Source: Chloroflexota bacterium (GTDB lineage Bacteria > Chloroflexota > Limnocylindria > Limnocylindrales > CSP1-4). Taken from it: DNA of 60,788 nucleotides. The position numbers were made by a program, and so were the translations under genes. Location: the NCBI GenBank assembly GCA_021786385.1, contig JAJYNJ010000065.1, positions 1 to 60,788 on the forward strand, read 5' to 3'. The notes beneath the pieces were generated by a model. That model did not search any database, was not told where the DNA came from, and saw nothing but the letters and a program-made list of their open reading frames with translations. This document shows positions 1 to 60,788 of this stretch, piece after piece; within the stretch, counting starts at the first letter, position 1, and each line of letters opens with the position of its first letter.

Positions 1-2
1 CC

Positions 3-704
3 GGCACCGCGAGCAGCACCTTCACCTACAGCCTCACCCTGGAGAACGACAGCACGCAGCAGCAGACCTTCACCCTGCAGGGGCAGGGGCCGGACGGCTG
101 GCAGGTGACGGTGCACCCCTCGAGCAATGTGCAGGCGCTGACCGACACGATCGCCGGTGGCGGCACGGACACGCTCACGGTGACGGTCAACCCGGCGAAC
201 TCGGCGCCTGCGGGCAAGTACCCCATCCGCGTGACGGCGGCGGCCGGTTCCATATCAGCGCAGCTGCAGCTGGAGGCGGACATCACCGGTTCCCCGGCGC
301 TCACCCTGGCCACCCCCAACCAGGTGCTCAATGCGCAGGTCACCGCGGGAAGCACGGGAACCGTCACATTGATCGTCACGAACAGCGGTTCCGTGCCGCT
401 GAACAACATCAGCCTCACCTCCTCACCGCCCACCGGCTGGACCGTCACGTTCTCGCCCACGTCGATCGCCAGCATGCAGCCCGGCGACGCGAAGACCGTG
501 ACCGCGACCATCAAGCCGGCGAACGACGCGCTGACCGGCGACTACGACGTCACGCTCACCGCGAGTTCCGGCGGCACCAGCCAGAGCCTGGATATCCGAA
601 CCACCGTCCAGACGTCGCCGCTGTGGGGCTTCGTCGGGCTGGTCCTGATCGCGATCGTGCTGGTGGGGCTCGGCTGGGTCTTCCGGCGCTACGGCCGGCG
701 CTGA
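3..704 (+). CDS. NEW3-type membrane-anchored protein, 5' end missing
   Basis: The reading frame is open from the window edge, so the N-terminus lies outside. The visible part is a series of Ser/Thr-rich beta-sandwich repeats with the look of NPCBM-associated NEW3 domains (repeated 'T-V-T-V-NPAN' and 'TVTATIKPAN' type strands). It ends in a single transmembrane helix near LWGFVGLVLIAIVLVGLGWV and a short basic tail (RRYGRR), so the bulk should be outside the cell with the C-terminus inside. It lies 59 bp upstream of an ABC ATPase and permease on the same strand, an arrangement seen for exporters with an extracytoplasmic accessory protein. Function beyond that is inference. Confidence 0.75.
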   Translation, partial: GTASSTFTYSLTLENDSTQQQTFTLQGQGPDGWQVTVHPSSNVQALTDTIAGGGTDTLTVTVNPANSAPAGKYPIRVTAAAGSISAQLQLEADITGSPALTLATPNQVLNAQVTAGSTGTVTLIVTNSGSVPLNNISLTSSPPTGWTVTFSPTSIASMQPGDAKTVTATIKPANDALTGDYDVTLTASSGGTSQSLDIRTTVQTSPLWGFVGLVLIAIVLVGLGWVFRRYGRR

Positions 705-763
705 CGATGCGCCCCCGGAATCCGCGGACCGGCCGCGGCGACCCGCCCGAGCGGGAGGCCGCC

Positions 764-1726
764 GTGTCGGTGATTCGGACCCGCGCCCTGACCAAGACAT
801 ACGGCAGCCTGGTCGCGGTCGACCATCTCAACCTCGACGTTCGGCCGGGCGAGGTCTTCGGCCTGCTCGGCCCCAACGGTGCGGGCAAGACCACCACGAT
901 TCTGATGCTGCTCGGCCTCTCCGAGCCGACCGAGGGCCACGCCGAGGTGGCCGGCTTCGACCCCACGCGCGATCCGCTGGAGGTCAAGCGGCGCGTCGGA
1001 TACCTCCCCGATCAGGTCGGCTTCTACGGCAACCTGACCGGGCGCCAGAACCTGCGCTACACGGCCCGCCTCAATCGACTGAACGAGCGCGAGATCGAGG
1101 GGCGCATCGGCGGTCTGCTCGACCAGGTCGGCTTGGCGGACGTCGCCGACCGCACGGTCGACACATACTCGCGCGGGATGCTGCAACGGCTGGGCCTCGC
1201 CGACGCACTGGTGAAGGACCCCTCGGTGGTGATCCTCGACGAGCCGACGACCGCGATCGATCCCGCGGGCGTGGTCGAGGTCCTCGCATCGATCCGCTCG
1301 ATTGCGCGCGATCGAGGGGCCGCCGTCCTCCTCTCGAGCCACTTGCTCCACCAGGTGCAGCAGGTCTGCGACCGGGTCGCGATCTTCGTCGCGGGCAAGG
1401 TGGTCGCGCAGGGCACGATGCGGCGGCTCGCGGAACAGATGGCGGGCGACACGCTGCAGATCGAGGTGGGGCTCGAGGGGCCGGCAGATGCGCTCGAGCC
1501 GGCGTTGCGGGCCGTCCCCGGCGTTCACGAGGCGGTGCGCGACGAGCACGACCCGCGCGTCTGGCGCGTCACGGGGAGCCGCGCCCTTCAACAGCGGCTG
1601 GCGGGCGAGCTGGTGAGCCGCGGTGTTGCCGTCTGGCACCTGCGCCGCGTGGGCGACGACTTGGACGAGATCTACATGCGCTACTTCGCGAACAACAAGG
1701 AGGTCGGCGATGGCCGCGCGGCCTGA
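764..1726 (+). CDS. ABC transporter ATP-binding protein (ABC-2 type exporter)
   Basis: Cytoplasmic ATPase of an exporter, 320 residues. It has Walker A GPNGAGKTT, a degenerate signature (YSRGMLQRL in place of LSGGQ), Walker B VVILDEPT and an H-loop SSHLL, followed by a C-terminal extension of about 90 residues typical of the DrrA/CcmA-like class. The GTG at 764 is preferred because GGGAGG lies 5 nt upstream; an in-frame ATG at 707 has no such site. The 3' end overlaps the permease start by 17 bp, so the two are translationally coupled. The substrate is unknown. Confidence 0.9.
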   Translation: MSVIRTRALTKTYGSLVAVDHLNLDVRPGEVFGLLGPNGAGKTTTILMLLGLSEPTEGHAEVAGFDPTRDPLEVKRRVGYLPDQVGFYGNLTGRQNLRYTARLNRLNEREIEGRIGGLLDQVGLADVADRTVDTYSRGMLQRLGLADALVKDPSVVILDEPTTAIDPAGVVEVLASIRSIARDRGAAVLLSSHLLHQVQQVCDRVAIFVAGKVVAQGTMRRLAEQMAGDTLQIEVGLEGPADALEPALRAVPGVHEAVRDEHDPRVWRVTGSRALQQRLAGELVSRGVAVWHLRRVGDDLDEIYMRYFANNKEVGDGRAA

Positions 1727-2759
1727 GGCTCGCCTCGGCGGGTTGCGGGAGACGGTTTCCGCGGCGCTGGCCCGGCTCCGATCTGGTGGCGACGTTGGGG
1801 ATCGCGTGCCGAGCGGCGGCTGGCGGGTGGTCGCCGACAAAGAGTTCGGCGACCACGTCCTGAGCGTGCGGCTCTTCATCCTCGTCGCGGTCCTGGGCTT
1901 GGCGGCCGTCGGCGCCATCTACTCGACCTCGACCTTCGTGCGCAGCAACGCGCAGCAGGCGGCTGGGGCGCCGGGCCTCTTCGTGCTCCTCTTCAGTGCC
2001 CAGTCGCCCTCGTCGCAGATCCCCTCGTTTGCCACCCTGATCGGGCTGCTCGGTCCGCTCCTCGGGATCGCCTTTGGGTTCGACGCGATCAACGGCGAGC
2101 GCGCGGAACGCACCCTGCCGCGGCTTGTCGCCCAGCCGATCCACCGCGACGACGTGATCAACGGCAAGTTCGCCGCTGGGCTGGCGGCGATCGGGCTGGT
2201 CCTGGTCGCGATCACGGTGCTCGTCTCGGGGGTCGCGTTCTTCGAGCTCGGAATCGTCCCTGGCCCCGACGACGTGGCGCGCGTGGTGGCGTGGCTGGCC
2301 GCCACGATCGTCTACGTCGGCTTCTGGCTGGCGTTCGCGATGCTCTGCTCGGTGGCGCTCCGGCGGGCGGCGACCTCGGCGCTTGCGGCCATCAGCGTCT
2401 GGCTCGTCCTGACGCTCTTCGCTTCGCTCCTGACGGGGATCGCGGCCGGCATCCTGGCCCCGCTGCCCGCGAACCCGACGCTCGACCAGCAGGTGGCCAA
2501 CGCGCAGCTGCAGCTCGACCTCGCGCGGATCTCGCCCGGGGAGTTGTACGGCGAGGCGACCGCCTACCTGCTCAACCCGAGCGTCCAGAGCGTTGGGATC
2601 ATCATGCCATCGCAGCAGGCGGCCGCGCTGCCTTCGATCCTGCCCTTCGAGCAGAGCCTGTTGCTGAGCTGGCCGCAGGGGGTCGCGCTGGTGGCGCTGA
2701 CGGTCGTCTGCTTCGGCGCCGCATACGTCGCGTTCATGCGCCAGGAGATCCGCGCCTGA
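1710..2759 (+). CDS. ABC-2 family permease
   Basis: Membrane subunit paired with the preceding ATPase, 349 residues. After a cytoplasmic segment of about 50 residues there is a first hydrophobic helix (LFILVAVLGLAAVGAIY), a long extracytoplasmic loop, then a cluster of about five helices including LIGLLGPLLGIAFGFDAI and ISVWLVLTLFASLLTGIAAG. The motif around INGERAERTLPRLVAQPI is typical of ABC-2/NosY-type permeases that follow CcmA-like ATPases. The ATG at 1710 is preceded by AAGGAGG at 1697-1703. Export of a small molecule or a role in envelope maintenance is inference. Confidence 0.88.
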   Translation: MAARPEARLGGLRETVSAALARLRSGGDVGDRVPSGGWRVVADKEFGDHVLSVRLFILVAVLGLAAVGAIYSTSTFVRSNAQQAAGAPGLFVLLFSAQSPSSQIPSFATLIGLLGPLLGIAFGFDAINGERAERTLPRLVAQPIHRDDVINGKFAAGLAAIGLVLVAITVLVSGVAFFELGIVPGPDDVARVVAWLAATIVYVGFWLAFAMLCSVALRRAATSALAAISVWLVLTLFASLLTGIAAGILAPLPANPTLDQQVANAQLQLDLARISPGELYGEATAYLLNPSVQSVGIIMPSQQAAALPSILPFEQSLLLSWPQGVALVALTVVCFGAAYVAFMRQEIRA

Positions 2760-2787
2760 CCGACGCCCTGGCGGGCGCCACGCGCAG

Positions 2788-2804
2788 GCCGCTGCCGTAG
2801 CGGC
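2788..2804. terminator. small inverted repeat between convergent genes
   Basis: GCCGCT-GCCGT-AGCGGC forms a 6-bp stem in the 69-bp gap between two convergent genes. There is no T-run on either side, so a terminator role is only plausible. Confidence 0.3.
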
Positions 2805-2828
2805 ACGCCGTACCGACCGCCGCGGTGC

Positions 2829-4265
2829 CTAGCGGAGGGCGCGTCGCAACGCCGAGCGGGCCGCGAAATAGCCGGGCATCCCGTGCACGCCCGGACCAGG
2901 CGGCGTGGACGCCGAGCAAAGGAAGATGCGTGGGTCCGGCGTCGCGTACGGGTCGCGCCAGGACAGCGCGGGCGCCAGGACGTGGCCGAGGTCATGGAGC
3001 CCAGCCCCGATATCACCACCCACGAGGTTGGCGTCGTGGGCCTCGAGTTCGGCCGGACCCATGGCGTGAACCGCCAGGATGCGGTCGCGGAACCCGGGCG
3101 CGAACCGCTCGATCTGGCGCACGATCGGCTCCGTCATGTCGACCGCCGCGCCGTTCGGGACGTGGCAATAGGCCCACGCCGTGTGGCGGCCGGTGGGCGC
3201 CCGTGTCGCGTCGAAGAGGCTCTGCTGGGCCAGCAGCACGAACGGACGCTCGGGCGCGCGCCCGCGATGCACGGCAGCCTCGCTCGAGGCGATCTCCTCG
3301 AACGTGCCGCCGAGGTGCACGGTCCCTGCCTCTGCCAACTCCGGGTTGCGGCACGGGATCGGTCCATCGAGGGCTAGATCCAGTTTGAACGAGCCGGGCC
3401 CGTAGCGGTAGCGGCGGAGGGCGCTGGCGTAGGAGCCGGGCAGCCGATCTCCCGCGATCGCGAGCAGCTGCCTGGGCGTGAGATCCACGAGCGCCGCACG
3501 ATGCGCGGGCAGCTCGCTGGCGTGTGTGACGCGGTGATCCGGCACGATCTTGCCGCCGAGCGCCGCGAGCTCCACGGCCAGCGCCTCGGTGATCCGCCCC
3601 GATCCGCCTTCGGCGATCGGCCAGCCGACGGCGTGTGCGGCGGCGAGGAGCACCAACGCGAAGGCACCCGTGAGGGCGGCGTCGAGCTGCAAGCTCCCGT
3701 GCGCGGCGCAGCCGCCCAGGAGGGCGCGGGCGCGTTGTCCCTCGAAGCGCCGCGTGAGCCGGCTCGCCGGCTGCGCCGCCAGGAGCCCGAAACGCGCCAG
3801 GCCGAGCGCTTCTGCCGGCCGGTGCGGTAGCCGGATCGGAGCGAGCACGTCGGGCGCGAGCGCGGGCCAGTCGCGCACGATGGGCCCCAGGAGTCGGCGA
3901 TAGGCCGCCGCGTCTGCACGCGAGCCGAAGGTCGCTGCGGTCGCGTCGATCTCCCGGTGCACGAGTGCTACGGAGCCGTCGTCGAGGGGATGGCCGAGCG
4001 CGATGGGTGGCTCGATCCAGCGTAGGCCGCGCCGCTCCAGGGGCAACGTCGCGAAGAAGGGCGACGCGGCGCCCAAGGGGTGCACGGCGCTGCAAACATC
4101 GTGCAGGAACCCGGGGAGCGTCAGGGCGGCGGAACGCGCTCCTCCGCCGACCGTGGACGCCGCCTCGAAGAGCGCCACCGAGCGGCCTGCTCGAGCGATC
4201 GTGATGGCGGCGGCGAGCCCGTTCGGTCCGCCGCCGACCACCACCGCGTCGTAGCGCTCGCTCAT
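2829..4265 (-). CDS. NAD(P)/FAD-dependent oxidoreductase, phytoene-dehydrogenase-like
   Basis: A 478-residue flavoprotein. The N-terminal dinucleotide-binding fold is unmistakable (DAVVVGGGPNGLAAA, then a Glu at the end of the second strand, FEAASTVGGGARS). The C-terminus has the FAD-closing segment with GVHGMPGYFAA. This is the CrtI/amine-oxidase superfamily, but the subgroup is the 'phytoene dehydrogenase-related' COG1233 type rather than a proven carotenoid enzyme, and no carotenoid genes are nearby. It is convergent with the ABC permease and 66 bp downstream of acetate kinase on the same strand. The substrate is unknown. Confidence 0.88.
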   Translation of the reverse strand: MSERYDAVVVGGGPNGLAAAITIARAGRSVALFEAASTVGGGARSAALTLPGFLHDVCSAVHPLGAASPFFATLPLERRGLRWIEPPIALGHPLDDGSVALVHREIDATAATFGSRADAAAYRRLLGPIVRDWPALAPDVLAPIRLPHRPAEALGLARFGLLAAQPASRLTRRFEGQRARALLGGCAAHGSLQLDAALTGAFALVLLAAAHAVGWPIAEGGSGRITEALAVELAALGGKIVPDHRVTHASELPAHRAALVDLTPRQLLAIAGDRLPGSYASALRRYRYGPGSFKLDLALDGPIPCRNPELAEAGTVHLGGTFEEIASSEAAVHRGRAPERPFVLLAQQSLFDATRAPTGRHTAWAYCHVPNGAAVDMTEPIVRQIERFAPGFRDRILAVHAMGPAELEAHDANLVGGDIGAGLHDLGHVLAPALSWRDPYATPDPRIFLCSASTPPGPGVHGMPGYFAARSALRRALR

Positions 4266-4331
4266 ACGGGATGCGTCAGCGCGCTGGCATCGCGCGAACG
4301 ACGGTGCGTGGGCCAGCCGCTCGGCACGGCC

Positions 4332-5447
4332 TCACGCCGACCCGCCACTCGCTCTCGTCGCGAGCACGCTGCGCACCTCGTGCGCGATCTGCAGGTCCTC
4401 GCGCGCCGCGACGACGAGCGTTGCCACCGCCGACCCGCGGGCCGAGATGTCGCGGTCGCCCTTGCCCGTCCGGTTCGTGTCTGGGTCGATCGCCACGCCG
4501 AGGAAACCGAGCCCATCGGCCGCGCGTTCCCGGATCGCGGGAGCGTTCTCGCCCACTCCACCCGTGAAGACCAGCACGTCGAGACCGTCCATCGCCGCGG
4601 CCATCGCCGCGATCGCCGCGCGAAGCCGGTGCAGGTAGACGTCGAGCGCCAGGGACGCCGCGGCGTCGCCCACGTCGGCCCGCGCCAGGATCGTCCGCAT
4701 GTCGGCCGTACCGGCCAGGCCGAGCAGTCCCGAACGATGCTCGAGCGCCGCGGCGAGTTCGGCTGGCGGCAACCCCACGTGCTCCTCGAGCCAGAGCACG
4801 AGCCCGGGGTCGACCGACCCGGAGCGCGTCGCCATCACGAGCCCCTCGAGCGGCGTGAACCCCATGGTCGTATCGACGGAGCGGCCGGCGCGCACCGCCG
4901 CCAGCGAGGCGCCCGCGCCGAGGTGGCAGGTCACGATCCGGATCTCCTCGACCGGTCGGCCCAGCAGCTTCGCGGCACGACGCGAGGCGTAGGCGTGCGA
5001 GAGGCCGTGGAAGCCGTAGCGGCGCAGCTCCCAGCGCTCGCGCCACGCCTGGGGGAGCGCGTAGGTGGCGGCCTCCGGCGGGATCCCGGCGTGGAAGGCC
5101 GTGTCGAAGCAGGCGACCGCCGGTAGATCCGGGAGCGCCGCCGAGACCGCATCCAACGCGGCCAGCGACTTGGGCTGGTGGAGCGGCGCGAGGTCGGTCA
5201 GCGCCTCGAGCCGGGCACGCACGCCCGCGTCGACGAGGACGGAGGCCGCGTAGAGCCGGCCCCCGTGAACGATCCGGTGCCCGACGGCGTCGACCGGCCC
5301 GCACGACGTCAGGGCCGGGACGACGGCCGCCTCGTCCGCGTGTCCGCGGGGAGCCGCCAGGTCGGCCGACCCGACCACGCGGTCATCGGCGTCGAGGGCG
5401 CGGAGCTTCAGGCTGCTCGAGCCGGCGTTGACGACGAGCACGCGCAT
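4332..5447 (-). CDS. ackA: acetate kinase
   Basis: Converts acetyl phosphate + ADP to acetate + ATP in the cytoplasm. Family motifs are present in order: NAGSSSLK (nucleotide/phosphate loop), GHRIVHGG, FHGLSH, CHLGAGASL, TMGFTPLEGL and FTGGVGEN. At 371 residues it is slightly shorter than the usual 395-400. The ATG at 5447 has GAGGAGGGGG upstream; an ATG at 5504 would add 19 residues before the conserved start and is unlikely. It follows phosphoketolase by 75 bp on the same strand, so the pair forms a substrate-level phosphorylation route from xylulose-5-P or fructose-6-P. No phosphotransacetylase is in the window. Confidence 0.95.
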   Translation of the reverse strand: MRVLVVNAGSSSLKLRALDADDRVVGSADLAAPRGHADEAAVVPALTSCGPVDAVGHRIVHGGRLYAASVLVDAGVRARLEALTDLAPLHQPKSLAALDAVSAALPDLPAVACFDTAFHAGIPPEAATYALPQAWRERWELRRYGFHGLSHAYASRRAAKLLGRPVEEIRIVTCHLGAGASLAAVRAGRSVDTTMGFTPLEGLVMATRSGSVDPGLVLWLEEHVGLPPAELAAALEHRSGLLGLAGTADMRTILARADVGDAAASLALDVYLHRLRAAIAAMAAAMDGLDVLVFTGGVGENAPAIRERAADGLGFLGVAIDPDTNRTGKGDRDISARGSAVATLVVAAREDLQIAHEVRSVLATRASGGSA

Positions 5448-5495
5448 GGGCGGCCCCCTCCTCTCATGCCGGCCGCGCAGATCATCCGAGGCGCT

Positions 5496-5516
5496 AGGGC
5501 GCACGGCCGGCGCCCT
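5496..5516. terminator. hairpin in the xfp-ackA gap
   Basis: AGGGCGC and GCGCCCT form a perfect 7-bp stem with a 7-nt loop just after the phosphoketolase stop codon. It may attenuate or stabilise the message between xfp and ackA. No T-run is present. Confidence 0.35.
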
Positions 5517-5522
5517 GGTCGC

Positions 5523-7949
5523 TCAGTACGGCCAGATCCAGTCGCGGATCTCGGGCGCATCGTCGCCCTCGAAGCGGGTGTAGGCCCGCGCTTGGAGGCG
5601 GCGGTCCTCCATCAGCTGGCGCACATGCCCGGCGCGCGAGGCGAGCCCGGGCACGCGGTCGATCACGTCCATCACCAGGTGGAAGCGGTCAAGGTCGTTG
5701 AGTATCACCATGTCGAACGGCGTGGTGGTGGTCCCCTCTTCCTTGTACCCGCGCACGTGGATGTTGGCGTGGTTGTGTCGTCGGTAGGTGAGGCGATGGA
5801 TCAGCCACGGGTAGCCGTGGTGGGCGAAGACGACCGGGCGGTCCGTGGTGAAGAGCGAGTCGAACTCGCCGTCGGAGAGTCCGTGGGGGTGTTCGGTCGA
5901 GGGCTGCAGCCGCATCAGGTCGACGACGTTGACGACTCGTACTCTCAGCTCGGGGAGGTGCTGCCGAACTAGGTCGACCGCCGCGAGCGTCTCGAGTGTC
6001 GGGATGTCGCCGCAGCAGGCCAGCACCACGTCGGGCTCGCCGCCCTGGTCGTTGCTGGCAAAGTCCCAGATTCCGATGCCGCGCGTGCAGTGGAGGATCG
6101 CTTGATCCATCGAGAGCCAGTTCAGCGACGGCTGCTTCCCCGCCACGATCACGTTGACGTACTGCCGGCTACGCAGGCAGTGGTCCGCGACCGAGAGCAG
6201 GCAGTTCGCGTCAGGCGGCAGATAGACGCGCACGACCTCGGCCTTCTTGTTGACGACGTAGTCGATGAAGCCCGGATCCTGGTGGCTGAACCCGTTGTGG
6301 TCCTGGCGCCAGACGTGTGAGCTGAGCAGGTAGTTGAGTGAGGCGATCGGCCGCCGCCAGGGGATCCGGTTGGTGGTCTCCAGCCACTTCGCGTGCTGGT
6401 TGAACATCGAGTCGATGATGTGGATGAACGCCTCGTAGCAGTTGAAGAGGCCGTGCCGACCCGTCAAGAGGTACCCCTCGAGCCACCCTTGGCAGAGGTG
6501 TTCGGAGAGCACCTCCATCACGCGGCCCTCCGGCGCGATGTGGTCGTCGGTGGGCAGGCGCTCCCCGTCGAAGGCGCGGTCGGTGACTTCGAAGACGGCG
6601 TTCAACCGGTTCGAGGCGGTTTCGTCGGGGCCGAAGAGCCGGAACGTCTGGGGGTTGCGGGAGATCACGTCGCGCAGGAACGCGCCCAGCACGCGCGTCG
6701 CCTCGGCCCGGCTCGTCCCTGGCTGCTCGACAGCCACCGCATAGTCGCGGAAGTCGGGCAAGGTGAGATCGCGTAGCAGCAGGCCGCCGTTGGCGTGTGG
6801 GTTTGCGCTCATGCGCCGCCACTCCCGGGGCGGCAGAGCCTGCAGCTCGGGGATCAAGGTGCCGTTCGCGTCGAAGAGCTCGTCCGGTCGGTAGCTCCGC
6901 ATCCAGCGCTCGAGGATCGCGAGGTGCGCCGGGTTGCCGCGGGCCTCGGCGACCGGCACCTGGTGCGCGCGCCACGTCCCTTCGACCGGTTGGCCGTCGA
7001 CCTCCTGCGGGCCGGTCCAACCCTTGGGTGTGCGCAGGACGATCATCGGCCAGCGGGGGCGGGTCCGTGCGCCGAGTTCGCGGGCCGCACGCTGGATCTC
7101 GTGGATCTCGCGGACGCAGTCGTCGAGCACGGCCGCGAGGCGCTGGTGGACGGCCGCCGGGTCGTCGCCGGCCACGATATACGGGTGATACCCGTGACCT
7201 TCGAAGAGCTGCCGGAGTTCGTCGTCGGGGATGCGCGCGAGGACGGTTGGGTTGGCGATCTTGTAGCCGTTGAGGTGCAGGATCGGCAAGACGGCGCCGT
7301 CGGTAAGCGGGTTGAGGAACTTGTTGCTCTGCCAGCTGCCGGCGAGCGGTGCGGTTTCGGCCTCGCCGTCGCCGACCACGCAGCAGACGAGCAGGTCGGG
7401 GTTGTCGAACGCGGCACCGAAGGCGTGCGAGATGGCGTACCCGAGCTCGCCGCCCTCGTGGATCGAGCCGGGCGTTTCGGGGGCCACGTGGCTCGGGATC
7501 CCGCCGGGGAACGAGAACTGGCGGAAGAGCTTGCGCATCCCGTCGGCGTCCTGGGTGATGGCGGGATAGACCTCGGAGTAGGTCCCCTCGAGGTAGGCGT
7601 TGGCTACGATCCCTGGGCCGCCATGGCCTGGTCCGATCACGTAGATCGCGTCGAGGCCCCAGGTGCGGATGGCCCGATTCATGTGCGCGTAGATGAGGTT
7701 GAGCCCGGGGGTGGTCCCCCAATGGCCCAACAGCCGCGGTTTGACGTGTTCGGGCCGCAGCGGTTCGCGCAGGAGGGGATTGTCGAGCAGGTAGATCTGC
7801 CCGACCGAGAGGTAGTTGGCGGCGCGCCAGTAGGCGTCGATGAGGCGCACTTCCTCGTCGGAGAGGGGCCCGGCGGGGGCCCGCGTGCCGGAGGGGGCGC
7901 GGGCTGGGGTTGGGGTCGGCGTCTGCCTCGTGGTCGCGGCGTCCTGCAT
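5523..7949 (-). CDS. xfp: xylulose-5-phosphate/fructose-6-phosphate phosphoketolase
   Basis: Thiamine-diphosphate enzyme that cleaves xylulose-5-P (and often fructose-6-P) with phosphate to acetyl phosphate plus a triose or tetrose phosphate. At 808 residues it matches the family length. Visible hallmarks are the conserved GPGHGGPG loop, the SFPGG...[19 protein letters not shown] segment, and the TPP/Mg motif beginning GDGEAETAP. The start is set at MQDAATTRQ; the in-frame extension to 8138 overlaps the neighbouring DDAH-like gene and has no conserved sequence. A run of Pro/Thr/Ala (residues 10-30) precedes the conserved core. It works with the adjacent acetate kinase and depends on thiamine diphosphate, whose salvage operon lies at 53-57 kb. 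Confidence 0.96.
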
Positions 7950-8094
7950 GGTCTCTGCACCGCCTTTCGCCGGATGTGGGCTCCGTCGGGGCGCCGCTGG
8001 CGGCGCTCTGCGATCAGCTGCCCGCGATCGGCCACGGGCGCGACCGACCGGCACGAGTCTACCTGCGCTGCAGCGGCTGCCACGTCCCTCTCCG

Positions 8095-8910
8095 CTACGG
8101 CACGATGGCGACCAGACAAGTCGGCCCGCCGTCGGCACGGGCGAACTCGTCGAGCTCCAGTTCCACCACCGTTTCGCCCGCCGCCCGCAGCATCGCCGCG
8201 GTCTGGGGGTATCCGGCGGCGACGAAGACGCGCCCCCCGAGCGCGAGCACGTTGGCGGCCCGCGCCTCTTCGTCGCGAACCACCAGCCGTTCCACTTCGC
8301 CAGCGGGCGCGGAGCCCGGGGCAGCGTCGAGGGACGCGAAGCCCGCCGCGGTGCCGACCAGGCGTCCGGGCCCCAGCGGCGTGACCGCGGTCGCGAGGTG
8401 CAGCCGATCCGTCACCGGGCAGAGGAATACGCGGTATCCGAGGGAGCCGGCCGCGAGCGCCAGCTGACCGGCGCCGCACACGTTGGTGCGGCCCGAGACG
8501 CCGATCGCGAGCCGGTCCCCGTAGGCGATGACGTCGCCGCCCTCCAGCGTGCCGAGCTCCTCGATCTCGACGACGGTCGCGTCCGGTACGAGCTCCTGGG
8601 CGCGGGCGACGACCGACGCGACCTCGCCGCGCCGCGAGGCCGCGCCCGGTCGGCCGACGACGAGGAGCCGCGTGGGGCCGTCGGGTTCGGCCGCGGCGGG
8701 CAGCGCGATCAGCGTGTCGGAGACGAAGGGCGCGTCTGGAAGCGTGGGTTCGGGCGGCAGCGGGACCAGCTCGAGACCCGCCGCGGAGAGCGCGGCCACG
8801 AACGCCCGGTGTTGGGCGATGGCGCGCGCTGGATCGATCCGGTCGCGTTCCAGATGGCTCGAGAGCGCGTTCCGGAACGCCTCCGAGGGCTCGCGCACGA
8901 TCACGCGCAT
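8095..8910 (-). CDS. dimethylarginine dimethylaminohydrolase-like (DDAH) family hydrolase
   Basis: A 271-residue member of the guanidino-group-modifying (pentein) superfamily. The putative catalytic residues are visible: His171 in DRLHLATAV, Cys265 in DGGPTCLV near the C-terminus, and acidic guanidine-binding residues near Asp60 (LPDAPFVSD) and Glu123 (LEGGDV). Enzymes of this type hydrolyse methylated arginine or related guanidino compounds to citrulline; the exact substrate cannot be read from sequence. It starts 9 bp after the ACT-domain gene on the same strand, which suggests a two-gene operon. The 3' end lies 145 bp before the phosphoketolase start. Confidence 0.85.
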
Positions 8911-8919
8911 GCCGGCCGC

Positions 8920-9303
8920 CTATCCTTCCAGCACTGGCCGCGCTTTCTCCGGATCGTCGACCACGAAGGCGAACATGGCGCGGTCGCCCCAGCGGCCGAT
9001 GAAGAGGTGTCCGTGGATGTTGACGCCCGCGTCGGCCAGTCGTCGCGCGATAGCCGCCATGCCGCCGGGTCGGTCGTCGACCTCCGCGAGCAGCGACTCG
9101 CCCTCGAAGTAGGTGTAGCCCTTCTCGTCGAGGACCTGGCGCGCGGTGTCATCGTCCGCGGTAGTCATGATGACGTGGCCGACATCTCCGAGTCCGCCGC
9201 CGCCGATCGCGCGCAGGTCCACGCCGCGCGCGGCCAGCGCCTCGGCAAGCGTCGCCAGCGCGCCCGGCTCGTTGCGGAGCTGCACGATGAACTGCTGGGC
9301 CAT
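8920..9303 (-). CDS. tandem ACT-domain protein
   Basis: A 127-residue protein made of two ACT-type beta-alpha-beta-beta-alpha-beta units (about residues 3-60 and 62-125), each with the NEPGALA or DRPGGMA turn that binds a small ligand, usually an amino acid. There is no catalytic domain, so it is probably a stand-alone amino-acid sensor. The ATG at 9303 has GGAGGG 6 nt upstream; the open frame extends to 9558 without conserved sequence. It precedes the DDAH-like gene by 9 bp, suggesting that the sensor and the guanidino hydrolase act on related metabolites. That link is inference. Confidence 0.85.
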   Translation of the reverse strand: MAQQFIVQLRNEPGALATLAEALAARGVDLRAIGGGGLGDVGHVIMTTADDDTARQVLDEKGYTYFEGESLLAEVDDRPGGMAAIARRLADAGVNIHGHLFIGRWGDRAMFAFVVDDPEKARPVLEG

Positions 9304-9361
9304 GGTTCCCTCCGTCAGCTGGCGCCGATCTGGCCAGGCCGCCACTGGACGCACTGACGGG

Positions 9362-9367
9362 ATTCTA
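9362..9367 (-). promoter_or_regulatory. -10 box for the ACT/DDAH operon
   Basis: TAGAAT on the minus strand, about 58 bp upstream of the ACT start codon, would give a short leader holding the GGAGGG ribosome site. No -35 match is evident. Confidence 0.4.
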
Positions 9368-9554
9368 GGCCCCAGGGGCAGCGTGCGCCGCGCCGCCGTT
9401 GCCATCGGGTGGGTCGGCCCTGCGCCTCGGCCGTGCGGGTCGGCCGTCGTCGGGGTTCCTCGGGTGCGGCGGCAGGCACGCGGTAGCCGCCGTCCGCGGC
9501 CGTGGTCGTGCGCGTGACTTCGCAACCGGTGATCCCCCCGGCGGTTCGCGCTCC

Positions 9555-10697
9555 TCACCCCGCCCGGAGGACGAGGATGTGCTGGTGCACGATGTTCGGG
9601 ACGAACCCGTGCGGGTAGCCGTAGGGTCGGAGGCGCGTCCCTGCCTGGTACCAGATCAGGTCGCCCTTGGGCACGAAACCCGCCCGTTCCGCCCGCGCGG
9701 CGAGGTCCGAGGCCGTGAACCGGTAGCGTCCCTCTTGGTACGCGTCGCGGACGATGATCGTCGCGTAGCGCCCATCGCGGAGCACGCGCCGCAGCTCGCG
9801 CAGGACACGCTCCATGCGGTCCAGGTATTCACCATACGAGGCGCTGTTCGCGAGATCCGCCGGCGAGTTGGTCACCATCGCGTAGTCCGTGCGCCGGTTG
9901 GCGTGCGCCAGCGCGAGAGGACCACCCGACATCGTCTGGCGCAGCTGTGGGTTGTAGGGCGGATCGGTCGCCACGAAGTCGATCGACGCACTGGGCAGTG
10001 CGGGGAGCCGGTCGAGCGCGTCGGCCACCTCCATGCGGCAGCCCGACGGGTCGAACCGCCTCGGGCCGCCCGGATCGGCCGGGCCAAGGTCGGCCAGGAG
10101 TGGGCCGGCACCCGCCCGCTCGGACAAGGCCTCGCCTACCACCGCCTCGTAGATCGCGGCCCAGCGTGGGTCCAGCTCGATCCCCAGTGCGCGCCGGGGT
10201 GTGCGGCAGATCGCCGCCCCGAGCAGCGTGCCCCCCACGCCGGCGAACGGGTCGAGCACGAGCTCCCCGCCGCGGGTGAAGAACTCGATGAGGCGCGCCA
10301 TCAGGCGCGGGGGTTTGTTCGCGCCGTGGGCGCGGCGCGCCACGTGCCCCAGTTCCGATGGGTAGGCGGTGGTCCACAGCGACTTGGTGAAGTACAGCCA
10401 CGCCTCGCCCGACAGCTCGTTGAGCTGGTTGGCGCGATGGAGGCGAGGCGCGACGGGAGCGCTCGCCGGCTCCCTGAGACTGGGGGTCGGCTGTGCGGTC
10501 CCGAGTGCCGGTTCCGCAGGTCTGAGGGCCGGCTCCCCGGGTCCGAGCGGCGGCTCCGCAGGTCTGAGCGGCGGCTCCGCGGGCTGGCGTGCCGGTTGGG
10601 CGGACCCGGATGCCGATCCGGCGCGCCCGGAGAGCGATCCTGCGCGTCCCGATGCGCACTGGGCGCGCCGTGGCACCAGCGGACCCGGCCGGCTCAC
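9555..10697 (-). CDS. DNA methyltransferase (N4/N6 amino type), orphan
   Basis: A 380-residue SAM-dependent DNA methylase. Motif I is DPFAGVGGTLLGA and the catalytic motif IV is TDPPYN, in the order I then IV. The upstream KSLWTTAYPSELGH...ANKPPRLMARLIEFF segment is typical of the pfam01555/TRM11-like group. The first roughly 85 residues are a low-complexity linker of heptads of the form (R/G)P(A/G)EP(P/A)L. The GTG at 10697 overlaps the TGA of the MFS gene (GTGA), implying translational coupling; the frame stays open to 11240 but only as an antisense shadow. No restriction endonuclease is adjacent, so it looks like an orphan methylase. The recognition site is unknown. Confidence 0.8.
   Translation of the reverse strand: MSRPGPLVPRRAQCASGRAGSLSGRAGSASGSAQPARQPAEPPLRPAEPPLGPGEPALRPAEPALGTAQPTPSLREPASAPVAPRLHRANQLNELSGEAWLYFTKSLWTTAYPSELGHVARRAHGANKPPRLMARLIEFFTRGGELVLDPFAGVGGTLLGAAICRTPRRALGIELDPRWAAIYEAVVGEALSERAGAGPLLADLGPADPGGPRRFDPSGCRMEVADALDRLPALPSASIDFVATDPPYNPQLRQTMSGGPLALAHANRRTDYAMVTNSPADLANSASYGEYLDRMERVLRELRRVLRDGRYATIIVRDAYQEGRYRFTASDLAARAERAGFVPKGDLIWYQAGTRLRPYGYPHGFVPNIVHQHILVLRAG
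10460..10620 (-). repeat. decayed 21-bp repeats encoding Pro/Glu heptads
   Basis: Repeated variants of ggctccgcaggtctgagcgg encode four to five copies of a seven-residue unit in the linker of the DNA methyltransferase. The copies differ, so the array is not recent. Confidence 0.6.
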
Positions 10698-12100
10698 GGG
10701 GCAGACCCCGCTGCAGTCGGCCGACCACCGACCACCGCACCGCGCATCCTCTGAGCGAGCCAGAGGAGGGCCGCCGTTGCGATGATGCCCGTCCCCGCGA
10801 TCAGCAGCCACGGGATCGGCCCCGGCAGCCGGTCGAGGGCGAGACCGCCGAGCGGCGGCCCGATGCCCGAACCGAGGCCCGCGGCGGCGCCGAAGGCCCC
10901 CTGGTAGCGGCCGCGCCGCGCCAGCGGCGACAGGTCCGACACGTACGCCGGCTCGACCGGGAAGACCAGCATCTCGCCGATCGTCGCGAAGATCACGACA
11001 CTCGCCAGGACGAGCGTCGTCAAGCCCGGGAGTCCCGCCGCGACCACTGCGAGGTAACCCAGCGCGTACGCCGCCATCCCGAGGGCCATCGTGGCGGGCT
11101 TCGCCCAGGTTTCGGTGAGCGTCGAGACGCGCATCTGGAAGAGCACGATGAGGAGCCCATTGAACGCGAAGAGCAGCCCCCACGTCGCGGTGGAGACGCC
11201 CAAGTCGCGGCTGGCGTGGATCGGGAGCGTGACTACCCACTGGAACGTCGCGCCGTGGATCAGCACCGCGATCGGGAGGAAGGCGAGGAAGAGCGTGCGC
11301 GCGTCGGCGACCCGCAACGCCGGTGCGCGGCCCGCCAGCGTCGGGTCCTGGGCATCCAACGCCTCAAGCCCGCCCGGCAGGATCGTGCCGTGGACGACTT
11401 CGGGCGGTGTCAGCACCGCATGCTGCGAGCCGCGCGCCGGGGCCGCGGATCCCGTCGTCCGGTGCGGCGACGGCGACGGCGCGCCGCTCGCCGCCGGTCG
11501 CGTCTCCGGGAAGGCGACTACCAGGAACGCCGTGTAGCCGAGCAGGACCGCGCCGGCAACCGTGAAGAGCAACGGGTAGCCGAGCGTCGCCAGCCCCGCG
11601 CCGATGGAAGGCCCCGCGATCCAGCCGACGCTGGCAGCGACCGCGAGCAGGCCGTACGCGCGCTGCCGCCGCTGCTCGGGGACCACGTCGGCGACGGATG
11701 CGCGCGCCGCTGGGACGAACGCGGGATCGACGACGCCCAGCGCCAGCGTGAGCACCGCGATGCCCTCCAGGTTGTGCGCCTGTCCCATCGCGATGATGGT
11801 CAGCGAGGTCAGCGTGATCGAGCCGATCATCACTACGCGCCGGCCGAATCGGTCGGCCAGCCAGCCACCGACGGCGTTCGATCCCATCGAGGCGATGGAG
11901 TAGAGGCCGAGCACGAGGCCGGCCTCGGTCGCGCTCGCGCCGATCACCGCGGTGAGGTAGATCGTGAGGAACGGGAAGACGAGGCTGAACCCGAAGCTGG
12001 CGACCAGATCGCCGACGGCAAGGACGAGGACGGCGCGGTCGTATTCGCGGCGGAGTTCTCGGAACGCTCCGAGCGGCCCGAGGCGAGAGAGGGACGTCAT
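10694..12100 (-). CDS. MFS transporter (drug/metabolite exporter type)
   Basis: A 468-residue inner-membrane transporter with about 12 hydrophobic helices in two halves. The conserved loop 2-3 motif is visible as GGWLADRFGRRVV. The first helix (LVASFGFSLVFPFLTIYL) and the FPVEPAYVSDLSPLARRGRYQG segment resemble DHA1-type exporters. A central cytoplasmic insert rich in Pro, Ser and Ala separates the halves. The ATG at 12100 is chosen because the preceding 31 residues are basic and not conserved. The stop codon overlaps the GTG start of the DNA methyltransferase. The substrate is unknown. Confidence 0.88.
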   Translation of the reverse strand: MTSLSRLGPLGAFRELRREYDRAVLVLAVGDLVASFGFSLVFPFLTIYLTAVIGASATEAGLVLGLYSIASMGSNAVGGWLADRFGRRVVMIGSITLTSLTIIAMGQAHNLEGIAVLTLALGVVDPAFVPAARASVADVVPEQRRQRAYGLLAVAASVGWIAGPSIGAGLATLGYPLLFTVAGAVLLGYTAFLVVAFPETRPAASGAPSPSPHRTTGSAAPARGSQHAVLTPPEVVHGTILPGGLEALDAQDPTLAGRAPALRVADARTLFLAFLPIAVLIHGATFQWVVTLPIHASRDLGVSTATWGLLFAFNGLLIVLFQMRVSTLTETWAKPATMALGMAAYALGYLAVVAAGLPGLTTLVLASVVIFATIGEMLVFPVEPAYVSDLSPLARRGRYQGAFGAAAGLGSGIGPPLGGLALDRLPGPIPWLLIAGTGIIATAALLWLAQRMRGAVVGGRPTAAGSAP

Positions 12101-12212
12101 CGGGGCAGAGTAGCGCAGCGGCCGCGGTGCTCGGCAGCCGTGGCGTGGGCCGGCGGGGCGGCAGTCGGGTGCGGCCGTGAACGCGCCCAGCAACGATGTG
12201 CGGCGCAGGCTC

Positions 12213-12242
12213 TTGACACGGACCGTAGCAGGTTGCTATATA
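12213..12242 (+). promoter_or_regulatory. strong sigma70-type promoter of hsp20-hspR
   Basis: A perfect -35 TTGACA (12213-12218) and a -10 TATATA (12237-12242) are spaced by 18 bp. It is the best classical promoter in the window and conspicuously AT-rich against the background. Confidence 0.8.
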
Positions 12243-12280
12243 TACGGCGTCACTACGACGCGGGCGCCGAGCGGCGGTCG

Positions 12281-12300
12281 CGCTGGGCATCTGCCCAGCG
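12281..12300 (+). promoter_or_regulatory. perfect inverted repeat in the hsp20 leader
   Basis: CGCTGGGCA, a 2-nt spacer, then TGCCCAGCG: a perfect 9-bp palindrome about 35 nt downstream of the expected transcription start and 20 nt before the ribosome site. It could be a repressor operator or a leader hairpin. It does not match the HspR (HAIR) or HrcA (CIRCE) consensus. Confidence 0.55.
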
Positions 12301-12337
12301 GCCGCAGGAGCCCGCGGTGAAAGGAGGTGTTGTGCAG

Positions 12338-12814
12338 ATGACGTTGCAGCGATGGGATCCGTTCCGCGATGTGATGACCCTGCGCGACGCCGTGGACCGG
12401 CTCTTCGAGGAGAGCTTCGTCAATCCGGATCGGCTCTTCTCGCTGATCGGCCGGGGTTCCCGTCCGATGCCGCTCGAGGTCTACGAGACCGGCGACGAAC
12501 TGGTCGTGCGGGCCCTCGTCCCGGGCGTGACAGAGGACAACCTCGACGTGCAGTACCAGCAGGGCATGCTGACGATCCGGGCCAAGACCGAGACGCCGGC
12601 CGCGCACGACGACTGGACTTGGCATCTGCGGGAAATTGGGTACGGCGAGATGAGCCGCACGCTGACGCTGCCGCGGGAGATCGACGTCGATCACGCCCAG
12701 GCGTCGTTCAAGGATGGCATCCTGACGCTTCACCTGCCCAAGGCCCCGGAGGCGCGACCGAAGCAGATCAAGGTCTCCAGCGCGGCCCAGATCGGCGCCG
12801 GCAGCAAGAGCTGA
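12338..12814 (+). CDS. Hsp20/alpha-crystallin family small heat-shock protein
   Basis: An ATP-independent holdase chaperone of 158 residues. The N-terminal arm (LQRWDPFRDVMTLRDAVDRLFEE) is followed by the alpha-crystallin beta-sandwich (about residues 45-140), with the signature LVPGVTEDNL and the C-terminal strand DGILTLHLPKAPEARPKQIKV. An AAAGGAGGTG ribosome site at 12320-12329 serves ATG 12338 (10 nt) or an in-frame GTG at 12332 (4 nt). The open frame extends far upstream only as an antisense shadow of the MFS gene. The hspR gene follows 14 bp later, so this is a heat-inducible operon. Confidence 0.95.
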   Translation: MTLQRWDPFRDVMTLRDAVDRLFEESFVNPDRLFSLIGRGSRPMPLEVYETGDELVVRALVPGVTEDNLDVQYQQGMLTIRAKTETPAAHDDWTWHLREIGYGEMSRTLTLPREIDVDHAQASFKDGILTLHLPKAPEARPKQIKVSSAAQIGAGSKS

Positions 12815-12828
12815 CCGGGGACCAGGTT

Positions 12829-13149
12829 GTGGACGACCGCGAACCGCTCTACGCCATCGCGGTCGCGGCCCGCCTGGCCCGCATGCATCCGCAGACCCTG
12901 CGCAAGTACGAGCGGGCCGGTCTCCTCCGGCCCGCTCGGCAGCAGGGCAACCAGCGGTTGTATTCGAACGCGGACCTCCGTCGACTCGAACGCATTCGGA
13001 TGTTGGTCGACGAGCGCGGGATCAATGTGGCCGGCCTTGGGCTGGCGCTCGACATGCTCGACCGCCTCGATGCCGTCCCATCCGACGCGACCGCCGAGGA
13101 GATGCGGTCCGCGATCGACGACACGATCCGCCTGGTGACGGGTGACTGA
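12829..13149 (+). CDS. hspR: MerR-family heat-shock repressor, HspR-like
   Basis: A 106-residue MerR-type winged-helix DNA-binding protein. It carries the HspR-like run AVAARLARMHPQTLRKYE, then GLLRP, GNQRLYS and DLRRLERIRMLVDERGINVAGL. It lacks the long coiled-coil effector tail of classical MerR proteins, as HspR does. HspR normally binds heat-shock promoters, often with DnaK as co-repressor. The GTG start at 12829 lies 14 bp after the hsp20 stop, so it is probably autoregulated within this operon. I find no convincing HAIR operator upstream. Confidence 0.82.
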   Translation: MDDREPLYAIAVAARLARMHPQTLRKYERAGLLRPARQQGNQRLYSNADLRRLERIRMLVDERGINVAGLGLALDMLDRLDAVPSDATAEEMRSAIDDTIRLVTGD

Positions 13150-13251
13150 CGGACACCCCGTCCTCCTGCCGGGGCACCGGGCTGCCTCGATGGCGTCGCC
13201 CGTCGCGTTGTTCTCCGCCTCGTTCCCGAGCCCAGGACGCCGCGGCGCCCG

Positions 13252-13257
13252 TATCCT
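13252..13257 (+). promoter_or_regulatory. -10 box of a leaderless transcript (LuxR regulator)
   Basis: TATCCT ends 6 nt before ATG 13264, leaving no room for a ribosome site. One of twelve such arrangements in the window. Confidence 0.6.
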
Positions 13258-13263
13258 GTGGGT

Positions 13264-16200
13264 ATGGCAATCGTCGGGCGAGAACGCGAGCTCGGACGAC
13301 TCGGCACAGCCCTCGAGCGCGCGGCACAGGGCCGCCTTTCGCGGGTCGTCTTGACCGGCGCCACCGGCAGCGGCGTCAGCACGCTCCTCGCCGAGCTCGA
13401 ACGACGCCTGGCCGGCGAGTCTGGCGTGGTCGTGGCCCGTGGCGCGGCGGTCGAGCCGTGGGCCGGCCACCCGTACGCAGCGCTCGCGGCGGCCCTCGAG
13501 GGGCCGCTCGCCGCGCTCCCTGACGCGCGGCTACCGGAACTGCTCGGCCCCGCGGCCGGAGAGATCGCCCAGCTGCTGCCCCGGCACGCGGCCCGGATCC
13601 GGGCCGCGTGCCCCGCCGAGACGGCGATGCAGACGGGCCCCGACCAGCGCCGCGGTCGCTTCGTGGAGGCAGTGCTCGGCGTCCTGGGCCGCCTCGCGTC
13701 CGGCGGCGCGGTCCTGCTTGCGCTCGACGACCTGCACTGGGCCGACCCGGGCACGCGCGCCTTCGTCGAGTTCATGCTGGGGCTCGACGTGGCGCTGCCG
13801 ATCTGTTTGGTCGGCGCGTATCACCCCGATGAACTCGATCGGCGCCATCCGTTCCGTCGCGTCGCGGCGCTGCTCGGCGAGGACGCGACGGTGGAGCAGA
13901 TCGCGCTGGAGCCGTTCCGGCCCGACGAGCTGCTCCGGTTCATCGAGGCCGAGACGGGCGAGCGGGCATCCGCCGGTCTCCTGGCGGCGATCGTCGAGCG
14001 CTCCGGCGGGAACCCGCTCGTCGCCCGGCAGCTCCTGACCGCGCGCCGGCTGGTGCCGGGCACGCGCCTCTCCGACTCGTTCGATGAGCTGGTGGAGGCG
14101 CGGCTGGCGCTGCTCGGGACCGGGGCGGCCCGCTGGGTGCGTGTACTGGCGACCGTCCGGCGTCCCATCGAGCCCGCAGCGCTGGCGGGGCTGCGGGTCA
14201 ACGGCGCCGCCCTCAGCGAGCCGGCGCTGGCCGAGGCGGTCGAGAGCGAGCTGGTGGTGCGTGACGGGGACCGCGTCCAGATCGCCCACGAACGCTACGC
14301 TGAGACGGTCGAGGCGCTCCTCGACCCGGCCGGCCGCCAGGCGATCCATGCCGCGGTCGCGGAGTGGTGCGCTGGTCCGCCCGACGAAGAGGCCTGGCAT
14401 TGGGAGCGTGCCTTGTGCCTGGATCGAGCGCGCGCCGCGCATGTGGCCGCTGGGATCGCCGCCGAAGCGCTGGACCCTGGCGGCACGGCGCTGGAGCACT
14501 ACCTGCGGGCGCTCGAGCTCGATTCGCTCAGAGGACGTGAGAAGGAGCAGGGGCCAGGGCCCACTGGTGCCTCCGGCTTGCCCGAGTCTTCAGCAGGGCC
14601 GGAGTCCGAGCAGTCTGAGGCAGCAGAACCGGTCGACCGGCAGCGCCCGAGCCAGCGCCCCCAGTGGGACCGGCCAGCGCTCCTGGCGCGGGCCGCCGAG
14701 GCCGCCTTCGTCGACGGCGCGTTCCGCCGCGCGGCCGCCCTGGCCGTGCACTCGATCGAGGCACGCGCGGCCGCTCCGGAGCTGTCGGGCATGCTCGCGC
14801 GCGGGCGCGAGGCGCGCGAGCGCCGAGCGCTCGAGCTCGCGTCGCTCTATGAGCGACTCGGCCGGTATCAGTGGGCGGCCGGTGAGGTGGACGAGGCACT
14901 GGACGCCTTTCGCAGCGGTGTGCAGGTCGCACCACCTGGGCCGTCTCCCGAGCGCGCGCGGGTGCTCGGCGCCCTGGCGCAGGCGCTGATGCTGGAGGGC
15001 CGCTTCGAAGAGAGCGCGCGCTGGGCCCGCGACGCGATCGCGACGGCGCGCGAGGCGGGGGAGCCGGCGCTGGCCGAGCTCGGACACGCGATCTGCACGC
15101 TGGGCGTGGACGACGCCTACCGGGGCGACCTCGAGGGCGGCCTCGCACTGCTGCGGGAGGCGTCGGTGATCGCGCGTCGAGCGGGCCGCCTGGACGACCT
15201 GATGCGCTCCTACGCCAATCAGACGACGCTGCTGGAGCTCGACTCGCGGCGGGCCGAGGCGCTCGCGGTGGTGGACGAGGGGATCGCCGAGGCACGGCGG
15301 TGGGGCCAGGAGGCGGTCTATGGCGCGTTCCTGCGGGGGAACGGCGGCGACACGCTGTTCGTGCTGGGGCGCTGGGCCGAGGCCGAGGCGATGTGCCACG
15401 AGGCGCTCGAGTGGAGCCCGTCCGGTGTGGCCCGCTTCAACCCGCTCGTCTGGCTCACCTGCGTCCGGGTCGAGTCCTCGTCGGACGAAGAGGCGGGGCG
15501 GCTGCTGGGCCAGCTCCTCGTGCAGCAGGAGGCGGTGCCGGATTCGCAGTGGACGGCCGAGGTCGAGCGCGCGACGGTGAGCTTCGCGCTCTGGCGCGAG
15601 GACGTGCAAGACGCGCGGCGCGCCGCCGAACGCGGCTGGCTGCGGGTGCTCCGCAGCGACGACTGGGCGCAAGCCGCGATCGCGGCGTCGACCACGCTCG
15701 AGGCCGCCGCGGCGGTGGCCGAGGACGCCCGCGAACGGCGCGACGCTGCGACGGTGGCCGAGGTGCTGGCGTGGGGGGACGCGGTGCTGGCAGAGGCCCA
15801 GCGGCGGGTCGAGGCGGGCGGCATGTCGCCGGCACTGGGAGCACGACGTGAGGCCGACCTGCACCTCGCGACCGCGCGTGCCCACCGGACGCGGATCGTC
15901 GGGGAGCCCGACCCCGCCGCGTGGGCACGGCTTGCCGAGCAGTGGGCCGCGGTACCCAATCCGTATCGGGTGGCCCACGCGCGATGGCGCGAAGCGGAGG
16001 CGGTGCTGCGATCGCGGCCCGACACACCGGGCGCGCGGGTGGATCGGGCATGGGCGCGGGCGGCCCTCTTCGAGGCTTGGCGGATCGCGGGTGAGCTCGG
16101 CGCACAGCCACTCCGCCGTGAGCTGGCCCGCCTGGCCGCGCGCGCTCGGATCACGCTGCCGAGCGAGGCGGAGGAGGTGCTCACCGGTGCCGCTCCCGTT

Positions 16201-16536
16201 GGCGCCCGCGTGGCGGCCGGAGCACCGAGCGCGACCTCCGCGGGCGTGGATTGGGCACGCCCCAGTCTCGCCATGCGGCTGGCGGGCCCGACCGAAACCG
16301 TGCCGGCCGACCCGTTCAGCCTGAGCCCGCGCGAGAAGGAGGTGCTCGCGGTCCTCGCCGAGGGGCGTACGAACCGGGAGATTGCGGGGCGGCTCTTCAT
16401 CAGCGAGCGGACGGTGGCGGTCCACGTGCGGAACATCTTGCAGAAGCTCGGGGTGGCGGGCCGCGTCGAGGCGGCCACGGTGGCGCTGCGGCTCGGGCTC
16501 GTGCCGCCGCCGAAACCGCTGGCGCGGCGGCCGTAG
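13264..16536 (+). CDS. giant LuxR-family regulator with AAA/STAND ATPase and TPR-like repeats
   Basis: A 1090-residue transcription regulator of the MalT/LAL type. The N-terminal ATPase has a P-loop of GATGSGVST (residues 32-40), where Val38 replaces the invariant Lys, and an intact Walker B LLALDDLHWAD. A long helical TPR-like region follows, interrupted by a Glu/Pro/Ser-rich stretch (about residues 425-465). The C-terminus is a GerE/LuxR helix-turn-helix: LSPREKEVLAVLAEGRTN, then ISERTVAVHVRNILQKLGV. Such proteins bind an effector and oligomerise on DNA. ATG 13264 follows a -10 box by 6 nt; a GTG at 13258 is possible. It points away from hspR; the target genes are unknown. Confidence 0.9.
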   Translation: MAIVGRERELGRLGTALERAAQGRLSRVVLTGATGSGVSTLLAELERRLAGESGVVVARGAAVEPWAGHPYAALAAALEGPLAALPDARLPELLGPAAGEIAQLLPRHAARIRAACPAETAMQTGPDQRRGRFVEAVLGVLGRLASGGAVLLALDDLHWADPGTRAFVEFMLGLDVALPICLVGAYHPDELDRRHPFRRVAALLGEDATVEQIALEPFRPDELLRFIEAETGERASAGLLAAIVERSGGNPLVARQLLTARRLVPGTRLSDSFDELVEARLALLGTGAARWVRVLATVRRPIEPAALAGLRVNGAALSEPALAEAVESELVVRDGDRVQIAHERYAETVEALLDPAGRQAIHAAVAEWCAGPPDEEAWHWERALCLDRARAAHVAAGIAAEALDPGGTALEHYLRALELDSLRGREKEQGPGPTGASGLPESSAGPESEQSEAAEPVDRQRPSQRPQWDRPALLARAAEAAFVDGAFRRAAALAVHSIEARAAAPELSGMLARGREARERRALELASLYERLGRYQWAAGEVDEALDAFRSGVQVAPPGPSPERARVLGALAQALMLEGRFEESARWARDAIATAREAGEPALAELGHAICTLGVDDAYRGDLEGGLALLREASVIARRAGRLDDLMRSYANQTTLLELDSRRAEALAVVDEGIAEARRWGQEAVYGAFLRGNGGDTLFVLGRWAEAEAMCHEALEWSPSGVARFNPLVWLTCVRVESSSDEEAGRLLGQLLVQQEAVPDSQWTAEVERATVSFALWREDVQDARRAAERGWLRVLRSDDWAQAAIAASTTLEAAAAVAEDARERRDAATVAEVLAWGDAVLAEAQRRVEAGGMSPALGARREADLHLATARAHRTRIVGEPDPAAWARLAEQWAAVPNPYRVAHARWREAEAVLRSRPDTPGARVDRAWARAALFEAWRIAGELGAQPLRRELARLAARARITLPSEAEEVLTGAAPVGARVAAGAPSATSAGVDWARPSLAMRLAGPTETVPADPFSLSPREKEVLAVLAEGRTNREIAGRLFISERTVAVHVRNILQKLGVAGRVEAATVALRLGLVPPPKPLARRP

Positions 16537-16550
16537 GGCTGCCCCGCCGC

Positions 16551-16600
16551 GACCGCCCAATCCCGCGCCCCAAGCTTGCCACGCGGCGACCGCCCAATCC
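16551..16600 (+). repeat. 13-bp direct repeat in intergenic gap
   Basis: gaccgcccaatcc occurs at 16551-16563 and again at 16588-16600, 37 bp apart, between the LuxR regulator and the cupredoxin. The role is unknown. Confidence 0.5.
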
Positions 16601-16659
16601 GCCGTCCCCGTGGCCATCGACCCGGTAGGCCCGTGGCGGCACGGGCCCGGGCTTTCGGC

Positions 16660-16665
16660 GACAAT
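16660..16665 (+). promoter_or_regulatory. -10 box of a leaderless transcript (cupredoxin)
   Basis: GACAAT lies 7 nt before ATG 16673; there is no purine-rich ribosome site between them. Confidence 0.5.
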
Positions 16666-16672
16666 GCGGGGC

Positions 16673-17284
16673 ATGGAGAAGCGTCTTCGGTCCCTCTTCG
16701 GCCCTGTGATCGTGCCCTTGGTCGCCGCGCTCGTCTTCGCGGCTTGTGCCAGCGCGGCCGGCCCCGGCTGGACGTATGTGCCGCCGGTGGCCACCCCCCA
16801 AGCGGGCGGCCCCGCGGCGTCGGGCCTCGCAGCCGCCTCGCCCGGCACCTCGGCGACCACCGGCCGGACGGCCGGCGGGGGGGCGTCAGCGGGGGCCTCG
16901 GTCGCTCCCGCGTCCTCGACTTCGGCGGCTTCCGGCGCCCCGGCGTCCGGTGGGTCGGCCAACGAGATCGACCTCGTCGAGACCGCTTCGCTCCAGATCA
17001 CCGATCCGAGCGGGAAGCCGGTCACGAACATCACCGTCAAGAAGGGGCAGACGTACCACTTCAAGGTGACGAACACGGCCGGCTTCGTCCACGACCTCTA
17101 CGTGGGGAACGTGAGCGACCTCGAAGCCGGCAACATCGCCAACCTGACGGGGACGGGCGACTTCACCTCGGGCACGCGAACGTTCGACTACACGTTCAAC
17201 GACAGTAGCGCGCCGCTTGGCTTTGGCTGTATGGTGCCGGGCCACTACCAGGCGGGGATGAAGGGCACGTTCACGATCCAGTGA
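16673..17284 (+). CDS. cupredoxin-domain lipoprotein (type 1 copper)
   Basis: A 203-residue secreted protein. A lipoprotein signal peptide ends in the lipobox VFAAC with Cys25 as the lipid anchor. A Gly/Ala/Ser-rich spacer (about residues 30-95) follows, then a plastocyanin/azurin-like beta sandwich. The type 1 copper ligands appear complete: His140 (FVHDLY), Cys186, His191 and Met196 in CMVPGHYQAGM. It is probably an electron carrier or copper protein tethered outside the membrane. No oxidase gene is adjacent; the cytochrome b module at 24 kb is a possible but unproven partner. Confidence 0.88.
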   Translation: MEKRLRSLFGPVIVPLVAALVFAACASAAGPGWTYVPPVATPQAGGPAASGLAAASPGTSATTGRTAGGGASAGASVAPASSTSAASGAPASGGSANEIDLVETASLQITDPSGKPVTNITVKKGQTYHFKVTNTAGFVHDLYVGNVSDLEAGNIANLTGTGDFTSGTRTFDYTFNDSSAPLGFGCMVPGHYQAGMKGTFTIQ

Positions 17285-17456
17285 GCCACCGGCCGTTCGC
17301 GTGCCGTGCGCTCGGCCCCGACACGGCCGCGCGGCGTCGTCCCGGAGCTGCGGACCCCGCACGGCAGACCCAGGGCGGCGAGGCAAGCGGCGCTGATCAC
17401 CGCCGGCGCACAGGACCGCGGGCGCGCACGGCGCGAACGAGCACTGGGGAGCTGCG

Positions 17457-18212
17457 ATGACCGACACGATCTGCTACCGCGATGCCTATGCGCGATCGTG
17501 CGAGGCGACTGTTGAGGCGGTCGAGGCGACACCCGAAGGGCTCCTGGTGCGGCTCGACCGGACCGTCTTCTATCCGGGCGGTGGCGGCCAGCCGGCCGAT
17601 ACCGGGACGCTGCTCGCGCTCGACCCCGTGTGGGGCGGCCAGCGCTGGCAGGTGGCGTCCGCGCGTCGGGCCGGCGAGGGGATCGTGCACGTGCTGTCGG
17701 GTGTCGCAGCGGAGGACGGCCCGGAGCCCGGGCTCCGGGTCCGCGTCGATATCGACTGGGAGCGGCGCCATCTCCTGATGCGCACGCACACCGCGCTGCA
17801 CGCGCTCTGCGGCGTGGTCTGGCGCGACTATGGCGCGCAGGTGACGGGCGGCAACATGGAACCGGGCGCTGGCCGCATGGACTTCGAGTTCGAGCACATG
17901 TCCGGGGAGCTCGTCGGCGAGATCGAGGCGAAGGTGAACACCGAACTGGCGGCGGCGCGCGACGTGCGGGTCCGCGTCCTGCCCCGCGAGGAGGCGTTCG
18001 TCATCCCCGACCTGATCCGTACGAAGGTCAACTTGCTGCCCGAGGGGATCCGGGAGGTGCGGACGGTCGAGATCGTCGGGCTCGACCTGCAGGCCGATGG
18101 CGGCACGCATGTGGCCAACACGCGCGAGGTTGGGCGGATCCGGGTCACCGGCTACGAGTCGAAGGGACGCATCAACAAGCGGATCCGCCTCGAGGTGGCC
18201 GACGCGCCGTGA
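17457..18212 (+). CDS. alanyl-tRNA editing protein (AlaX-like)
   Basis: A 251-residue trans-editing enzyme that hydrolyses mischarged Ser-/Gly-tRNA(Ala). It has the second additional domain of AlaRS: FYPGGGGQPADTG near the N-terminus, the zinc pair His111 and His115 (RTHTALHAL), and GGTHVANTREVG near residue 215. The usual fourth zinc ligand Cys is replaced by Asp214 (ADGGTH instead of CGGTH). A GGGGAG ribosome site precedes ATG 17457. Its stop lies 16 bp before the LLM oxidoreductase start, suggesting co-transcription without an obvious functional link. Confidence 0.88.
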   Translation: MTDTICYRDAYARSCEATVEAVEATPEGLLVRLDRTVFYPGGGGQPADTGTLLALDPVWGGQRWQVASARRAGEGIVHVLSGVAAEDGPEPGLRVRVDIDWERRHLLMRTHTALHALCGVVWRDYGAQVTGGNMEPGAGRMDFEFEHMSGELVGEIEAKVNTELAAARDVRVRVLPREEAFVIPDLIRTKVNLLPEGIREVRTVEIVGLDLQADGGTHVANTREVGRIRVTGYESKGRINKRIRLEVADAP

Positions 18213-18228
18213 CGGGTGCGGGGGTCAC

Positions 18229-19266
18229 GTGAAGGTCGACCTGGCCGCGGGCAGTCCGCCGCCCACCGCCGTGGGGCGCCTCGCGGCAGGCGCCGAGGCG
18301 TTCGGGTTCGACGCGCTCTGGCTGGCGGAGACCGAGCACGAGCCGTTCGTCGCGGCTGCGCTCGCGTTGACGGTGACGCGCAGGATCGAGGTGGGCACCG
18401 GCGTCGCGGTGGCGTTCGCGCGCAGCCCGACCGTGATCGCGCAAGCCGCCTTCGACCTCGCCGCACTCTCTGGGGGTCGGTTTCAGCTCGGGCTCGGGAC
18501 CCAGGTCCGCGCGCACGTCGAGCGGCGCTTCGGGATGCCCTGGACAGCGCCCGCCCCGCGTCTGGCGGAGTGGATCTCGGCGGTCCGTGCCGCCTGGGCA
18601 ACGTGGCAGGAAGGGGCGCCGTTCCGCGTCCAGTCCGCGCATCTGGACCTTTCGTTGATGCCCGCATTCTTCAGTCCGCCACCCCTGGCGTTCGAGCCGT
18701 CGGGGGGCCGGCCGCGGATCCCGCTCTCGATCGCGGGCGTCGGCCCGGGACTCGCCCGGCTCGCGGGTCGTGTCGCGGATGGCTTCCAGGTGCACCCGTT
18801 CCACACGGCGCGCTATCTGGCGGAGGTGCTCGAGCCAGCCCTCGCGGAGGGGGAGGCGGCGCGGGGGCCTGGAGCGCACGTGGAGCGCATCGTGCCGGTC
18901 TTCCTCGCGCCGAGCGACGACCCCTCGCTCCGCGAACAGGTGCGCGGCCGCATCGCCTTCTACGCCTCGACGCCGAGCTACCAAGGAGTGCTGGCACGGC
19001 ACGGCTACGCGCACGTCGGTGAACGGCTGGGTCGCCTGGCAGCGACCGGACGCTGGAACGAGATGACGGCGCTCGTGGACGACGAGTTGCTCGCTCAGGT
19101 CGCGGTGGTGGCGCCGACCGCCGCCCTCCCCGACGCGCTCGCGGCACGTGTGGCCGGGCACGCCGACCGCGTCTTGCCACTGCTCCCGTTCGAGCCCGCT
19201 GAGGGCGGCGCGGTATCGAACGCGTCCCTGTGGGAGGCCGTGATCAGGGCGCTGCGCGCGCTCTGA
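18229..19266 (+). CDS. LLM-class (F420-dependent type) oxidoreductase
   Basis: A 345-residue TIM-barrel enzyme of the luciferase-like monooxygenase superfamily. Motifs seen: FGFDALWLAETEHEPF at strand/helix 2, the cofactor-contact segment IEVGTGVAVAFARSP, and LSGGRFQLGLG. This subgroup mostly uses coenzyme F420 rather than FMN; the substrate is not predictable. The GTG at 18229 follows a GGGGG site by 4 nt; upstream in-frame residues overlap the AlaX gene. The last 172 bp overlap, on the opposite strand, the 3' end of the nuclease-like gene. Confidence 0.85.
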   Translation: MKVDLAAGSPPPTAVGRLAAGAEAFGFDALWLAETEHEPFVAAALALTVTRRIEVGTGVAVAFARSPTVIAQAAFDLAALSGGRFQLGLGTQVRAHVERRFGMPWTAPAPRLAEWISAVRAAWATWQEGAPFRVQSAHLDLSLMPAFFSPPPLAFEPSGGRPRIPLSIAGVGPGLARLAGRVADGFQVHPFHTARYLAEVLEPALAEGEAARGPGAHVERIVPVFLAPSDDPSLREQVRGRIAFYASTPSYQGVLARHGYAHVGERLGRLAATGRWNEMTALVDDELLAQVAVVAPTAALPDALAARVAGHADRVLPLLPFEPAEGGAVSNASLWEAVIRALRAL

Positions 19267-20237
19267 CGCGACGGGCCGGCGCCGGTCGCGGTCGTGATGG
19301 AGGTCAGGCTCGCCTTCATCCCCTGGATCGTGGAGAGCTGCGTCCGGATCCCGTCGAGGGCCTGGTCCACCGCCACGACGTCCACCTCGACTGGCTCCTC
19401 GCGCAGCGCGTCGAGAGCGAAGATGCGCGCCAGGCGGACCGCGCATTCGAGCGGCAGCCGGTCGGGGGCGGCGGGGTCGAGCACGCACCAGACGTCGCGC
19501 CCCACGATCGCCAGTGGGTCGACGTTGGCCGGCGCGTGCTGCGGGGTGAAGACGATCACCGCGGCCTGCGCCGACCGGTTCTGTCGCGCAGCGGCGAGCT
19601 CGTCGATGACCTGGCGCGTGCTCAGCGTGCGGTCCTTCGACTCGATGACGACCCGTAGCTCCGCGCCGCGCGTGCGGCTGGGATCCACGGTCAGCACGAA
19701 GTCGCCCTTCTTGGCCTTGATGGTCTCACCGGGGAGCGTCCCGGTCCGCTCGATGGCATCCCCGAGCCCGCCGGCGATCTCGCCCAGCAGCCGTTCCGGC
19801 GTGTCTTCGAAGTCGATCCCTTTGGCGGCCGACTTCGCGCGCTCCGCAGCGCGGACGTCGGCGACCCTCTCGAGCGCCTGAATGCGCCCCGCGAGGTCCT
19901 CGAACCCCTTCGAGATTTCGCTTCGGAACTGGTACAGGGGCGATCCGAGGCGCGTCGGGTCGAGCAGCTGCGCCAGCCGGCTGCCGTCGCCGTCGAAATG
20001 GCGACCGAGCAGGTCGTTCAGGCGCCCGATCGCGGAGTCGCGGCGGGTCTCGTCGAAGAGGTCCGCGACGAGGCGACGCAGCGCATCCTGATCGCCGAGG
20101 AAGCGCTCCAGGGTCCGCGGCAGCTTGCCGCCGTCCTCCGAGAACGCATCTCGCAGGGCCTGCGCGAGCGCCTGACTAGCCCGCTCGTTGCGCTCGTCGA
20201 CCTGCGCCACGAGGCGGCCGAACTCCTTCTCGATCAC
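19095..20237 (-). CDS. uncharacterised coiled-coil protein with a PD-(D/E)xK-like nuclease signature
   Basis: A 380-residue protein I do not recognise as a named family. Residues 1-140 are helical and charged, with coiled-coil character. A compact domain then shows Asp179 (KKGDFVLTVD) and Glu199-x-Lys201 (VVIESKDR), the D-(X)n-E-X-K pattern of restriction-like nuclease folds, followed by AAVIVFTPQ. The last 60 residues overlap the LLM oxidoreductase gene on the opposite strand and look unlike the rest (Ser/Thr/Arg-rich), so the tail may be non-conserved. It starts at GTG 20237. A nuclease role is inference from one motif. Confidence 0.65.
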   Translation of the reverse strand: MIEKEFGRLVAQVDERNERASQALAQALRDAFSEDGGKLPRTLERFLGDQDALRRLVADLFDETRRDSAIGRLNDLLGRHFDGDGSRLAQLLDPTRLGSPLYQFRSEISKGFEDLAGRIQALERVADVRAAERAKSAAKGIDFEDTPERLLGEIAGGLGDAIERTGTLPGETIKAKKGDFVLTVDPSRTRGAELRVVIESKDRTLSTRQVIDELAAARQNRSAQAAVIVFTPQHAPANVDPLAIVGRDVWCVLDPAAPDRLPLECAVRLARIFALDALREEPVEVDVVAVDQALDGIRTQLSTIQGMKASLTSITTATGAGPSRQSARSALITASHRDAFDTAPPSAGSNGSSGKTRSACPATRAASASGRAAVGATTAT

Positions 20238-20300
20238 GTCTGTGCCAGCTCGTGTGGCACGGCCGTGACCGCGACCGCCGATCGGGCACTCGCCGCCGCG

Positions 20301-22289
20301 CTACAGGTTCTCGATCTCGAGCGGCGCCAGTTCGTCGGCGGGCACGAACCCGAGCACCCGCCCGTAGAAGGCCAGCTCCGCCTCCAGCGAACGGCGGATG
20401 TTCTCGGCCCTGCGGAACCCGTGCCCCTCGCCCTCGAACGGGAGATAGGCCACCGGGATGCCACGCCCGCGCAGCGCCTCGACGATGCGCTCGGCCTGGT
20501 TCGGCGGCACGACCCGATCGTCGAGTCCCTGGAAGACGATCACCGGGCATCTGATCTGTTCCACGTGGTGGATCGGGGAACGCGCGCGGTAGAGCTCCGC
20601 CAACGCCGGGTACGGCCCCACCAGCCGATCCATGTAGCGCGACTCGAACTTGTGGGTGTCGTGCACGAAGATCTCGAGGTCGCCGATACCGAAGTAGCTG
20701 GCGCCGGCGCGGAACGTGTCGCGGAAGGTCAGGGCGCAGAGCGTCGTGTATCCGCCGGCGCTCGCGCCGTGGATGATGAGGCGGGCTGGGTCCACGTGCC
20801 CCTGCGCTGCCATGTGGCGCGCGGCGTCCACCACGTCGTCCAGGTCGACGATGCCCCAGCGGCCCTCCAGTCGCTCGCGGTAGCGCCGCCCGTAGCCGCT
20901 GCTGCCGCCGTAGTTCACGTCGAGCACGCCGATGCCGCGGCTCGTCCAGAACTGGATCTCCCAGTCCAGCGCGGTCGTCGCCATCGAGGTCGGCCCACCG
21001 TGTGCGCTCACCAGCAGCGGCGGCAACTCGCCCTCGGGGGCGACGAAATCGGCGTTCGCGGGCGGATAGTAGAGCGCGTGGGCCGTCAGCCCGTCGGCAG
21101 TCGGGAACTCGACCGCCTCCGGGCGCGACAGGAAGCGCACGTCCGGCTCATCGGCGCCGGCACGGCGGAGCTCCTCGACGGTGCCCGTCGCCGCATCGAG
21201 CAGGACGACGGCCGGCTCGCGAACCGGCGATGCCACCAGCAGCGCCGCACGACCGCGCGGCTGCGCGGCGATCGAGGCGTAGACCGTTCCACCCAGGTCC
21301 AGCGGCTCGAGTCTCCCGCCGGCTTCGTCGAGCAGCGCCAGGTACCAGCGTCCATCGCGCGTGTAGCGGCACAGGATCAGCTGGGGGCCGGCGAACGCGT
21401 ATGTCGTGAGGCCGAAGACCCACTGCGGCTGTCCGAACTCGGCCTCCAGCGGCGCGAGGGCGCGGGCCTCGGTGTCGCCGCTGCCGGCCGCGGTCACGTC
21501 GGCGAGCCGATACAGGTTCCACCAGTCGGTCCGGTCGGAGACGAAGTGCAGCTCGCCCGTTGGCGACCACTCGGGCTGGAAGATCGATTCGGTGGGGCCG
21601 CCGGCGATCCGACGGGCGTTCCCGAACGAGCCGTCGAGGGCCACGTCGGCCACCCAGAGCTCGGTGCCATCCCAGGGCATATTCGGGTGGTCCCAGGCGA
21701 GCCAGCAGACCCGGCGGCCATCGGGCGCGAGGCGCGCGTTCGAGAAGAAGTCGTGGCCGGAGACCAGCCCGCGCGGCTCGGCGGGCGCGCACCCGTCGAG
21801 CGGGGGGTCGAGGGAGACCGCCACGATGCGGTTCTCGGCCTCACGGCGACCGCGGTGGTCCTCCTGGACGCAGACCACGCGGCGCCGCTCGAGGTCGATG
21901 ACCGGGTCGGCGTGGCGCAGCGCGGCATCCGGGGCCTCCGGGGTGAGCGGCCTGGCCACGCCCGCGCCCGTGGCCGTGACATCTTGGCGCCACAGCCGCC
22001 CGTCGGCGAAGTTGGCGAAGACGACCACGCCGTCGCGCACCGCGTACGCCCCGCCGCCGTACTCGTGCACGCGGCTGCGGACGTTCATGCCCGGTGGCGT
22101 GACGTCGCTGGTGCGGCCGTCGGGGGTCCGGCGGACGAGCACGACGCGTCCGCCGTCGGCCGGGCGGCTCTCGGTCCAGTAGACGTCATCGCCGTCGAGC
22201 GCGACCTGCCCGAGGCCGATGACGGCGCCGGCGACCCGCTCGCTCGTGATCGGCGAGCGCCACGATCCATATGGCGCCACGCTTGGCAT
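20301..22289 (-). CDS. prolyl oligopeptidase family (S9) serine peptidase
   Basis: A 662-residue cytoplasmic peptidase. Residues 1-380 look like a beta-propeller with WD/PD40-type blades (DVYWTESRPADGG, HFVSDRTDWWNLYRL). The C-terminal alpha/beta hydrolase carries the catalytic Ser in GASAGGYTT, Asp in QGLDDRVVPP and His in GEGHGFR. This fits the acylaminoacyl-peptidase/dipeptidyl-peptidase-like S9C group. The ATG at 22289 sits 6 nt after GGGAGG; the ORF extends upstream without conserved sequence and through the terminator of the preceding gene. Confidence 0.92.
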   Translation of the reverse strand: MPSVAPYGSWRSPITSERVAGAVIGLGQVALDGDDVYWTESRPADGGRVVLVRRTPDGRTSDVTPPGMNVRSRVHEYGGGAYAVRDGVVVFANFADGRLWRQDVTATGAGVARPLTPEAPDAALRHADPVIDLERRRVVCVQEDHRGRREAENRIVAVSLDPPLDGCAPAEPRGLVSGHDFFSNARLAPDGRRVCWLAWDHPNMPWDGTELWVADVALDGSFGNARRIAGGPTESIFQPEWSPTGELHFVSDRTDWWNLYRLADVTAAGSGDTEARALAPLEAEFGQPQWVFGLTTYAFAGPQLILCRYTRDGRWYLALLDEAGGRLEPLDLGGTVYASIAAQPRGRAALLVASPVREPAVVLLDAATGTVEELRRAGADEPDVRFLSRPEAVEFPTADGLTAHALYYPPANADFVAPEGELPPLLVSAHGGPTSMATTALDWEIQFWTSRGIGVLDVNYGGSSGYGRRYRERLEGRWGIVDLDDVVDAARHMAAQGHVDPARLIIHGASAGGYTTLCALTFRDTFRAGASYFGIGDLEIFVHDTHKFESRYMDRLVGPYPALAELYRARSPIHHVEQIRCPVIVFQGLDDRVVPPNQAERIVEALRGRGIPVAYLPFEGEGHGFRRAENIRRSLEAELAFYGRVLGFVPADELAPLEIENL

Positions 22290-22353
22290 GCGCATCCTCC
22301 CGTGTAGTTCCAGGGGCCCGTCGGGGGCGACGGGCCGGCCCAAGACAAGCGAA

Positions 22354-22379
22354 GAGCCCGGCGATCGCTCGCCGGGCTC
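22354..22379 (-). terminator. Rho-independent-like terminator after the zinc-ribbon gene
   Basis: A perfect 11-bp stem (GAGCCCGGCGA / TCGCCGGGCTC) with a 4-nt loop. On the minus strand it is followed by TTCGCTTGTCTT. It separates the zinc-ribbon gene from the S9 peptidase. Confidence 0.75.
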
Positions 22380-22450
22380 CCAGGCAGACAAACCTGCGTG
22401 CGCCGTCAGCGGATGGGCCCGGTCAGGGGGCCGTCCGCCACAGCGGGTGA

Positions 22451-22831
22451 CTACGCGCGGCGGCTGGCGAAGCAGTCGTTGCAGTAGACGGGCTTGCCCG
22501 ACGTGGGGCGGAAGGGAACCTTGGCCTCCCGCCCGCAGCTGGAGCAGGTCGCGGTGAACATCTCACGCGGCGCCCGAGAGCCGCCGCCCGAGTAACCGGA
22601 GCCAGCGCCGTACGAGCCGATCGACCCGCCGCTGTAGCTGCCACCGCTGGCGCTGTACGACCCGCCACCGCTGTACGACCCACCACCGCGGCTCGCCTTG
22701 CGGCTCGCACGGCACGACGGGCAGCGGCGCGGCTCGCTGAACTGGCGATCAGCGTAAAACTGCTGCTCGCTCGATGAGAACGCAAACTGCTGCCCACAGT
22801 CGGCGCACGTGAGGATCTTGTCCTGGTACAA
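22451..22831 (-). CDS. zinc-ribbon protein with Gly/Ser/Tyr low-complexity core
   Basis: A 126-residue protein. The N-terminus YQDKILTCADCG begins the first zinc ribbon, which closes with RRCPSCRASRK. Residues about 50-90 are tandem GGSYSGG-type repeats. The C-terminus has a second CxxC-x17-CxxC ribbon (CSSCGREAKVPF...VYCNDCF). Related proteins are common in Chloroflexota and Actinomycetota and are thought to bind nucleic acid. TTG 22831 is preferred over GTG 22840 because AAGGAG lies 8 nt upstream of TTG and would abut GTG. The leader can fold to hide this site. Confidence 0.82.
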   Translation of the reverse strand: MYQDKILTCADCGQQFAFSSSEQQFYADRQFSEPRRCPSCRASRKASRGGGSYSGGGSYSASGGSYSGGSIGSYGAGSGYSGGGSRAPREMFTATCSSCGREAKVPFRPTSGKPVYCNDCFASRRA

Positions 22832-22836
22832 CGAAA

Positions 22837-22892
22837 ACACTCCTTCTCGTCCGGCCCCCGCGACCGTCTCGCGAGAACCGAGAGAGGAGTGT
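22837..22892 (-). promoter_or_regulatory. leader stem that can sequester the ribosome site of the zinc-ribbon gene
   Basis: In the mRNA, ACACUCCU-C-UCUCG (plus-strand 22892-22879) is complementary to CGAGA-AGGAGUGU (22849-22837): 8 bp + one bulged C + 5 bp. The 3' arm contains the AAGGAG that serves TTG 22831. A small self-complementary UCUCGCGAGA lies between the arms. This is the layout of an RNA thermometer or other translational switch. Confidence 0.6.
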
Positions 22893-22944
22893 CGTGTTGC
22901 CGAACGGGGCTGATCTTTTGGCCCGCCTCGCGGACCTTGTCGAC

Positions 22945-22950
22945 ATCATA
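22945..22950 (-). promoter_or_regulatory. -10 box of the zinc-ribbon gene
   Basis: TATGAT on the minus strand gives a leader of about 105 nt that contains the sequestering stem. Confidence 0.55.
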
Positions 22951-23029
22951 CCAGCCCCGCACCGCACGTCCATCCCCTTTTTCCGGGTGAAGTTCGCGCC
23001 CGACGCCGGCACGTGCAATCTGGCGCCGG

Positions 23030-24022
23030 CTATGCCCCGTGCGACCGCGCGCGCGGCGACCCAGCGCCGCGCGCGTACTCGCGGTACCAACGCCGCCAGA
23101 TCAGGCGGTGCACCGGGATCCAGCGCGGGATATCGCGCAGGATGGGGATGTATGGCACGAGGATCAGGAGCAGCGTCAGCACCCCCATCGTCACGACGAC
23201 GCCGAGATCGGCGCTGGCGCTCGTGTTGAACGGCGGGATCTGGTAGAGCAGCGTGTAGAGCCACAGCCAGGATTGTCCAGGGTAACTCCCGGTCTCGTTC
23301 ATCATGCCCCACTGGTTGCCCAGCAGGTGCGCCTCCTGGGCCAGCCCGGCGAGATAGGTGCCGTCGCCCATGAAGAGGAGGGGGCGCGTGAAGTCGGTCT
23401 GGTAGAAGCGGCCGCTGCGCAGGAGCAGGCCGTCCATGCCGCCGGTCCGCGCGATCGCCAGCAGCGCATCCATCATCTGTGGCAGGGGTCCGTAGTTGCC
23501 TGCGGCCACCACCACGTGCCCGTCGCTCGCCTGCGCCGAGCCGAGCGCCTTGCTGTAGGCGTCGAGCCAGGCGCTCTGTTGCGAGGCGCTCGCCGCGTCG
23601 TACTGCGCGAGGGCGGACCCGACGGTCGGGTTGCCGGGTGCCGCGTCCGACAGCGGCGCCAACACGAAGTCACGCGCCGGATCGACGGGGATCCGGACGC
23701 CCGCCCAGGTCTGCGGCGAGAAGGGCCCGATGCTCTGCACCGAGCCGTCGCCATGCGTGTACGGCGGCCCGTACGCCGCGCTCATGCTCTGGCCCGCCAG
23801 CTCGTCGACGGCCGTCGTGACGAAGTCGACGGGATCGTGCTGCGCCCACGCCTGGATCGTGAGCGGGGGGACGTCGGGCGAGGAGAGCACCGCAGCGAGG
23901 ATGGCGATGAGGGCCGCCGAGCCGATCAGGGCGAGAACGAGCTCGCGCACCAGGTCGTAGGGGACCGTGCGGCGGGACACGGCGGCGCCGGACCACGCGG
24001 CGGAAGAACTTGTGCCCGTCAT
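23030..24022 (-). CDS. uncharacterised membrane partner of a cytochrome b
   Basis: A 330-residue protein with an N-terminal transmembrane helix (LVRELVLALIGSAALIAILAAVLSS). A soluble region of about 200 residues, probably extracytoplasmic, contains DPVDFVTTAVDELAG and GPPYTHGDGS. Near residue 280 there is a hydrophobic helix (VVVTMGVLTLLLILVPYIPIL), then a basic tail. It has no cysteine, so no CxxCH haem site. The start codon overlaps the cytochrome b stop (ATGA), so the two are coupled and probably form one complex. It resembles unnamed proteins seen next to cytochrome b genes; the function is not known. Confidence 0.78.
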   Translation of the reverse strand: MTGTSSSAAWSGAAVSRRTVPYDLVRELVLALIGSAALIAILAAVLSSPDVPPLTIQAWAQHDPVDFVTTAVDELAGQSMSAAYGPPYTHGDGSVQSIGPFSPQTWAGVRIPVDPARDFVLAPLSDAAPGNPTVGSALAQYDAASASQQSAWLDAYSKALGSAQASDGHVVVAAGNYGPLPQMMDALLAIARTGGMDGLLLRSGRFYQTDFTRPLLFMGDGTYLAGLAQEAHLLGNQWGMMNETGSYPGQSWLWLYTLLYQIPPFNTSASADLGVVVTMGVLTLLLILVPYIPILRDIPRWIPVHRLIWRRWYREYARGAGSPRARSHGA

Positions 24023-24771
24023 GACGCCGGACCGCTGGCCGCCGGCGTGATGTCCGCGGCCGTCGCAGCAGGTTCTGCGGCACCGGGCACCTCACCGGCC
24101 GCTTCGACGACCTCCGCCACCTCCGGCGGCGCGTCGATCGGATGGACCACGCCGCGCATCCGCACCAGGATCAGGTGCACGGCGACCAGCGTCACGACCA
24201 GCGCCGGGAAGAGCATCACGTGCACGCCGTACATCTGTCCGAAGTCGAGCACGTTGAAGAACGCGCCGGCGCCGGTCGCGTTGACCGCGTCCTTGGCGTT
24301 GACCGCGATCCACTGCGCGTCGAGGTTCTGCTGTGAGAGATAGCCCGTAAACGCCGCGACCAAGCTCACGAGGAAGATCACGACGCCGACCATCCACGTG
24401 GCCGCGCGTCCGTTGCGCCAGGAAGCCGCGAAGTACTGGCCCCACAGGTGCAGGACGGTGAAGACGAAGAACAACTGCACCGCCCAGAAGTGGATGCTGT
24501 TCACGAAGCGGCCGACGCGCGAGATGTGCCACCAGCCGGGGCCGAAGAACGAGAGGACGACGCCGCTCGCGACCACCCAGATCAGCGACGCGATGGCGAC
24601 GACACCGAAGACGTAGACCCAGGAGCCCACGTAGGCGGGCTGCCGCTCCGGCAGCAGCCGCTCGATCGGCAGGGCGCGGGCGATCCGGTCACGCACGGCG
24701 GCGGTCCAGTTGGGGCGTCGCCGTGCGGCGCGCGTCTCGCGCGGTCTCACCTGCGATACCTCGGCGGGCAT
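24019..24771 (-). CDS. cytochrome b N-terminal domain protein
   Basis: A 250-residue di-haem membrane cytochrome. Four transmembrane helices are visible. The haem-ligating His pairs lie in helix B (NSIHFWAVQLFFVFTVLHLW) and helix D (YGVHVMLFPALVVTLVAVHL), each pair 14 apart as in bc1/b6f cytochromes b. Only the four-helix b6-like half is present. ATG 24771 lies 4 nt after the preceding stop; a longer start at 24885 would overlap that gene. No Rieske protein, cytochrome c or subunit IV is nearby, so the quinol partner and acceptor are unclear. Confidence 0.88.
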   Translation of the reverse strand: MPAEVSQVRPRETRAARRRPNWTAAVRDRIARALPIERLLPERQPAYVGSWVYVFGVVAIASLIWVVASGVVLSFFGPGWWHISRVGRFVNSIHFWAVQLFFVFTVLHLWGQYFAASWRNGRAATWMVGVVIFLVSLVAAFTGYLSQQNLDAQWIAVNAKDAVNATGAGAFFNVLDFGQMYGVHVMLFPALVVTLVAVHLILVRMRGVVHPIDAPPEVAEVVEAAGEVPGAAEPAATAADITPAASGPAS

Positions 24772-24775
24772 CGGC

Positions 24776-25012
24776 TCAGCCGTTCCGCTGGCCGACGGAC
24801 CGGTCCGGCTGGCCGGACGACCGATCCTGCTGACCGGTGTCGCGGCCCGGCTGGCCGGCCGCCGCGGCCTCGTCGTCGAGATCATCCGGCTCGGCCGGGA
24901 ACGGCGCCAGGAGCGCGACGACGAACACGACGATCATGCCGAGGATCAACATGAGGTTCGGGAGCGAGATGACGAGGAAGCCCCACTGCAGGTAGGTGGT
25001 CGGCGTCTCCAC
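24776..25012 (-). CDS. small single-pass membrane protein of the cytochrome b module
   Basis: A 78-residue protein with one transmembrane helix (LVISLPNLMLILGMIVVFVVALLAPF) and an acidic, then Gly/Gln/Asp/Arg-rich tail with imperfect GQPDRS repeats. It is the first gene of the cytochrome b operon and starts at GTG 25012, 6 nt after a TAGACT box, so it is probably leaderless. A small structural subunit is likely; nothing more can be said. Confidence 0.7.
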   Translation of the reverse strand: METPTTYLQWGFLVISLPNLMLILGMIVVFVVALLAPFPAEPDDLDDEAAAAGQPGRDTGQQDRSSGQPDRSVGQRNG

Positions 25013-25018
25013 GATCGG

Positions 25019-25024
25019 AGTCTA
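25019..25024 (-). promoter_or_regulatory. -10 box of the leaderless cytochrome b operon
   Basis: TAGACT on the minus strand, 6 nt before GTG 25012. Confidence 0.6.
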
Positions 25025-25125
25025 CCGCGTTCGGACCACGCGGCTTGGGGCGAACGGCCCTCGATGTACTGGGTCTTATGGCCCCCGTTGCCAGATGGTC
25101 CGCCGTCATCGCCCACGGCACGCCA

Positions 25126-26145
25126 TCAGGGCGCAGGCAAAGCGCGCCGGCCGTCCAACGCGTAGCGCAGGAAGAGGTGCGAGCCGGCCCGCCGGACGGA
25201 TCGCAGGCTCACCCACGGCGCCGCCGCGGGCGGCCACGCGCGTCCCTCGACGAGCCCGAGCCGCCCCTCGCCTGAGCCGCGTCCCAGCAGGTGCGGGGCA
25301 ACCGTCAGGAAGAGTTCATCGACCGCCGCTGCGGCCAGCAGGTCACCGAGGAGGTGCGGCCCGCCTTCGCAGAGCGCGATACGAGTGCCGCACCGTGCGA
25401 GGAGATCGAGCAGCGCGGCGGGCTCGACGGCCCGGTCCTCGGCGAGCACCTCGACGCGGGCACGTCCCGGCACACCTTGTTCGGCGATGCGCCGTGCGCC
25501 AGCCGCGGTCGTGGCGATGACTGCGGGGACGTCCGCGCGGGAGAGCCCGGGGTGGGCGACAGGCAGGTCGCCGCTCGCCGAGACCACGACGGTGGTCGGC
25601 TGCGGGGCGAGCCCCATCTCCGTTCGCCAGGCGGCGCATGCTTCCTCCCAGCGCGGCGCGACGGCGCGCGGTGTCCACTCGTGACGGGGCGCCGCACGCA
25701 GCGTCCCGGCGCCGACCACGACGGCGTCGGCGAGGGTCCGCAGGAGCGCCATCACGAACCGGTCTGGCTCGGAGGCGCCACTGATGTCGGAGCCGCCGCT
25801 GCGCGGGCCGGCCCCGAGGGCCACGATGCCGTCGAGGCTCTCGACGAAGTTGACGAGGACGGTCGGACGGTCGGCGCGGAGCGGGATCGCCAGGGGGCCG
25901 CCGTAGCGGCGCGCGAGGGGCTCAGGTGGCACGCCGCCGCGGACGGCGGCGCTGAACTCGGGGACCTCGAGCAGCACGTCGAGCGGCGCGGGCACCTCGT
26001 TGGAGGTCGCTGGGTCGGCGGTCGTCGCGATCAGCCTCCCTTCATCCCGTGAGGAGCCGCCTCGATCAGTGCCAGCAGGGGCAGCGGGCGTCGTCGGCGC
26101 CGCTCGGGGGGTGCTCGACGAGCCAGACGGAACGCAGACGCGCAC
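25126..26145 (-). CDS. RibD C-terminal/dihydrofolate-reductase-fold reductase
   Basis: A 339-residue protein whose residues about 80-330 match the RibD C-terminal (pyrimidine reductase) fold: VNFVESLDGIVAL, then FVMALLRTLADAVVVGAGTLR and CEGGPHLLGDLLAAAAVDELFLTVAP. It lacks the RibD deaminase domain. Homologues reduce a nucleotide-like substrate with NADPH, but no riboflavin genes are adjacent. GTG 26145 is chosen because GGAGGG lies 8 nt upstream; the first 70 residues are Pro/Ala/Ser-rich, so a shorter start (for example 25995) is possible. Confidence 0.8.
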   Translation of the reverse strand: MRVCVPSGSSSTPRAAPTTPAAPAGTDRGGSSRDEGRLIATTADPATSNEVPAPLDVLLEVPEFSAAVRGGVPPEPLARRYGGPLAIPLRADRPTVLVNFVESLDGIVALGAGPRSGGSDISGASEPDRFVMALLRTLADAVVVGAGTLRAAPRHEWTPRAVAPRWEEACAAWRTEMGLAPQPTTVVVSASGDLPVAHPGLSRADVPAVIATTAAGARRIAEQGVPGRARVEVLAEDRAVEPAALLDLLARCGTRIALCEGGPHLLGDLLAAAAVDELFLTVAPHLLGRGSGEGRLGLVEGRAWPPAAAPWVSLRSVRRAGSHLFLRYALDGRRALPAP

Positions 26146-26356
26146 ATCGCGTACCCTCCAGCTGCTGGCGCCAGCGAGATCGGCACCATCCGACGCGTGG
26201 CTCCGATGCCCGGAGGATACGCCGCTCGCGAGGTTGCGGCCGCCGCTGGTGGATCGATCGAGCGGGGGCGGAAGCCCGGCCGTCGGCAGATCGTTGGCAG
26301 GCAACCGTCGTCGGCCGGCAGCGGAAGGAAGCCACACGGAAAGCAGGGAGCGGCGG

Positions 26357-27958
26357 ATGGCAGTGGGCGATTGGTGGCGGCACGGCGTGATCTACCAGAT
26401 CTACCCGCGCAGCTTCCAAGACTCGAACGGTGACGGCATCGGCGACCTGCCAGGCATCACGAGCCGCCTGGACTACCTCAACGACGGCACACCCGTCTCG
26501 CTGGGCGTCGACGCGATCTGGCTCTCGCCCTTCTACCCCTCGCCGATGGCCGACTTCGGCTACGACGTGGCCGATTACTGCGACGTCGCGCCCGAGTACG
26601 GCACCCTCGCCGACTTCGACGAGCTCCTCCGGCAGGCCCACCGGCGCGGCATCCGCGTCCTCGTCGACTTCGTCCCCAACCACACCTCCGACCGTCACCC
26701 CTGGTTCCAGGCGTCCCGCTCGAGCCGTGACAACCCGTACCGCGACTGGTACGTCTGGCGGGATCCGAAGCTCGACGGATCCCCGCGCAACAACTGGCGG
26801 AGCTATTTCCCCGCCGTGGGCGGCGCGTGGACCTTCGACGCGGCGACGGCCCAGTACTACTTGCACTCGTTTCTCCCCCAGCAGCCCGACCTGAACTGGT
26901 GGAACCCCGAGGTCCGCGCCGCGATGCACGACGTGCTCCGCTTCTGGCTGGACCGGGGCGTGGACGGCGTCCGGATCGACGTGGCTCACAAGATGGCCCG
27001 TGACCCCGACCTGCGCGACAACCCGCCGCCACTCGCATCTGGGGAGTCCTCCAGCGGCCGACGGTACGACGAGGATTGGCCCGAGGTCCACACGATTCTG
27101 CGCGGCTTTCGGAGGCTCCTTGACGGCTACGGCGACCGGATGGCGGTCGGCGAGGTCGGGATCTACGACCCGGCGCGGCTCGTGCGCTACTTCGGCGAGG
27201 CGCTCGACGAGCTCCACCTGGCGTTCAACTTCGCCTTCCTGACGCAGCCGTGGCGGGCCGACGCCTTCCGAGATTCGGTCGACCTGTACGAGCGGGTGCT
27301 CCCCGCAGGGGCCTGGCCGACCTACACGCTCTCGAATCACGACAACCCACGCGCCCGCTCACGCTACGACGGGGGCGACGGGCGGAGCGGGCTGCGGCGG
27401 GCCCGAGTGGCGGCAATGCTCCTGCTCACGCTGCGCGGCACGCCCTTCCTCTACGCAGGCGAGGAGATCGGCCAGGCTGACGGGGAGGTGCCGCCCGAGC
27501 GCGTGGTGGACGTCCACGGGCGCGATCCGGAGCGCACGCCGCTGCAGTGGGATGGCAGCCGGGGCGCGGGCTTCACGACAGGTGACCCGTGGCTGCCGAT
27601 CGGATCGGAGGCGGCCTCGGTCAACGTCGCGGCGCAGCGCGACGATCCCGCCTCGATCCTGTCGCTCTACCGGCAGCTGATCTGGTACCGCAAGGGGTCG
27701 GCGGCGCTGCGGTGGGGTTCCTATCGCTCGATCGGCACGGCGCCGGGCGTCTTCGCCTTCCTCCGTGAAGCGGGAACGGAACGGCTGCTCGTCGCCCTCA
27801 ACTTCGGCGACGAACCCGCGGCGCTCGATGCGGGTTCGCTGGGTCTGCCCTCGGTGGGCCGGGTCGAGCGCTCGACGGAGGCGGCGCGCCCGCTCGCCGC
27901 CTGTCCGCTGGCGCCGCTCGAGCTCGGGCCGGACGAGGGGGTCGTCGTCCGGCTGTAG
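26357..27958 (+). CDS. GH13 alpha-glucosidase (oligo-1,6-glucosidase-like)
   Basis: A 533-residue cytoplasmic glycoside hydrolase. GH13 regions in order: DFVPNHTS (I), GVRIDVAHKM with the nucleophile Asp (II), VGEVGIY with the acid Glu (III) and TLSNHDNPR with the stabilising Asp (IV). The start WWRHGVIYQIYPRSFQDSNGDGIGDL is diagnostic for alpha-glucosidase/trehalulose-type members. No signal peptide is present. GGGAG sits 6 nt before ATG 26357. It probably hydrolyses alpha-glucosides to glucose, which could feed the phosphoketolase route; that link is inference. Confidence 0.92.
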   Translation: MAVGDWWRHGVIYQIYPRSFQDSNGDGIGDLPGITSRLDYLNDGTPVSLGVDAIWLSPFYPSPMADFGYDVADYCDVAPEYGTLADFDELLRQAHRRGIRVLVDFVPNHTSDRHPWFQASRSSRDNPYRDWYVWRDPKLDGSPRNNWRSYFPAVGGAWTFDAATAQYYLHSFLPQQPDLNWWNPEVRAAMHDVLRFWLDRGVDGVRIDVAHKMARDPDLRDNPPPLASGESSSGRRYDEDWPEVHTILRGFRRLLDGYGDRMAVGEVGIYDPARLVRYFGEALDELHLAFNFAFLTQPWRADAFRDSVDLYERVLPAGAWPTYTLSNHDNPRARSRYDGGDGRSGLRRARVAAMLLLTLRGTPFLYAGEEIGQADGEVPPERVVDVHGRDPERTPLQWDGSRGAGFTTGDPWLPIGSEAASVNVAAQRDDPASILSLYRQLIWYRKGSAALRWGSYRSIGTAPGVFAFLREAGTERLLVALNFGDEPAALDAGSLGLPSVGRVERSTEAARPLAACPLAPLELGPDEGVVVRL

Positions 27959-28064
27959 ATCGGCCGGTTTCGGCCGGCGACGACTCGGCCCGTCGATCGA
28001 CGTGACGGCACACCCGGCCTGGTCGGGTGAAGAGCCGGTCGAGTCGGGGGCCCGCCCCGCATCG

Positions 28065-31000
28065 TCACTGGCTGCTCCCCCAGCGGCTCGGGCAGATACG
28101 GCGGTAATCGCAGCGCTCGCACTTGCGCAGCTCGGGGAGGGCGACGAAATTGCCGGAGCGGATGCGGCCCACGAGGTCCAGGAGGCGGGCCCGGTGCGCA
28201 TCGAGCTGGGCGTCGGAACGGGTCGTGGTGATCCACTCGTCGGACTCGGTGAAGTAGAGGGTGAGCCGCGACGGCGCCGGGAGTGGGCGGTTCGTGGCCG
28301 GGTCGAGGACCGCGCCCTCGCGCATGGCGAGGGCATACGTCGAGAGCTGCTCGTCGGCGTCGACGTCCGCCTGCGACTTCGGGTGACCCGTCTTGTAGTC
28401 GATCAGTTCGAGCGTGCCGTCGGGCAGGCGGTCGATCCGGTCGATCGCGCCGACGATCTGTGCGGGCGGGCTGCCATCGCCCGGGTCCAGTACGAGGCGG
28501 AACGCCTGCTCGAAGCAGACCGACTCGGCGAGGCGCGAGAGCTGCCGTGCGTAGAAGTTGCGCAGGACCGCGGGGCCGCGCGTGCGGTACGTCTCCGCCG
28601 TGACCCGATCGGGGAACGCGAGTGGCTGCCAGGCGCGCTCGAAGGCACGCTGGAGGTCCGACTCGTCGGGCTCTGGGAGGCCGGCCGCGCGCGCCTCGTG
28701 CTGTGCGCGCCCAAAGGCCTCGAACGCTTCGTGGACGATCGACCCAAACGTGAAATAGGCCCGCCGCAACTCATCGGGGACCGGTATCTGATAGACGCGC
28801 TGGAACGCGTACTGCAGCGGACACTCGCGGTAAGTCGTGAAGGCGGTGTGGCTGAACCGCTCCGGCAGCGGCACAAGGCGGAGCAGCTCGGCACCGGCGT
28901 CCGAGTCGGCGGCGACCACGCGCAAGGTCAACGGATCGAGGCCGCGGGCGTGCTGCTCGGCGGCAGCGCGTGCGGCGTCGGTGGCGACCGCGATCAGCTC
29001 GGCGATCAACGCGTCCCGGGCCGCGGCATCAGCGGGGCCGACATGTTCGAGCAGCCCGATCAGCTCGACGGCGCGCCTCCGGAGCGCGAACCGCCGCTCG
29101 AACGCGGTGGGGACCGGCAGGCGGCGCGTCAGCTCATCCGCGATGCGAGTGGTGCGGGCGGCTTCGGCCGCCACCGGGTCCCCGCTGGCTGGGCCGCGAA
29201 GGGCCACCAGACCATTGCCGGTGGCGCCATCCGTGCCGCGCGTGCTATCAGCAGCGCGCGTGCTAGCCGCTACGGGCGGGCCGCCCGTGGCGGGCTCGTT
29301 CGGTTCCGCTGCGGGGAGCTGTGCCGCTAGCTCTTCGTCGACCGGGCGGCGCCGGACCACGACGACGTCGCGTGCCGACGGCCGGCGGACCCGCCGCAGC
29401 GGCCTGGCGTCGGATCCGGGCGACCTGGGCGCGCCTGATTCGACTACGCCTGGGGGGGCGGCCGCGAACCCCGGACGTTCATCCGGTTCGAATTCGGGTT
29501 CCCGCGCCGGCTGCGTCCACGGCTCGGTGACGGGCTCCTCTGGGGGCGTCCATGCTGGGATCGGCCGCGGGACGAACTCAGGCTGGGCGGGCGGGCTCGG
29601 CTCCTCCTCGGGCCAGTCGGGGGTCTCGTCCGGCTCCTCGTCGGGCTCGTCGGGAAGCGGTTCCGGGACCGCACCAACGCTCCCTCGGCCGGGCGCCTCG
29701 GCCTCGTGCGCCCACGGTGCAATCTCGGTGACGAATCGACTCGGGCGCACGCGCGACCCCGCGGCGTCGATGGTGACCAGGACCAGACGGCGACGGGCGC
29801 GGGTCATGGCCACGTAGCAGAGGCGCCGCTCTTCGGCCTCTTGGAAATCGGTTGGCGGTTGCTGGCGCAGCAGCTCGATCGGGATCGCCAGGTCCTCGGC
29901 GCGGTCGTCGGGGAACTGGCCGTCGACGAGCCGCGGAACGACCACGATCTCCCACTCGAGCCCTTTGGCCTGGTGGACGGTCATGAGTTGGACGCCGTCG
30001 ATCTCGGCGACGCCTGCGTCCGTGTCGACGTCGCCGCCCACCTCCTGGTACAGATCGAGGTAGTGCACGAACTCGGCGAGGGTCTCGCGGGAGTGGTCGC
30101 GTTGCCAATCCGAGACGAAGCGCATGAAACGGGCCAGCGCAAGCACGGACCGCTGTGCCTCAGGGGTGCCGGTCGAGATCAGGTCGTGCAGCAGGTTGGT
30201 GCGTACGAGGTAATCCTCGAGGAGGGTGAACGGGCCGTCACGGCGCGCGCGGGTCGCGAGATCGCCGACGCAGTCCATCAGCAGCTGGAGCTTCGCCCGT
30301 GTGGTGCTGCGCAAGGGCGCGGGCTGGAAGCGCGGGGTACGGGCGGCCGGGCGCTGCCGCTCGTGTCGAGTGGCCTCGATGCTCGCTCCGGCCGTCTCGG
30401 GCGGCAGGAGCGACAGCTGGAGGATCGCAGCGGGATCGTCGCGGCTCACGGGGGCGTCGACCGCGCCGTTGCCGTCGCCATCCGCAGGAGGTGCGATTTC
30501 GACCGGCAGGGCGTGCTCCCGCAGGGCATCGGCGACGATCTCGAAGACGCTCGTTCCGTCGAACTGGGCGGCGCGTGTCAGGTGGAGGATCTCGGTCGCG
30601 TCCAAGTGCCAGGGGGCCGCAGCCAGGAGCCGCGTCACGCTGACCGAGTCGGCGGGGTTGACCGCCGCTCGGAGGGCGGATTCGACGTCGCGCACGTCGG
30701 GGTGCTCGAAGAGGCCGTTGGAACCGACGACGGTGAACGGGATGTCCGCCGCGCGCAGCCGCCGCGCAATGGCCTCGCGGTGCCGATGTTTCCGGTACAG
30801 GACCGCGACGTCGCTCCAGCGCCGAGCTCTGATCGTGCCGCCGCGTTCGATTCGGTCCGGGAGGGCACGGAAGGCACGCTGGATGGCGTCGACGACCGCC
30901 TCGGCCTCGTCCTGCTCGTCGGCGGCGATGATCAACTCGACCGGGTCGCCGGGCGGGTGGCCCGCCAGCAAGGGCTCGCGTTTCAGGCGCCCTTCGTTGC

Positions 31001-32528
31001 GCGCGACCAGGCGACTCGCCGCGGAGAGGATGTTGCCGGCCGAGCGACGGTTGAGGAGGAGGCTGGTCTCGGCGACCGGGGTCGTGGGGCGGGTCGGATC
31101 CCAGGCCGGGGGGCGTCCAAAGCGCTCGCGGAACTGTTCGAAGGCCGCGTAGCTCGCGCCACGGAAGCGGTAGATGGACTGGTCGTCGTCGCCGACCACC
31201 ACGACGTTGTCGGGACGGTCCGGCGCGCGGCCCAGCAGCTCCAGCAGCATGATCTGCGCGACGTTCGCGTCTTGGAACTCGTCGACGAGGATGTGGCGGA
31301 ACTGGCGCTGGTAGCGGCGCAGGATGTTGGGCCGCTCCTCGAGCAGCGCGATGGCGCGCAGGATCTGGTCGCCGAAGTCGAGGGCGGCGCGTTCCCGCAG
31401 GGCGGACAGGTAGGCGGCGTAGACGGTGGCCTCTTCTTCCAGGCGTAGGACCTCGAGGGCCTCCGCGTCGCGCAGGAACGTGGACCGCAGCCCCTCGGCC
31501 ACGGCGCGTTGCTCGGCGCTGAGCTGGCGCGCGGCGAGGGCCCTACCGTTGCCGCCGGCCGCGCGTCGCGCCTCCCGGTCCGCGGCCCGTCCGGCGTCCG
31601 CCTCGCCGTTGCGCACCAAGGCGCGGCGGACCTCGCGGATCGGCTTCAGGTCGCCGAGCTCACGCAGCTCGGCGATGGTCGCTAGGTACGAACCGGGGCC
31701 GTGGCGCGCCTCGAACGCGGCACGGCGTGACTCGGCATGGGCGCGGTACTCGGCGGGCGTCACGAGTTCGTCGCGGGCGCGGTTGACGAGATCGGCCAGG
31801 TGTCCCAGTTGCCCGCGCAGGTCGTAGAACTGGTGGTAGACGAGATCCAGGTCGGCCCGCAGCTCGTTGAGGAAGAGGCGCTGGCCGACCGAGTCGAGCA
31901 CCTCGACCTGATCGGGCAGGTTGGCGGCGGCGGCGTTGTCGCGGAGGATGCGCAGCCCGAGGCTGTGGAAGTTCTGAACCCAGAGGCGGCCCGCCACGTC
32001 GGGCCCGAGGCGGCGCTCGAAGCGCTCGACCAGTTCGGCGGCGGCGCGGACGTTGTAGGTCAGGACCAGGATGTTCTCGGGCTCGAGCGGGTCGCGGTCG
32101 GGGGCCGTGGGTGCGGGCTCGGTCCGACCGTCGGCGTCGCCCTCGTGCACGACGGCCGGGGCGTGTCGGCCAAGCAGCCATGCGACGCGCTCGACGATGA
32201 CGGTCGTCTTGCCGGTCCCGGCGCCCGCCAGGACCATGAGGGGGCCCTCGCCCCATTCGACTGCGCGCCGCTGTTCGTCGGTGAGGACCGGGAGTTCCGG
32301 CACGCTCGGGGAACGGTGTGGGGCGGCGGCCGAGGCGAGGGGCTGCGCGCCGTCCGGTGCGCCCGTCGCCGCCTGGCGTGCCGCGATGGAGCCTGTCTGG
32401 CCGGCCGCCACGGCGCTCGCCTCGCCCGGCCGGGCCGTACGCCCCTCGCCTGGCCGGGCTGCCAGCTCCTGGTCCGTCCATATTGCGGCGCCGGAGACGC
32501 GATCTGGTCCCCGTTGGGCACGCTTCAT
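28065..32528 (-). CDS. UvrD-family helicase fused to a RecB-type iron-sulphur nuclease
   Basis: A 1487-residue DNA end-processing protein. Superfamily 1 motifs include GAGTGKTT (I), LVDEFQDAN (II) and VVGDDDQSIYRFRGA (III); the later motifs include LMTVHQAKGLEWE and YVAMTRARRRL. A disordered linker of about 200 residues rich in Pro, Glu and Asp follows. The C-terminal PD-(D/E)xK nuclease has GAIDRID and IDYKTG. Cys in YRECPLQY plus CERCDYRRICP would form the AddB-like 4Fe-4S staple. It resembles AdnAB-type recombination nucleases. Start ATG 32528 is leaderless; upstream in-frame sequence is not conserved. Confidence 0.9.
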   Translation of the reverse strand: MKRAQRGPDRVSGAAIWTDQELAARPGEGRTARPGEASAVAAGQTGSIAARQAATGAPDGAQPLASAAAPHRSPSVPELPVLTDEQRRAVEWGEGPLMVLAGAGTGKTTVIVERVAWLLGRHAPAVVHEGDADGRTEPAPTAPDRDPLEPENILVLTYNVRAAAELVERFERRLGPDVAGRLWVQNFHSLGLRILRDNAAAANLPDQVEVLDSVGQRLFLNELRADLDLVYHQFYDLRGQLGHLADLVNRARDELVTPAEYRAHAESRRAAFEARHGPGSYLATIAELRELGDLKPIREVRRALVRNGEADAGRAADREARRAAGGNGRALAARQLSAEQRAVAEGLRSTFLRDAEALEVLRLEEEATVYAAYLSALRERAALDFGDQILRAIALLEERPNILRRYQRQFRHILVDEFQDANVAQIMLLELLGRAPDRPDNVVVVGDDDQSIYRFRGASYAAFEQFRERFGRPPAWDPTRPTTPVAETSLLLNRRSAGNILSAASRLVARNEGRLKREPLLAGHPPGDPVELIIAADEQDEAEAVVDAIQRAFRALPDRIERGGTIRARRWSDVAVLYRKHRHREAIARRLRAADIPFTVVGSNGLFEHPDVRDVESALRAAVNPADSVSVTRLLAAAPWHLDATEILHLTRAAQFDGTSVFEIVADALREHALPVEIAPPADGDGNGAVDAPVSRDDPAAILQLSLLPPETAGASIEATRHERQRPAARTPRFQPAPLRSTTRAKLQLLMDCVGDLATRARRDGPFTLLEDYLVRTNLLHDLISTGTPEAQRSVLALARFMRFVSDWQRDHSRETLAEFVHYLDLYQEVGGDVDTDAGVAEIDGVQLMTVHQAKGLEWEIVVVPRLVDGQFPDDRAEDLAIPIELLRQQPPTDFQEAEERRLCYVAMTRARRRLVLVTIDAAGSRVRPSRFVTEIAPWAHEAEAPGRGSVGAVPEPLPDEPDEEPDETPDWPEEEPSPPAQPEFVPRPIPAWTPPEEPVTEPWTQPAREPEFEPDERPGFAAAPPGVVESGAPRSPGSDARPLRRVRRPSARDVVVVRRRPVDEELAAQLPAAEPNEPATGGPPVAASTRAADSTRGTDGATGNGLVALRGPASGDPVAAEAARTTRIADELTRRLPVPTAFERRFALRRRAVELIGLLEHVGPADAAARDALIAELIAVATDAARAAAEQHARGLDPLTLRVVAADSDAGAELLRLVPLPERFSHTAFTTYRECPLQYAFQRVYQIPVPDELRRAYFTFGSIVHEAFEAFGRAQHEARAAGLPEPDESDLQRAFERAWQPLAFPDRVTAETYRTRGPAVLRNFYARQLSRLAESVCFEQAFRLVLDPGDGSPPAQIVGAIDRIDRLPDGTLELIDYKTGHPKSQADVDADEQLSTYALAMREGAVLDPATNRPLPAPSRLTLYFTESDEWITTTRSDAQLDAHRARLLDLVGRIRSGNFVALPELRKCERCDYRRICPSRWGSSQ

Positions 32529-32534
32529 GGTTGA

Positions 32535-32540
32535 ACTGTA
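32535..32540 (-). promoter_or_regulatory. -10 box of a leaderless transcript (helicase-nuclease)
   Basis: TACAGT on the minus strand, 6 nt before ATG 32528. Confidence 0.6.
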
Positions 32541-32718
32541 GCCGACCGTCGTGACAGGTTGCGTGTCACGTTGCGACGCAGCCGCCGCACGAGACGCCGA
32601 GCCACCCCGGCACCGACGCTCTATGGTGTGTCCCGTCGAGCCGAGGCAGCGCCGCACCCCGATCCCACGCGGGCCGATGTGCTAGACCAACCCTCAGCCA
32701 CCGACATACGAGCGAGTC

Positions 32719-34044
32719 ATGCGTTTCACATTCGCGACCGCCAGCCGCATCCTTTTCGGACCCGGCACACTGGCCCAGATCGGCGGGCTCGCGCGAGAGC
32801 TCGGCACCCGGGCCCTCGTCGTCACCGGCCGATCGCCCGAGCGCGCGCGAGTCCTGTTCCGGGCGCTCGATGCGGCCGGGATTTCGCACACCGGCCTCGC
32901 CGTCGGCGGTGAGCCGACCGTCGATCTCGTCCGCGACGGGATCGGGCTGGCGCGCGCGGCCGCCTGCGACGTCGTCCTCGGGTTCGGCGGCGGCAGCGCC
33001 ATCGATGCCGCCAAAGCGATCGCTGCGATGCTCGGCAACGACGGCGATCTGTTCGACCATCTCGAGGTGGTCGGGCGAGCCCAGCCGCTCACGAGGGCGT
33101 CGGTGCCCTGGATCGCGATTCCCACCACCGCCGGCACGGGCAGCGAGGTGACGAGCAACGCGGTTCTGGCGTCGCCCGAGCATCATGTGAAGGTGAGCTT
33201 GCGCAGTCCACTGATGCTGGCGCGCGTGGCCCTGGTCGACCCGGAGCTGACCTACGCGCTGCCGCCTGCGGTCACGGCAAGCTCCGGCTTGGACGCGCTG
33301 ACCCAGCTCATCGAGCCGTTCACGTCGTCGCGGGCGACGCCGATCACCGATGCCGTCTGCCGTGAGGGGCTGGCCCGCGCGAGCCGTGCACTTCGGCGCG
33401 CGTATGAAGGGGCGGCAGAGGCCGCAACGGTCGCCATGGCCGGCGCCGGCGCTGTCGATGCACCGGCGGCGTCCGGTTCACCTGCCGCGTCCGATTCGCC
33501 CGAGGCGAGCGACGCACCTGCCGCGGCCGACACACCTACGGGCGCCGGCGCGACGGTTTCAGACGAGGCGTGGTCGCCCGACCCCGCCATGCGGTCCGCC
33601 CGTGAGGAGATGTCGCTGGCGGCGCTGCTCGGCGGGCTGGCACTCGCCAACGCCGGCCTGGGGGCCGCTCACGGATTCGCCGCCCCGATCGGTGGCGCGT
33701 TTCCGGCACCCCACGGCGCGGTCTGCGGGCGGCTGCTGCCAGCGGTCGTGGCCGTGAACGTGCGTGCCCTCCGCGAGCGGGCGCCGGGTTCCGACGCCCT
33801 CTCCCGCTACGACGAGGTCGGCCGCATCGTCACCGGCCGCCCCGCCGCGACGGCGGCGGATGCGATCAGCTGGCTCACCGACCTGGTCGCGGCGCTCGAC
33901 GTGCCAGGTCTGGCCGCGTACGGCATCCGGTCGGCCGATATTCCGGCTCTCGTGGACGCCGCGGCGAAAGCGAGCAGCATGCAGGCGAACCCGATCCGCC
34001 TCGCGCCCGATGAGCTGGTGGAGATCCTCGAACGATCGATGTAG
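32719..34044 (+). CDS. iron-containing alcohol dehydrogenase with a low-complexity insertion
   Basis: A 441-residue group III dehydrogenase. The NAD-binding motif GFGGGSAIDAAKA and PTTAGTGSEVT are intact. Metal ligands are Asp192 (SSGLDALTQ), His318 (GLGAAHGF) and His332 (APHGAVC), but the usual His four residues after the Asp is Gln196. Residues about 241-290 are an Ala/Pro/Ser/Asp-rich insertion absent from typical members (about 385 residues). No clear ribosome site is present; TACGAG lies 6 nt upstream of the ATG. The gene stands alone, convergent with the PspC-like gene; the substrate is unknown. Confidence 0.87.
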   Translation: MRFTFATASRILFGPGTLAQIGGLARELGTRALVVTGRSPERARVLFRALDAAGISHTGLAVGGEPTVDLVRDGIGLARAAACDVVLGFGGGSAIDAAKAIAAMLGNDGDLFDHLEVVGRAQPLTRASVPWIAIPTTAGTGSEVTSNAVLASPEHHVKVSLRSPLMLARVALVDPELTYALPPAVTASSGLDALTQLIEPFTSSRATPITDAVCREGLARASRALRRAYEGAAEAATVAMAGAGAVDAPAASGSPAASDSPEASDAPAAADTPTGAGATVSDEAWSPDPAMRSAREEMSLAALLGGLALANAGLGAAHGFAAPIGGAFPAPHGAVCGRLLPAVVAVNVRALRERAPGSDALSRYDEVGRIVTGRPAATAADAISWLTDLVAALDVPGLAAYGIRSADIPALVDAAAKASSMQANPIRLAPDELVEILERSM

Positions 34045-34103
34045 ACCATCGGTCGGGCGAAACGGGGCACACAGGTCGAGCTCTGGTTCGGGCGTGAGCC
34101 TCG

Positions 34104-34119
34104 GCGTGCGGCGGCACGC
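34104..34119. terminator. small hairpin between convergent genes
   Basis: GCGTGC-GGCG-GCACGC, a 6-bp stem in the 139-bp gap between the Fe-ADH and PspC genes. No T-run is present. Confidence 0.3.
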
Positions 34120-34183
34120 ACCCGTCCGGCCTCGCCGGCTGCCGGACCCTGCCCGTGCCTCGACCGCGGCGGCTCCTCCGCCC

Positions 34184-34921
34184 TTACCGGCGGAACGCTC
34201 CGGCCAGCAGCAACGCGCCAACCACGATCAGCACCACCGGCCAAAACAGCGCGGCGTCGAAGCCAGGCACGGTCTCGCGCAAGAGGAAGAGGCCGCCCAC
34301 CACCACCAGGATCGCGCCAAAGATCAGACCCGCCGTGCTTGCGTCGCCGCCCGCCCGCTGGGACCGCCAGTACGCGCGTTCCGCCCGACGCTGAGCTCGC
34401 CAGTAGGCGCGGGCCGCGCGCCAGTCCGCGCCTGGCGGGGGAGGTGGCCCCCAAGGTCCCCACGCGTCCGCCGCTCCGACCCCCGCCGCTCCGGCCCCCG
34501 CACTTGCCCCGCCCGCCGCGCCCGGTGCCCCGGTTCCTGCGCCCGCCGACACGGCCTCCGCACCGGATCCCTCGGCCTGCGTCCCGTCCGGTGCCCCCGG
34601 CTCCGCCGGACCGCCCGGCGTCGCGGATGCGGCCGGGGCCGCGGGACCCGACTGCGGACCGTTCCAGCCCGCCCACGTCCCCGAGCCGCCCCACGGGCCG
34701 CTTGCGGACCACGGACCGGGCGCGCCGATCGGCGGTTCCTCCGGCACGATCAGCGCGATCAAGATGTACGCAATCAGCAGCGGAAAGATCCCCGTCAACA
34801 CGTCGAGCACGACCCAGACCAGCCTGACAAAGGACGGATCGATGTCGAAATGCTCGGCCAGCCCGCCGCAGAGTCCCGTGAAGACCCGGTCCGTGCTGGA
34901 GCGGTAGAGGCGGTCGTTCAT
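34184..34921 (-). CDS. PspC-domain membrane protein with C-terminal LiaI-like helices
   Basis: A 245-residue protein. The PspC domain occupies about residues 1-65 (LYRSSTDRVFTGLCGGLAEHFDIDPSFVRL, then a membrane helix). A Gly/Ala/Pro-rich linker follows, then a basic WR/YW-rich segment and two C-terminal helices (LIFGAILVVVGGLFLL; FWPVVLIVVGALLLAGAF). It is probably part of an envelope-stress module. The start overlaps the stop of the upstream toastrack gene (ATGA), and GGGGGA lies 6 nt before ATG 34921. No PspA or LiaRS genes are in view. Confidence 0.85.
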   Translation of the reverse strand: MNDRLYRSSTDRVFTGLCGGLAEHFDIDPSFVRLVWVVLDVLTGIFPLLIAYILIALIVPEEPPIGAPGPWSASGPWGGSGTWAGWNGPQSGPAAPAASATPGGPAEPGAPDGTQAEGSGAEAVSAGAGTGAPGAAGGASAGAGAAGVGAADAWGPWGPPPPPGADWRAARAYWRAQRRAERAYWRSQRAGGDASTAGLIFGAILVVVGGLFLLRETVPGFDAALFWPVVLIVVGALLLAGAFRR

Positions 34922-35904
34922 TGGCATCCCCCAGTTGGGTTCAGGTTGATGGACGCGAGGTTGGCGTCCAGCTGCAGGTCGATCCGGTTCGCTGCGCTCG
35001 AGAAGTTCGGGCTCGTCCACGTGTCGCCGGCGTGGACCAAGCCCGCAGACGCGAAATCGGTCGACGCGAACGTGCCCGAGACACGGAGCCGGACCCCGCT
35101 GCTCGGCGGCACGCAGAGGTCCAGCGATCCGGCGTTCACGCGCACGGTGCCGGAGACGCTGGAGGTGGTCGGAAGGACGAGATGCGCGGCGCCGGCGTTG
35201 ACGCTGACGCGCAGGTCGGGCACGGCCGCGGTGAGCAGGTTCACGTGAACGTCGGCAGCGTTGAAGCGCCCGTCGAGCCGCGAGAGGTGGGCGTTGGCGA
35301 GCACGAGCTGCCCGGAGCCAGCATCCACGCCGACGGTCAGGTCGATGGACGGGTCGCTCGGCAAGATGACCTGCCAGCGCCGGTTGTAGGTGCCGCCCGC
35401 GTTCCAGAAGGCCTCGGAACGGGCCGGCGCGGCGAGGTCGAACGATGCCCGCCCCTGGGTCAGGGTCGCTGCACCGCCCTGCGGATCCAGGCCCTGGAAG
35501 GTCCAGGTGTTGCCGGGCTGGGTCGCAACGTCCAGCACGCCGCAGTCCATCTCGATACGGGCATTCCCGGCGCCGGGGAACGTGCCAGTCCCCTGGCTGG
35601 TTACCGTGGCGGCGTTGCCGTTCGGGTCGCCGCACCCCGAGATGCCCCGCAGATCTGGCCCACTGGCGAGCAGGCCCCCGAAGACGAGTCCGAAGGTCAC
35701 GGCCACCACGAGTCCACCGGCAAACGCGGCGGGCGTGCGGCGCAGCAGGATCCCGATCCCGATCCCGACGATGATGAGGGGCCAGAGCTTCCACGCCTCA
35801 GCGGCCGTGGCGTGGCTCACGACGCCCTGCTGCACGAGCAGCGGCACCCCTCCGAGCGCGATGAAGAAGATGCCCCAATTCAGGAACCTGCGGTCGATCG
35901 CCAC
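34918..35904 (-). CDS. LiaF/toastrack-type membrane protein
   Basis: A 328-residue protein. Two or three N-terminal helices (WGIFFIALGGVPLL; LWPLIIVGIGIGIL; GGLVVAVTFGLVFGGLLAS) precede an extracytoplasmic beta-rich domain with regularly spaced short strands (about residues 105-328). This is the layout of LiaF/DUF4097 'toastrack' proteins that sense envelope damage and pair with PspC. Coupled by ATGA overlap to the PspC gene. It starts at GTG 35904 after GGGAGG (10 nt). Confidence 0.8.
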   Translation of the reverse strand: MAIDRRFLNWGIFFIALGGVPLLVQQGVVSHATAAEAWKLWPLIIVGIGIGILLRRTPAAFAGGLVVAVTFGLVFGGLLASGPDLRGISGCGDPNGNAATVTSQGTGTFPGAGNARIEMDCGVLDVATQPGNTWTFQGLDPQGGAATLTQGRASFDLAAPARSEAFWNAGGTYNRRWQVILPSDPSIDLTVGVDAGSGQLVLANAHLSRLDGRFNAADVHVNLLTAAVPDLRVSVNAGAAHLVLPTTSSVSGTVRVNAGSLDLCVPPSSGVRLRVSGTFASTDFASAGLVHAGDTWTSPNFSSAANRIDLQLDANLASINLNPTGGCQ

Positions 35905-35996
35905 GTGGCGTGATCCTCCCGGGCGTTCCAGACGCGAACGAGGATGGCGGGGCTCCGATGGCCGGTCCGGTGCGACGCTTGGGGCGCCGCACGACG

Positions 35997-36002
35997 ATTA
36001 TG
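35997..36002 (-). promoter_or_regulatory. candidate -10 box for the LiaF/PspC pair
   Basis: CATAAT on the minus strand, about 95 bp upstream of GTG 35904. No -35 match. Confidence 0.35.
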
Positions 36003-36153
36003 CGCGTCTGATCCAGCCTGTGAGACCGTCGGAGCGTTCGAGCGCGGGCAGGGCCCGGGTCAGTGCGGCGCCCTGCAGCACCGCGCTGCGAGGTGAACGC
36101 GTAGGCGTGCTTCGGTTGCGCATCGCGGGCCGCGGGCGGATAGTGGACGGACC

Positions 36154-37158
36154 ATGCGCGCACTTGTCGTCGGGCAACCGGCCCCTGCGGCCGATCATCC
36201 GCTCGATCTCGTCGAGGTCCCCGATCCAACGCCGGGACCGGGCGAGCTGCTCTTGCGGGTCGCGGCGTGCGGGGTCTGCCGCACCGACCTTCAGATTGCC
36301 GAGGGCGATGTCCCAGCCCGCCGGCTCCCGATCACCCCCGGCCACCAGGTCGTGGGTCTCGTCGAGGCGGTCGGACCGGGTGTGGTCGAGTGGCAGATCG
36401 GCGAGCGAGCGGGGGTTGCCTGGCTCGGTGGCGCCTGCGGCCAATGCGAGTTCTGCCGGTCGGGCCGCGAGAACCTCTGTCAAGCCGCGCAGTTCACCGG
36501 CTGGGACCGCGACGGCGGATACGCGGAGCGCATGACGGTGGGCGCGGATTTCGCGTTGCGCCTCCCCGCCGACTTTGGCGATCTCGACGCGGCGCCGCTG
36601 CTCTGCGGGGGCATCATCGGGTACCGCTCGCTGAAGATCTCCGGGATCCAGCCGGGTGGCCGGCTGGGCCTATACGGGTTCGGGGCCTCGGCGTCACTGG
36701 CGATCCAAGTCGCGGTGCACTGGGGCTGTGAGGTGTACGTCTGCACACGCTCGGCGCACGAGCAGCGCCGCGCGCTCGAACTGGGGGCGCGCTGGGCCGG
36801 TGGGTACGACGCCCGGCCACCGGTCCCGCTGCATGCGGCCGTCACGTTCGCCCCGGCCGGCGACGTCGTGATCGCGGCGTTGCAGGCGGTGGACCGCGGC
36901 GGCACGGTCGCGATCAACGCCATCCACCTCGACCGGATGCCCGAGTTCCCGTACAAGCTGCTCTGGTGGGAGCGCTCGCTGCGCAGCGTCGCGAACTTCA
37001 CGCGCGCCGACGCCCATGAGTTCCTGGCGCTCGCGGCCCGCATCCCGATCCGCACGGCGTACGAAGCGCTGCCGCTCACCGCCGGGAACGAAGCACTGGT
37101 GCGCTTGAAGGCCGGTCAGGTCGAGGGTGCGTTCGTGCTCGTGCCTGGGCGGGGCTGA
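36154..37158 (+). CDS. zinc-dependent alcohol dehydrogenase family protein
   Basis: A 334-residue medium-chain dehydrogenase. The catalytic zinc site is CGVCRTD and GHQVVGLVEAVGPG; the structural zinc loop has four Cys in ACGQCEFCRSGRENLC. The dinucleotide fold reads GRLGLYGFGASASLAIQVA, an unusual GFGAS instead of GxGxxG. It belongs to the AdhA-like (AdhP) group; a small aliphatic alcohol or aldehyde is the likely substrate. Monocistronic; tandem repeats follow its stop codon. Confidence 0.9.
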   Translation: MRALVVGQPAPAADHPLDLVEVPDPTPGPGELLLRVAACGVCRTDLQIAEGDVPARRLPITPGHQVVGLVEAVGPGVVEWQIGERAGVAWLGGACGQCEFCRSGRENLCQAAQFTGWDRDGGYAERMTVGADFALRLPADFGDLDAAPLLCGGIIGYRSLKISGIQPGGRLGLYGFGASASLAIQVAVHWGCEVYVCTRSAHEQRRALELGARWAGGYDARPPVPLHAAVTFAPAGDVVIAALQAVDRGGTVAINAIHLDRMPEFPYKLLWWERSLRSVANFTRADAHEFLALAARIPIRTAYEALPLTAGNEALVRLKAGQVEGAFVLVPGRG

Positions 37159-37163
37159 TTCGC

Positions 37164-37197
37164 GCCGTCGGCCGCCCCGCGCCGTCGGCCGCCCCGC
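37164..37197. repeat. 17-bp tandem repeat, two copies
   Basis: gccgtcggccgccccgc occurs twice in perfect tandem immediately after the alcohol dehydrogenase stop. Confidence 0.85.
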
Positions 37198-37234
37198 GTT
37201 GCCAGCCGCGTCGCGCTCCGAGCGGGGGCTGCGG

Positions 37235-37286
37235 CGTCGCGCCGTGACGTCAGCCCGAGGCGTCGCGCCGTGACGTCAGCCCGAGG
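37235..37286. repeat. 26-bp tandem repeat, two copies, with TGACGTCA palindrome
   Basis: Two perfect 26-bp copies (37235-37260 and 37261-37286). Each contains the palindrome TGACGTCA. They lie 47 bp upstream of the methyltransferase start, so they could hold paired operators. Confidence 0.85.
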
Positions 37287-37320
37287 GGTACGCGCGCTCG
37301 CGCCCCCGCGCACGACGCGG

Positions 37321-37326
37321 CATGAT
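37321..37326 (+). promoter_or_regulatory. -10 box of a leaderless transcript (methyltransferase)
   Basis: CATGAT, 6 nt before ATG 37333; the tandem 26-bp repeats end 34 bp upstream, near the -35 region. Confidence 0.5.
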
Positions 37327-37332
37327 ACGGCC

Positions 37333-38307
37333 ATGTCCGGCCTGCACGTGGGCGATCCGGCGCTCGATCCGGGGATCCTCTGGGACGCTCTGGCACGCTG
37401 GCGCGCCCTGGTCCGCCTGCGGCGCGAGCAGTTCCAGCGGCTCGAGGCGGACCCGCCCGATCCCCAGGACTACTGGCGCCGGCGTGCCGGCAACTACTTC
37501 GATGCCGTCCGCTCGCGCCAGGACCCGGGTCAGTTTGTGCACGCGGCGATCGCCGAGTGCCAGGACGCCGAGGCGCACGACACGTGCTCGGCGCTGGGCG
37601 CGGAGCCGCGCCCAGCAACGGTCCTCGACGTGGGCGGCGGGTTCGGCGCGGTAGCGATCCCGGTGGCCCAGAGCGGGCGCCGCGTGACGGTCGTCGAGCC
37701 GCACCCCACGATGGTCGCGCTGCTGCAGAGATGGGCGTCCGAGGCGGGTGTGGCCGACCGCATCCGGGTCGTGCAGGAGCCATGGCCGGCGGCCGCCGCC
37801 GGCCTCGAACCGCACGACGTCGTGGTCTGCTCCCACGTGCTCTACCCGATCGAGGAGATCGTGCCGTTCGTCGAGGCCCTCGTCGCGGCGGGCCGCCATG
37901 CGTGTCTGATCACGCTTCGATCGAGCGGCGTTGAACAGGCGCCGACGGCGCTCTTCCGCGAGCTGCACGGCGAGGACCGTGTGCCGCAGCCGGGCTTCGG
38001 CGACCTGTGCGGCGTCCTGGCTGCGCTCGGCTTTCACTTCGACGCCACCACGTACGAAACCGACGCGACGTGGAGCTATGCGGACCTCGACGAGGCCGAG
38101 GAGGTGCTCGCGCAGACGCTGCTCGTGGCCGGCCGGCCGGAGGCACGGGCCCGCGTGCGTGACTGGGCCCGGACGACGTTCGTGCTGGAGGAGGGGCGGC
38201 TCGTGGGGCCGCGACGTCCGTCTATCGCCGGGATCGTGACGCTGCATCCGCCGGTCAGCCGGGCGCCGTCCGCTATCCGACCCGCTCGTACGCGCGGCCG
38301 ACCGTGA
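37333..38307 (+). CDS. class I SAM-dependent methyltransferase
   Basis: A 324-residue cytoplasmic methyltransferase. After a helical N-terminus (residues 1-95), motif I is VLDVGGGFGAVAIPVA and the acidic end of strand 2 is VTVVEPHPTMV. Motif IV-like VVVCSHVLYPI follows. The substrate is unknown. The 3' end overlaps the HD-domain gene by 35 bp on the opposite strand. Confidence 0.82.
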   Translation: MSGLHVGDPALDPGILWDALARWRALVRLRREQFQRLEADPPDPQDYWRRRAGNYFDAVRSRQDPGQFVHAAIAECQDAEAHDTCSALGAEPRPATVLDVGGGFGAVAIPVAQSGRRVTVVEPHPTMVALLQRWASEAGVADRIRVVQEPWPAAAAGLEPHDVVVCSHVLYPIEEIVPFVEALVAAGRHACLITLRSSGVEQAPTALFRELHGEDRVPQPGFGDLCGVLAALGFHFDATTYETDATWSYADLDEAEEVLAQTLLVAGRPEARARVRDWARTTFVLEEGRLVGPRRPSIAGIVTLHPPVSRAPSAIRPARTRGRP

Positions 38308-39724
38308 CGACGGCCGGCAGCCGCTCGAGCAATTCACCGAGCGGGGCCGTGTCGAGCGTCCCGTCGCGCCGGGCCACCACCAACTGCCCTTCGGCGAGCA
38401 GCGGATTCTGCGGCCGCGCGTCCGCGTCGGCGAGGTCGAAGCGGTAGCGGTCCGGGTCGGCCTGCAGCAGAGGACCGAGGGCGTGGCGGAGTTCGGCCTC
38501 GACGCGCTCGCGGGCCGCCTCGGCCCGGGAGTCGCGGCGCACCTCGCGCACGGCGTGCCAGGTCGGGCGGCGCAGCAGGATGCCGCGCCAGAGTTCCGCC
38601 ACACGCGGCGTGACACAGCCCGAACCCGCCAGCGGGTATGCCGCGACCCGTTCGCCGCGTGCCCAGAGCGCCGCCTGGTGGAGTAGGGCGTACTCGTCGA
38701 GCATGACGTAGTCGCCCAAGGCCTCGAGCGGGTTCCGGTCGCCGAAGACCGCCTCGAAGGCCGGCGCGAATGCCTCCGAGAGGTCCAGATCGATCGCGCG
38801 GACCGTGCGGTGGAAGTAGACCGTGTTGTACATGAAGAGTCGGGCTGTCAGGAACATCTCGAGCGCGCCGAGCCCCGACTCGTACAGCGCCAGGCCCCGC
38901 GGTGAGATGAAGGCGTAGCGGCGCAGCCGGTCGGCGTCGACGGGACCGGTGGCGACGCCGGTGATGAGCGCATCCCGTCGCACGTAGTCGAGGTTGTCCA
39001 CGGTGAAGATGCCGGAGAAGAGCGGCTGGAGCCGGCGCACCCAGAGCGGCATCGCGGGGTCCGCGAGCGGCGGCTTCGAGACCAGGAAGCTGACCCAGCG
39101 CGGGTCGATGCGCTCGCCTTGCGCGAAGACCGCTCGCTCGGGGTCCGCGGCGGGCGCCCGGCGCAACCCCTCGATCAGCGGCGCCAGTTCGCGCTCGACG
39201 ATGGCCTGACTCAGGTCCTCGTGGGTCAGCCGCTTGCCTGGATCGCGGCTCGGGTGCGGTGGCGCCGGCCAGCGTGCGAGGACGTGCTCGTCGAAGAAGT
39301 GCGCGAACGGCCCGTGCCCGACATCGTGCAGGAGGCCGGCGACCCGCAGCGTCTCGGCCACGAGCGCCTCGGAGGGGATCGGATGCGCCGCGGCCTCGCC
39401 TCCCGCCAGGGCGTCCTCGGCGAGTGTCTCGCGTAGCGTTGGATAGAGCGCGTGCCCCCAGAGGCCAGCCTCGTGCATCACGCCGAGCCCGTGCACGAAG
39501 CGCGAGTGTTCGGCGCTCGGGAAGACCCAGCGGGCACTCTGCAGCTGGCTGATGCGGCGCAATCGCTGCAGCCATTGGGTATCGAGGAGGTCCTCCTCCG
39601 CAGCGTCTTCGGGCGGGAGCGCCGCCCGAGCCGCCTGGTCGGGCAAGAGGCGCTTCGTCAGCTCGATGTAGCCATGCACGGGATCGCTGATGAGGTTGAC
39701 CGCCTCGAACTGCGGGTGGGGCAT
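38273..39724 (-). CDS. HD-domain phosphohydrolase (dGTPase/SAMHD1-like)
   Basis: A 483-residue metal-dependent phosphohydrolase. It begins ISDPVHGYIELT, typical of the YdhJ/SAMHD1-like family. The HD metal site is HSRFVHGLGVMHEA, then LLHDVGHGPFAHFFDEH, and the distal Asp is probably in DNLDYVRRDA. Family members hydrolyse dNTPs or other nucleotides. Start ATG 39724 is leaderless (TAGACT 6 nt upstream). Confidence 0.9.
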   Translation of the reverse strand: MPHPQFEAVNLISDPVHGYIELTKRLLPDQAARAALPPEDAAEEDLLDTQWLQRLRRISQLQSARWVFPSAEHSRFVHGLGVMHEAGLWGHALYPTLRETLAEDALAGGEAAAHPIPSEALVAETLRVAGLLHDVGHGPFAHFFDEHVLARWPAPPHPSRDPGKRLTHEDLSQAIVERELAPLIEGLRRAPAADPERAVFAQGERIDPRWVSFLVSKPPLADPAMPLWVRRLQPLFSGIFTVDNLDYVRRDALITGVATGPVDADRLRRYAFISPRGLALYESGLGALEMFLTARLFMYNTVYFHRTVRAIDLDLSEAFAPAFEAVFGDRNPLEALGDYVMLDEYALLHQAALWARGERVAAYPLAGSGCVTPRVAELWRGILLRRPTWHAVREVRRDSRAEAARERVEAELRHALGPLLQADPDRYRFDLADADARPQNPLLAEGQLVVARRDGTLDTAPLGELLERLPAVVTVGRAYERVG

Positions 39725-39730
39725 GGGATC

Positions 39731-39736
39731 AGTCTA
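39731..39736 (-). promoter_or_regulatory. -10 box of a leaderless transcript (HD phosphohydrolase)
   Basis: TAGACT on the minus strand, 6 nt before ATG 39724. Confidence 0.6.
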
Positions 39737-39979
39737 CGACGGCGCTGGCCCGTGCCCGCGTGCATGACCGGTGCGCTGGGATCGAGCGCGCTGCCCGTTC
39801 AGGCGGCCGCGCCCTCATCGACGCGCCGGGCTCGGCCTGCTATGACCGGCCCGGCCACGAGATCGGGCTGCGCGCTGACGGGCTGGTAGCCGACCGCACG
39901 GCTCGCGCTGGGGACGGGCGGCGACCCGCGCGACCGCACGCTGCCTGGGCCGCGCACCGCCTCTCGCGGCGGCTTCCCG

Positions 39980-39985
39980 TACCAT
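39980..39985 (+). promoter_or_regulatory. candidate -10 box of the pnt operon
   Basis: TACCAT, about 120 bp before the first start codon; no -35 match. Confidence 0.4.
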
Positions 39986-40103
39986 ATGCGGTGGCCTGGA
40001 CGGGGCGACACTCGGCGCGTCTCGCGCGCCGTGTCGGATCGCAGGCCGTTTTCTCGTCCGGCATCACGTGGCAATCCTCGCCACCGCACAAGGGTGTCCG
40101 TCC

Positions 40104-41273
40104 ATGAAGGTAGGTGTCGCCAGGGAGACAGCGCCGGGCGAGCGCCGTGTCGCGCTCGTCCCCGAGACGCTGGGCAGGATCCAGAAGGCCGGCGCCGAGG
40201 TGATCGTCGAACAGGACGCGGGCCTCGGATCGTACTTCCCGGACAGCGCATATGTAGCCGCCGGCGCCACGATCGTCTCCACCGACGAGCTGTACCGCCA
40301 GGCCGACCTGGTCGCGCGGGTGCAAAAGCCCTCGCCCGCCGAGGCGGCCAGGCTGCGCGGCGGTCAGGCCGTCGTCGGGTTCATGCAGCCGCTCCTCGAT
40401 CCGCAGCTGGCTGCCGAGCTGGGCGCGCGCGGCGTGACCGTGATCAGCCTCGACGCGATCCCCCGCACGCTGAGCCGCGCCCAGACGATGGACGCGCTGT
40501 CGTCGCAGGCCAACGTGGGCGGCTACAAGGCCGTGATCATGGCCGCCGAGCGGTACGGCCGCTACTTCCCGATGCTCACCACCGCGGCCGGCACCGCAAA
40601 GCCCGCGAACGTGCTGGTGCTCGGCATCGGCGTGGCCGGGCTACAGGCGATCGCGACCGCGCGCCGTCTCGGCGCGATCGTCAAGGCATACGACGTGCGC
40701 CGTGAGACGAAGGAGCAGGCCCAGAGCGTCGGGGCGACCTTCATCGAGCTGAAGTCGGTGGCCGACGCCACCGGCGAAGGCGGCTACGCCCGGGCCCTGA
40801 CGCCCGAGGAGCAGAAGGCGCAGCAGGATGAGCTCAACGGCCACATCGCCGCGCAGGACGTGGTGATCACGACCGCCCAGGTGCCGGGCCGCCGGCCGCC
40901 GCTCCTCGTCACGGCCGCAGCGGTGGCGGCCATGAAACCCGGTTCGGTCATCGTCGACATGGCGGCGAGCGAACTCGGCGGGAACTGCGAGCTCTCGCAG
41001 CCCGACCAGATCGTCGAGACGCCGAACGGGGTGACCATCATCGCGCCCACGAACTTGCCGGCGACGATGCCGGGGAGCGCGAGCCTCTTCTACTCTCGCA
41101 ACCTCGCCGCGCTCCTCCTGACGTTCATCCGCGACGGCCAGCTGACCATCGATCCGCACGACGAGGTACACGCGGCGACCGTGATCGCCCACGGCGGCCA
41201 GGTCGTCCAGACGGCCACGAAGAAGCTGCTCGAGCCTGCCGCCGGCTCGACCACCGGAGGTTCCGCTGCATGA
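40104..41273 (+). CDS. pntAA: NAD(P) transhydrogenase subunit alpha 1 (NAD(H)-binding)
   Basis: A 389-residue soluble dI component of the proton-translocating transhydrogenase, resembling alanine dehydrogenase. Visible: KVGVARETAPGERRVALVP at the start, the RQDQ-loop-like region SLDAIPRTLSRAQTMDALSSQANVGGYKA, and the NAD fold VLVLGIGVAGLQAIATA. An AAGGG site lies 9 nt before ATG 40104. It overlaps the next gene by ATGA. The operon exchanges hydride between NADH and NADP+ using the proton gradient to supply NADPH. Confidence 0.95.
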   Translation: MKVGVARETAPGERRVALVPETLGRIQKAGAEVIVEQDAGLGSYFPDSAYVAAGATIVSTDELYRQADLVARVQKPSPAEAARLRGGQAVVGFMQPLLDPQLAAELGARGVTVISLDAIPRTLSRAQTMDALSSQANVGGYKAVIMAAERYGRYFPMLTTAAGTAKPANVLVLGIGVAGLQAIATARRLGAIVKAYDVRRETKEQAQSVGATFIELKSVADATGEGGYARALTPEEQKAQQDELNGHIAAQDVVITTAQVPGRRPPLLVTAAAVAAMKPGSVIVDMAASELGGNCELSQPDQIVETPNGVTIIAPTNLPATMPGSASLFYSRNLAALLLTFIRDGQLTIDPHDEVHAATVIAHGGQVVQTATKKLLEPAAGSTTGGSAA

Positions 41274-41590
41274 GCGCCGACCAGCTCGTCTCCTCGCTCA
41301 CGATCTTCGTGCTGGCCATCCTGGTCGGCTTCGAGGTCATCAGCAAGGTGCCGGCCACGCTGCACACGCCCCTCATGTCGGGCGCGAACTCGATCCACGG
41401 GATCGTGCTCGTCGGTGCGATGCTGATCGCGGCCATCGCGGACAACCCGCTGAGCGTCGTCTTGAGCGTCCTCGCCGTCGCCTTCGCGGCCATGAACGTG
41501 GTCGGCGGGTACCTGGTCACCGACCGCATGCTCGAGATGTTCAAGAAGCGGCCCGTGCCCGCCAAGCCTGCGTCGAACGGCGAGGCCTGA
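41270..41590 (+). CDS. pntAB: NAD(P) transhydrogenase subunit alpha 2 (membrane)
   Basis: A 106-residue membrane component with three helices (LTIFVLAILVGFEVISKVP; IVLVGAMLIAAIADNP; VVLSVLAVAFAAMNVVGGYLVTDRML). The VPATLHTPLMSGANSIHGI loop is diagnostic. Its existence as a separate gene shows the three-subunit form of the enzyme. Coupled to pntAA by ATGA overlap and 4 bp before pntB. Confidence 0.95.
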   Translation: MSADQLVSSLTIFVLAILVGFEVISKVPATLHTPLMSGANSIHGIVLVGAMLIAAIADNPLSVVLSVLAVAFAAMNVVGGYLVTDRMLEMFKKRPVPAKPASNGEA

Positions 41591-41594
41591 CCCG

Positions 41595-43022
41595 ATGTCC
41601 CTCGATACGTTCATCCGGCTCGTCTACATCGTCGCGGCGGCCTGCTTCGTGATGGGCCTCCACCTGATGAATTCCCCCGCCACCGCACGCCGCGGCAACC
41701 AGGTCTCGGCCGTCGGCATGGCCGGCGCCGTCCTCGGCACGCTCCTGCTGATCGCCGCAGGCGATCTGAGCACCAGCGGCACGCTGATCTGGCCGATCAT
41801 CGTCGTGGGGCTCGTCGTCGGCGGCGGCGCAGGGGCGTACAGCGCCCGCACGGTCAAGATGACGGCGATGCCGCAACTCGTCAGCATCTTCAATGCGATG
41901 GGCGGCGGCGCCGCCGCGCTGGTGGCGATCGACGAGTTCGTGCGGGCCACGAACCTCGGGCCGCACACGCTCGGCAGCGCGGAGGTGGTGGCGACCGTCC
42001 TGGACGTCGTCATCGGCTCCGTGACGTTCACTGGGTCGCTGATCGCGGCAGGCAAGCTGCAAGGGATCGTCACCGGCACGCCGGTGAAGCTGCCGGCGGG
42101 CCAGGCGATCAACGTGGCGCTGGCGTTGGTCGCCCTGCTGACCGCCGGGTACCTGATCTTCGTGGGCCAGGTCCTGCTGGTGCTGCTCGCGCTCCTGGCA
42201 GCGGCCCTGATCTTCGGCGTGACGATGGTGCTGCCGATCGGTGGCGCCGACATGCCGGTCGTGATCTCGCTCCTCAACGCCTTCACGGGCACGGCCGTCG
42301 CGATGGCCGGGTTCGTCATCGACAACCCGGTGCTGATCATCGCAGGCGCGCTGGTGGGCGCCTCGGGCGGCATCCTGACCAAACTGATGGCCGACGCGAT
42401 GAACCGCTCGATCGTGAACATCATGGTCGGTGGTTTCGGCACTGGCGATGGCGGCGCGGCGGCGGTGGCCGGGAGCGCAGTCGGGCGTGGTGCGGTGCGG
42501 GAGCTGACGGTCGACGATGCGGCGATCCAGCTCGCCTATGCCCAGCGCGTGATCATCGTGCCCGGGTATGGCCTCGCGGTCGCCCAGGCGCAGCACGCAG
42601 CGGCCGAGCTGGCCGCGCTCCTCGAGGAGCGCGGCGTGGACGTGAAGTACGCCATCCACCCCGTTGCGGGCCGCATGCCCGGCCACATGAACGTGTTGCT
42701 GGCGGAGGCGAACGTCCCGTATCCGCAGCTCTGGGAGATGGACGACATCAACCCGGAGTTCCAGCGCACCGACGTGGCGCTGGTGCTCGGCGCGAACGAC
42801 GTCACGAACCCGGCCGCGCGCTCGGACCCCTCGAGCCCGATCTACGGGATGCCGATCCTCGATGTCGACAAGGCCGCGAACGTCATCGTGGTCAAGCGCT
42901 CGATGCGGCCCGGCTACGCGGGCATCGACAATCTGCTCTACAGCGACCCCAAGACCGGGATGCTCTTTGGGGATGCGAAGGAGGTCCTGACCCAGCTGAT
43001 CGCGGCCATCAAGGCGCTCTAG
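41595..43022 (+). CDS. pntB: NAD(P) transhydrogenase subunit beta
   Basis: A 475-residue subunit combining the remaining membrane helices (residues about 1-260, dII) with the NADP(H)-binding dIII domain. Signatures are LHLMNSPATARRGNQVSAVGM, MGGGAAALVAIDEF, and in dIII VPGYGLAVAQAQHAAAEL, HPVAGRMPGHMNVLLAEA and VALVLGANDVTNPAAR. Closes the operon; a strong hairpin follows. Confidence 0.96.
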   Translation: MSLDTFIRLVYIVAAACFVMGLHLMNSPATARRGNQVSAVGMAGAVLGTLLLIAAGDLSTSGTLIWPIIVVGLVVGGGAGAYSARTVKMTAMPQLVSIFNAMGGGAAALVAIDEFVRATNLGPHTLGSAEVVATVLDVVIGSVTFTGSLIAAGKLQGIVTGTPVKLPAGQAINVALALVALLTAGYLIFVGQVLLVLLALLAAALIFGVTMVLPIGGADMPVVISLLNAFTGTAVAMAGFVIDNPVLIIAGALVGASGGILTKLMADAMNRSIVNIMVGGFGTGDGGAAAVAGSAVGRGAVRELTVDDAAIQLAYAQRVIIVPGYGLAVAQAQHAAAELAALLEERGVDVKYAIHPVAGRMPGHMNVLLAEANVPYPQLWEMDDINPEFQRTDVALVLGANDVTNPAARSDPSSPIYGMPILDVDKAANVIVVKRSMRPGYAGIDNLLYSDPKTGMLFGDAKEVLTQLIAAIKAL

Positions 43023-43031
43023 CGGCTGCAT

Positions 43032-43061
43032 CGAAGGGGCGTGCACGCGGGCGCCCCTTCG
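43032..43061 (+). terminator. terminator hairpin after pntB
   Basis: A perfect 10-bp stem CGAAGGGGCG / CGCCCCTTCG with a 10-nt loop begins 10 bp after the pntB stop. It has no clear T-run, which is usual at this GC content. Confidence 0.65.
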
Positions 43062-43062
43062 C

Positions 43063-43068
43063 TATGCT
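43063..43068 (+). promoter_or_regulatory. candidate -10 box for the SRPBCC gene
   Basis: TATGCT directly follows the pnt terminator, about 95 bp before ATG 43164. Confidence 0.4.
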
Positions 43069-43163
43069 CTGTGCGGGCCAGTCTGCGGTCGGTCGTCTCC
43101 CGAGGGCCGCCGGGTCAGGTGGTCCGCGGGCGGCGGCCGGTCCGGGGCCGATGGGAGGGCAGC

Positions 43164-43613
43164 ATGGACCAGCGGCACAGCGTCGAGCTGCAGGAGGAAG
43201 TGCGGGCGCCGCGGGCCGCGGTCTGGCCACTCCTCTCGAGCGCGGAGGGGCTGGCGCGCTGGCTCGACGGGGCGGAGTTCGAGCCGCGGGTCGGCGCGCC
43301 GATCCGCCTGCGACTGCACGACGCCACGGCGGTCGGCACGGTGCTGGCGGTCGATCCGCCACAGCACCTTTCGTTCACCTTCGACTGGGAGGATGACCCG
43401 CTGGGTCGGGCGACGGTGGTGGCGCTCGACGCGATCGACCACGGCGCGGCGACCCACCTGACGTTGCGTCACGTCGGGCTCCCGGGAGGGCGTCAGCGCG
43501 AGCTGCACGAGGTGCTCTGGCGTCACTGGTTCGCGCGGCTGGTGCGGGCGGCGCTCGAGATGGCAGAGCGGCCGGACGCGGGCGGGGGCGCGCCGACCGG
43601 CCACGCCGGTTGA
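43164..43613 (+). CDS. SRPBCC / Aha1-like START-fold protein
   Basis: A 149-residue ligand-binding START/Bet v1 fold protein. Visible: VELQEEVRAPRAAVWPLLSSAEGLARWLDG at the start, the conserved FTFDWEDDPLG in the middle, and the terminal helix HEVLWRHWFARLVRAALEM. This is the activator-of-Hsp90-ATPase-like subfamily, with no defined substrate. GGAGGG lies about 4 nt before ATG 43164. It is convergent with the WYL regulator, 9 bp apart. Confidence 0.8.
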   Translation: MDQRHSVELQEEVRAPRAAVWPLLSSAEGLARWLDGAEFEPRVGAPIRLRLHDATAVGTVLAVDPPQHLSFTFDWEDDPLGRATVVALDAIDHGAATHLTLRHVGLPGGRQRELHEVLWRHWFARLVRAALEMAERPDAGGGAPTGHAG

Positions 43614-43622
43614 GGGCGGACG

Positions 43623-44627
43623 TCAGGCGCGACGCCGGTACTGCTCTGCGGCCCGCTGCAGCTGCTCCGCGACGCTCGCGCGCAGCTCGGGCGGTTCCAG
43701 GACCTCGGCGTCCGCGCCCCAGCCCAGGATCCAGAGCTGGACCTCGTGGAGTCCGGCGACCCGGGCCCGCCAGAGCAGCGAGCCATCCGGTTCTCGCTCC
43801 AGTTGCTGGCTCGCGTGCCAGCGCGTCTCGGCCACGCGTCGGGCCACCTCCGGCTTGAACCGCACCACCACGCTCGTGAGCGGCTGGTCTGCGATCACAT
43901 CCCAACCACGGGCGAGCTCGGCAACCGTGCCGGCGCCCTCCGCCGGGTCGAACGTCTGCGGTGTGAGCGCCGCATCGCGGATCCGCTCGACCTTGAACGT
44001 CCGGCGCCCGCCGCGCTCTTCGTCGTAGCCGATCAGGTAGAGGGCGTGCGTGAGCGCCGACGGCTCGATCGCGTACGGCCGCACGCGGGCGCGTCGGATG
44101 CCTCGGGAGGGGTCGTAGGCGGCCGCGTCGTATTCGATCTGCACCACCCGTCCGCGTGCCCACGCCTCGGTGAGCGTGCGGAAGACCCGCGTGAAGCGCT
44201 GATCGGGCGGGCGAGTGGCCACGAGGTCGGCGGTCGCCTGGACATGGTCGGCGAGCACCTTGGGCAGCACCGCGGCGAGTTTCACGAACGCCCCGATCAG
44301 CTCCGTGTCGTACTCGTCACTGGCTTTGGCCAAGACGCGCGCCGCGAGGAAGAGCGTCATCGCCTCGTGGAGCGTCAGGTCGAGCGGCGGCAGGAAGGCG
44401 CCTTCGGCGAGGCCGAAGCGGCCACCGTCCTGCCAGATCGGTAGTCCGGCGTCGCGCTCCATCGCGGCCAAGTCGCGGTAGACCGTCCGCTTCGAGACCC
44501 CGACCAGATCGGCGACGGCGCCCGCCGCGATCCCGTCCTGGTGCTGGTGCAGGACCCGGGCGATCTTCAGGTAGCGGGCGGCGCGGTCCCACTTCAGGCC
44601 CGCCCGATCGTCGCGGGTGACGCTCAT
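43623..44627 (-). CDS. WYL-domain transcriptional regulator
   Basis: A 334-residue regulator. An N-terminal winged helix (YLKIARVLHQHQDG, then VADLVGVSKRTVYRDLAAMERDAGLPI) is followed by a WYL domain (RRARVRPYAIEPSALTHALYLIGYDEERGGRRTFKVERI) and a C-terminal WCX extension. Such proteins sense a ligand, often nucleic acid or nucleotides. AGGAG lies 7 nt before ATG 44627. No CRISPR or defence genes are close by. Confidence 0.9.
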   Translation of the reverse strand: MSVTRDDRAGLKWDRAARYLKIARVLHQHQDGIAAGAVADLVGVSKRTVYRDLAAMERDAGLPIWQDGGRFGLAEGAFLPPLDLTLHEAMTLFLAARVLAKASDEYDTELIGAFVKLAAVLPKVLADHVQATADLVATRPPDQRFTRVFRTLTEAWARGRVVQIEYDAAAYDPSRGIRRARVRPYAIEPSALTHALYLIGYDEERGGRRTFKVERIRDAALTPQTFDPAEGAGTVAELARGWDVIADQPLTSVVVRFKPEVARRVAETRWHASQQLEREPDGSLLWRARVAGLHEVQLWILGWGADAEVLEPPELRASVAEQLQRAAEQYRRRA

Positions 44628-44672
44628 GCCGAAGCTCCTGGAGTGTTCATGGGCATGCCGATCTTCGAGACG

Positions 44673-45944
44673 TCACGGCGTTGGGGCCCGGATCGGTGCT
44701 GGCGTGTCGAGCCGGCGCACCGTGAGGGTCGCCTGGAGCGTCGCCTGGAGTCCGGTCGGCCAGCCGCTGGGAACCAACCCCTCGACCGAGACCGATGCCA
44801 TCGCGAGCTCGTCGTCCGGTGTGACCCACCAGTCGAGGCTGCCGCGCCAGTCCGCGATGGCTGGCGTGTCCGCGAGCGGGGCCTGCCCGAGCAGCCAGCG
44901 CAACGGCCGGAACGCCTGGAGGGCGATCGAGCCGCCCGCCAACAGCCGGCAGTGACGGGTGCTGGCACCGTCGACCAGCTCGAACCCAACGTCCTCGGCG
45001 GCGAGGCGCGCCGGCCCCGAGAGTGCGACCCGGATCACCTCGGAGTCGAGCGTCGCGCGGTCCTGCACGACCACGGGCGCGGGCGTCGCCCCGACCGGGA
45101 CGTATGGCACGATCCGTTCCTGGAGTGGGACCGTGGTCCAGGCGGCCGCGCCGGACCGCAGCCAGGCGGCCGCTCCGACCCGCGCGTAAGCGAGCGACGC
45201 GGCTTCGCCGCCGGCCTCGACCGGCCAGCCAGTCAGCGTGGCGCTCCAGCGCTCGTCGTCGCCGACGCGCGTGCCGTGCAGTGCCACCGAGCCGATCTGG
45301 TGGCCGTCGACGCGGCCTACGGCGAGCAGCGACACGTCGGCGGCCGCCGCCGCGTGTGGCAGCGCCGCACAGGTCGGCGGGAACGCTGCGGGGCCGGGCC
45401 CGCGGGGTGATGCCGCAGCCGTGCCGCCGGGTGGCGAGACCGCGAGCGCCGTCGCGAGCACCGCGACGGCGGAGACCCCGGAGCCCACCGCGAGCAGCGC
45501 GATCGCGATCAGCGTCGCGAGCGCGAGCCGTACCCGTCGCACGGTGGTCACCCCCAGCACCCGCCGTGACAGGCCGAGGCCACCGAAGAGGGAGGCTGCG
45601 GCGAGCGCCAGGAACCAGCCGTACGCGTCTTCCGGAGACGGCAGGAGCGGCGCCACCCCCGGCTGGCGGAGCGCGGCGACGAGGCCACCGAATGAGGGCG
45701 CGAGCAACAGCAGCTCCAGGATGCCCAGCCACGCGACCGCGGCAAAGGCGCGCGGCCCACGGGCGAGCGGCGGCCAGACCAGCGCGACCAGCGACGCGAC
45801 CAGCCCGGCAAGCGGGCAGGCGGCGACGAGCACGGCGATCGGCACGCCTGGGCGGTACGCCAGAAGCACGGCGACCACGGCCGCTCCCCACAGGAGGGCC
45901 GCCACGGCGGCGAGGAGGCGAAGACGGATCGCGCGCACGCGCAC
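44673..45944 (-). CDS. uncharacterised polytopic membrane protein
   Basis: A 423-residue protein I cannot assign. Five or six helices occupy about residues 5-175 (LLAAVAALLWGAAVVAVLLAY; AVLVAACPLAGLVASLVALV; AVAWLGILELLLL; WFLALAAASLFGGLGL; LALATLIAIALLAVGSG). A region of about 240 residues follows, probably outside the cell, rich in short beta strands and with two Cys (PPTCAALP; TRHCRLL) that might bridge. GTG 45944 is leaderless. It is divergent from the SAM adenosyltransferase, start codons only 35 bp apart. Confidence 0.72.
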   Translation of the reverse strand: MRVRAIRLRLLAAVAALLWGAAVVAVLLAYRPGVPIAVLVAACPLAGLVASLVALVWPPLARGPRAFAAVAWLGILELLLLAPSFGGLVAALRQPGVAPLLPSPEDAYGWFLALAAASLFGGLGLSRRVLGVTTVRRVRLALATLIAIALLAVGSGVSAVAVLATALAVSPPGGTAAASPRGPGPAAFPPTCAALPHAAAAADVSLLAVGRVDGHQIGSVALHGTRVGDDERWSATLTGWPVEAGGEAASLAYARVGAAAWLRSGAAAWTTVPLQERIVPYVPVGATPAPVVVQDRATLDSEVIRVALSGPARLAAEDVGFELVDGASTRHCRLLAGGSIALQAFRPLRWLLGQAPLADTPAIADWRGSLDWWVTPDDELAMASVSVEGLVPSGWPTGLQATLQATLTVRRLDTPAPIRAPTP

Positions 45945-45950
45945 GGAGGC

Positions 45951-45956
45951 AGTGTA
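45951..45956 (-). promoter_or_regulatory. -10 box of a leaderless transcript (membrane protein)
   Basis: TACACT on the minus strand, 6 nt before GTG 45944. Confidence 0.6.
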
Positions 45957-45966
45957 CGGTCCGGGC

Positions 45967-45972
45967 TACCAT
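45967..45972 (+). promoter_or_regulatory. -10 box of a leaderless transcript (SAM adenosyltransferase)
   Basis: TACCAT, 7 nt before GTG 45980. It lies back to back with the TACACT box of the divergent gene. Confidence 0.6.
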
Positions 45973-45979
45973 CGGGTGA

Positions 45980-46882
45980 GTGTCTGTGACGTTCACCCGA
46001 CCGGTCCTGACGCCCGCAGCGGAGCGGGCGGCGCGCCGGCGCGCCGCGGCTCCCCTGGTCAGCCTGACCACCGACTTCGGCGCGCGCGACCCCTCTGCGG
46101 CGATCTGCCGCGGGGTCGTCCTCTCGATCGCGCCCCATGTGCGGCTCCTCGATGTCAGCCACGAGGTCGCGAAGTTCGCCGTCCTCGACGGCGCGCTCCT
46201 GCTCTGGTGCGCGCTGCCCTACCTCCCCGTGGGTGTCCATGTGGCGGTGGTCGACCCTGGGGTGGGTACGGCGCGGCTGCCGATCGGGATGCGCGTCGCG
46301 CGCGGTGACCTGCTGGTGGGGCCCGACAATGGCCTCCTGTTGCCCGCGGCCGAACGGCTGGGGGGCGTGGTCGCGGTGCACGCGCTGGAGGCCGCCGACT
46401 ACCGGCTGCCGGAGGTCAGTGCCTCGTTCCATGGGCGGGACATCTTCGCGCCCGCCGGGGCGCACCTGGCGCTGGGCGTGCCGCTCGAACGCTTCGGGCG
46501 CGCACTAGATCCCGCCGGTCTGGTGCGCGTCGATCTGCCAGCCCCCGAGTCGCTGCCGGGTGCGCTGGTCAGCGCTGGGATCTACGTCGATACGTTCGGG
46601 AACGTCAAGCTTGCGGGGGAACGTTCCGATCTGGAGGCGTCGCTTGGGCCGCTCGCCCCCGGCGACCCGCTCGCGTTGGAGATCGGCGGTCCAGCCGGGT
46701 CGACGCGCACGCTCGAGCTGCGCTGGCAGGAGACGTTTGGCGCGGCACCGGCCGGCACGCCACTTCTCTACGAGGATTCCTACGGGCGACTCTGCGTGGC
46801 CGTGAACCGGGGCGACGCCGCCTCTCAGCTGGGACTGCGGGCCGCCGACCGGCTCACGATCCGCCGCGCGTCGGGAAGCTGA
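45980..46882 (+). CDS. SAM hydroxide adenosyltransferase (DUF62 family)
   Basis: A 300-residue enzyme that hydrolyses S-adenosylmethionine to adenosine and methionine, related to fluorinase and chlorinase. Conserved blocks: SLTTDFGARDPSAA, DVSHEVAKF, VAVVDPGVGT, VGPDNGLLLPA, SFHGRDIFAPAGAHLA, then YVDTFGNVKLA and YEDSYGRLCVAVNRGDAA in the C-terminal domain. The physiological role of the family is not settled. It starts at GTG 45980 without a ribosome site and is convergent with the diguanylate cyclase gene. Confidence 0.93.
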   Translation: MSVTFTRPVLTPAAERAARRRAAAPLVSLTTDFGARDPSAAICRGVVLSIAPHVRLLDVSHEVAKFAVLDGALLLWCALPYLPVGVHVAVVDPGVGTARLPIGMRVARGDLLVGPDNGLLLPAAERLGGVVAVHALEAADYRLPEVSASFHGRDIFAPAGAHLALGVPLERFGRALDPAGLVRVDLPAPESLPGALVSAGIYVDTFGNVKLAGERSDLEASLGPLAPGDPLALEIGGPAGSTRTLELRWQETFGAAPAGTPLLYEDSYGRLCVAVNRGDAASQLGLRAADRLTIRRASGS

Positions 46883-47013
46883 TGCCGGCCCGCCCGGCCT
46901 GGCGCGCCGCCGCTCGTTCCTCGGCCGTGGACGTCTCGTCGAGCCCGAGCGGTGCATCTCCCGCGCGGCGCGTGCTCAGCGGCGCGCGGGCCGGCGCCGG
47001 ACCCGGGCAAGCT

Positions 47014-49890
47014 TCAGGAGGCGAGCGAGATCGGCTCGTCGACCGGTGTCGGGTTCGTGAATCGGAACTCGTTCGCCAGCGCCAGACCATCCTGCGCGGT
47101 GGAGATGCGTCCCCGGCCCGATCGCTTCGAAACGTAGCAGGCACGGTCGGCCGCCAGCAGGACCGCCTCCGGCTCCGTGCCGTCGGCGGGGTGCGTGGCG
47201 ATGCCGATCGAGCAAGTCATCGGGTGCGGGCCCAGTGCAGGACCCGCGGCGCCGATCGCCGCTCGCACCTTCTCCGCCACCGCATGTGCCCCGGCCGCGT
47301 CGGTGCCGGGCAGCAGCAGCGCGAACTCGTCGCCCCCGTAGCGGAACACCACGTCCGTCTCGCGCACGGCGGCACGGACGGCCCGTGCGATCCGGCGCAG
47401 CGCGTCGTCGCCCGCCTGGTGGCCCTGTGTGTCGTTGACGGCCTTGAAGTCGTCGAGGTCGACCATCAGCAGGCCAAACGGCTCGCCGCGAGCCACGGCC
47501 TGCGCGATCTGGCGATCGAAGGTGCCCTTGTTGCGGAGCCCGGTCAGGGCATCGGTCTCGGCGCGGATCTCCACGGCGCGATGCTCCTCGGCGTTCTGCA
47601 GGGCGATCGAGACCTGCGCGGCGAACAGCTGGACCAGATCGAACTCATCTGGCGTGAAGCGGTCGAGCGAGCCGGACCGCTCCAGGGTCAGGACGCCCGT
47701 GGGTCCACTCCGCCCGCGGAGCGGCACCGCGATCAGGCTGCCGTCAGGGGGCTCGGGCTCGGCGACCCTGCGGATCCGGGGATCGCTGCGCGTGTCGTGG
47801 ACGAGCTGCGGCTCGTTGTGCCGGACCACCCAGGTCGAGATGCCCTCCTCGCCCGGGTCGCGGTCCTGCGCATACCGGTCCGTGTGAGCGCCGATCGCGA
47901 CCAACGTTCGCAGCAGCCCGGTCGCAGGATCGACGGCGGCGATGGCGAGCTCGTCGTACCGCACGAGCGCGGCCAGTCGTTGCGCGATCTGGTCCAATAC
48001 GCGCTTTGGATCGAGCGTCGTGAGGATCGACTCGGTGATCTGTAGCAGGATCTGCTGGCTGCGCAACTGGCGAGCGAGCGCCGCGGACTGCTCCCGGAGC
48101 CGTTCGGCGCTGTCCGCGCTCGCCATCGCGTGCGCGGCGAAGCTCGCGTAGATCTCCAGCAGCCGCAGGTCATCCGCACTGAACTGGTGGAGCCCGAGTT
48201 TCGAGAGCACCAGGACGCCCAGCACCTCGTCTTCGTAGATCATCGGCGCGAGGAGCATCGACTCGGCGAGGTCCGCTGCCGTACCGGGGATCGTGGTCGC
48301 GCGCGGATCGTTGGCCGCATCGTCGATCAGCTGCGCGGTTCCGTGCTCGGCGACCCAGCCGGTGAGTCCCACCCCGATGCGCGTGCGCAGCTGTTCGGGC
48401 GTCTCGTCCACGTAGTCGCCCACCTGCCCGCGCATGGCCACCGCCACCAGCTCGCCATCGGCGTGGAGCCGGTAGACCCGCACGTTGTGGTAGTCGATCA
48501 GCTGGCGGAGCTCCGTGGCGATCGCGATCCCGATCTCGTGCACGGTGGTGAGCCGGTTGAGACGGTTGCCCAGCTGCTGGATCGAGCGCAGCTGCGCGGC
48601 CCAGCGCGCCATCTGCGCGTACTGCTCGCGCAGTCGTTCCGTGGCATCGACGTTCGCCATCGCCTGCGCGGCGAAGCTCGCGTAGATCTCCAACAGCCGC
48701 AGGTCATCTTCCGTGAACTGGCGCAGGCCGAGCTTCGAGAGGACCAGGACTCCCAGCACCTCGTCTTCGAAGAGCATCGGCGCGATCAGCATCGACTCGT
48801 CGAGGTCCGCTTGCGTGCCGGGGATGGTGGCTGCTCGCGGGTCGTGCGCGGCATCGTGCACCAGGAGCGCCTGGCGCTGGGCGGCCGCCCACCCCGTCAG
48901 GCCCCGGCCCACTCGTGTCGCGAGCTGCTCGGGCGTCTCGTCCACGTACTCGCCCACGCGGCCGCGCATCGCGACAGGCACGAGGTCGGTCCCGTTGACG
49001 AGGCGGTAGACCCGCACGTTGTGGTAGTCGATCAGCGCCTGCAGCTCGCCGGCGATCGCCGCGCCGACCTCGCGCACGGTTCCCAGCCGGCTCAGGCGCA
49101 CGCCGAGTTGTTGGATCGACCGCAGCTGCGCGGCCCAGCGCGCCATGCGGAGGTAGTCGCGGGCGTTGCGGACCACGGCACCGGCCTTCGTCCCTAAGAC
49201 GCGCAGGGCCTCGCGCTCGGACGGCGCGTAGCGATGGGGCCGGTCGTGGTAGAGGGCCAGCGCGCCGATCGGCGTGCCGTCGGCGATCAGCGGCGTGACC
49301 GCGAGCGATCCGAACGCGTCGTCCGGTGTCGGCTCGAGAGCGGGTGCCGGGCCCGCGCCGGCGGTTCCCGGCCGTATGCAGACCCGGCCGGTCTTGATCG
49401 CCTCGCGGATCGCGGCGCCGCAGGGACCCGTCTGGACGCCCGAGAGGTAGGCCTGCGAAAGGCGGCGGCTCACCTGCGCGACGGGCGCGCCATCCGCGGC
49501 GTGCCGGAAGAGCGCACCCCGGTCGGCGGCGAAGAGGGTCATGGCCTGATCGAGCAGATCGCGCTCCACCGTGTCCGGATCCAGGCTGGAGCCGATGCGG
49601 GCCAGCACCTGATCGACCGCTGCCAGCCGTGCCGACGTCTCCTCCGGCGTCTCCGGGACATGTGCCGTGGGTGCGCCGCCCGGCGTGCCGACCGCTGGTT
49701 CCTGGAGCCCGGCCTCGTGCAGAAATGCCCGCAGCGTGTCGACGCGGTAGCGGCGATCGCCGCGCGCGTTGATGCGCATACAGGGGAGCCGCCCCTGCTC
49801 GCTCCAGGCGCGGACGGTGTTGGGGTGGACGCCCAAGATCCGCGCGGCAGCGGCAACGGAGACCGTCTCCTCTCCTGCCGGGCGCCCCAC
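47014..49890 (-). CDS. diguanylate cyclase with N-terminal HTH and four GAF domains
   Basis: A 958-residue signalling protein. Residues about 6-60 are a MerR/excisionase-like helix-turn-helix (SVAAAARILGVHPNTVRAW, then RRYRVDTLRAFL). Four GAF-like domains follow; the second and third are near copies of each other (178-residue period). The C-terminal GGDEF domain has DALTGLRNKGTFDRQ and the active site RYGGDEFALLL, with an inhibitory I-site RETD five residues before it, so it should make cyclic di-GMP and be product-inhibited. GTG 49890 lies 6 nt after GGAGG. Binding DNA with this N-terminus is inference. Confidence 0.9.
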   Translation of the reverse strand: MGRPAGEETVSVAAAARILGVHPNTVRAWSEQGRLPCMRINARGDRRYRVDTLRAFLHEAGLQEPAVGTPGGAPTAHVPETPEETSARLAAVDQVLARIGSSLDPDTVERDLLDQAMTLFAADRGALFRHAADGAPVAQVSRRLSQAYLSGVQTGPCGAAIREAIKTGRVCIRPGTAGAGPAPALEPTPDDAFGSLAVTPLIADGTPIGALALYHDRPHRYAPSEREALRVLGTKAGAVVRNARDYLRMARWAAQLRSIQQLGVRLSRLGTVREVGAAIAGELQALIDYHNVRVYRLVNGTDLVPVAMRGRVGEYVDETPEQLATRVGRGLTGWAAAQRQALLVHDAAHDPRAATIPGTQADLDESMLIAPMLFEDEVLGVLVLSKLGLRQFTEDDLRLLEIYASFAAQAMANVDATERLREQYAQMARWAAQLRSIQQLGNRLNRLTTVHEIGIAIATELRQLIDYHNVRVYRLHADGELVAVAMRGQVGDYVDETPEQLRTRIGVGLTGWVAEHGTAQLIDDAANDPRATTIPGTAADLAESMLLAPMIYEDEVLGVLVLSKLGLHQFSADDLRLLEIYASFAAHAMASADSAERLREQSAALARQLRSQQILLQITESILTTLDPKRVLDQIAQRLAALVRYDELAIAAVDPATGLLRTLVAIGAHTDRYAQDRDPGEEGISTWVVRHNEPQLVHDTRSDPRIRRVAEPEPPDGSLIAVPLRGRSGPTGVLTLERSGSLDRFTPDEFDLVQLFAAQVSIALQNAEEHRAVEIRAETDALTGLRNKGTFDRQIAQAVARGEPFGLLMVDLDDFKAVNDTQGHQAGDDALRRIARAVRAAVRETDVVFRYGGDEFALLLPGTDAAGAHAVAEKVRAAIGAAGPALGPHPMTCSIGIATHPADGTEPEAVLLAADRACYVSKRSGRGRISTAQDGLALANEFRFTNPTPVDEPISLAS
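48120..49150 (-). repeat. 534-bp tandem duplication of a GAF domain
   Basis: Two in-frame 178-codon units in the diguanylate cyclase gene. Long identical stretches such as the codons for YASFAA and LIDYHNVRVYRL recur exactly 534 bp apart (for example 48126 and 48660). Confidence 0.8.
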
Positions 49891-50032
49891 GCGTGACCTC
49901 CGAACGACTCGTGCCGTTGACCTGCCAGAGCCTACGGGTCCTTCACAGAACCTCACAGCGGCCGGATGTACCGTGGTCGCGGTCTCCGATGGTCCCACTC
50001 GCGCGCCGGCGCCGCTGGCGCCGCGGCGCCGG

Positions 50033-50296
50033 TCAGCGTTCTTGCGTCAGCCTGACGTAGAGGATGGTGGCCCCCGCAGCCACGACGCCGAGCGCGATCA
50101 CCCCGATCGCCGCGAGGATCGGTTGCCCGACGAAACTGGGCGGGCTGCCGCTCGACCGCGTGTCGCCGACCCCGACCGGCTGCGGGGACGGCGAGACCGC
50201 GAGGACCGGCCCAGTCAGCACGACGAGGAAGACCGCCGTGGCCGCGGCGAGCAGCGCGCCCCGTAGGGGATGCCCGAGGCGCGCCCGCGCATTCAC
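50033..50296 (-). CDS. small secreted/membrane protein coupled to the GIDE-domain gene
   Basis: An 87-residue protein: an N-terminal signal-like helix (GALLAAATAVFLVVLTGPVLAVSP), a short Pro/Ser/Gly spacer, then a transmembrane helix (PILAAIGVIALGVVAAGATILYVRL) and a basic end. GTG 50296 overlaps the TGA of the upstream gene (GTGA). I do not recognise a family; a topology of mature N-terminus outside and C-terminus inside is likely. Confidence 0.6.
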   Translation of the reverse strand: MNARARLGHPLRGALLAAATAVFLVVLTGPVLAVSPSPQPVGVGDTRSSGSPPSFVGQPILAAIGVIALGVVAAGATILYVRLTQER

Positions 50297-51027
50297 CGCA
50301 GGAACCCCGCCACCGCGCCGCCGCCGGCGGCGACGAGCAAGAGGCCACCGGCTGCCAGCAGGGCGATAGCTTTGGCGGCCCGCATTCGGTCGGCGCCCCC
50401 TAGTACGCGCATCGCTTCCGGCAGATCGAGGGTGCAGACGACCAGAGGCCGGCCGGCGCCCGCCGTCAGCATCGGGCGCCCCCCCGCGTCGAGGGTGGGC
50501 ACGCCGGCCACGTACGCGTGCTCGACCGCCGAGATCTGCTCGATCAGGAGCCGCATCGGTCGCTCCGCAGGCGTCCCGGGCGGAGCATGTTCCGGCACCT
50601 CCCCTGCCGTGCCCAGCGATTCGCGGGGCAGCACCACCAGTCCCTCGTCGAGCGCCGCGACGTCGACGCCGACGTAGATGCCGCGGCCCGCGATGCCGAA
50701 CGGCACGGCGAGGCGCTGGTCTTCGATCGATTCCCAGCCGGACGCGGTCCCGAGTTGCACCCGTCGCCGCCGGTACACCAGGGGTCGGTCGTGTTCGTCG
50801 GGGAATTCCTCCGCGCTCGAGATGCGGCCGTGGGCGCGGACGTAGATCCGGCGCCCGGCACGCGCCGCGGCTTCGACCTCCTCCAGCGTCACCTCGGGGG
50901 CGCCCTGCAGGAGCCTGCCGACCCGGTACCCGAGGCCAAACCCGCGCAGCACCAGGGCGCCCAGGCCGAGCGCGACGATGCCGCAGATGGCGAGCAGGAG
51001 GACGATCACGTCGGGCGATGCTAGCAC
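50293..51027 (-). CDS. GIDE-domain (MULAN-like) membrane protein
   Basis: A 244-residue protein. An N-terminal helix (VIVLLLAICGIVALGLGALVL) and a C-terminal helix (AIALLAAGGLLLVAAGGGAVAGF) bracket a domain with the pattern of GIDE domains: YVRAHGRISS, RPLVYRRRRVQ, WESIEDQRLAVPFGIAGRGIYVGVDV. In eukaryotes this domain belongs to a mitochondrial E3 ligase; bacterial versions have no RING and no known function. GTG 51027 is taken; GTG 51009 lies 8 nt after a TAGCAT box and may be the true leaderless start. Confidence 0.72.
   Translation of the reverse strand: MLASPDVIVLLLAICGIVALGLGALVLRGFGLGYRVGRLLQGAPEVTLEEVEAAARAGRRIYVRAHGRISSAEEFPDEHDRPLVYRRRRVQLGTASGWESIEDQRLAVPFGIAGRGIYVGVDVAALDEGLVVLPRESLGTAGEVPEHAPPGTPAERPMRLLIEQISAVEHAYVAGVPTLDAGGRPMLTAGAGRPLVVCTLDLPEAMRVLGGADRMRAAKAIALLAAGGLLLVAAGGGAVAGFLR
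51018..51023 (-). promoter_or_regulatory. possible -10 box for GIDE-domain gene
   Basis: TAGCAT on the minus strand, 8 nt before GTG 51009. If used, the annotated start at 51027 would be upstream of transcription. Confidence 0.35.
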
Positions 51028-51041
51028 CCGGACACGAAATG

Positions 51042-51120
51042 GCCCGAAGGAACCTCCGCGAACTCACGTGGGCGTTGATGTCATCGCCGCCGTTAGTGAT
51101 CGCTCCTGACCCCTTCGGGC
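51042..51120 (-). other. 9-bp inverted repeat enclosing 61 nt, candidate structured element
   Basis: gcccgaagg (51042-51050) and ccttcgggc (51112-51120) are perfectly complementary. On the minus strand this lies just upstream of the GIDE gene. A second short repeat (AAGGTGG-TTCT-CCACCTT, 51156-51173) sits nearby. No known riboswitch class is recognised. Confidence 0.35.
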
Positions 51121-51249
51121 TTCGCGTACGCTAGCCACGGACGAGCGCGCTTGTCAAGGTGGTTCTCCACCTTCACGGGCGCTTCACGCGCACTTATCCA
51201 CCACGCGTCCACCGCTTGGCCGCGCCGCCCCGGGACCGCGCCGACCTCC

Positions 51250-51822
51250 CTACAGGGGGCGCCCCGACTGTGCATCGAAGGCGGCCAGCTGCCCACCGTA
51301 GCTCGTCAGCACCAACCGGCCACCGACGAGCTCCGCGCCGGTGACCACGTCGGAGTGCGCCAGCCGCCAGACGACCGTGCCGTCCGCCGCCACGGCGACG
51401 GTATCGATCTCGCTCTGGATCAGGACGTGGTCCAGTCGCGCGCTGCCGAGCACGTCGATGATCGGCGCTCCGCCCTCCCGCGACCAGCGCAGGTCGCCCG
51501 CGCGGGCGTCGAGGGCGTAGCAGCGGAACCCATACTTGGTGACGAGCAGCCCGGGCACATCCCAGAAGAACGCGGTGGGGCCGTCGAAGAGGGGCGACGC
51601 GAACCGCGCGGTCCAGCTGCCCCTGGGGCCTTCGACGCGCATCTCGGCCCGGCAGAGGCGGTCCGGCTCGGCGGCCACCAGTGGGCCATGGTCGGCCAGC
51701 CGCCCGCTGGCTTCGGAGAGTGCAAAGAGGTCCGCGGCACGACCCGTACCTGCCCAGCGGAACCGGACCGTCAGACCGCCCGGATAGCGGACTGTCGAGC
51801 GGTGGACGTCGGATTCGCTCAC
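51250..51822 (-). CDS. uncharacterised protein with beta-propeller-like strands
   Basis: A 190-residue protein without signal peptide or membrane helix. The second half has repeated motifs of the type GLLVTKYGFRCYALDARAGDLRW and GRLVLTSYGGQLAAFDAQSG, which resemble PQQ-type propeller blades, but there are too few for a full propeller. It starts at GTG 51822. I do not recognise the family. It lies alone between the GIDE-domain and YbaK-like genes on the same strand. Confidence 0.62.
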   Translation of the reverse strand: MSESDVHRSTVRYPGGLTVRFRWAGTGRAADLFALSEASGRLADHGPLVAAEPDRLCRAEMRVEGPRGSWTARFASPLFDGPTAFFWDVPGLLVTKYGFRCYALDARAGDLRWSREGGAPIIDVLGSARLDHVLIQSEIDTVAVAADGTVVWRLAHSDVVTGAELVGGRLVLTSYGGQLAAFDAQSGRPL

Positions 51823-51891
51823 GGCCGGCCGCTCACAGGGGTCGTTCAGGGCGCTCCTGCTCGCCCGGTCGGTCGATCTCGCCCGATCGCC

Positions 51892-52458
51892 TCATGCCCC
51901 GCCGGCTGGCCCGGTCGCCTGCGCCTGGCCCTCGATAGATCCGACCGACCCGGACGACGCCGGCTGCGCCGCGATCGGGGCGACCGTGGCGTTGGCGAGC
52001 ATGCGCAGCGTCGCCGGAGAGACGGCGAAGACGGCGTTCTGGGCGCCCGCCGCGGCCCAGACGATCTGGTGCCGGCCGAGCGCGGGATCCATCACCACCC
52101 GGATCGGTCGGCTGTGGCCGAAGGGGGGGATGCCACCGATCACGAAGCCGGTGAGCGCATTCGCCTCACGCGCGGTTGCCCGGCGGATGCCCGGTTCGCC
52201 GAGGACGGCCGCCAGCTGTGCCACGTCGACGCGGTCCGGACCGGCGACCAGGACCACGTACGGCTCCAGCTCGCCGTCCTCTCGCGGCGCGACGAAGACG
52301 AGGCTCTTCACGATCTGGCCGAGCTCTGCACCGACCGCGTGCGCGGCCTCCTCGGCGGTGTGGGTGCTCTCCGGGAAGGTGACGATCTCGATCGTCACGC
52401 CCTTCCGGGCCGCGGTGTCGAAGACGCGTTGTAGTGGCGGAGCGAGCGGATCGGGCAC
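51892..52458 (-). CDS. YbaK/prolyl-tRNA-editing-domain protein
   Basis: A 188-residue aminoacyl-tRNA deacylase-like protein. Residues about 8-155 show the fold signatures THTAEEAAHAVGAELGQIVKSLVF with the conserved Lys, VVLVAGPDRVDVAQL, ANALTGFVIGGIPPFGH and VWAAAGAQNAVFAVSP. Members clear mischarged tRNAs (Cys- or Ala-tRNA(Pro)). A Gly/Ala/Ser/Gln-rich tail follows. GTG 52458 is leaderless. It is the second tRNA-editing factor in the window after the AlaX-like protein. Confidence 0.88.
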   Translation of the reverse strand: MPDPLAPPLQRVFDTAARKGVTIEIVTFPESTHTAEEAAHAVGAELGQIVKSLVFVAPREDGELEPYVVLVAGPDRVDVAQLAAVLGEPGIRRATAREANALTGFVIGGIPPFGHSRPIRVVMDPALGRHQIVWAAAGAQNAVFAVSPATLRMLANATVAPIAAQPASSGSVGSIEGQAQATGPAGGA

Positions 52459-52465
52459 GGCCGCG

Positions 52466-52471
52466 AGTCTA
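52466..52471 (-). promoter_or_regulatory. -10 box of a leaderless transcript (YbaK-like)
   Basis: TAGACT on the minus strand, 7 nt before GTG 52458. Confidence 0.6.
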
Positions 52472-52554
52472 TCACGCGACCCGCGATCGACGAGGGCGGT
52501 GGCCGACTGCTGGCCGTCTTCGCCGAGCGCGTCCCGTCAGTCGCCGGTCGCTGT

Positions 52555-52560
52555 CAGAAT
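52555..52560 (+). promoter_or_regulatory. -10 box of a leaderless transcript (HAD hydrolase)
   Basis: CAGAAT, 6 nt before GTG 52567. Confidence 0.5.
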
Positions 52561-52566
52561 GGTGTC

Positions 52567-53256
52567 GTGCGACTGCTTCACCGGGGACGTCCGCCCCGTG
52601 ATGTCCTGCGTGCGCTCGACGAGCGTCCGGTCTGGGCGTTCGACTGGGACGGCACGCTCATCGACTCGATCGCGCGGACCAAGGCCACCTACCGCGAGAT
52701 CTTCCGCGAGCTCGATCTGCCCTTCGACGATGCGCTCTTCCAGCGCCACTACGCGCCCGACTGGCGGCGCATGTACCAGAGCCTGGGCATTCCGAGTGAG
52801 CTCTGGCCGCGTATCGATCGACGCTGGGTCGAGATCTTCGAGACGGAAGTCTCCGCGCTCGTACCGGGCGCCGCGGAGACACTCCAGTGGCTGCGCAGCC
52901 GGGGCCGCCGCATCGCGCTCGTCACCGCCGGCCATCGGGAACGGCTGGAACTTGAGCTGAAGGCGACAGGGCTCGTCGACATGTTCGAGACCGCCGTGTA
53001 CGGGAACGAGGTGCCCCATCAGAAGCCGGATCCCGCGCCGCTCCTGATGGCAGCGCGCTACCTGCGTGTGGAACCGGGCGAGATCGTGCTGGTCGCCGAT
53101 GCCCCCGACGACATGCTGATGGCGAAACGGGCCGGCGCGCTGCCCGTGGGCGTCCTCACCGGCTCGGCGGCGGCGCGGAGCCTGCGGAACGGCGGGGCGC
53201 GCTGGATCGCGCGCGACGTCGCGGCGGTGGTCTCCCCACTCCGGGACGGCCGGTAG
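52567..53256 (+). CDS. HAD-family phosphatase
   Basis: A 229-residue haloacid-dehalogenase-type hydrolase. Motif I is FDWDGTLIDS with both catalytic Asp; motif II is ALVTAGHRE; the motif III Lys is in VPHQKPDPAPLL; motif IV is VLVADAPDDML. The helical cap between motifs I and II fits the phosphoglycolate-phosphatase-like class. It lies upstream of the thiamine riboswitch operon but has its own promoter; the substrate is unknown. Confidence 0.88.
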   Translation: MRLLHRGRPPRDVLRALDERPVWAFDWDGTLIDSIARTKATYREIFRELDLPFDDALFQRHYAPDWRRMYQSLGIPSELWPRIDRRWVEIFETEVSALVPGAAETLQWLRSRGRRIALVTAGHRERLELELKATGLVDMFETAVYGNEVPHQKPDPAPLLMAARYLRVEPGEIVLVADAPDDMLMAKRAGALPVGVLTGSAAARSLRNGGARWIARDVAAVVSPLRDGR

Positions 53257-53262
53257 TACCAT
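53257..53262 (+). promoter_or_regulatory. -10 box of the thiamine operon
   Basis: TACCAT, immediately after the HAD gene stop and 20 bp before the riboswitch aptamer. Confidence 0.5.
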
Positions 53263-53281
53263 CGCGGCACAACCGAAGAGC

Positions 53282-53372
53282 GGACAGGGGAGCACCACCG
53301 GTGGTGCTGAGAGTGCGGCCAGGGCCGCAGACCCTCGGAACCTGATCTGGGTCGTACCAGCGAAGGGAGTCC
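53282..53372 (+). ncRNA. TPP riboswitch (THI element)
   Basis: All conserved parts are present: P1 closing pair GGAC/GTCC, GGGGAGC, CTGAGAGT after a P3-type stem, GACCCTCGGAACCTGATCTGG and GTACCAGCGAAGGGAGT. It senses thiamine diphosphate and controls the downstream kinase and transporter genes. Confidence 0.95.
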
Positions 53373-53380
53373 AAGCGCGC

Positions 53381-53405
53381 GACCTCTGTCCGAGAGACGG
53401 AGGTC
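53381..53405 (+). promoter_or_regulatory. ribosome-site sequestering hairpin of the TPP riboswitch
   Basis: GACCTCTGTC and GACGGAGGTC form a 10-bp stem (one G-U pair) with a 5-nt loop. The 3' arm contains GGAGG (53399-53403), which lies 5 nt before GTG 53409. This indicates control of translation rather than termination. Confidence 0.7.
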
Positions 53406-53408
53406 GTT

Positions 53409-54281
53409 GTGTATGCGGCGCTGAAGGCGCTCCTCGTCGGCAACGGGCGCGTGCCGTCGCGGGCGAGCCTGCCGCGCGAGGTCTTCGAGCACGTCGGGTT
53501 CGTGGTCGCCGCGGACGGCGGCGCCGCGGCCTGCGGATCGCTCGGCCTGCGGCCAGATCTCGTCGTCGGCGATTTCGACTCGGCCGAGCCCGCCGTCATC
53601 GAGCGCCTCGCCCGTGCCGGCGCTGTTGTGCGGCGGGTGGCTGCGGAGAAGGACGAGAGCGACCTGGAGCTCGGGCTGCGTGCGGCGATCGAGCGGGGCG
53701 CCGATCTGGTCGTCGCCCTCGGCGCCCTCGGAGGTCCGCGCATCGAGCACACCCTCGCGGCGATCGGCCTGCTGCAGGTGGCCGACGAGGCTGGGGTCGC
53801 CATGGCGATCGTGGACGACCGCTCGACGCTGAGGTTGCTCGGCCAGGGCTGCGGCCGCGACGGGCCACCTCGGCTCGAGATCAGGGGCGCTCCTGGCGAC
53901 TATGTCTCGCTCTTCCCCTGGGGCGGCGACGTCCCGGGGGTCGTGACCGAGGGGCTGCGGTACCCCGTGCGGCACGAGACGCTCCGCATGGGGCCGTCCC
54001 GCGGCCTTTCGAACGAGCTGCTCGGCCCGGCTGCGGCCGTCCGCTGTCAGTCGGGCCGTCTGCTCGTCGTCCATACCCGTCGGTCGGCCGTGGAGCCTCC
54101 GGCCGAGGGGCTGCGGTACCCCGTGCGCGACGAGACGCTCCGCATGGGGCCGTCCCGCGGCCTTTCGAACGAGCTGCTCGGCCCGGCTGCGGCCGTCCGC
54201 TGTCGGTCGGGCCGTCTGCTCGTCGTCCATACCCGTCGGTCGGCCGTGGAGCCTCCGGCGGGAGAGCACAGGGAGGAGTGA
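53409..54281 (+). CDS. thiN: thiamine pyrophosphokinase with duplicated thiamine-binding domain
   Basis: Transfers pyrophosphate from ATP to thiamine. The catalytic N-terminal domain has VVAADGGAAAC, PDLVVGDFDSAEP and EKDESDLELGL. The C-terminal thiamine-binding beta domain (EGLRYPV, then MGPSRGLSNELLG and GRLLVVHTR) is present twice in tandem, 52 residues each and nearly identical, which makes the protein 290 residues instead of about 220. GTG 53409 has GGAGG 5 nt upstream inside the riboswitch-controlled hairpin. It precedes the ECF transporter genes. Whether the extra domain is folded or functional is unknown. Confidence 0.9.
   Translation: MYAALKALLVGNGRVPSRASLPREVFEHVGFVVAADGGAAACGSLGLRPDLVVGDFDSAEPAVIERLARAGAVVRRVAAEKDESDLELGLRAAIERGADLVVALGALGGPRIEHTLAAIGLLQVADEAGVAMAIVDDRSTLRLLGQGCGRDGPPRLEIRGAPGDYVSLFPWGGDVPGVVTEGLRYPVRHETLRMGPSRGLSNELLGPAAAVRCQSGRLLVVHTRRSAVEPPAEGLRYPVRDETLRMGPSRGLSNELLGPAAAVRCRSGRLLVVHTRRSAVEPPAGEHREE
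53949..54260 (+). repeat. 156-bp in-frame tandem duplication in thiN
   Basis: Copy 1 is 53949-54104 and copy 2 is 54105-54260. They differ at about four bases (changing His to Asp and Gln to Arg), so the duplication is recent. Confidence 0.95.
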
Positions 54282-54285
54282 ATCG

Positions 54286-54888
54286 ATGACTGGTCGTGCC
54301 GCGCCCTACGGGGGCTCCTTCGCGGCGCCCGACACGCGTTGGCGGACGCGCGACATCGTAGTGACGGCCGTGATCGCCGTCGCGTTCGGTGTCGTCTTCT
54401 GGGCGTGGGACTACGTCTGGGGGTACACCGCGCCGCTCTTCTCGTCGTTTGCGCCGGGGGAGTACATCGGCAGCGGCGTCTGGCTGATGCCGGCCGTCGT
54501 CGCCCCGCTGATCGTGCGTAAGCCCGGGGCTGCGCTCTTCGCGGAGCTGGTGGCGGCGATCGTGTCCGCGCTGTTGGGCAACCAGTGGGCGCTCGATGTG
54601 GTCCTCTCGGGGCTCTTGCAGGGGGCCGGCGCCGAGCTCGTCTTCCTGGCCGCGCGATACCGCCGCTGGACGCTGCCCACCGCGCTCGCCGCGGCTGCGG
54701 GGTCGGCGATCGGTGAAGTGGTCCACGACATCCCGATCTACTACCCGACGATCGGCGCGGTCCTGCAGGGCTCGATCGTGGTGATCGCCGTCGTCTCGGC
54801 GGTGGGTATCGCGGGCCTGGGCAGTTGGTGGCTCGTCCGCGCCTTGCGCCGGGCGGGCGTCCTCGAGGGCTTCCCATCGAACGCCTGA
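54286..54888 (+). CDS. ykoE: ECF transporter substrate-binding subunit, YkoE-like
   Basis: A 200-residue membrane S component with about five or six helices. The segment DIVVTAVIAVAFGVVFWAWDYVWGYTAPLF and the later NQWALDVVLSGLLQGAGAELVFLAARYR match the YkoE family, proposed to bind hydroxymethylpyrimidine or a thiamine precursor. It starts 4 bp after thiN and sits under the TPP riboswitch, consistent with thiamine-precursor uptake. The ATPase gene follows by overlap. Confidence 0.88.
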   Translation: MTGRAAPYGGSFAAPDTRWRTRDIVVTAVIAVAFGVVFWAWDYVWGYTAPLFSSFAPGEYIGSGVWLMPAVVAPLIVRKPGAALFAELVAAIVSALLGNQWALDVVLSGLLQGAGAELVFLAARYRRWTLPTALAAAAGSAIGEVVHDIPIYYPTIGAVLQGSIVVIAVVSAVGIAGLGSWWLVRALRRAGVLEGFPSNA

Positions 54889-56342
54889 GCGGTGGGGCGC
54901 GCCGGAGCACGGAGCGGGCGGGCGACGGCTCGGAGAACGGGGCGCCGCCCGAGATCGTCGCTCGCGACTTCGGCTGGACCTACCGTGGGCGTGGGCGGCC
55001 AGCGCTCTCGGGTCTCTCCTTCCGGGTCGCGGCGGGTCAGGCCCTCCTCGTGATCGGGCCATCGGGCAGCGGCAAGAGCACGCTCGCCCGCGCGCTCACG
55101 GGGCTGGTGCCGCACGAGCTGCCCGGCACGTGGGCGGGGTCACTGCGGGTCGGGGAGCTCGATGTCGCGTCGACTCCGGCCCAGCTCCTGAGCGCCCGCG
55201 CCGGGATCGTGTTTCAGGAGCCCGAGAGCCAGCTGGTGATGCCGCGGGTCGAGGACGAGGTGGCGTTCGGGCTGGAGAACCGCGGCTGGGAGCGGCCGGC
55301 GATGCAGGCGCGCGTCCGTGAGATGCTCGCTGACGTGGGGCTAGCGGGTTTCGAGCACCGGGCGACGGCGGGACTTTCCGGAGGCGAACAACAGCGCCTG
55401 GCGATCGCCGACGTGCTGGCCCCGATGCCCGGGCTCCTCGTGTTCGATGAGCCGACCGCCAACCTCGATCCGCCCGGCATGGCCAGCGTCTTCGAGCGGT
55501 TGCGGTCCTTGGTGGCGACGCGCGGGCGGACGATCGTGATCATCGAGCATCGCCTCGATGCTGCGCTCCCGCTGGCGGACCTCGTGCTCCTGCTCGACGC
55601 CGAGGGGCGCCAGATCGCGTGTGGCGCGCCCGAGGAAGTGGGCCGCCGCCATGCCGCCACGCTTGCGCGGATCGGTAGCTGGGTGCCGCACGCGTGGCGC
55701 CCGTGGGTCACGCCGGGCCGCCAGCCCACCCGAGGCTGGCCCTCGGGCGCTGCCATGGCGGCGGATGCCGGGGCATCGCGCCGCATCCCTCCGACAGTCC
55801 GGCGGCATCCCGTGCTCCGCGCTACCGCGCTGACCGCGCGCTACCCGTCTGGCGCCGATGGATCGCCCCGCACGGCTCTCTCCGCATCCCGTGCTCCGCG
55901 CTACCGCGCTGACCGCACGCTACCCGTCTGGCGCCGATGGATCGCCCCGCACGGCTCTCTCCGACGTCTCCTTCGAGCTGCACGCTGGGGAACGCGTCGC
56001 CCTCGTGGGGCCCAACGGGTCCGGCAAGTCCACGCTCCTCTTCGTGCTGGCCGGCGCCCGTCGGCCCGATGCGGGCAGCGTCCGCGTCGGGGACGGCACC
56101 CGGGAGCCGAGCACGGACCCCGCACGCCTGAGAGGGCGGGACCTTGCCCGCCTGCTCGGGCTCGTCTTCCAGAACCCCGAGCTCGGCTTCGTCGGGCGGA
56201 CCTGTGCCGCCGAGGTGGCGGCGAGCCTGCCGGCGATCGGGCGACCCGCGGACCCGGCCGATCCGGCTGTGCGGGCCGCGCTCGCCGCCTTCGGTCTGGA
56301 GGCGCTGGCAACGGAGGATCCGTTCCGCATCAGCGAGGGTGA
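54825..56342 (+). CDS. ykoD: first half of a split ECF transporter double ATPase (YkoD-like), frameshifted
   Basis: Energy-coupling ATPase domain 1: Walker A GPSGSGKST, Q-loop IVFQEPESQLV, signature LSGGEQQRLAIA, Walker B LLVFDEPTANLD and H-loop IEHRLD. YkoD normally continues into a second ATPase domain in the same chain. Here a 79-bp tandem duplication at 55805-55962 shifts the frame, so after about residue 353 the product reads non-native Arg/Pro/Ala-rich sequence until the stop at 56342. GTG 54825 is the only canonical in-frame start, inside ykoE; a CTG at 54885 overlapping the ykoE stop is an alternative. Confidence 0.75.
   Translation: MVARPRLAPGGRPRGLPIERLSGGARRSTERAGDGSENGAPPEIVARDFGWTYRGRGRPALSGLSFRVAAGQALLVIGPSGSGKSTLARALTGLVPHELPGTWAGSLRVGELDVASTPAQLLSARAGIVFQEPESQLVMPRVEDEVAFGLENRGWERPAMQARVREMLADVGLAGFEHRATAGLSGGEQQRLAIADVLAPMPGLLVFDEPTANLDPPGMASVFERLRSLVATRGRTIVIIEHRLDAALPLADLVLLLDAEGRQIACGAPEEVGRRHAATLARIGSWVPHAWRPWVTPGRQPTRGWPSGAAMAADAGASRRIPPTVRRHPVLRATALTARYPSGADGSPRTALSASRAPRYRADRTLPVWRRWIAPHGSLRRLLRAARWGTRRPRGAQRVRQVHAPLRAGRRPSARCGQRPRRGRHPGAEHGPRTPERAGPCPPARARLPEPRARLRRADLCRRGGGEPAGDRATRGPGRSGCAGRARRLRSGGAGNGGSVPHQRG
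55805..55962 (+). repeat. 79-bp tandem duplication that splits ykoD
   Basis: Copy 1 is 55805-55883 and copy 2 is 55884-55962, identical at 78 of 79 positions (G55838 against A55917). Because 79 is not a multiple of 3, the frame changes; removing one copy would rejoin the two ATPase domains in frame. Confidence 0.95.
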
Positions 56343-56688
56343 GCAGCGCCGGCTCGGGATCGCCGCGACCAGCATCGCGCGCCCGGCGATCTTGCTGCTC
56401 GACGAGCCGACGTTCGCGCTCGACCGGCGCGCCACCGAGGCGGTGATCGGGCTGCTCGACCGTCTCCGCAGCGACGGGCGGGCGCAGCTGATGGCGACCC
56501 ACGATCCGCGGCTGATCCCGGCCTGCGACCGGGCGGTCGCGCTCGATGGGGGTCGGGTCGTGTTTGAGGGCACCGCGGCGGCGTTCCTCGTCGACCCGCC
56601 CTACCGACCCGCCGATCCGTGGCGCGACGCGGCGCCTCGCAGCGACGGTTCTGCAACCGACGCTCTTCCGGCGGGGCGAGGCCCGTGA
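55858..56688 (+). CDS. ykoD: second half of the split ECF transporter ATPase (YkoD-like)
   Basis: Energy-coupling ATPase domain 2, 276 residues as an independent ORF: Walker A GPNGSGKST, Q-loop LVFQNPELGFV, divergent signature ISEGEQRRLGIA, Walker B ILLLDEPTFALD and H-loop ATHDPRL. The ATG at 55858 lies inside the first repeat copy and is in frame with this domain only because of the duplication; it has no good ribosome site. The stop overlaps the GTG of the permease gene. If translated, the two halves could assemble like separate EcfA1/EcfA2 subunits; this is inference. Confidence 0.75.
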   Translation: MDRPARLSPHPVLRATALTARYPSGADGSPRTALSDVSFELHAGERVALVGPNGSGKSTLLFVLAGARRPDAGSVRVGDGTREPSTDPARLRGRDLARLLGLVFQNPELGFVGRTCAAEVAASLPAIGRPADPADPAVRAALAAFGLEALATEDPFRISEGEQRRLGIAATSIARPAILLLDEPTFALDRRATEAVIGLLDRLRSDGRAQLMATHDPRLIPACDRAVALDGGRVVFEGTAAAFLVDPPYRPADPWRDAAPRSDGSATDALPAGRGP

Positions 56689-57473
56689 GTTTCCTGCCCG
56701 CGCCGCTGGAGCCGGTCCGGCCGGCGCTCCTGACGCGCGTTGCGCCGGTCACGCGCATCGTCGTCGGCGTGGCGTGGCTCGCCGTCGCGGTGGTCGCGGC
56801 GGGGCCCACCGTGCCCTTCGCCCTCGGGGTACTTGCCGCGGCGGTCCTGGTCGTCTGCTCCGGCCTGCCGATCGGCCGCGTGCCGCGCCGCCTGGCGCCA
56901 CTCGGCCTCGCGGCGCTCGGCCTCGGGCTCGTCACCGTGCTGGTGAACCCGGCCAATGGCGACCCGACTGCCGTCACCCTCATGCGCGCCGGTCCACTGC
57001 GGGTGACGGAGCCGGCCCTCTGGGCGGGGGTCGCCATCGCCCTGCGCCTCGTGGTCATCGCGCTCGTGAGTCTGCTCGTCTTCGCGAGCTCCGACCCCAC
57101 GCGGTTGGCGGACTCGCTCGTGCAGCAGTGGCACATCCCCTACCGGTTCGCATACGGCACGCTCGCCGCGCTGCGGATCGTGCCGCTCCTGGCGGCCGAC
57201 TGGGCCGCGATCACCACCGTGCGCCGGCTGCGCGGCATCGAACCGCACTCGCCTCGCGACCGGGTGACCGCCGTTGGGGGCGCACTGCTGGTCCTGCTGG
57301 TGACTGCGATCCGGCGGGCGGAGCGGATGGCCCTGGCGATGGATGCCCGCGGCTTCGACACGGCCCGTCCGCGCGGGACGTACCGTCCGAACTCGCTCAC
57401 GCGACTCGATGCGCTGGTCCTAGTACTGGGGCTGGGCGCAGTCGTGGCGGTGTTCGCGCTGGGGGTCCGCTGA
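56685..57473 (+). CDS. ykoC: ECF transporter T component, YkoC-like
   Basis: A 262-residue transmembrane scaffold with about five helices. The cytoplasmic coupling motifs are recognisable: TLAALRIVPLLAADWAAITTVRRLRG and the second Ala-Arg-Gly box MALAMDARGFDTARPR. GTG 56685 overlaps the preceding stop (GTGA). Together with YkoE and the ATPase domains it forms the transporter of the thiamine operon. Confidence 0.9.
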   Translation: MSFLPAPLEPVRPALLTRVAPVTRIVVGVAWLAVAVVAAGPTVPFALGVLAAAVLVVCSGLPIGRVPRRLAPLGLAALGLGLVTVLVNPANGDPTAVTLMRAGPLRVTEPALWAGVAIALRLVVIALVSLLVFASSDPTRLADSLVQQWHIPYRFAYGTLAALRIVPLLAADWAAITTVRRLRGIEPHSPRDRVTAVGGALLVLLVTAIRRAERMALAMDARGFDTARPRGTYRPNSLTRLDALVLVLGLGAVVAVFALGVR

Positions 57474-57474
57474 C

Positions 57475-57526
57475 GCCCCCCGGGCGCCCCCGGGCCGACG
57501 GCCCCCCGGGCGCCCCCGGGCCGACG
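57475..57526. repeat. 26-bp perfect tandem repeat, two copies
   Basis: Two identical 26-bp C/G-rich units (57475-57500 and 57501-57526) directly after the ykoC stop. Each holds CCCGGG motifs that could form alternative hairpins acting as terminator. Confidence 0.85.
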
Positions 57527-57546
57527 GCACACTTCGGCCGGCCGCG

Positions 57547-57552
57547 TATCCT
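57547..57552 (+). promoter_or_regulatory. -10 box of a leaderless transcript (peroxiredoxin)
   Basis: TATCCT, 6 nt before ATG 57559; the same hexamer and spacing as for the LuxR gene. Confidence 0.6.
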
Positions 57553-57558
57553 CGTGGC

Positions 57559-58041
57559 ATGAGCCAACTCAGACCCGGGGCTCCGGCCCCCGACTTCGAA
57601 CTTCCGGACGATGGCGGGACGCGGCATCGGCTCTCCGCGCAACGTCCTCGCCCGGTGGTGGTCTATTTCTATCCGAAGGACGACACGCCCGGCTGTACCA
57701 CCGAAGCCTGCGGTTTCCGCGATGCGAATGAGGAGATCCGCGCGCTCGGTGTCGAAGTGTGGGGCGTCAGCCCACAGGACGAACGCTCGCATGCCCGCTT
57801 CCGAGAGAAGTACGGGCTGAACTTCACGCTCCTGGCGGACGTCGACCACGCCGTCGCCGAGGCCTACGGCGTCTGGACCGAGAAGACCCGCTACGGGCGC
57901 ACGTACTGGGGCATCGCCCGTACGACGTTCCTGATCGACGGCGAGGGACGCATCGCCCGCATCTGGGAGCAGGTGCGACCCGAGGGCCATGCCGAGGAGG
58001 TCCTTGCCGAGCTGCGCGGGCTCCTGGCGACGCCGGCCTGA
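57559..58041 (+). CDS. bcp: Bcp-type peroxiredoxin (thiol peroxidase)
   Basis: A 160-residue cytoplasmic peroxidase reducing hydroperoxides with thioredoxin. The active site is YPKDDTPGCTTEACGFRD, with the peroxidatic Cys and a resolving Cys five residues later (atypical 2-Cys Bcp/PrxQ). Downstream VWGVSPQDERSHARFREKYGLNF and YWGIARTTFLIDGEG are typical. Leaderless start; no operon partner. Confidence 0.95.
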   Translation: MSQLRPGAPAPDFELPDDGGTRHRLSAQRPRPVVVYFYPKDDTPGCTTEACGFRDANEEIRALGVEVWGVSPQDERSHARFREKYGLNFTLLADVDHAVAEAYGVWTEKTRYGRTYWGIARTTFLIDGEGRIARIWEQVRPEGHAEEVLAELRGLLATPA

Positions 58042-58099
58042 GCTGTCCCGCCGCTCGCCGGTCGGATCGGAGGCGTGCCGCTCCGCCGGCCACCCGCGG

Positions 58100-58105
58100 T
58101 ACGAT
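58100..58105 (+). promoter_or_regulatory. -10 box of a leaderless transcript (PIG-L deacetylase)
   Basis: TACGAT, 7 nt before ATG 58113. Confidence 0.5.
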
Positions 58106-58112
58106 CCCCGAC

Positions 58113-58841
58113 ATGCCAGCCCAGCCGATACTCCACACCGAACGCCCCGCACGCCTGCTCGTCATCGTCGCACACCCAGACGACGCCGATTTCGGGCCGG
58201 CCGCCACCGTCTCGAGATGGATCGACGAGGGGACGGTCTCCGAGCTCGTCTGCTGCACGAGCGGCGACGCCGGCGCCGATGACCCGGAGACCGATCCGCT
58301 CGAGCTCGCCGCGGTGCGGGAGGCCGAGCAGCGTGCCGCCGCCGAGGTGGTCGGGTACCGCGAGGTCCACTTCTTGCACCAGCCCGACGGCGCCCTCGAG
58401 AACGACCTCCCGCTCCGCGAAGCACTCGTCCGCATCATCCGCACGGTGCGCCCCGATGCGGTCATGACGTCGGACCCCACCCATCTGTTCACGGCCGATG
58501 GCTTCGTCCAGCACGCCGACCACCGGGCGGCGGGGATCGCGGCCGTCGACGCCGTCTATCCCGCGGCTCGCAACGCGATGGCGTTCCCGCACCTCGCGAA
58601 GGCCGGGCTGGCCCCGCACGTCGTGCGCCGGCTCTACCTCTTCTGGCCCGCCGAGCCGAACGAGTGGGTCGACGTCAGCGGGTACGTGGAGCGCAAGCTC
58701 CACGCGCTGCGGGCGCACGTGAGCCAGCTGCGTGACCCGGACGGTACCGAGCGGCGGGTCCGCGAGCGTCTCGTGGAAGAGGGTCGGCTCGTGGGCGTCG
58801 AGGCGGCGGAGCCGTTCCGCGTCATCCGCATCGAACGATAG
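58113..58841 (+). CDS. PIG-L/LmbE family deacetylase
   Basis: A 242-residue zinc hydrolase. The metal site motifs are VAHPDDADFGPAA near the N-terminus and HADHRAAG (FVQHADH) in the middle, with TSGDAG between. Members remove N-acetyl groups from GlcNAc-type conjugates, including low-molecular-weight thiol precursors; the substrate here cannot be deduced. Leaderless start. Confidence 0.9.
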   Translation: MPAQPILHTERPARLLVIVAHPDDADFGPAATVSRWIDEGTVSELVCCTSGDAGADDPETDPLELAAVREAEQRAAAEVVGYREVHFLHQPDGALENDLPLREALVRIIRTVRPDAVMTSDPTHLFTADGFVQHADHRAAGIAAVDAVYPAARNAMAFPHLAKAGLAPHVVRRLYLFWPAEPNEWVDVSGYVERKLHALRAHVSQLRDPDGTERRVRERLVEEGRLVGVEAAEPFRVIRIER

Positions 58842-58908
58842 CGAGGGACTAGCGGGGAAGGGCCCACGGCGACGTTCGCGCCGCGGCGGACCAGGCCGGC
58901 CGCGGTCC

Positions 58909-60693
58909 TCAGGTGGCGGATCGAGCGAGCAGCGGCCGGACGCGACCCCATTCGTCCCACAGGGCCGCGAGTCCGGGTGCCTGTCGGCCCAGCAGGGCGA
59001 CCATTTGTCCGAGCGTCAGATCGGGCGCGCTGTCGGCGACGAAGTCACCCACGGCGACCCGGGCCCCCCGCAGCAGCAACGGGATCTCCGAGGCCGAGGG
59101 CCAGCGTCGGATCCGCCGCGGATCGAGCCCCGCGTATCCGACCGCGAGCGCGAGGTCGCGCGTCGACGGGACACGGCCGTCGGCGAACCTGCCGTGGCCA
59201 TCGTAGCGATACCCCAAGCTCGCGAGGGCGATGGCGATTTCGCGGGCCTCGCTCGCCGAGAACGGCGCCCAGAAGGGATCGTCGGCGGGCAGTTCGAGCG
59301 CGGCCGCGTCGATCGCCGCCGTCGTGAGCGCGTCCCGCAGCGCCGACAGCTCGAGGTGCCAGCGACGCGCCTCGTCCGCCGAGCCGGCGGCCAGCACGGC
59401 CACGAGGTCGCTGAGCAGCGTCTCGTCGCCGTCGAGCACACGCGCCAGCACGTTGCGTCCGCGCGCCGGTGCCTCCTCGAGCAGATCGGCGCCCTCGGCG
59501 GCGGTGCTCCCACCGCCAGCCGCCTCCGTCGAGTGGGACGCCTGTCCGGGCCCCACGCCGGCGGGCGCGGGGGGCGCCGGACGGGCATCGGGCCGCGGCG
59601 TCGTTGCGTGCGCCGCCATCGTCGCGGCCTCGAGCCGTGTGGCATGCAGTTCCTCGCACGCCGCGAGCGTTTCGCGCGCCTGGTGCATCCGCTGCTCCGC
59701 CGTCTCCAGCGCGATGCGGGCCGCATCGACCCGGCCCGAACCGGCCTCGATCTGCGCGACGAGGCGGGCCGCACGCCGACGCTCGGCCGCCAGAACGCGC
59801 TGGGCCTCGCGGACGCGGACGTTGAGCGCGTCGATCGCCGCGAGCCAGCGAGTGGCGGCCTCCTCGACCTCCCGCGCGTCGCGCGCGGCGAGCCGCTCTG
59901 TGCGGAAGCGCCGCTGCGCGGCCTCCTTCTCCTCGAGGACGCGCCGACCGTCCATCACGCGCGTGGCCGCCTCGATGCGCGCCTCGGCCGCGTCGTACTC
60001 GCGTTGCAGGCGGCGCTGGTTGGCGACGGCGTCGTCGTGGATCGCGCGTGCCCGGAGGACGACCGCGCCGAGCTCCTGGAGGAGCTGCCGTGCGGGAGCA
60101 CACGGTCCGTCGGCATCCGGATCGACGTCCGGTGCCGTTGGCTCGGGAGCGGGCGACCTCACCCTGGCGGCAGGGACGGGCGCCGGGGCCGGCATCGGAG
60201 CGGTTCCCGTGGTGGCCGCCAGTTCCGACGTCGCGATCGCGGCGTAGACCGGCGTTGGTGCCAACACCGGTGAAGCGGAGCGGCCGAGGGGTTCCATCTC
60301 CTGCCATACGACCTGGACCGCTCGCCCCTCCGGTCGGGCCACGCGCGCAGCCGAGGCTGTGGGGATCCGCTCGTCCCGTCCGGAGGAGGGGGGCAGTTCG
60401 AGTGCGCCGACCTCGTCTGGTGTCTCGTGCGCCAGTAGTCGCTGCAGCACAGGATCGGCACCGGAGGCGATGCGCAGGGCAATGGACGGTGGGCGCGGCG
60501 CCGGCTCGGTGCGCCGGACGGCAATCGGATCGGACCGATCGAGTGGGGTCGCGGCCTCCCGTGGCGGTATCGCGTTGCGGGTGATCGTCAGGCGCACCTC
60601 GGCTGGGTGACGACGCTCGATCATGAGCCACGCGACGGTACCCGCTCCGATGACTGCGCCGAGAACAAGAAGCAGAGGACCCGGAAGGCTCAT
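58909..60693 (-). CDS. uncharacterised membrane-anchored coiled-coil protein
   Basis: A 594-residue protein of no recognised family. One N-terminal transmembrane helix (LPGPLLLVLGAVIGAGTVAWLMI) is followed by a Pro/Ala-rich region (about residues 35-210), a long charged helical stretch with coiled-coil character (about 215-370, rich in Ala, Arg and Glu), another Pro/Gly linker and a helical C-terminal domain. ATG 60693 puts the helix at the N-terminus; the ORF extends upstream to 60771. A role in cell-envelope or cell-shape organisation is only a guess. Confidence 0.65.
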   Translation of the reverse strand: MSLPGPLLLVLGAVIGAGTVAWLMIERRHPAEVRLTITRNAIPPREAATPLDRSDPIAVRRTEPAPRPPSIALRIASGADPVLQRLLAHETPDEVGALELPPSSGRDERIPTASAARVARPEGRAVQVVWQEMEPLGRSASPVLAPTPVYAAIATSELAATTGTAPMPAPAPVPAARVRSPAPEPTAPDVDPDADGPCAPARQLLQELGAVVLRARAIHDDAVANQRRLQREYDAAEARIEAATRVMDGRRVLEEKEAAQRRFRTERLAARDAREVEEAATRWLAAIDALNVRVREAQRVLAAERRRAARLVAQIEAGSGRVDAARIALETAEQRMHQARETLAACEELHATRLEAATMAAHATTPRPDARPAPPAPAGVGPGQASHSTEAAGGGSTAAEGADLLEEAPARGRNVLARVLDGDETLLSDLVAVLAAGSADEARRWHLELSALRDALTTAAIDAAALELPADDPFWAPFSASEAREIAIALASLGYRYDGHGRFADGRVPSTRDLALAVGYAGLDPRRIRRWPSASEIPLLLRGARVAVGDFVADSAPDLTLGQMVALLGRQAPGLAALWDEWGRVRPLLARSAT

Positions 60694-60788
60694 CACGGGC
60701 CGGGCGGTACGGACGGCGGGCAGCGTCGCATCCTGGGACGCGAGCGTACGGGGTACCGGAGCCGGCGTCAACCCGGGCCGCGCGCTGT

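Follow-up and report, generated by a model that had tools for sequence, protein, structure and literature searches.

A 79-bp tandem duplication places the two ATPase domains of a predicted YkoEDC-type thiamine transporter in different reading frames in a Chloroflexota genome

In group II ECF transporters, the ATPases are encoded by separate genes. The group I transporter YkoEDC of Bacillus subtilis is controlled by a THI box and consists of an S component, a pair of fused ATPase domains and a T component; the two domains of its YkoD protein have been compared with EcfA1 and EcfA2 (PMC5037267). Frame-shifting tandem duplications within open reading frames (ORFs) underlie the phase variation of capsule genes in pneumococci (Waite 2001, 2003, as cited in PMC4022640), and phase-variable tandem-repeat copy number has been described in promoters of Mycobacterium tuberculosis (PMC12817950).

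The window analyzed here is a 60,788-nucleotide stretch of Chloroflexota DNA, the 60.8-kb contig that holds a putative thiamine transport operon, and belongs to an assembly of 2.68 Mb in 100 contigs that is 95.8% complete. On the forward strand, a TPP riboswitch (THI element, 53276-53385; Rfam RF00059, 70.8 bits with a gathering score of 54.3) forms the operon leader, and the first gene is thiN, encoding thiamine pyrophosphokinase (53409-54281; TIGR01378, 156 bits; Pfam TPK_catalytic and TPK_B1_binding). It is followed by a gene for a YkoE-family S component (54286-54888; PF09819, E 4e-40) with a good upstream Shine-Dalgarno sequence (anti-Shine-Dalgarno duplex -10.9 kcal/mol), by the double-ATPase gene ykoD, and by a gene for a YkoC/CbiQ-like T component (56685-57473), whose PF02361 match (E 8.5e-23) was obtained with a longer mechanical ORF that starts at 56619. 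The GTG start codon of ykoC at 56685 overlaps the stop codon of ykoD in the sequence GTGA. The locus resembles YkoEDC in its TPP riboswitch, its YkoE-family S component, its double ATPase and its CbiQ-like T component, and the operon is predicted to encode a thiamine ECF transporter of this type, plus thiN. Unlike YkoEDC, it has thiN as its first gene, and its ATPase domains, which are fused when only one copy of an internal duplication is read, lie in different frames as assembled.

A sequence-only reading of the window had ascribed this break to a 79-bp tandem repeat, and both the repeat and its consequences for the reading frames hold up. Tandem Repeats Finder reports a period of 79 at 55805-55963 (2.0 copies, score 311), and direct comparison of copy 1 (55805-55883, forward strand) with copy 2 (55884-55962, forward strand) gives 78 of 79 identical positions, with a single mismatch (G at 55838, A at 55917) and an overhang of 1 bp. 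The duplication covers the interdomain linker and the first strand of ATPase domain 2 and, since 79 is 3 x 26 + 1, causes a +1 frameshift. ATPase domain 1 (54825-56342, forward strand) is read from a mechanical TTG start, the true start being uncertain, and its frame terminates at TGA 56340-56342. Domain 2 is read in a frame that opens after TGA 55831, has its first start at an ATG in copy 1 and runs on the same strand from this codon to the end of the gene (55858-56688). Each half of the gene has a Pfam ABC_tran match (E 2.6e-25 and 4.3e-25). The two domains do occupy different frames, and the assembled gene does not encode them as a single polypeptide. With one copy removed, ykoD reads as 594 unbroken codons with 64-74% identity to genus relatives, in agreement with the earlier claim that deletion would yield a normal fused YkoD. 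The same reading had proposed that ATG 55858 shares the frame of domain 2 solely by virtue of the duplication, and this is also the case, because the counterpart in copy 2, ATG 55937, is in the third frame.

The gene thus carries a frame-shifting tandem duplication within an ORF whose frame is restored in the one-copy reading. Its likeness to the pneumococcal capsule duplications (Waite 2001, 2003, as cited in PMC4022640) is that a gene product is abolished by a short tandem duplication within its ORF and would be restored by exact deletion. The present case differs from those capsule genes in that it concerns a vitamin importer and that its copies differ by one base; the two share an anatomy, and it is in the capsule genes that switching has been demonstrated. 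With the M. tuberculosis promoter repeats (PMC12817950) it shares a variation of tandem-repeat copy number in a high-GC genome that is elusive with short reads; those repeats lie in promoters and were shown within populations, whereas this one lies in coding sequence and is seen in a single assembly.

Comparison with close relatives, as the sequence-only reading had proposed, supports a derived origin of the duplicated state. The ykoD gene is a single continuous ORF in the genus relatives G001, G002, G004 (where it is truncated at the 5' end), G005 and G006, and likewise in the family members G009, G059 and others; those genus mates whose records carry names are MAGs of Chloroflexi. All seven relatives in the ykoD alignment have one copy of the linker. 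No relative whose assembly covers enough of the gene has a two-ORF layout, so that none of those examined shares the layout while lacking the duplication, and the duplication does not recur, the sequence being single copy in every relative examined. Because these relatives have a fused one-copy ORF, the duplicated state is derived and seen in this genome alone.

We consider it slightly more probable than otherwise that the duplication is a recent, real, lineage-specific loss-of-function allele of ykoD, revertible in principle and not a purpose-built switch; a plain loss-of-function lesion had been placed last among the three readings offered from sequence, and it fits best. On the assembled sequence, the blunt 79-bp duplication at the linker moves domain 2 out of the domain 1 frame, and translation from domain 1 would produce this domain followed by ~126 out-of-frame residues, with a stop 343 nt before ykoC. 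Domain 2 would thus be lost and the coupling to ykoC probably weakened. Loss of one copy would restore ykoD, and the allele may in this sense be revertible; reversion by copy loss is plausible, as for any such repeat. In a comparison of their changes, the S, ATPase and T proteins have diverged no further than their counterparts in the genus mates, giving no indication of relaxed evolution. The operon is otherwise intact and there is no acceleration relative to genus mates, and therefore we see no sign of long-standing loss; protein sequences without accelerated decay suggest either a recent lesion or one that many cells do not carry. The copies differ at 1 of 79 positions in ykoD and at 3 of 156 in a second duplication in thiN, a divergence of ~1-2% that is odd for duplications of very recent origin in an operon that looks freshly broken.

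The lesion is of an ordinary kind, set in an interesting metabolic context. Three TPP riboswitches are present in this genome, compared with at most one in each of the genus mates searched. Genes for ThiC, two ThiE and ThiM are also present; a search of six genus mates, among them several incomplete assemblies, found none of these proteins above the cut-off. One of the extra riboswitch operons, on contig C68 (L227 1467-6621), includes ThiD, ThiM, ThiE, a ThiL fragment and a permease of the cytosine/purine/thiamine type, and the other, on contig C86 (L245 2437-6866), includes ThiC, ThiE and a sodium:solute symporter. The composition of both contigs is ordinary for the genome, and the thiamine genes could represent either a gain here or a loss in the other members of the genus. 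No convincing match to ThiG was found in this genome and the pathway is incomplete, so thiazole must be obtained via salvage or another route. This bacterium probably has routes to thiamine besides import by YkoEDC, which may be the sole route in the genus mates, several of these being incomplete assemblies. Given ThiC, ThiE, ThiM and two more TPP riboswitches, the importer may be dispensable, and the lesion could be tolerated owing to ThiC, ThiE, ThiD, ThiM and two further TPP-riboswitch operons with transporters, a set that distinguishes this species from its genus mates. If real, the allele is a snapshot of a vitamin importer breaking in the sole member of the genus in which biosynthesis and salvage genes were found, and it would allow one to test whether selection on import weakens where a biosynthetic route exists.

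Tandem duplication is not confined to ykoD. In the same operon, the first reading missed a 156-bp duplication in thiN (53947-54258) that is in frame, has 3 mismatches between its copies and adds 52 residues near the C-terminus. This duplication is absent from six aligned relatives. Copy 1 (53947-54102, forward strand) carries the derived residues H and Q, and copy 2 (54103-54258, forward strand) retains D and R, as in the nearest relatives. Tandem repeats were sampled in 1.43 Mb, about half of the genome and chiefly the first 20 kb of contigs. This sample contains 30 tandem repeats with periods of at least 30 bp, many of them intergenic, and in 19 of them the period is a multiple of three (P = 7e-4 versus an expectation of 1/3). 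This enrichment suggests that the duplications, as a class, act like real ones under selection. Arrays of period 20 with long overhangs proved to be N runs and were discarded.

Besides that in ykoD, the sampled half of the genome includes two blunt, two-copy, frame-breaking duplications inside genes. The first is an exact duplication of 104 bp with an overhang of 0 bp in a gene with a SEC-C motif (L057 13806-14013, contig C18), which breaks a frame that is a long continuous ORF in the one-copy reading. No full-length relative of this gene was found in the 12 relatives searched, and the break is therefore judged from coding statistics and the SEC-C motif. The second, in an OmpR-type response regulator (L213 4071-4164, contig C54), is a 47-bp duplication (46/47 identical) that divides the receiver domain between two frames and splits the Response_reg match in two. 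The one-copy reading mends the frame in both genes, as it does in ykoD, and since comparable blunt frame-breaking duplications occur in such unrelated genes, the ykoD event appears to be a member of a general class. That class is either a true mutational process of the lineage or a weakness of the assembly. No frame-breaking duplication was found in coding sequence in 460 kb of G002 or in 122 kb of G009, samples too small to decide the matter, and the 122 kb of G009 include no repeat of at least 30 bp at all. The duplications are without the end homology expected of classic slippage. End-joining repair as the origin of the blunt duplications is unsupported, Ku not having been found in this assembly, and a loss of mismatch repair is rejected as the cause because MutS proteins are present. 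Ku is present in five of seven genus mates (G001-G004 and G006).

The main alternative, which we regard as unlikely though well short of negligible, is an assembly or consensus artefact, by which the cells would have an intact one-copy ykoD and the extra 79 bp would stem from the joining of contig ends or strain variants. The assembly is fragmented and of metagenome type (100 contigs), its contig order, as judged from lengths, resembles SPAdes output, and the genus mates are SPAdes MAGs. Two-copy duplications that are blunt (overhang 0-1 bp), sit in otherwise intact genes and in three cases break the frame match the picture expected from errors in joining, the copy mismatches could represent strain differences, and the operon is without relaxed constraint. 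In general, when a metagenome-assembled genome shows a two-ORF layout, its source can be one short duplication, which may be transient or an assembly error. However, the ykoD junction is without an N run, although the assembly has such runs at some joins. The two ykoD copies share no exact repeat longer than 46 bp, so there would be no loop ambiguity at k > 46, and the junction k-mers would not come from one-copy strains. Moreover, periods that are multiples of three are in excess, which indicates that duplications of this kind are for the most part real. The k-mer and N-run points favor real two-copy molecules, subject to the identity of the assembler, which is deduced from contig order. False duplication over scaffold gaps was considered and set aside, as no sampled N run is flanked by a blunt repeat; one 10-N join stands amid repeated sequence. 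Elsewhere in the assembly, three short contigs (L243, L244 and L249) consist of N throughout, and N runs of ~570-730 occur in several other contigs, one of them within the C68 thiamine operon; all of these N stretches may be scaffold gaps.

Gene fission in progress, another of the readings first offered, would mean that domains 1 and 2 are made separately, the second from ATG 55858, and form a working two-polypeptide ATPase like EcfA1/EcfA2. From this ATG, domain 2 is a complete ABC ATPase of 276 residues with its Pfam match intact, both domains are conserved and without acceleration, and separate ATPases are used by group II ECF transporters; as in EcfA1/EcfA2, two related ATPase domains could work as separate chains. 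Unlike EcfA1 and EcfA2, which are two proper genes, domain 2 here has no ribosome-binding site and overlaps the domain 1 frame. ATG 55858 is without a Shine-Dalgarno sequence (anti-Shine-Dalgarno duplex of -1.5 kcal/mol, as against -10.9 upstream of the S gene), and the domain 1 frame has no stop near it, continuing 485 nt into domain 2 with ~126 out-of-frame residues. This overlap makes translational coupling at ATG 55858 impossible, and fission would be possible only with initiation independent of a Shine-Dalgarno sequence. Since a split ykoD occurs in no relative either, we consider fission improbable. The peptide sequence named for metaproteomics, beside the out-of-frame tail of domain 1, is MDRPARLSPHPVLR.

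Two further readings involve reversion, as does the recent loss-of-function allele that we prefer. In one, which we find quite improbable, blunt duplication across the genome keeps making revertible null alleles, and the importer would be held toggling given the bacterium's own genes for thiamine biosynthesis and salvage. The other, very improbable in our view, is the reversible slippage switch of the sequence-only reading, a selected alternation of the population between a one-copy (ON) and a two-copy (OFF) importer, for which there are precedents in the reverting frame-shifting duplications that cause pneumococcal capsule phase variation (Waite 2001, 2003, as cited in PMC4022640) and in the phase-variable promoter repeats of M. 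tuberculosis (PMC12817950), but the ykoD repeat is absent from all relatives, so conservation does not suggest selection and we see no sign that the repeat is maintained as a switch, its product is not a surface structure, and similar lesions in unrelated genes of the genome point to a general process.

Shorter repeats are present in the window as well. A 26-bp tandem repeat (57475-57528; 2.1 copies, 100% identical) lies between ykoC and a peroxiredoxin gene, and a further 26-bp repeat is located at 37233-37295.
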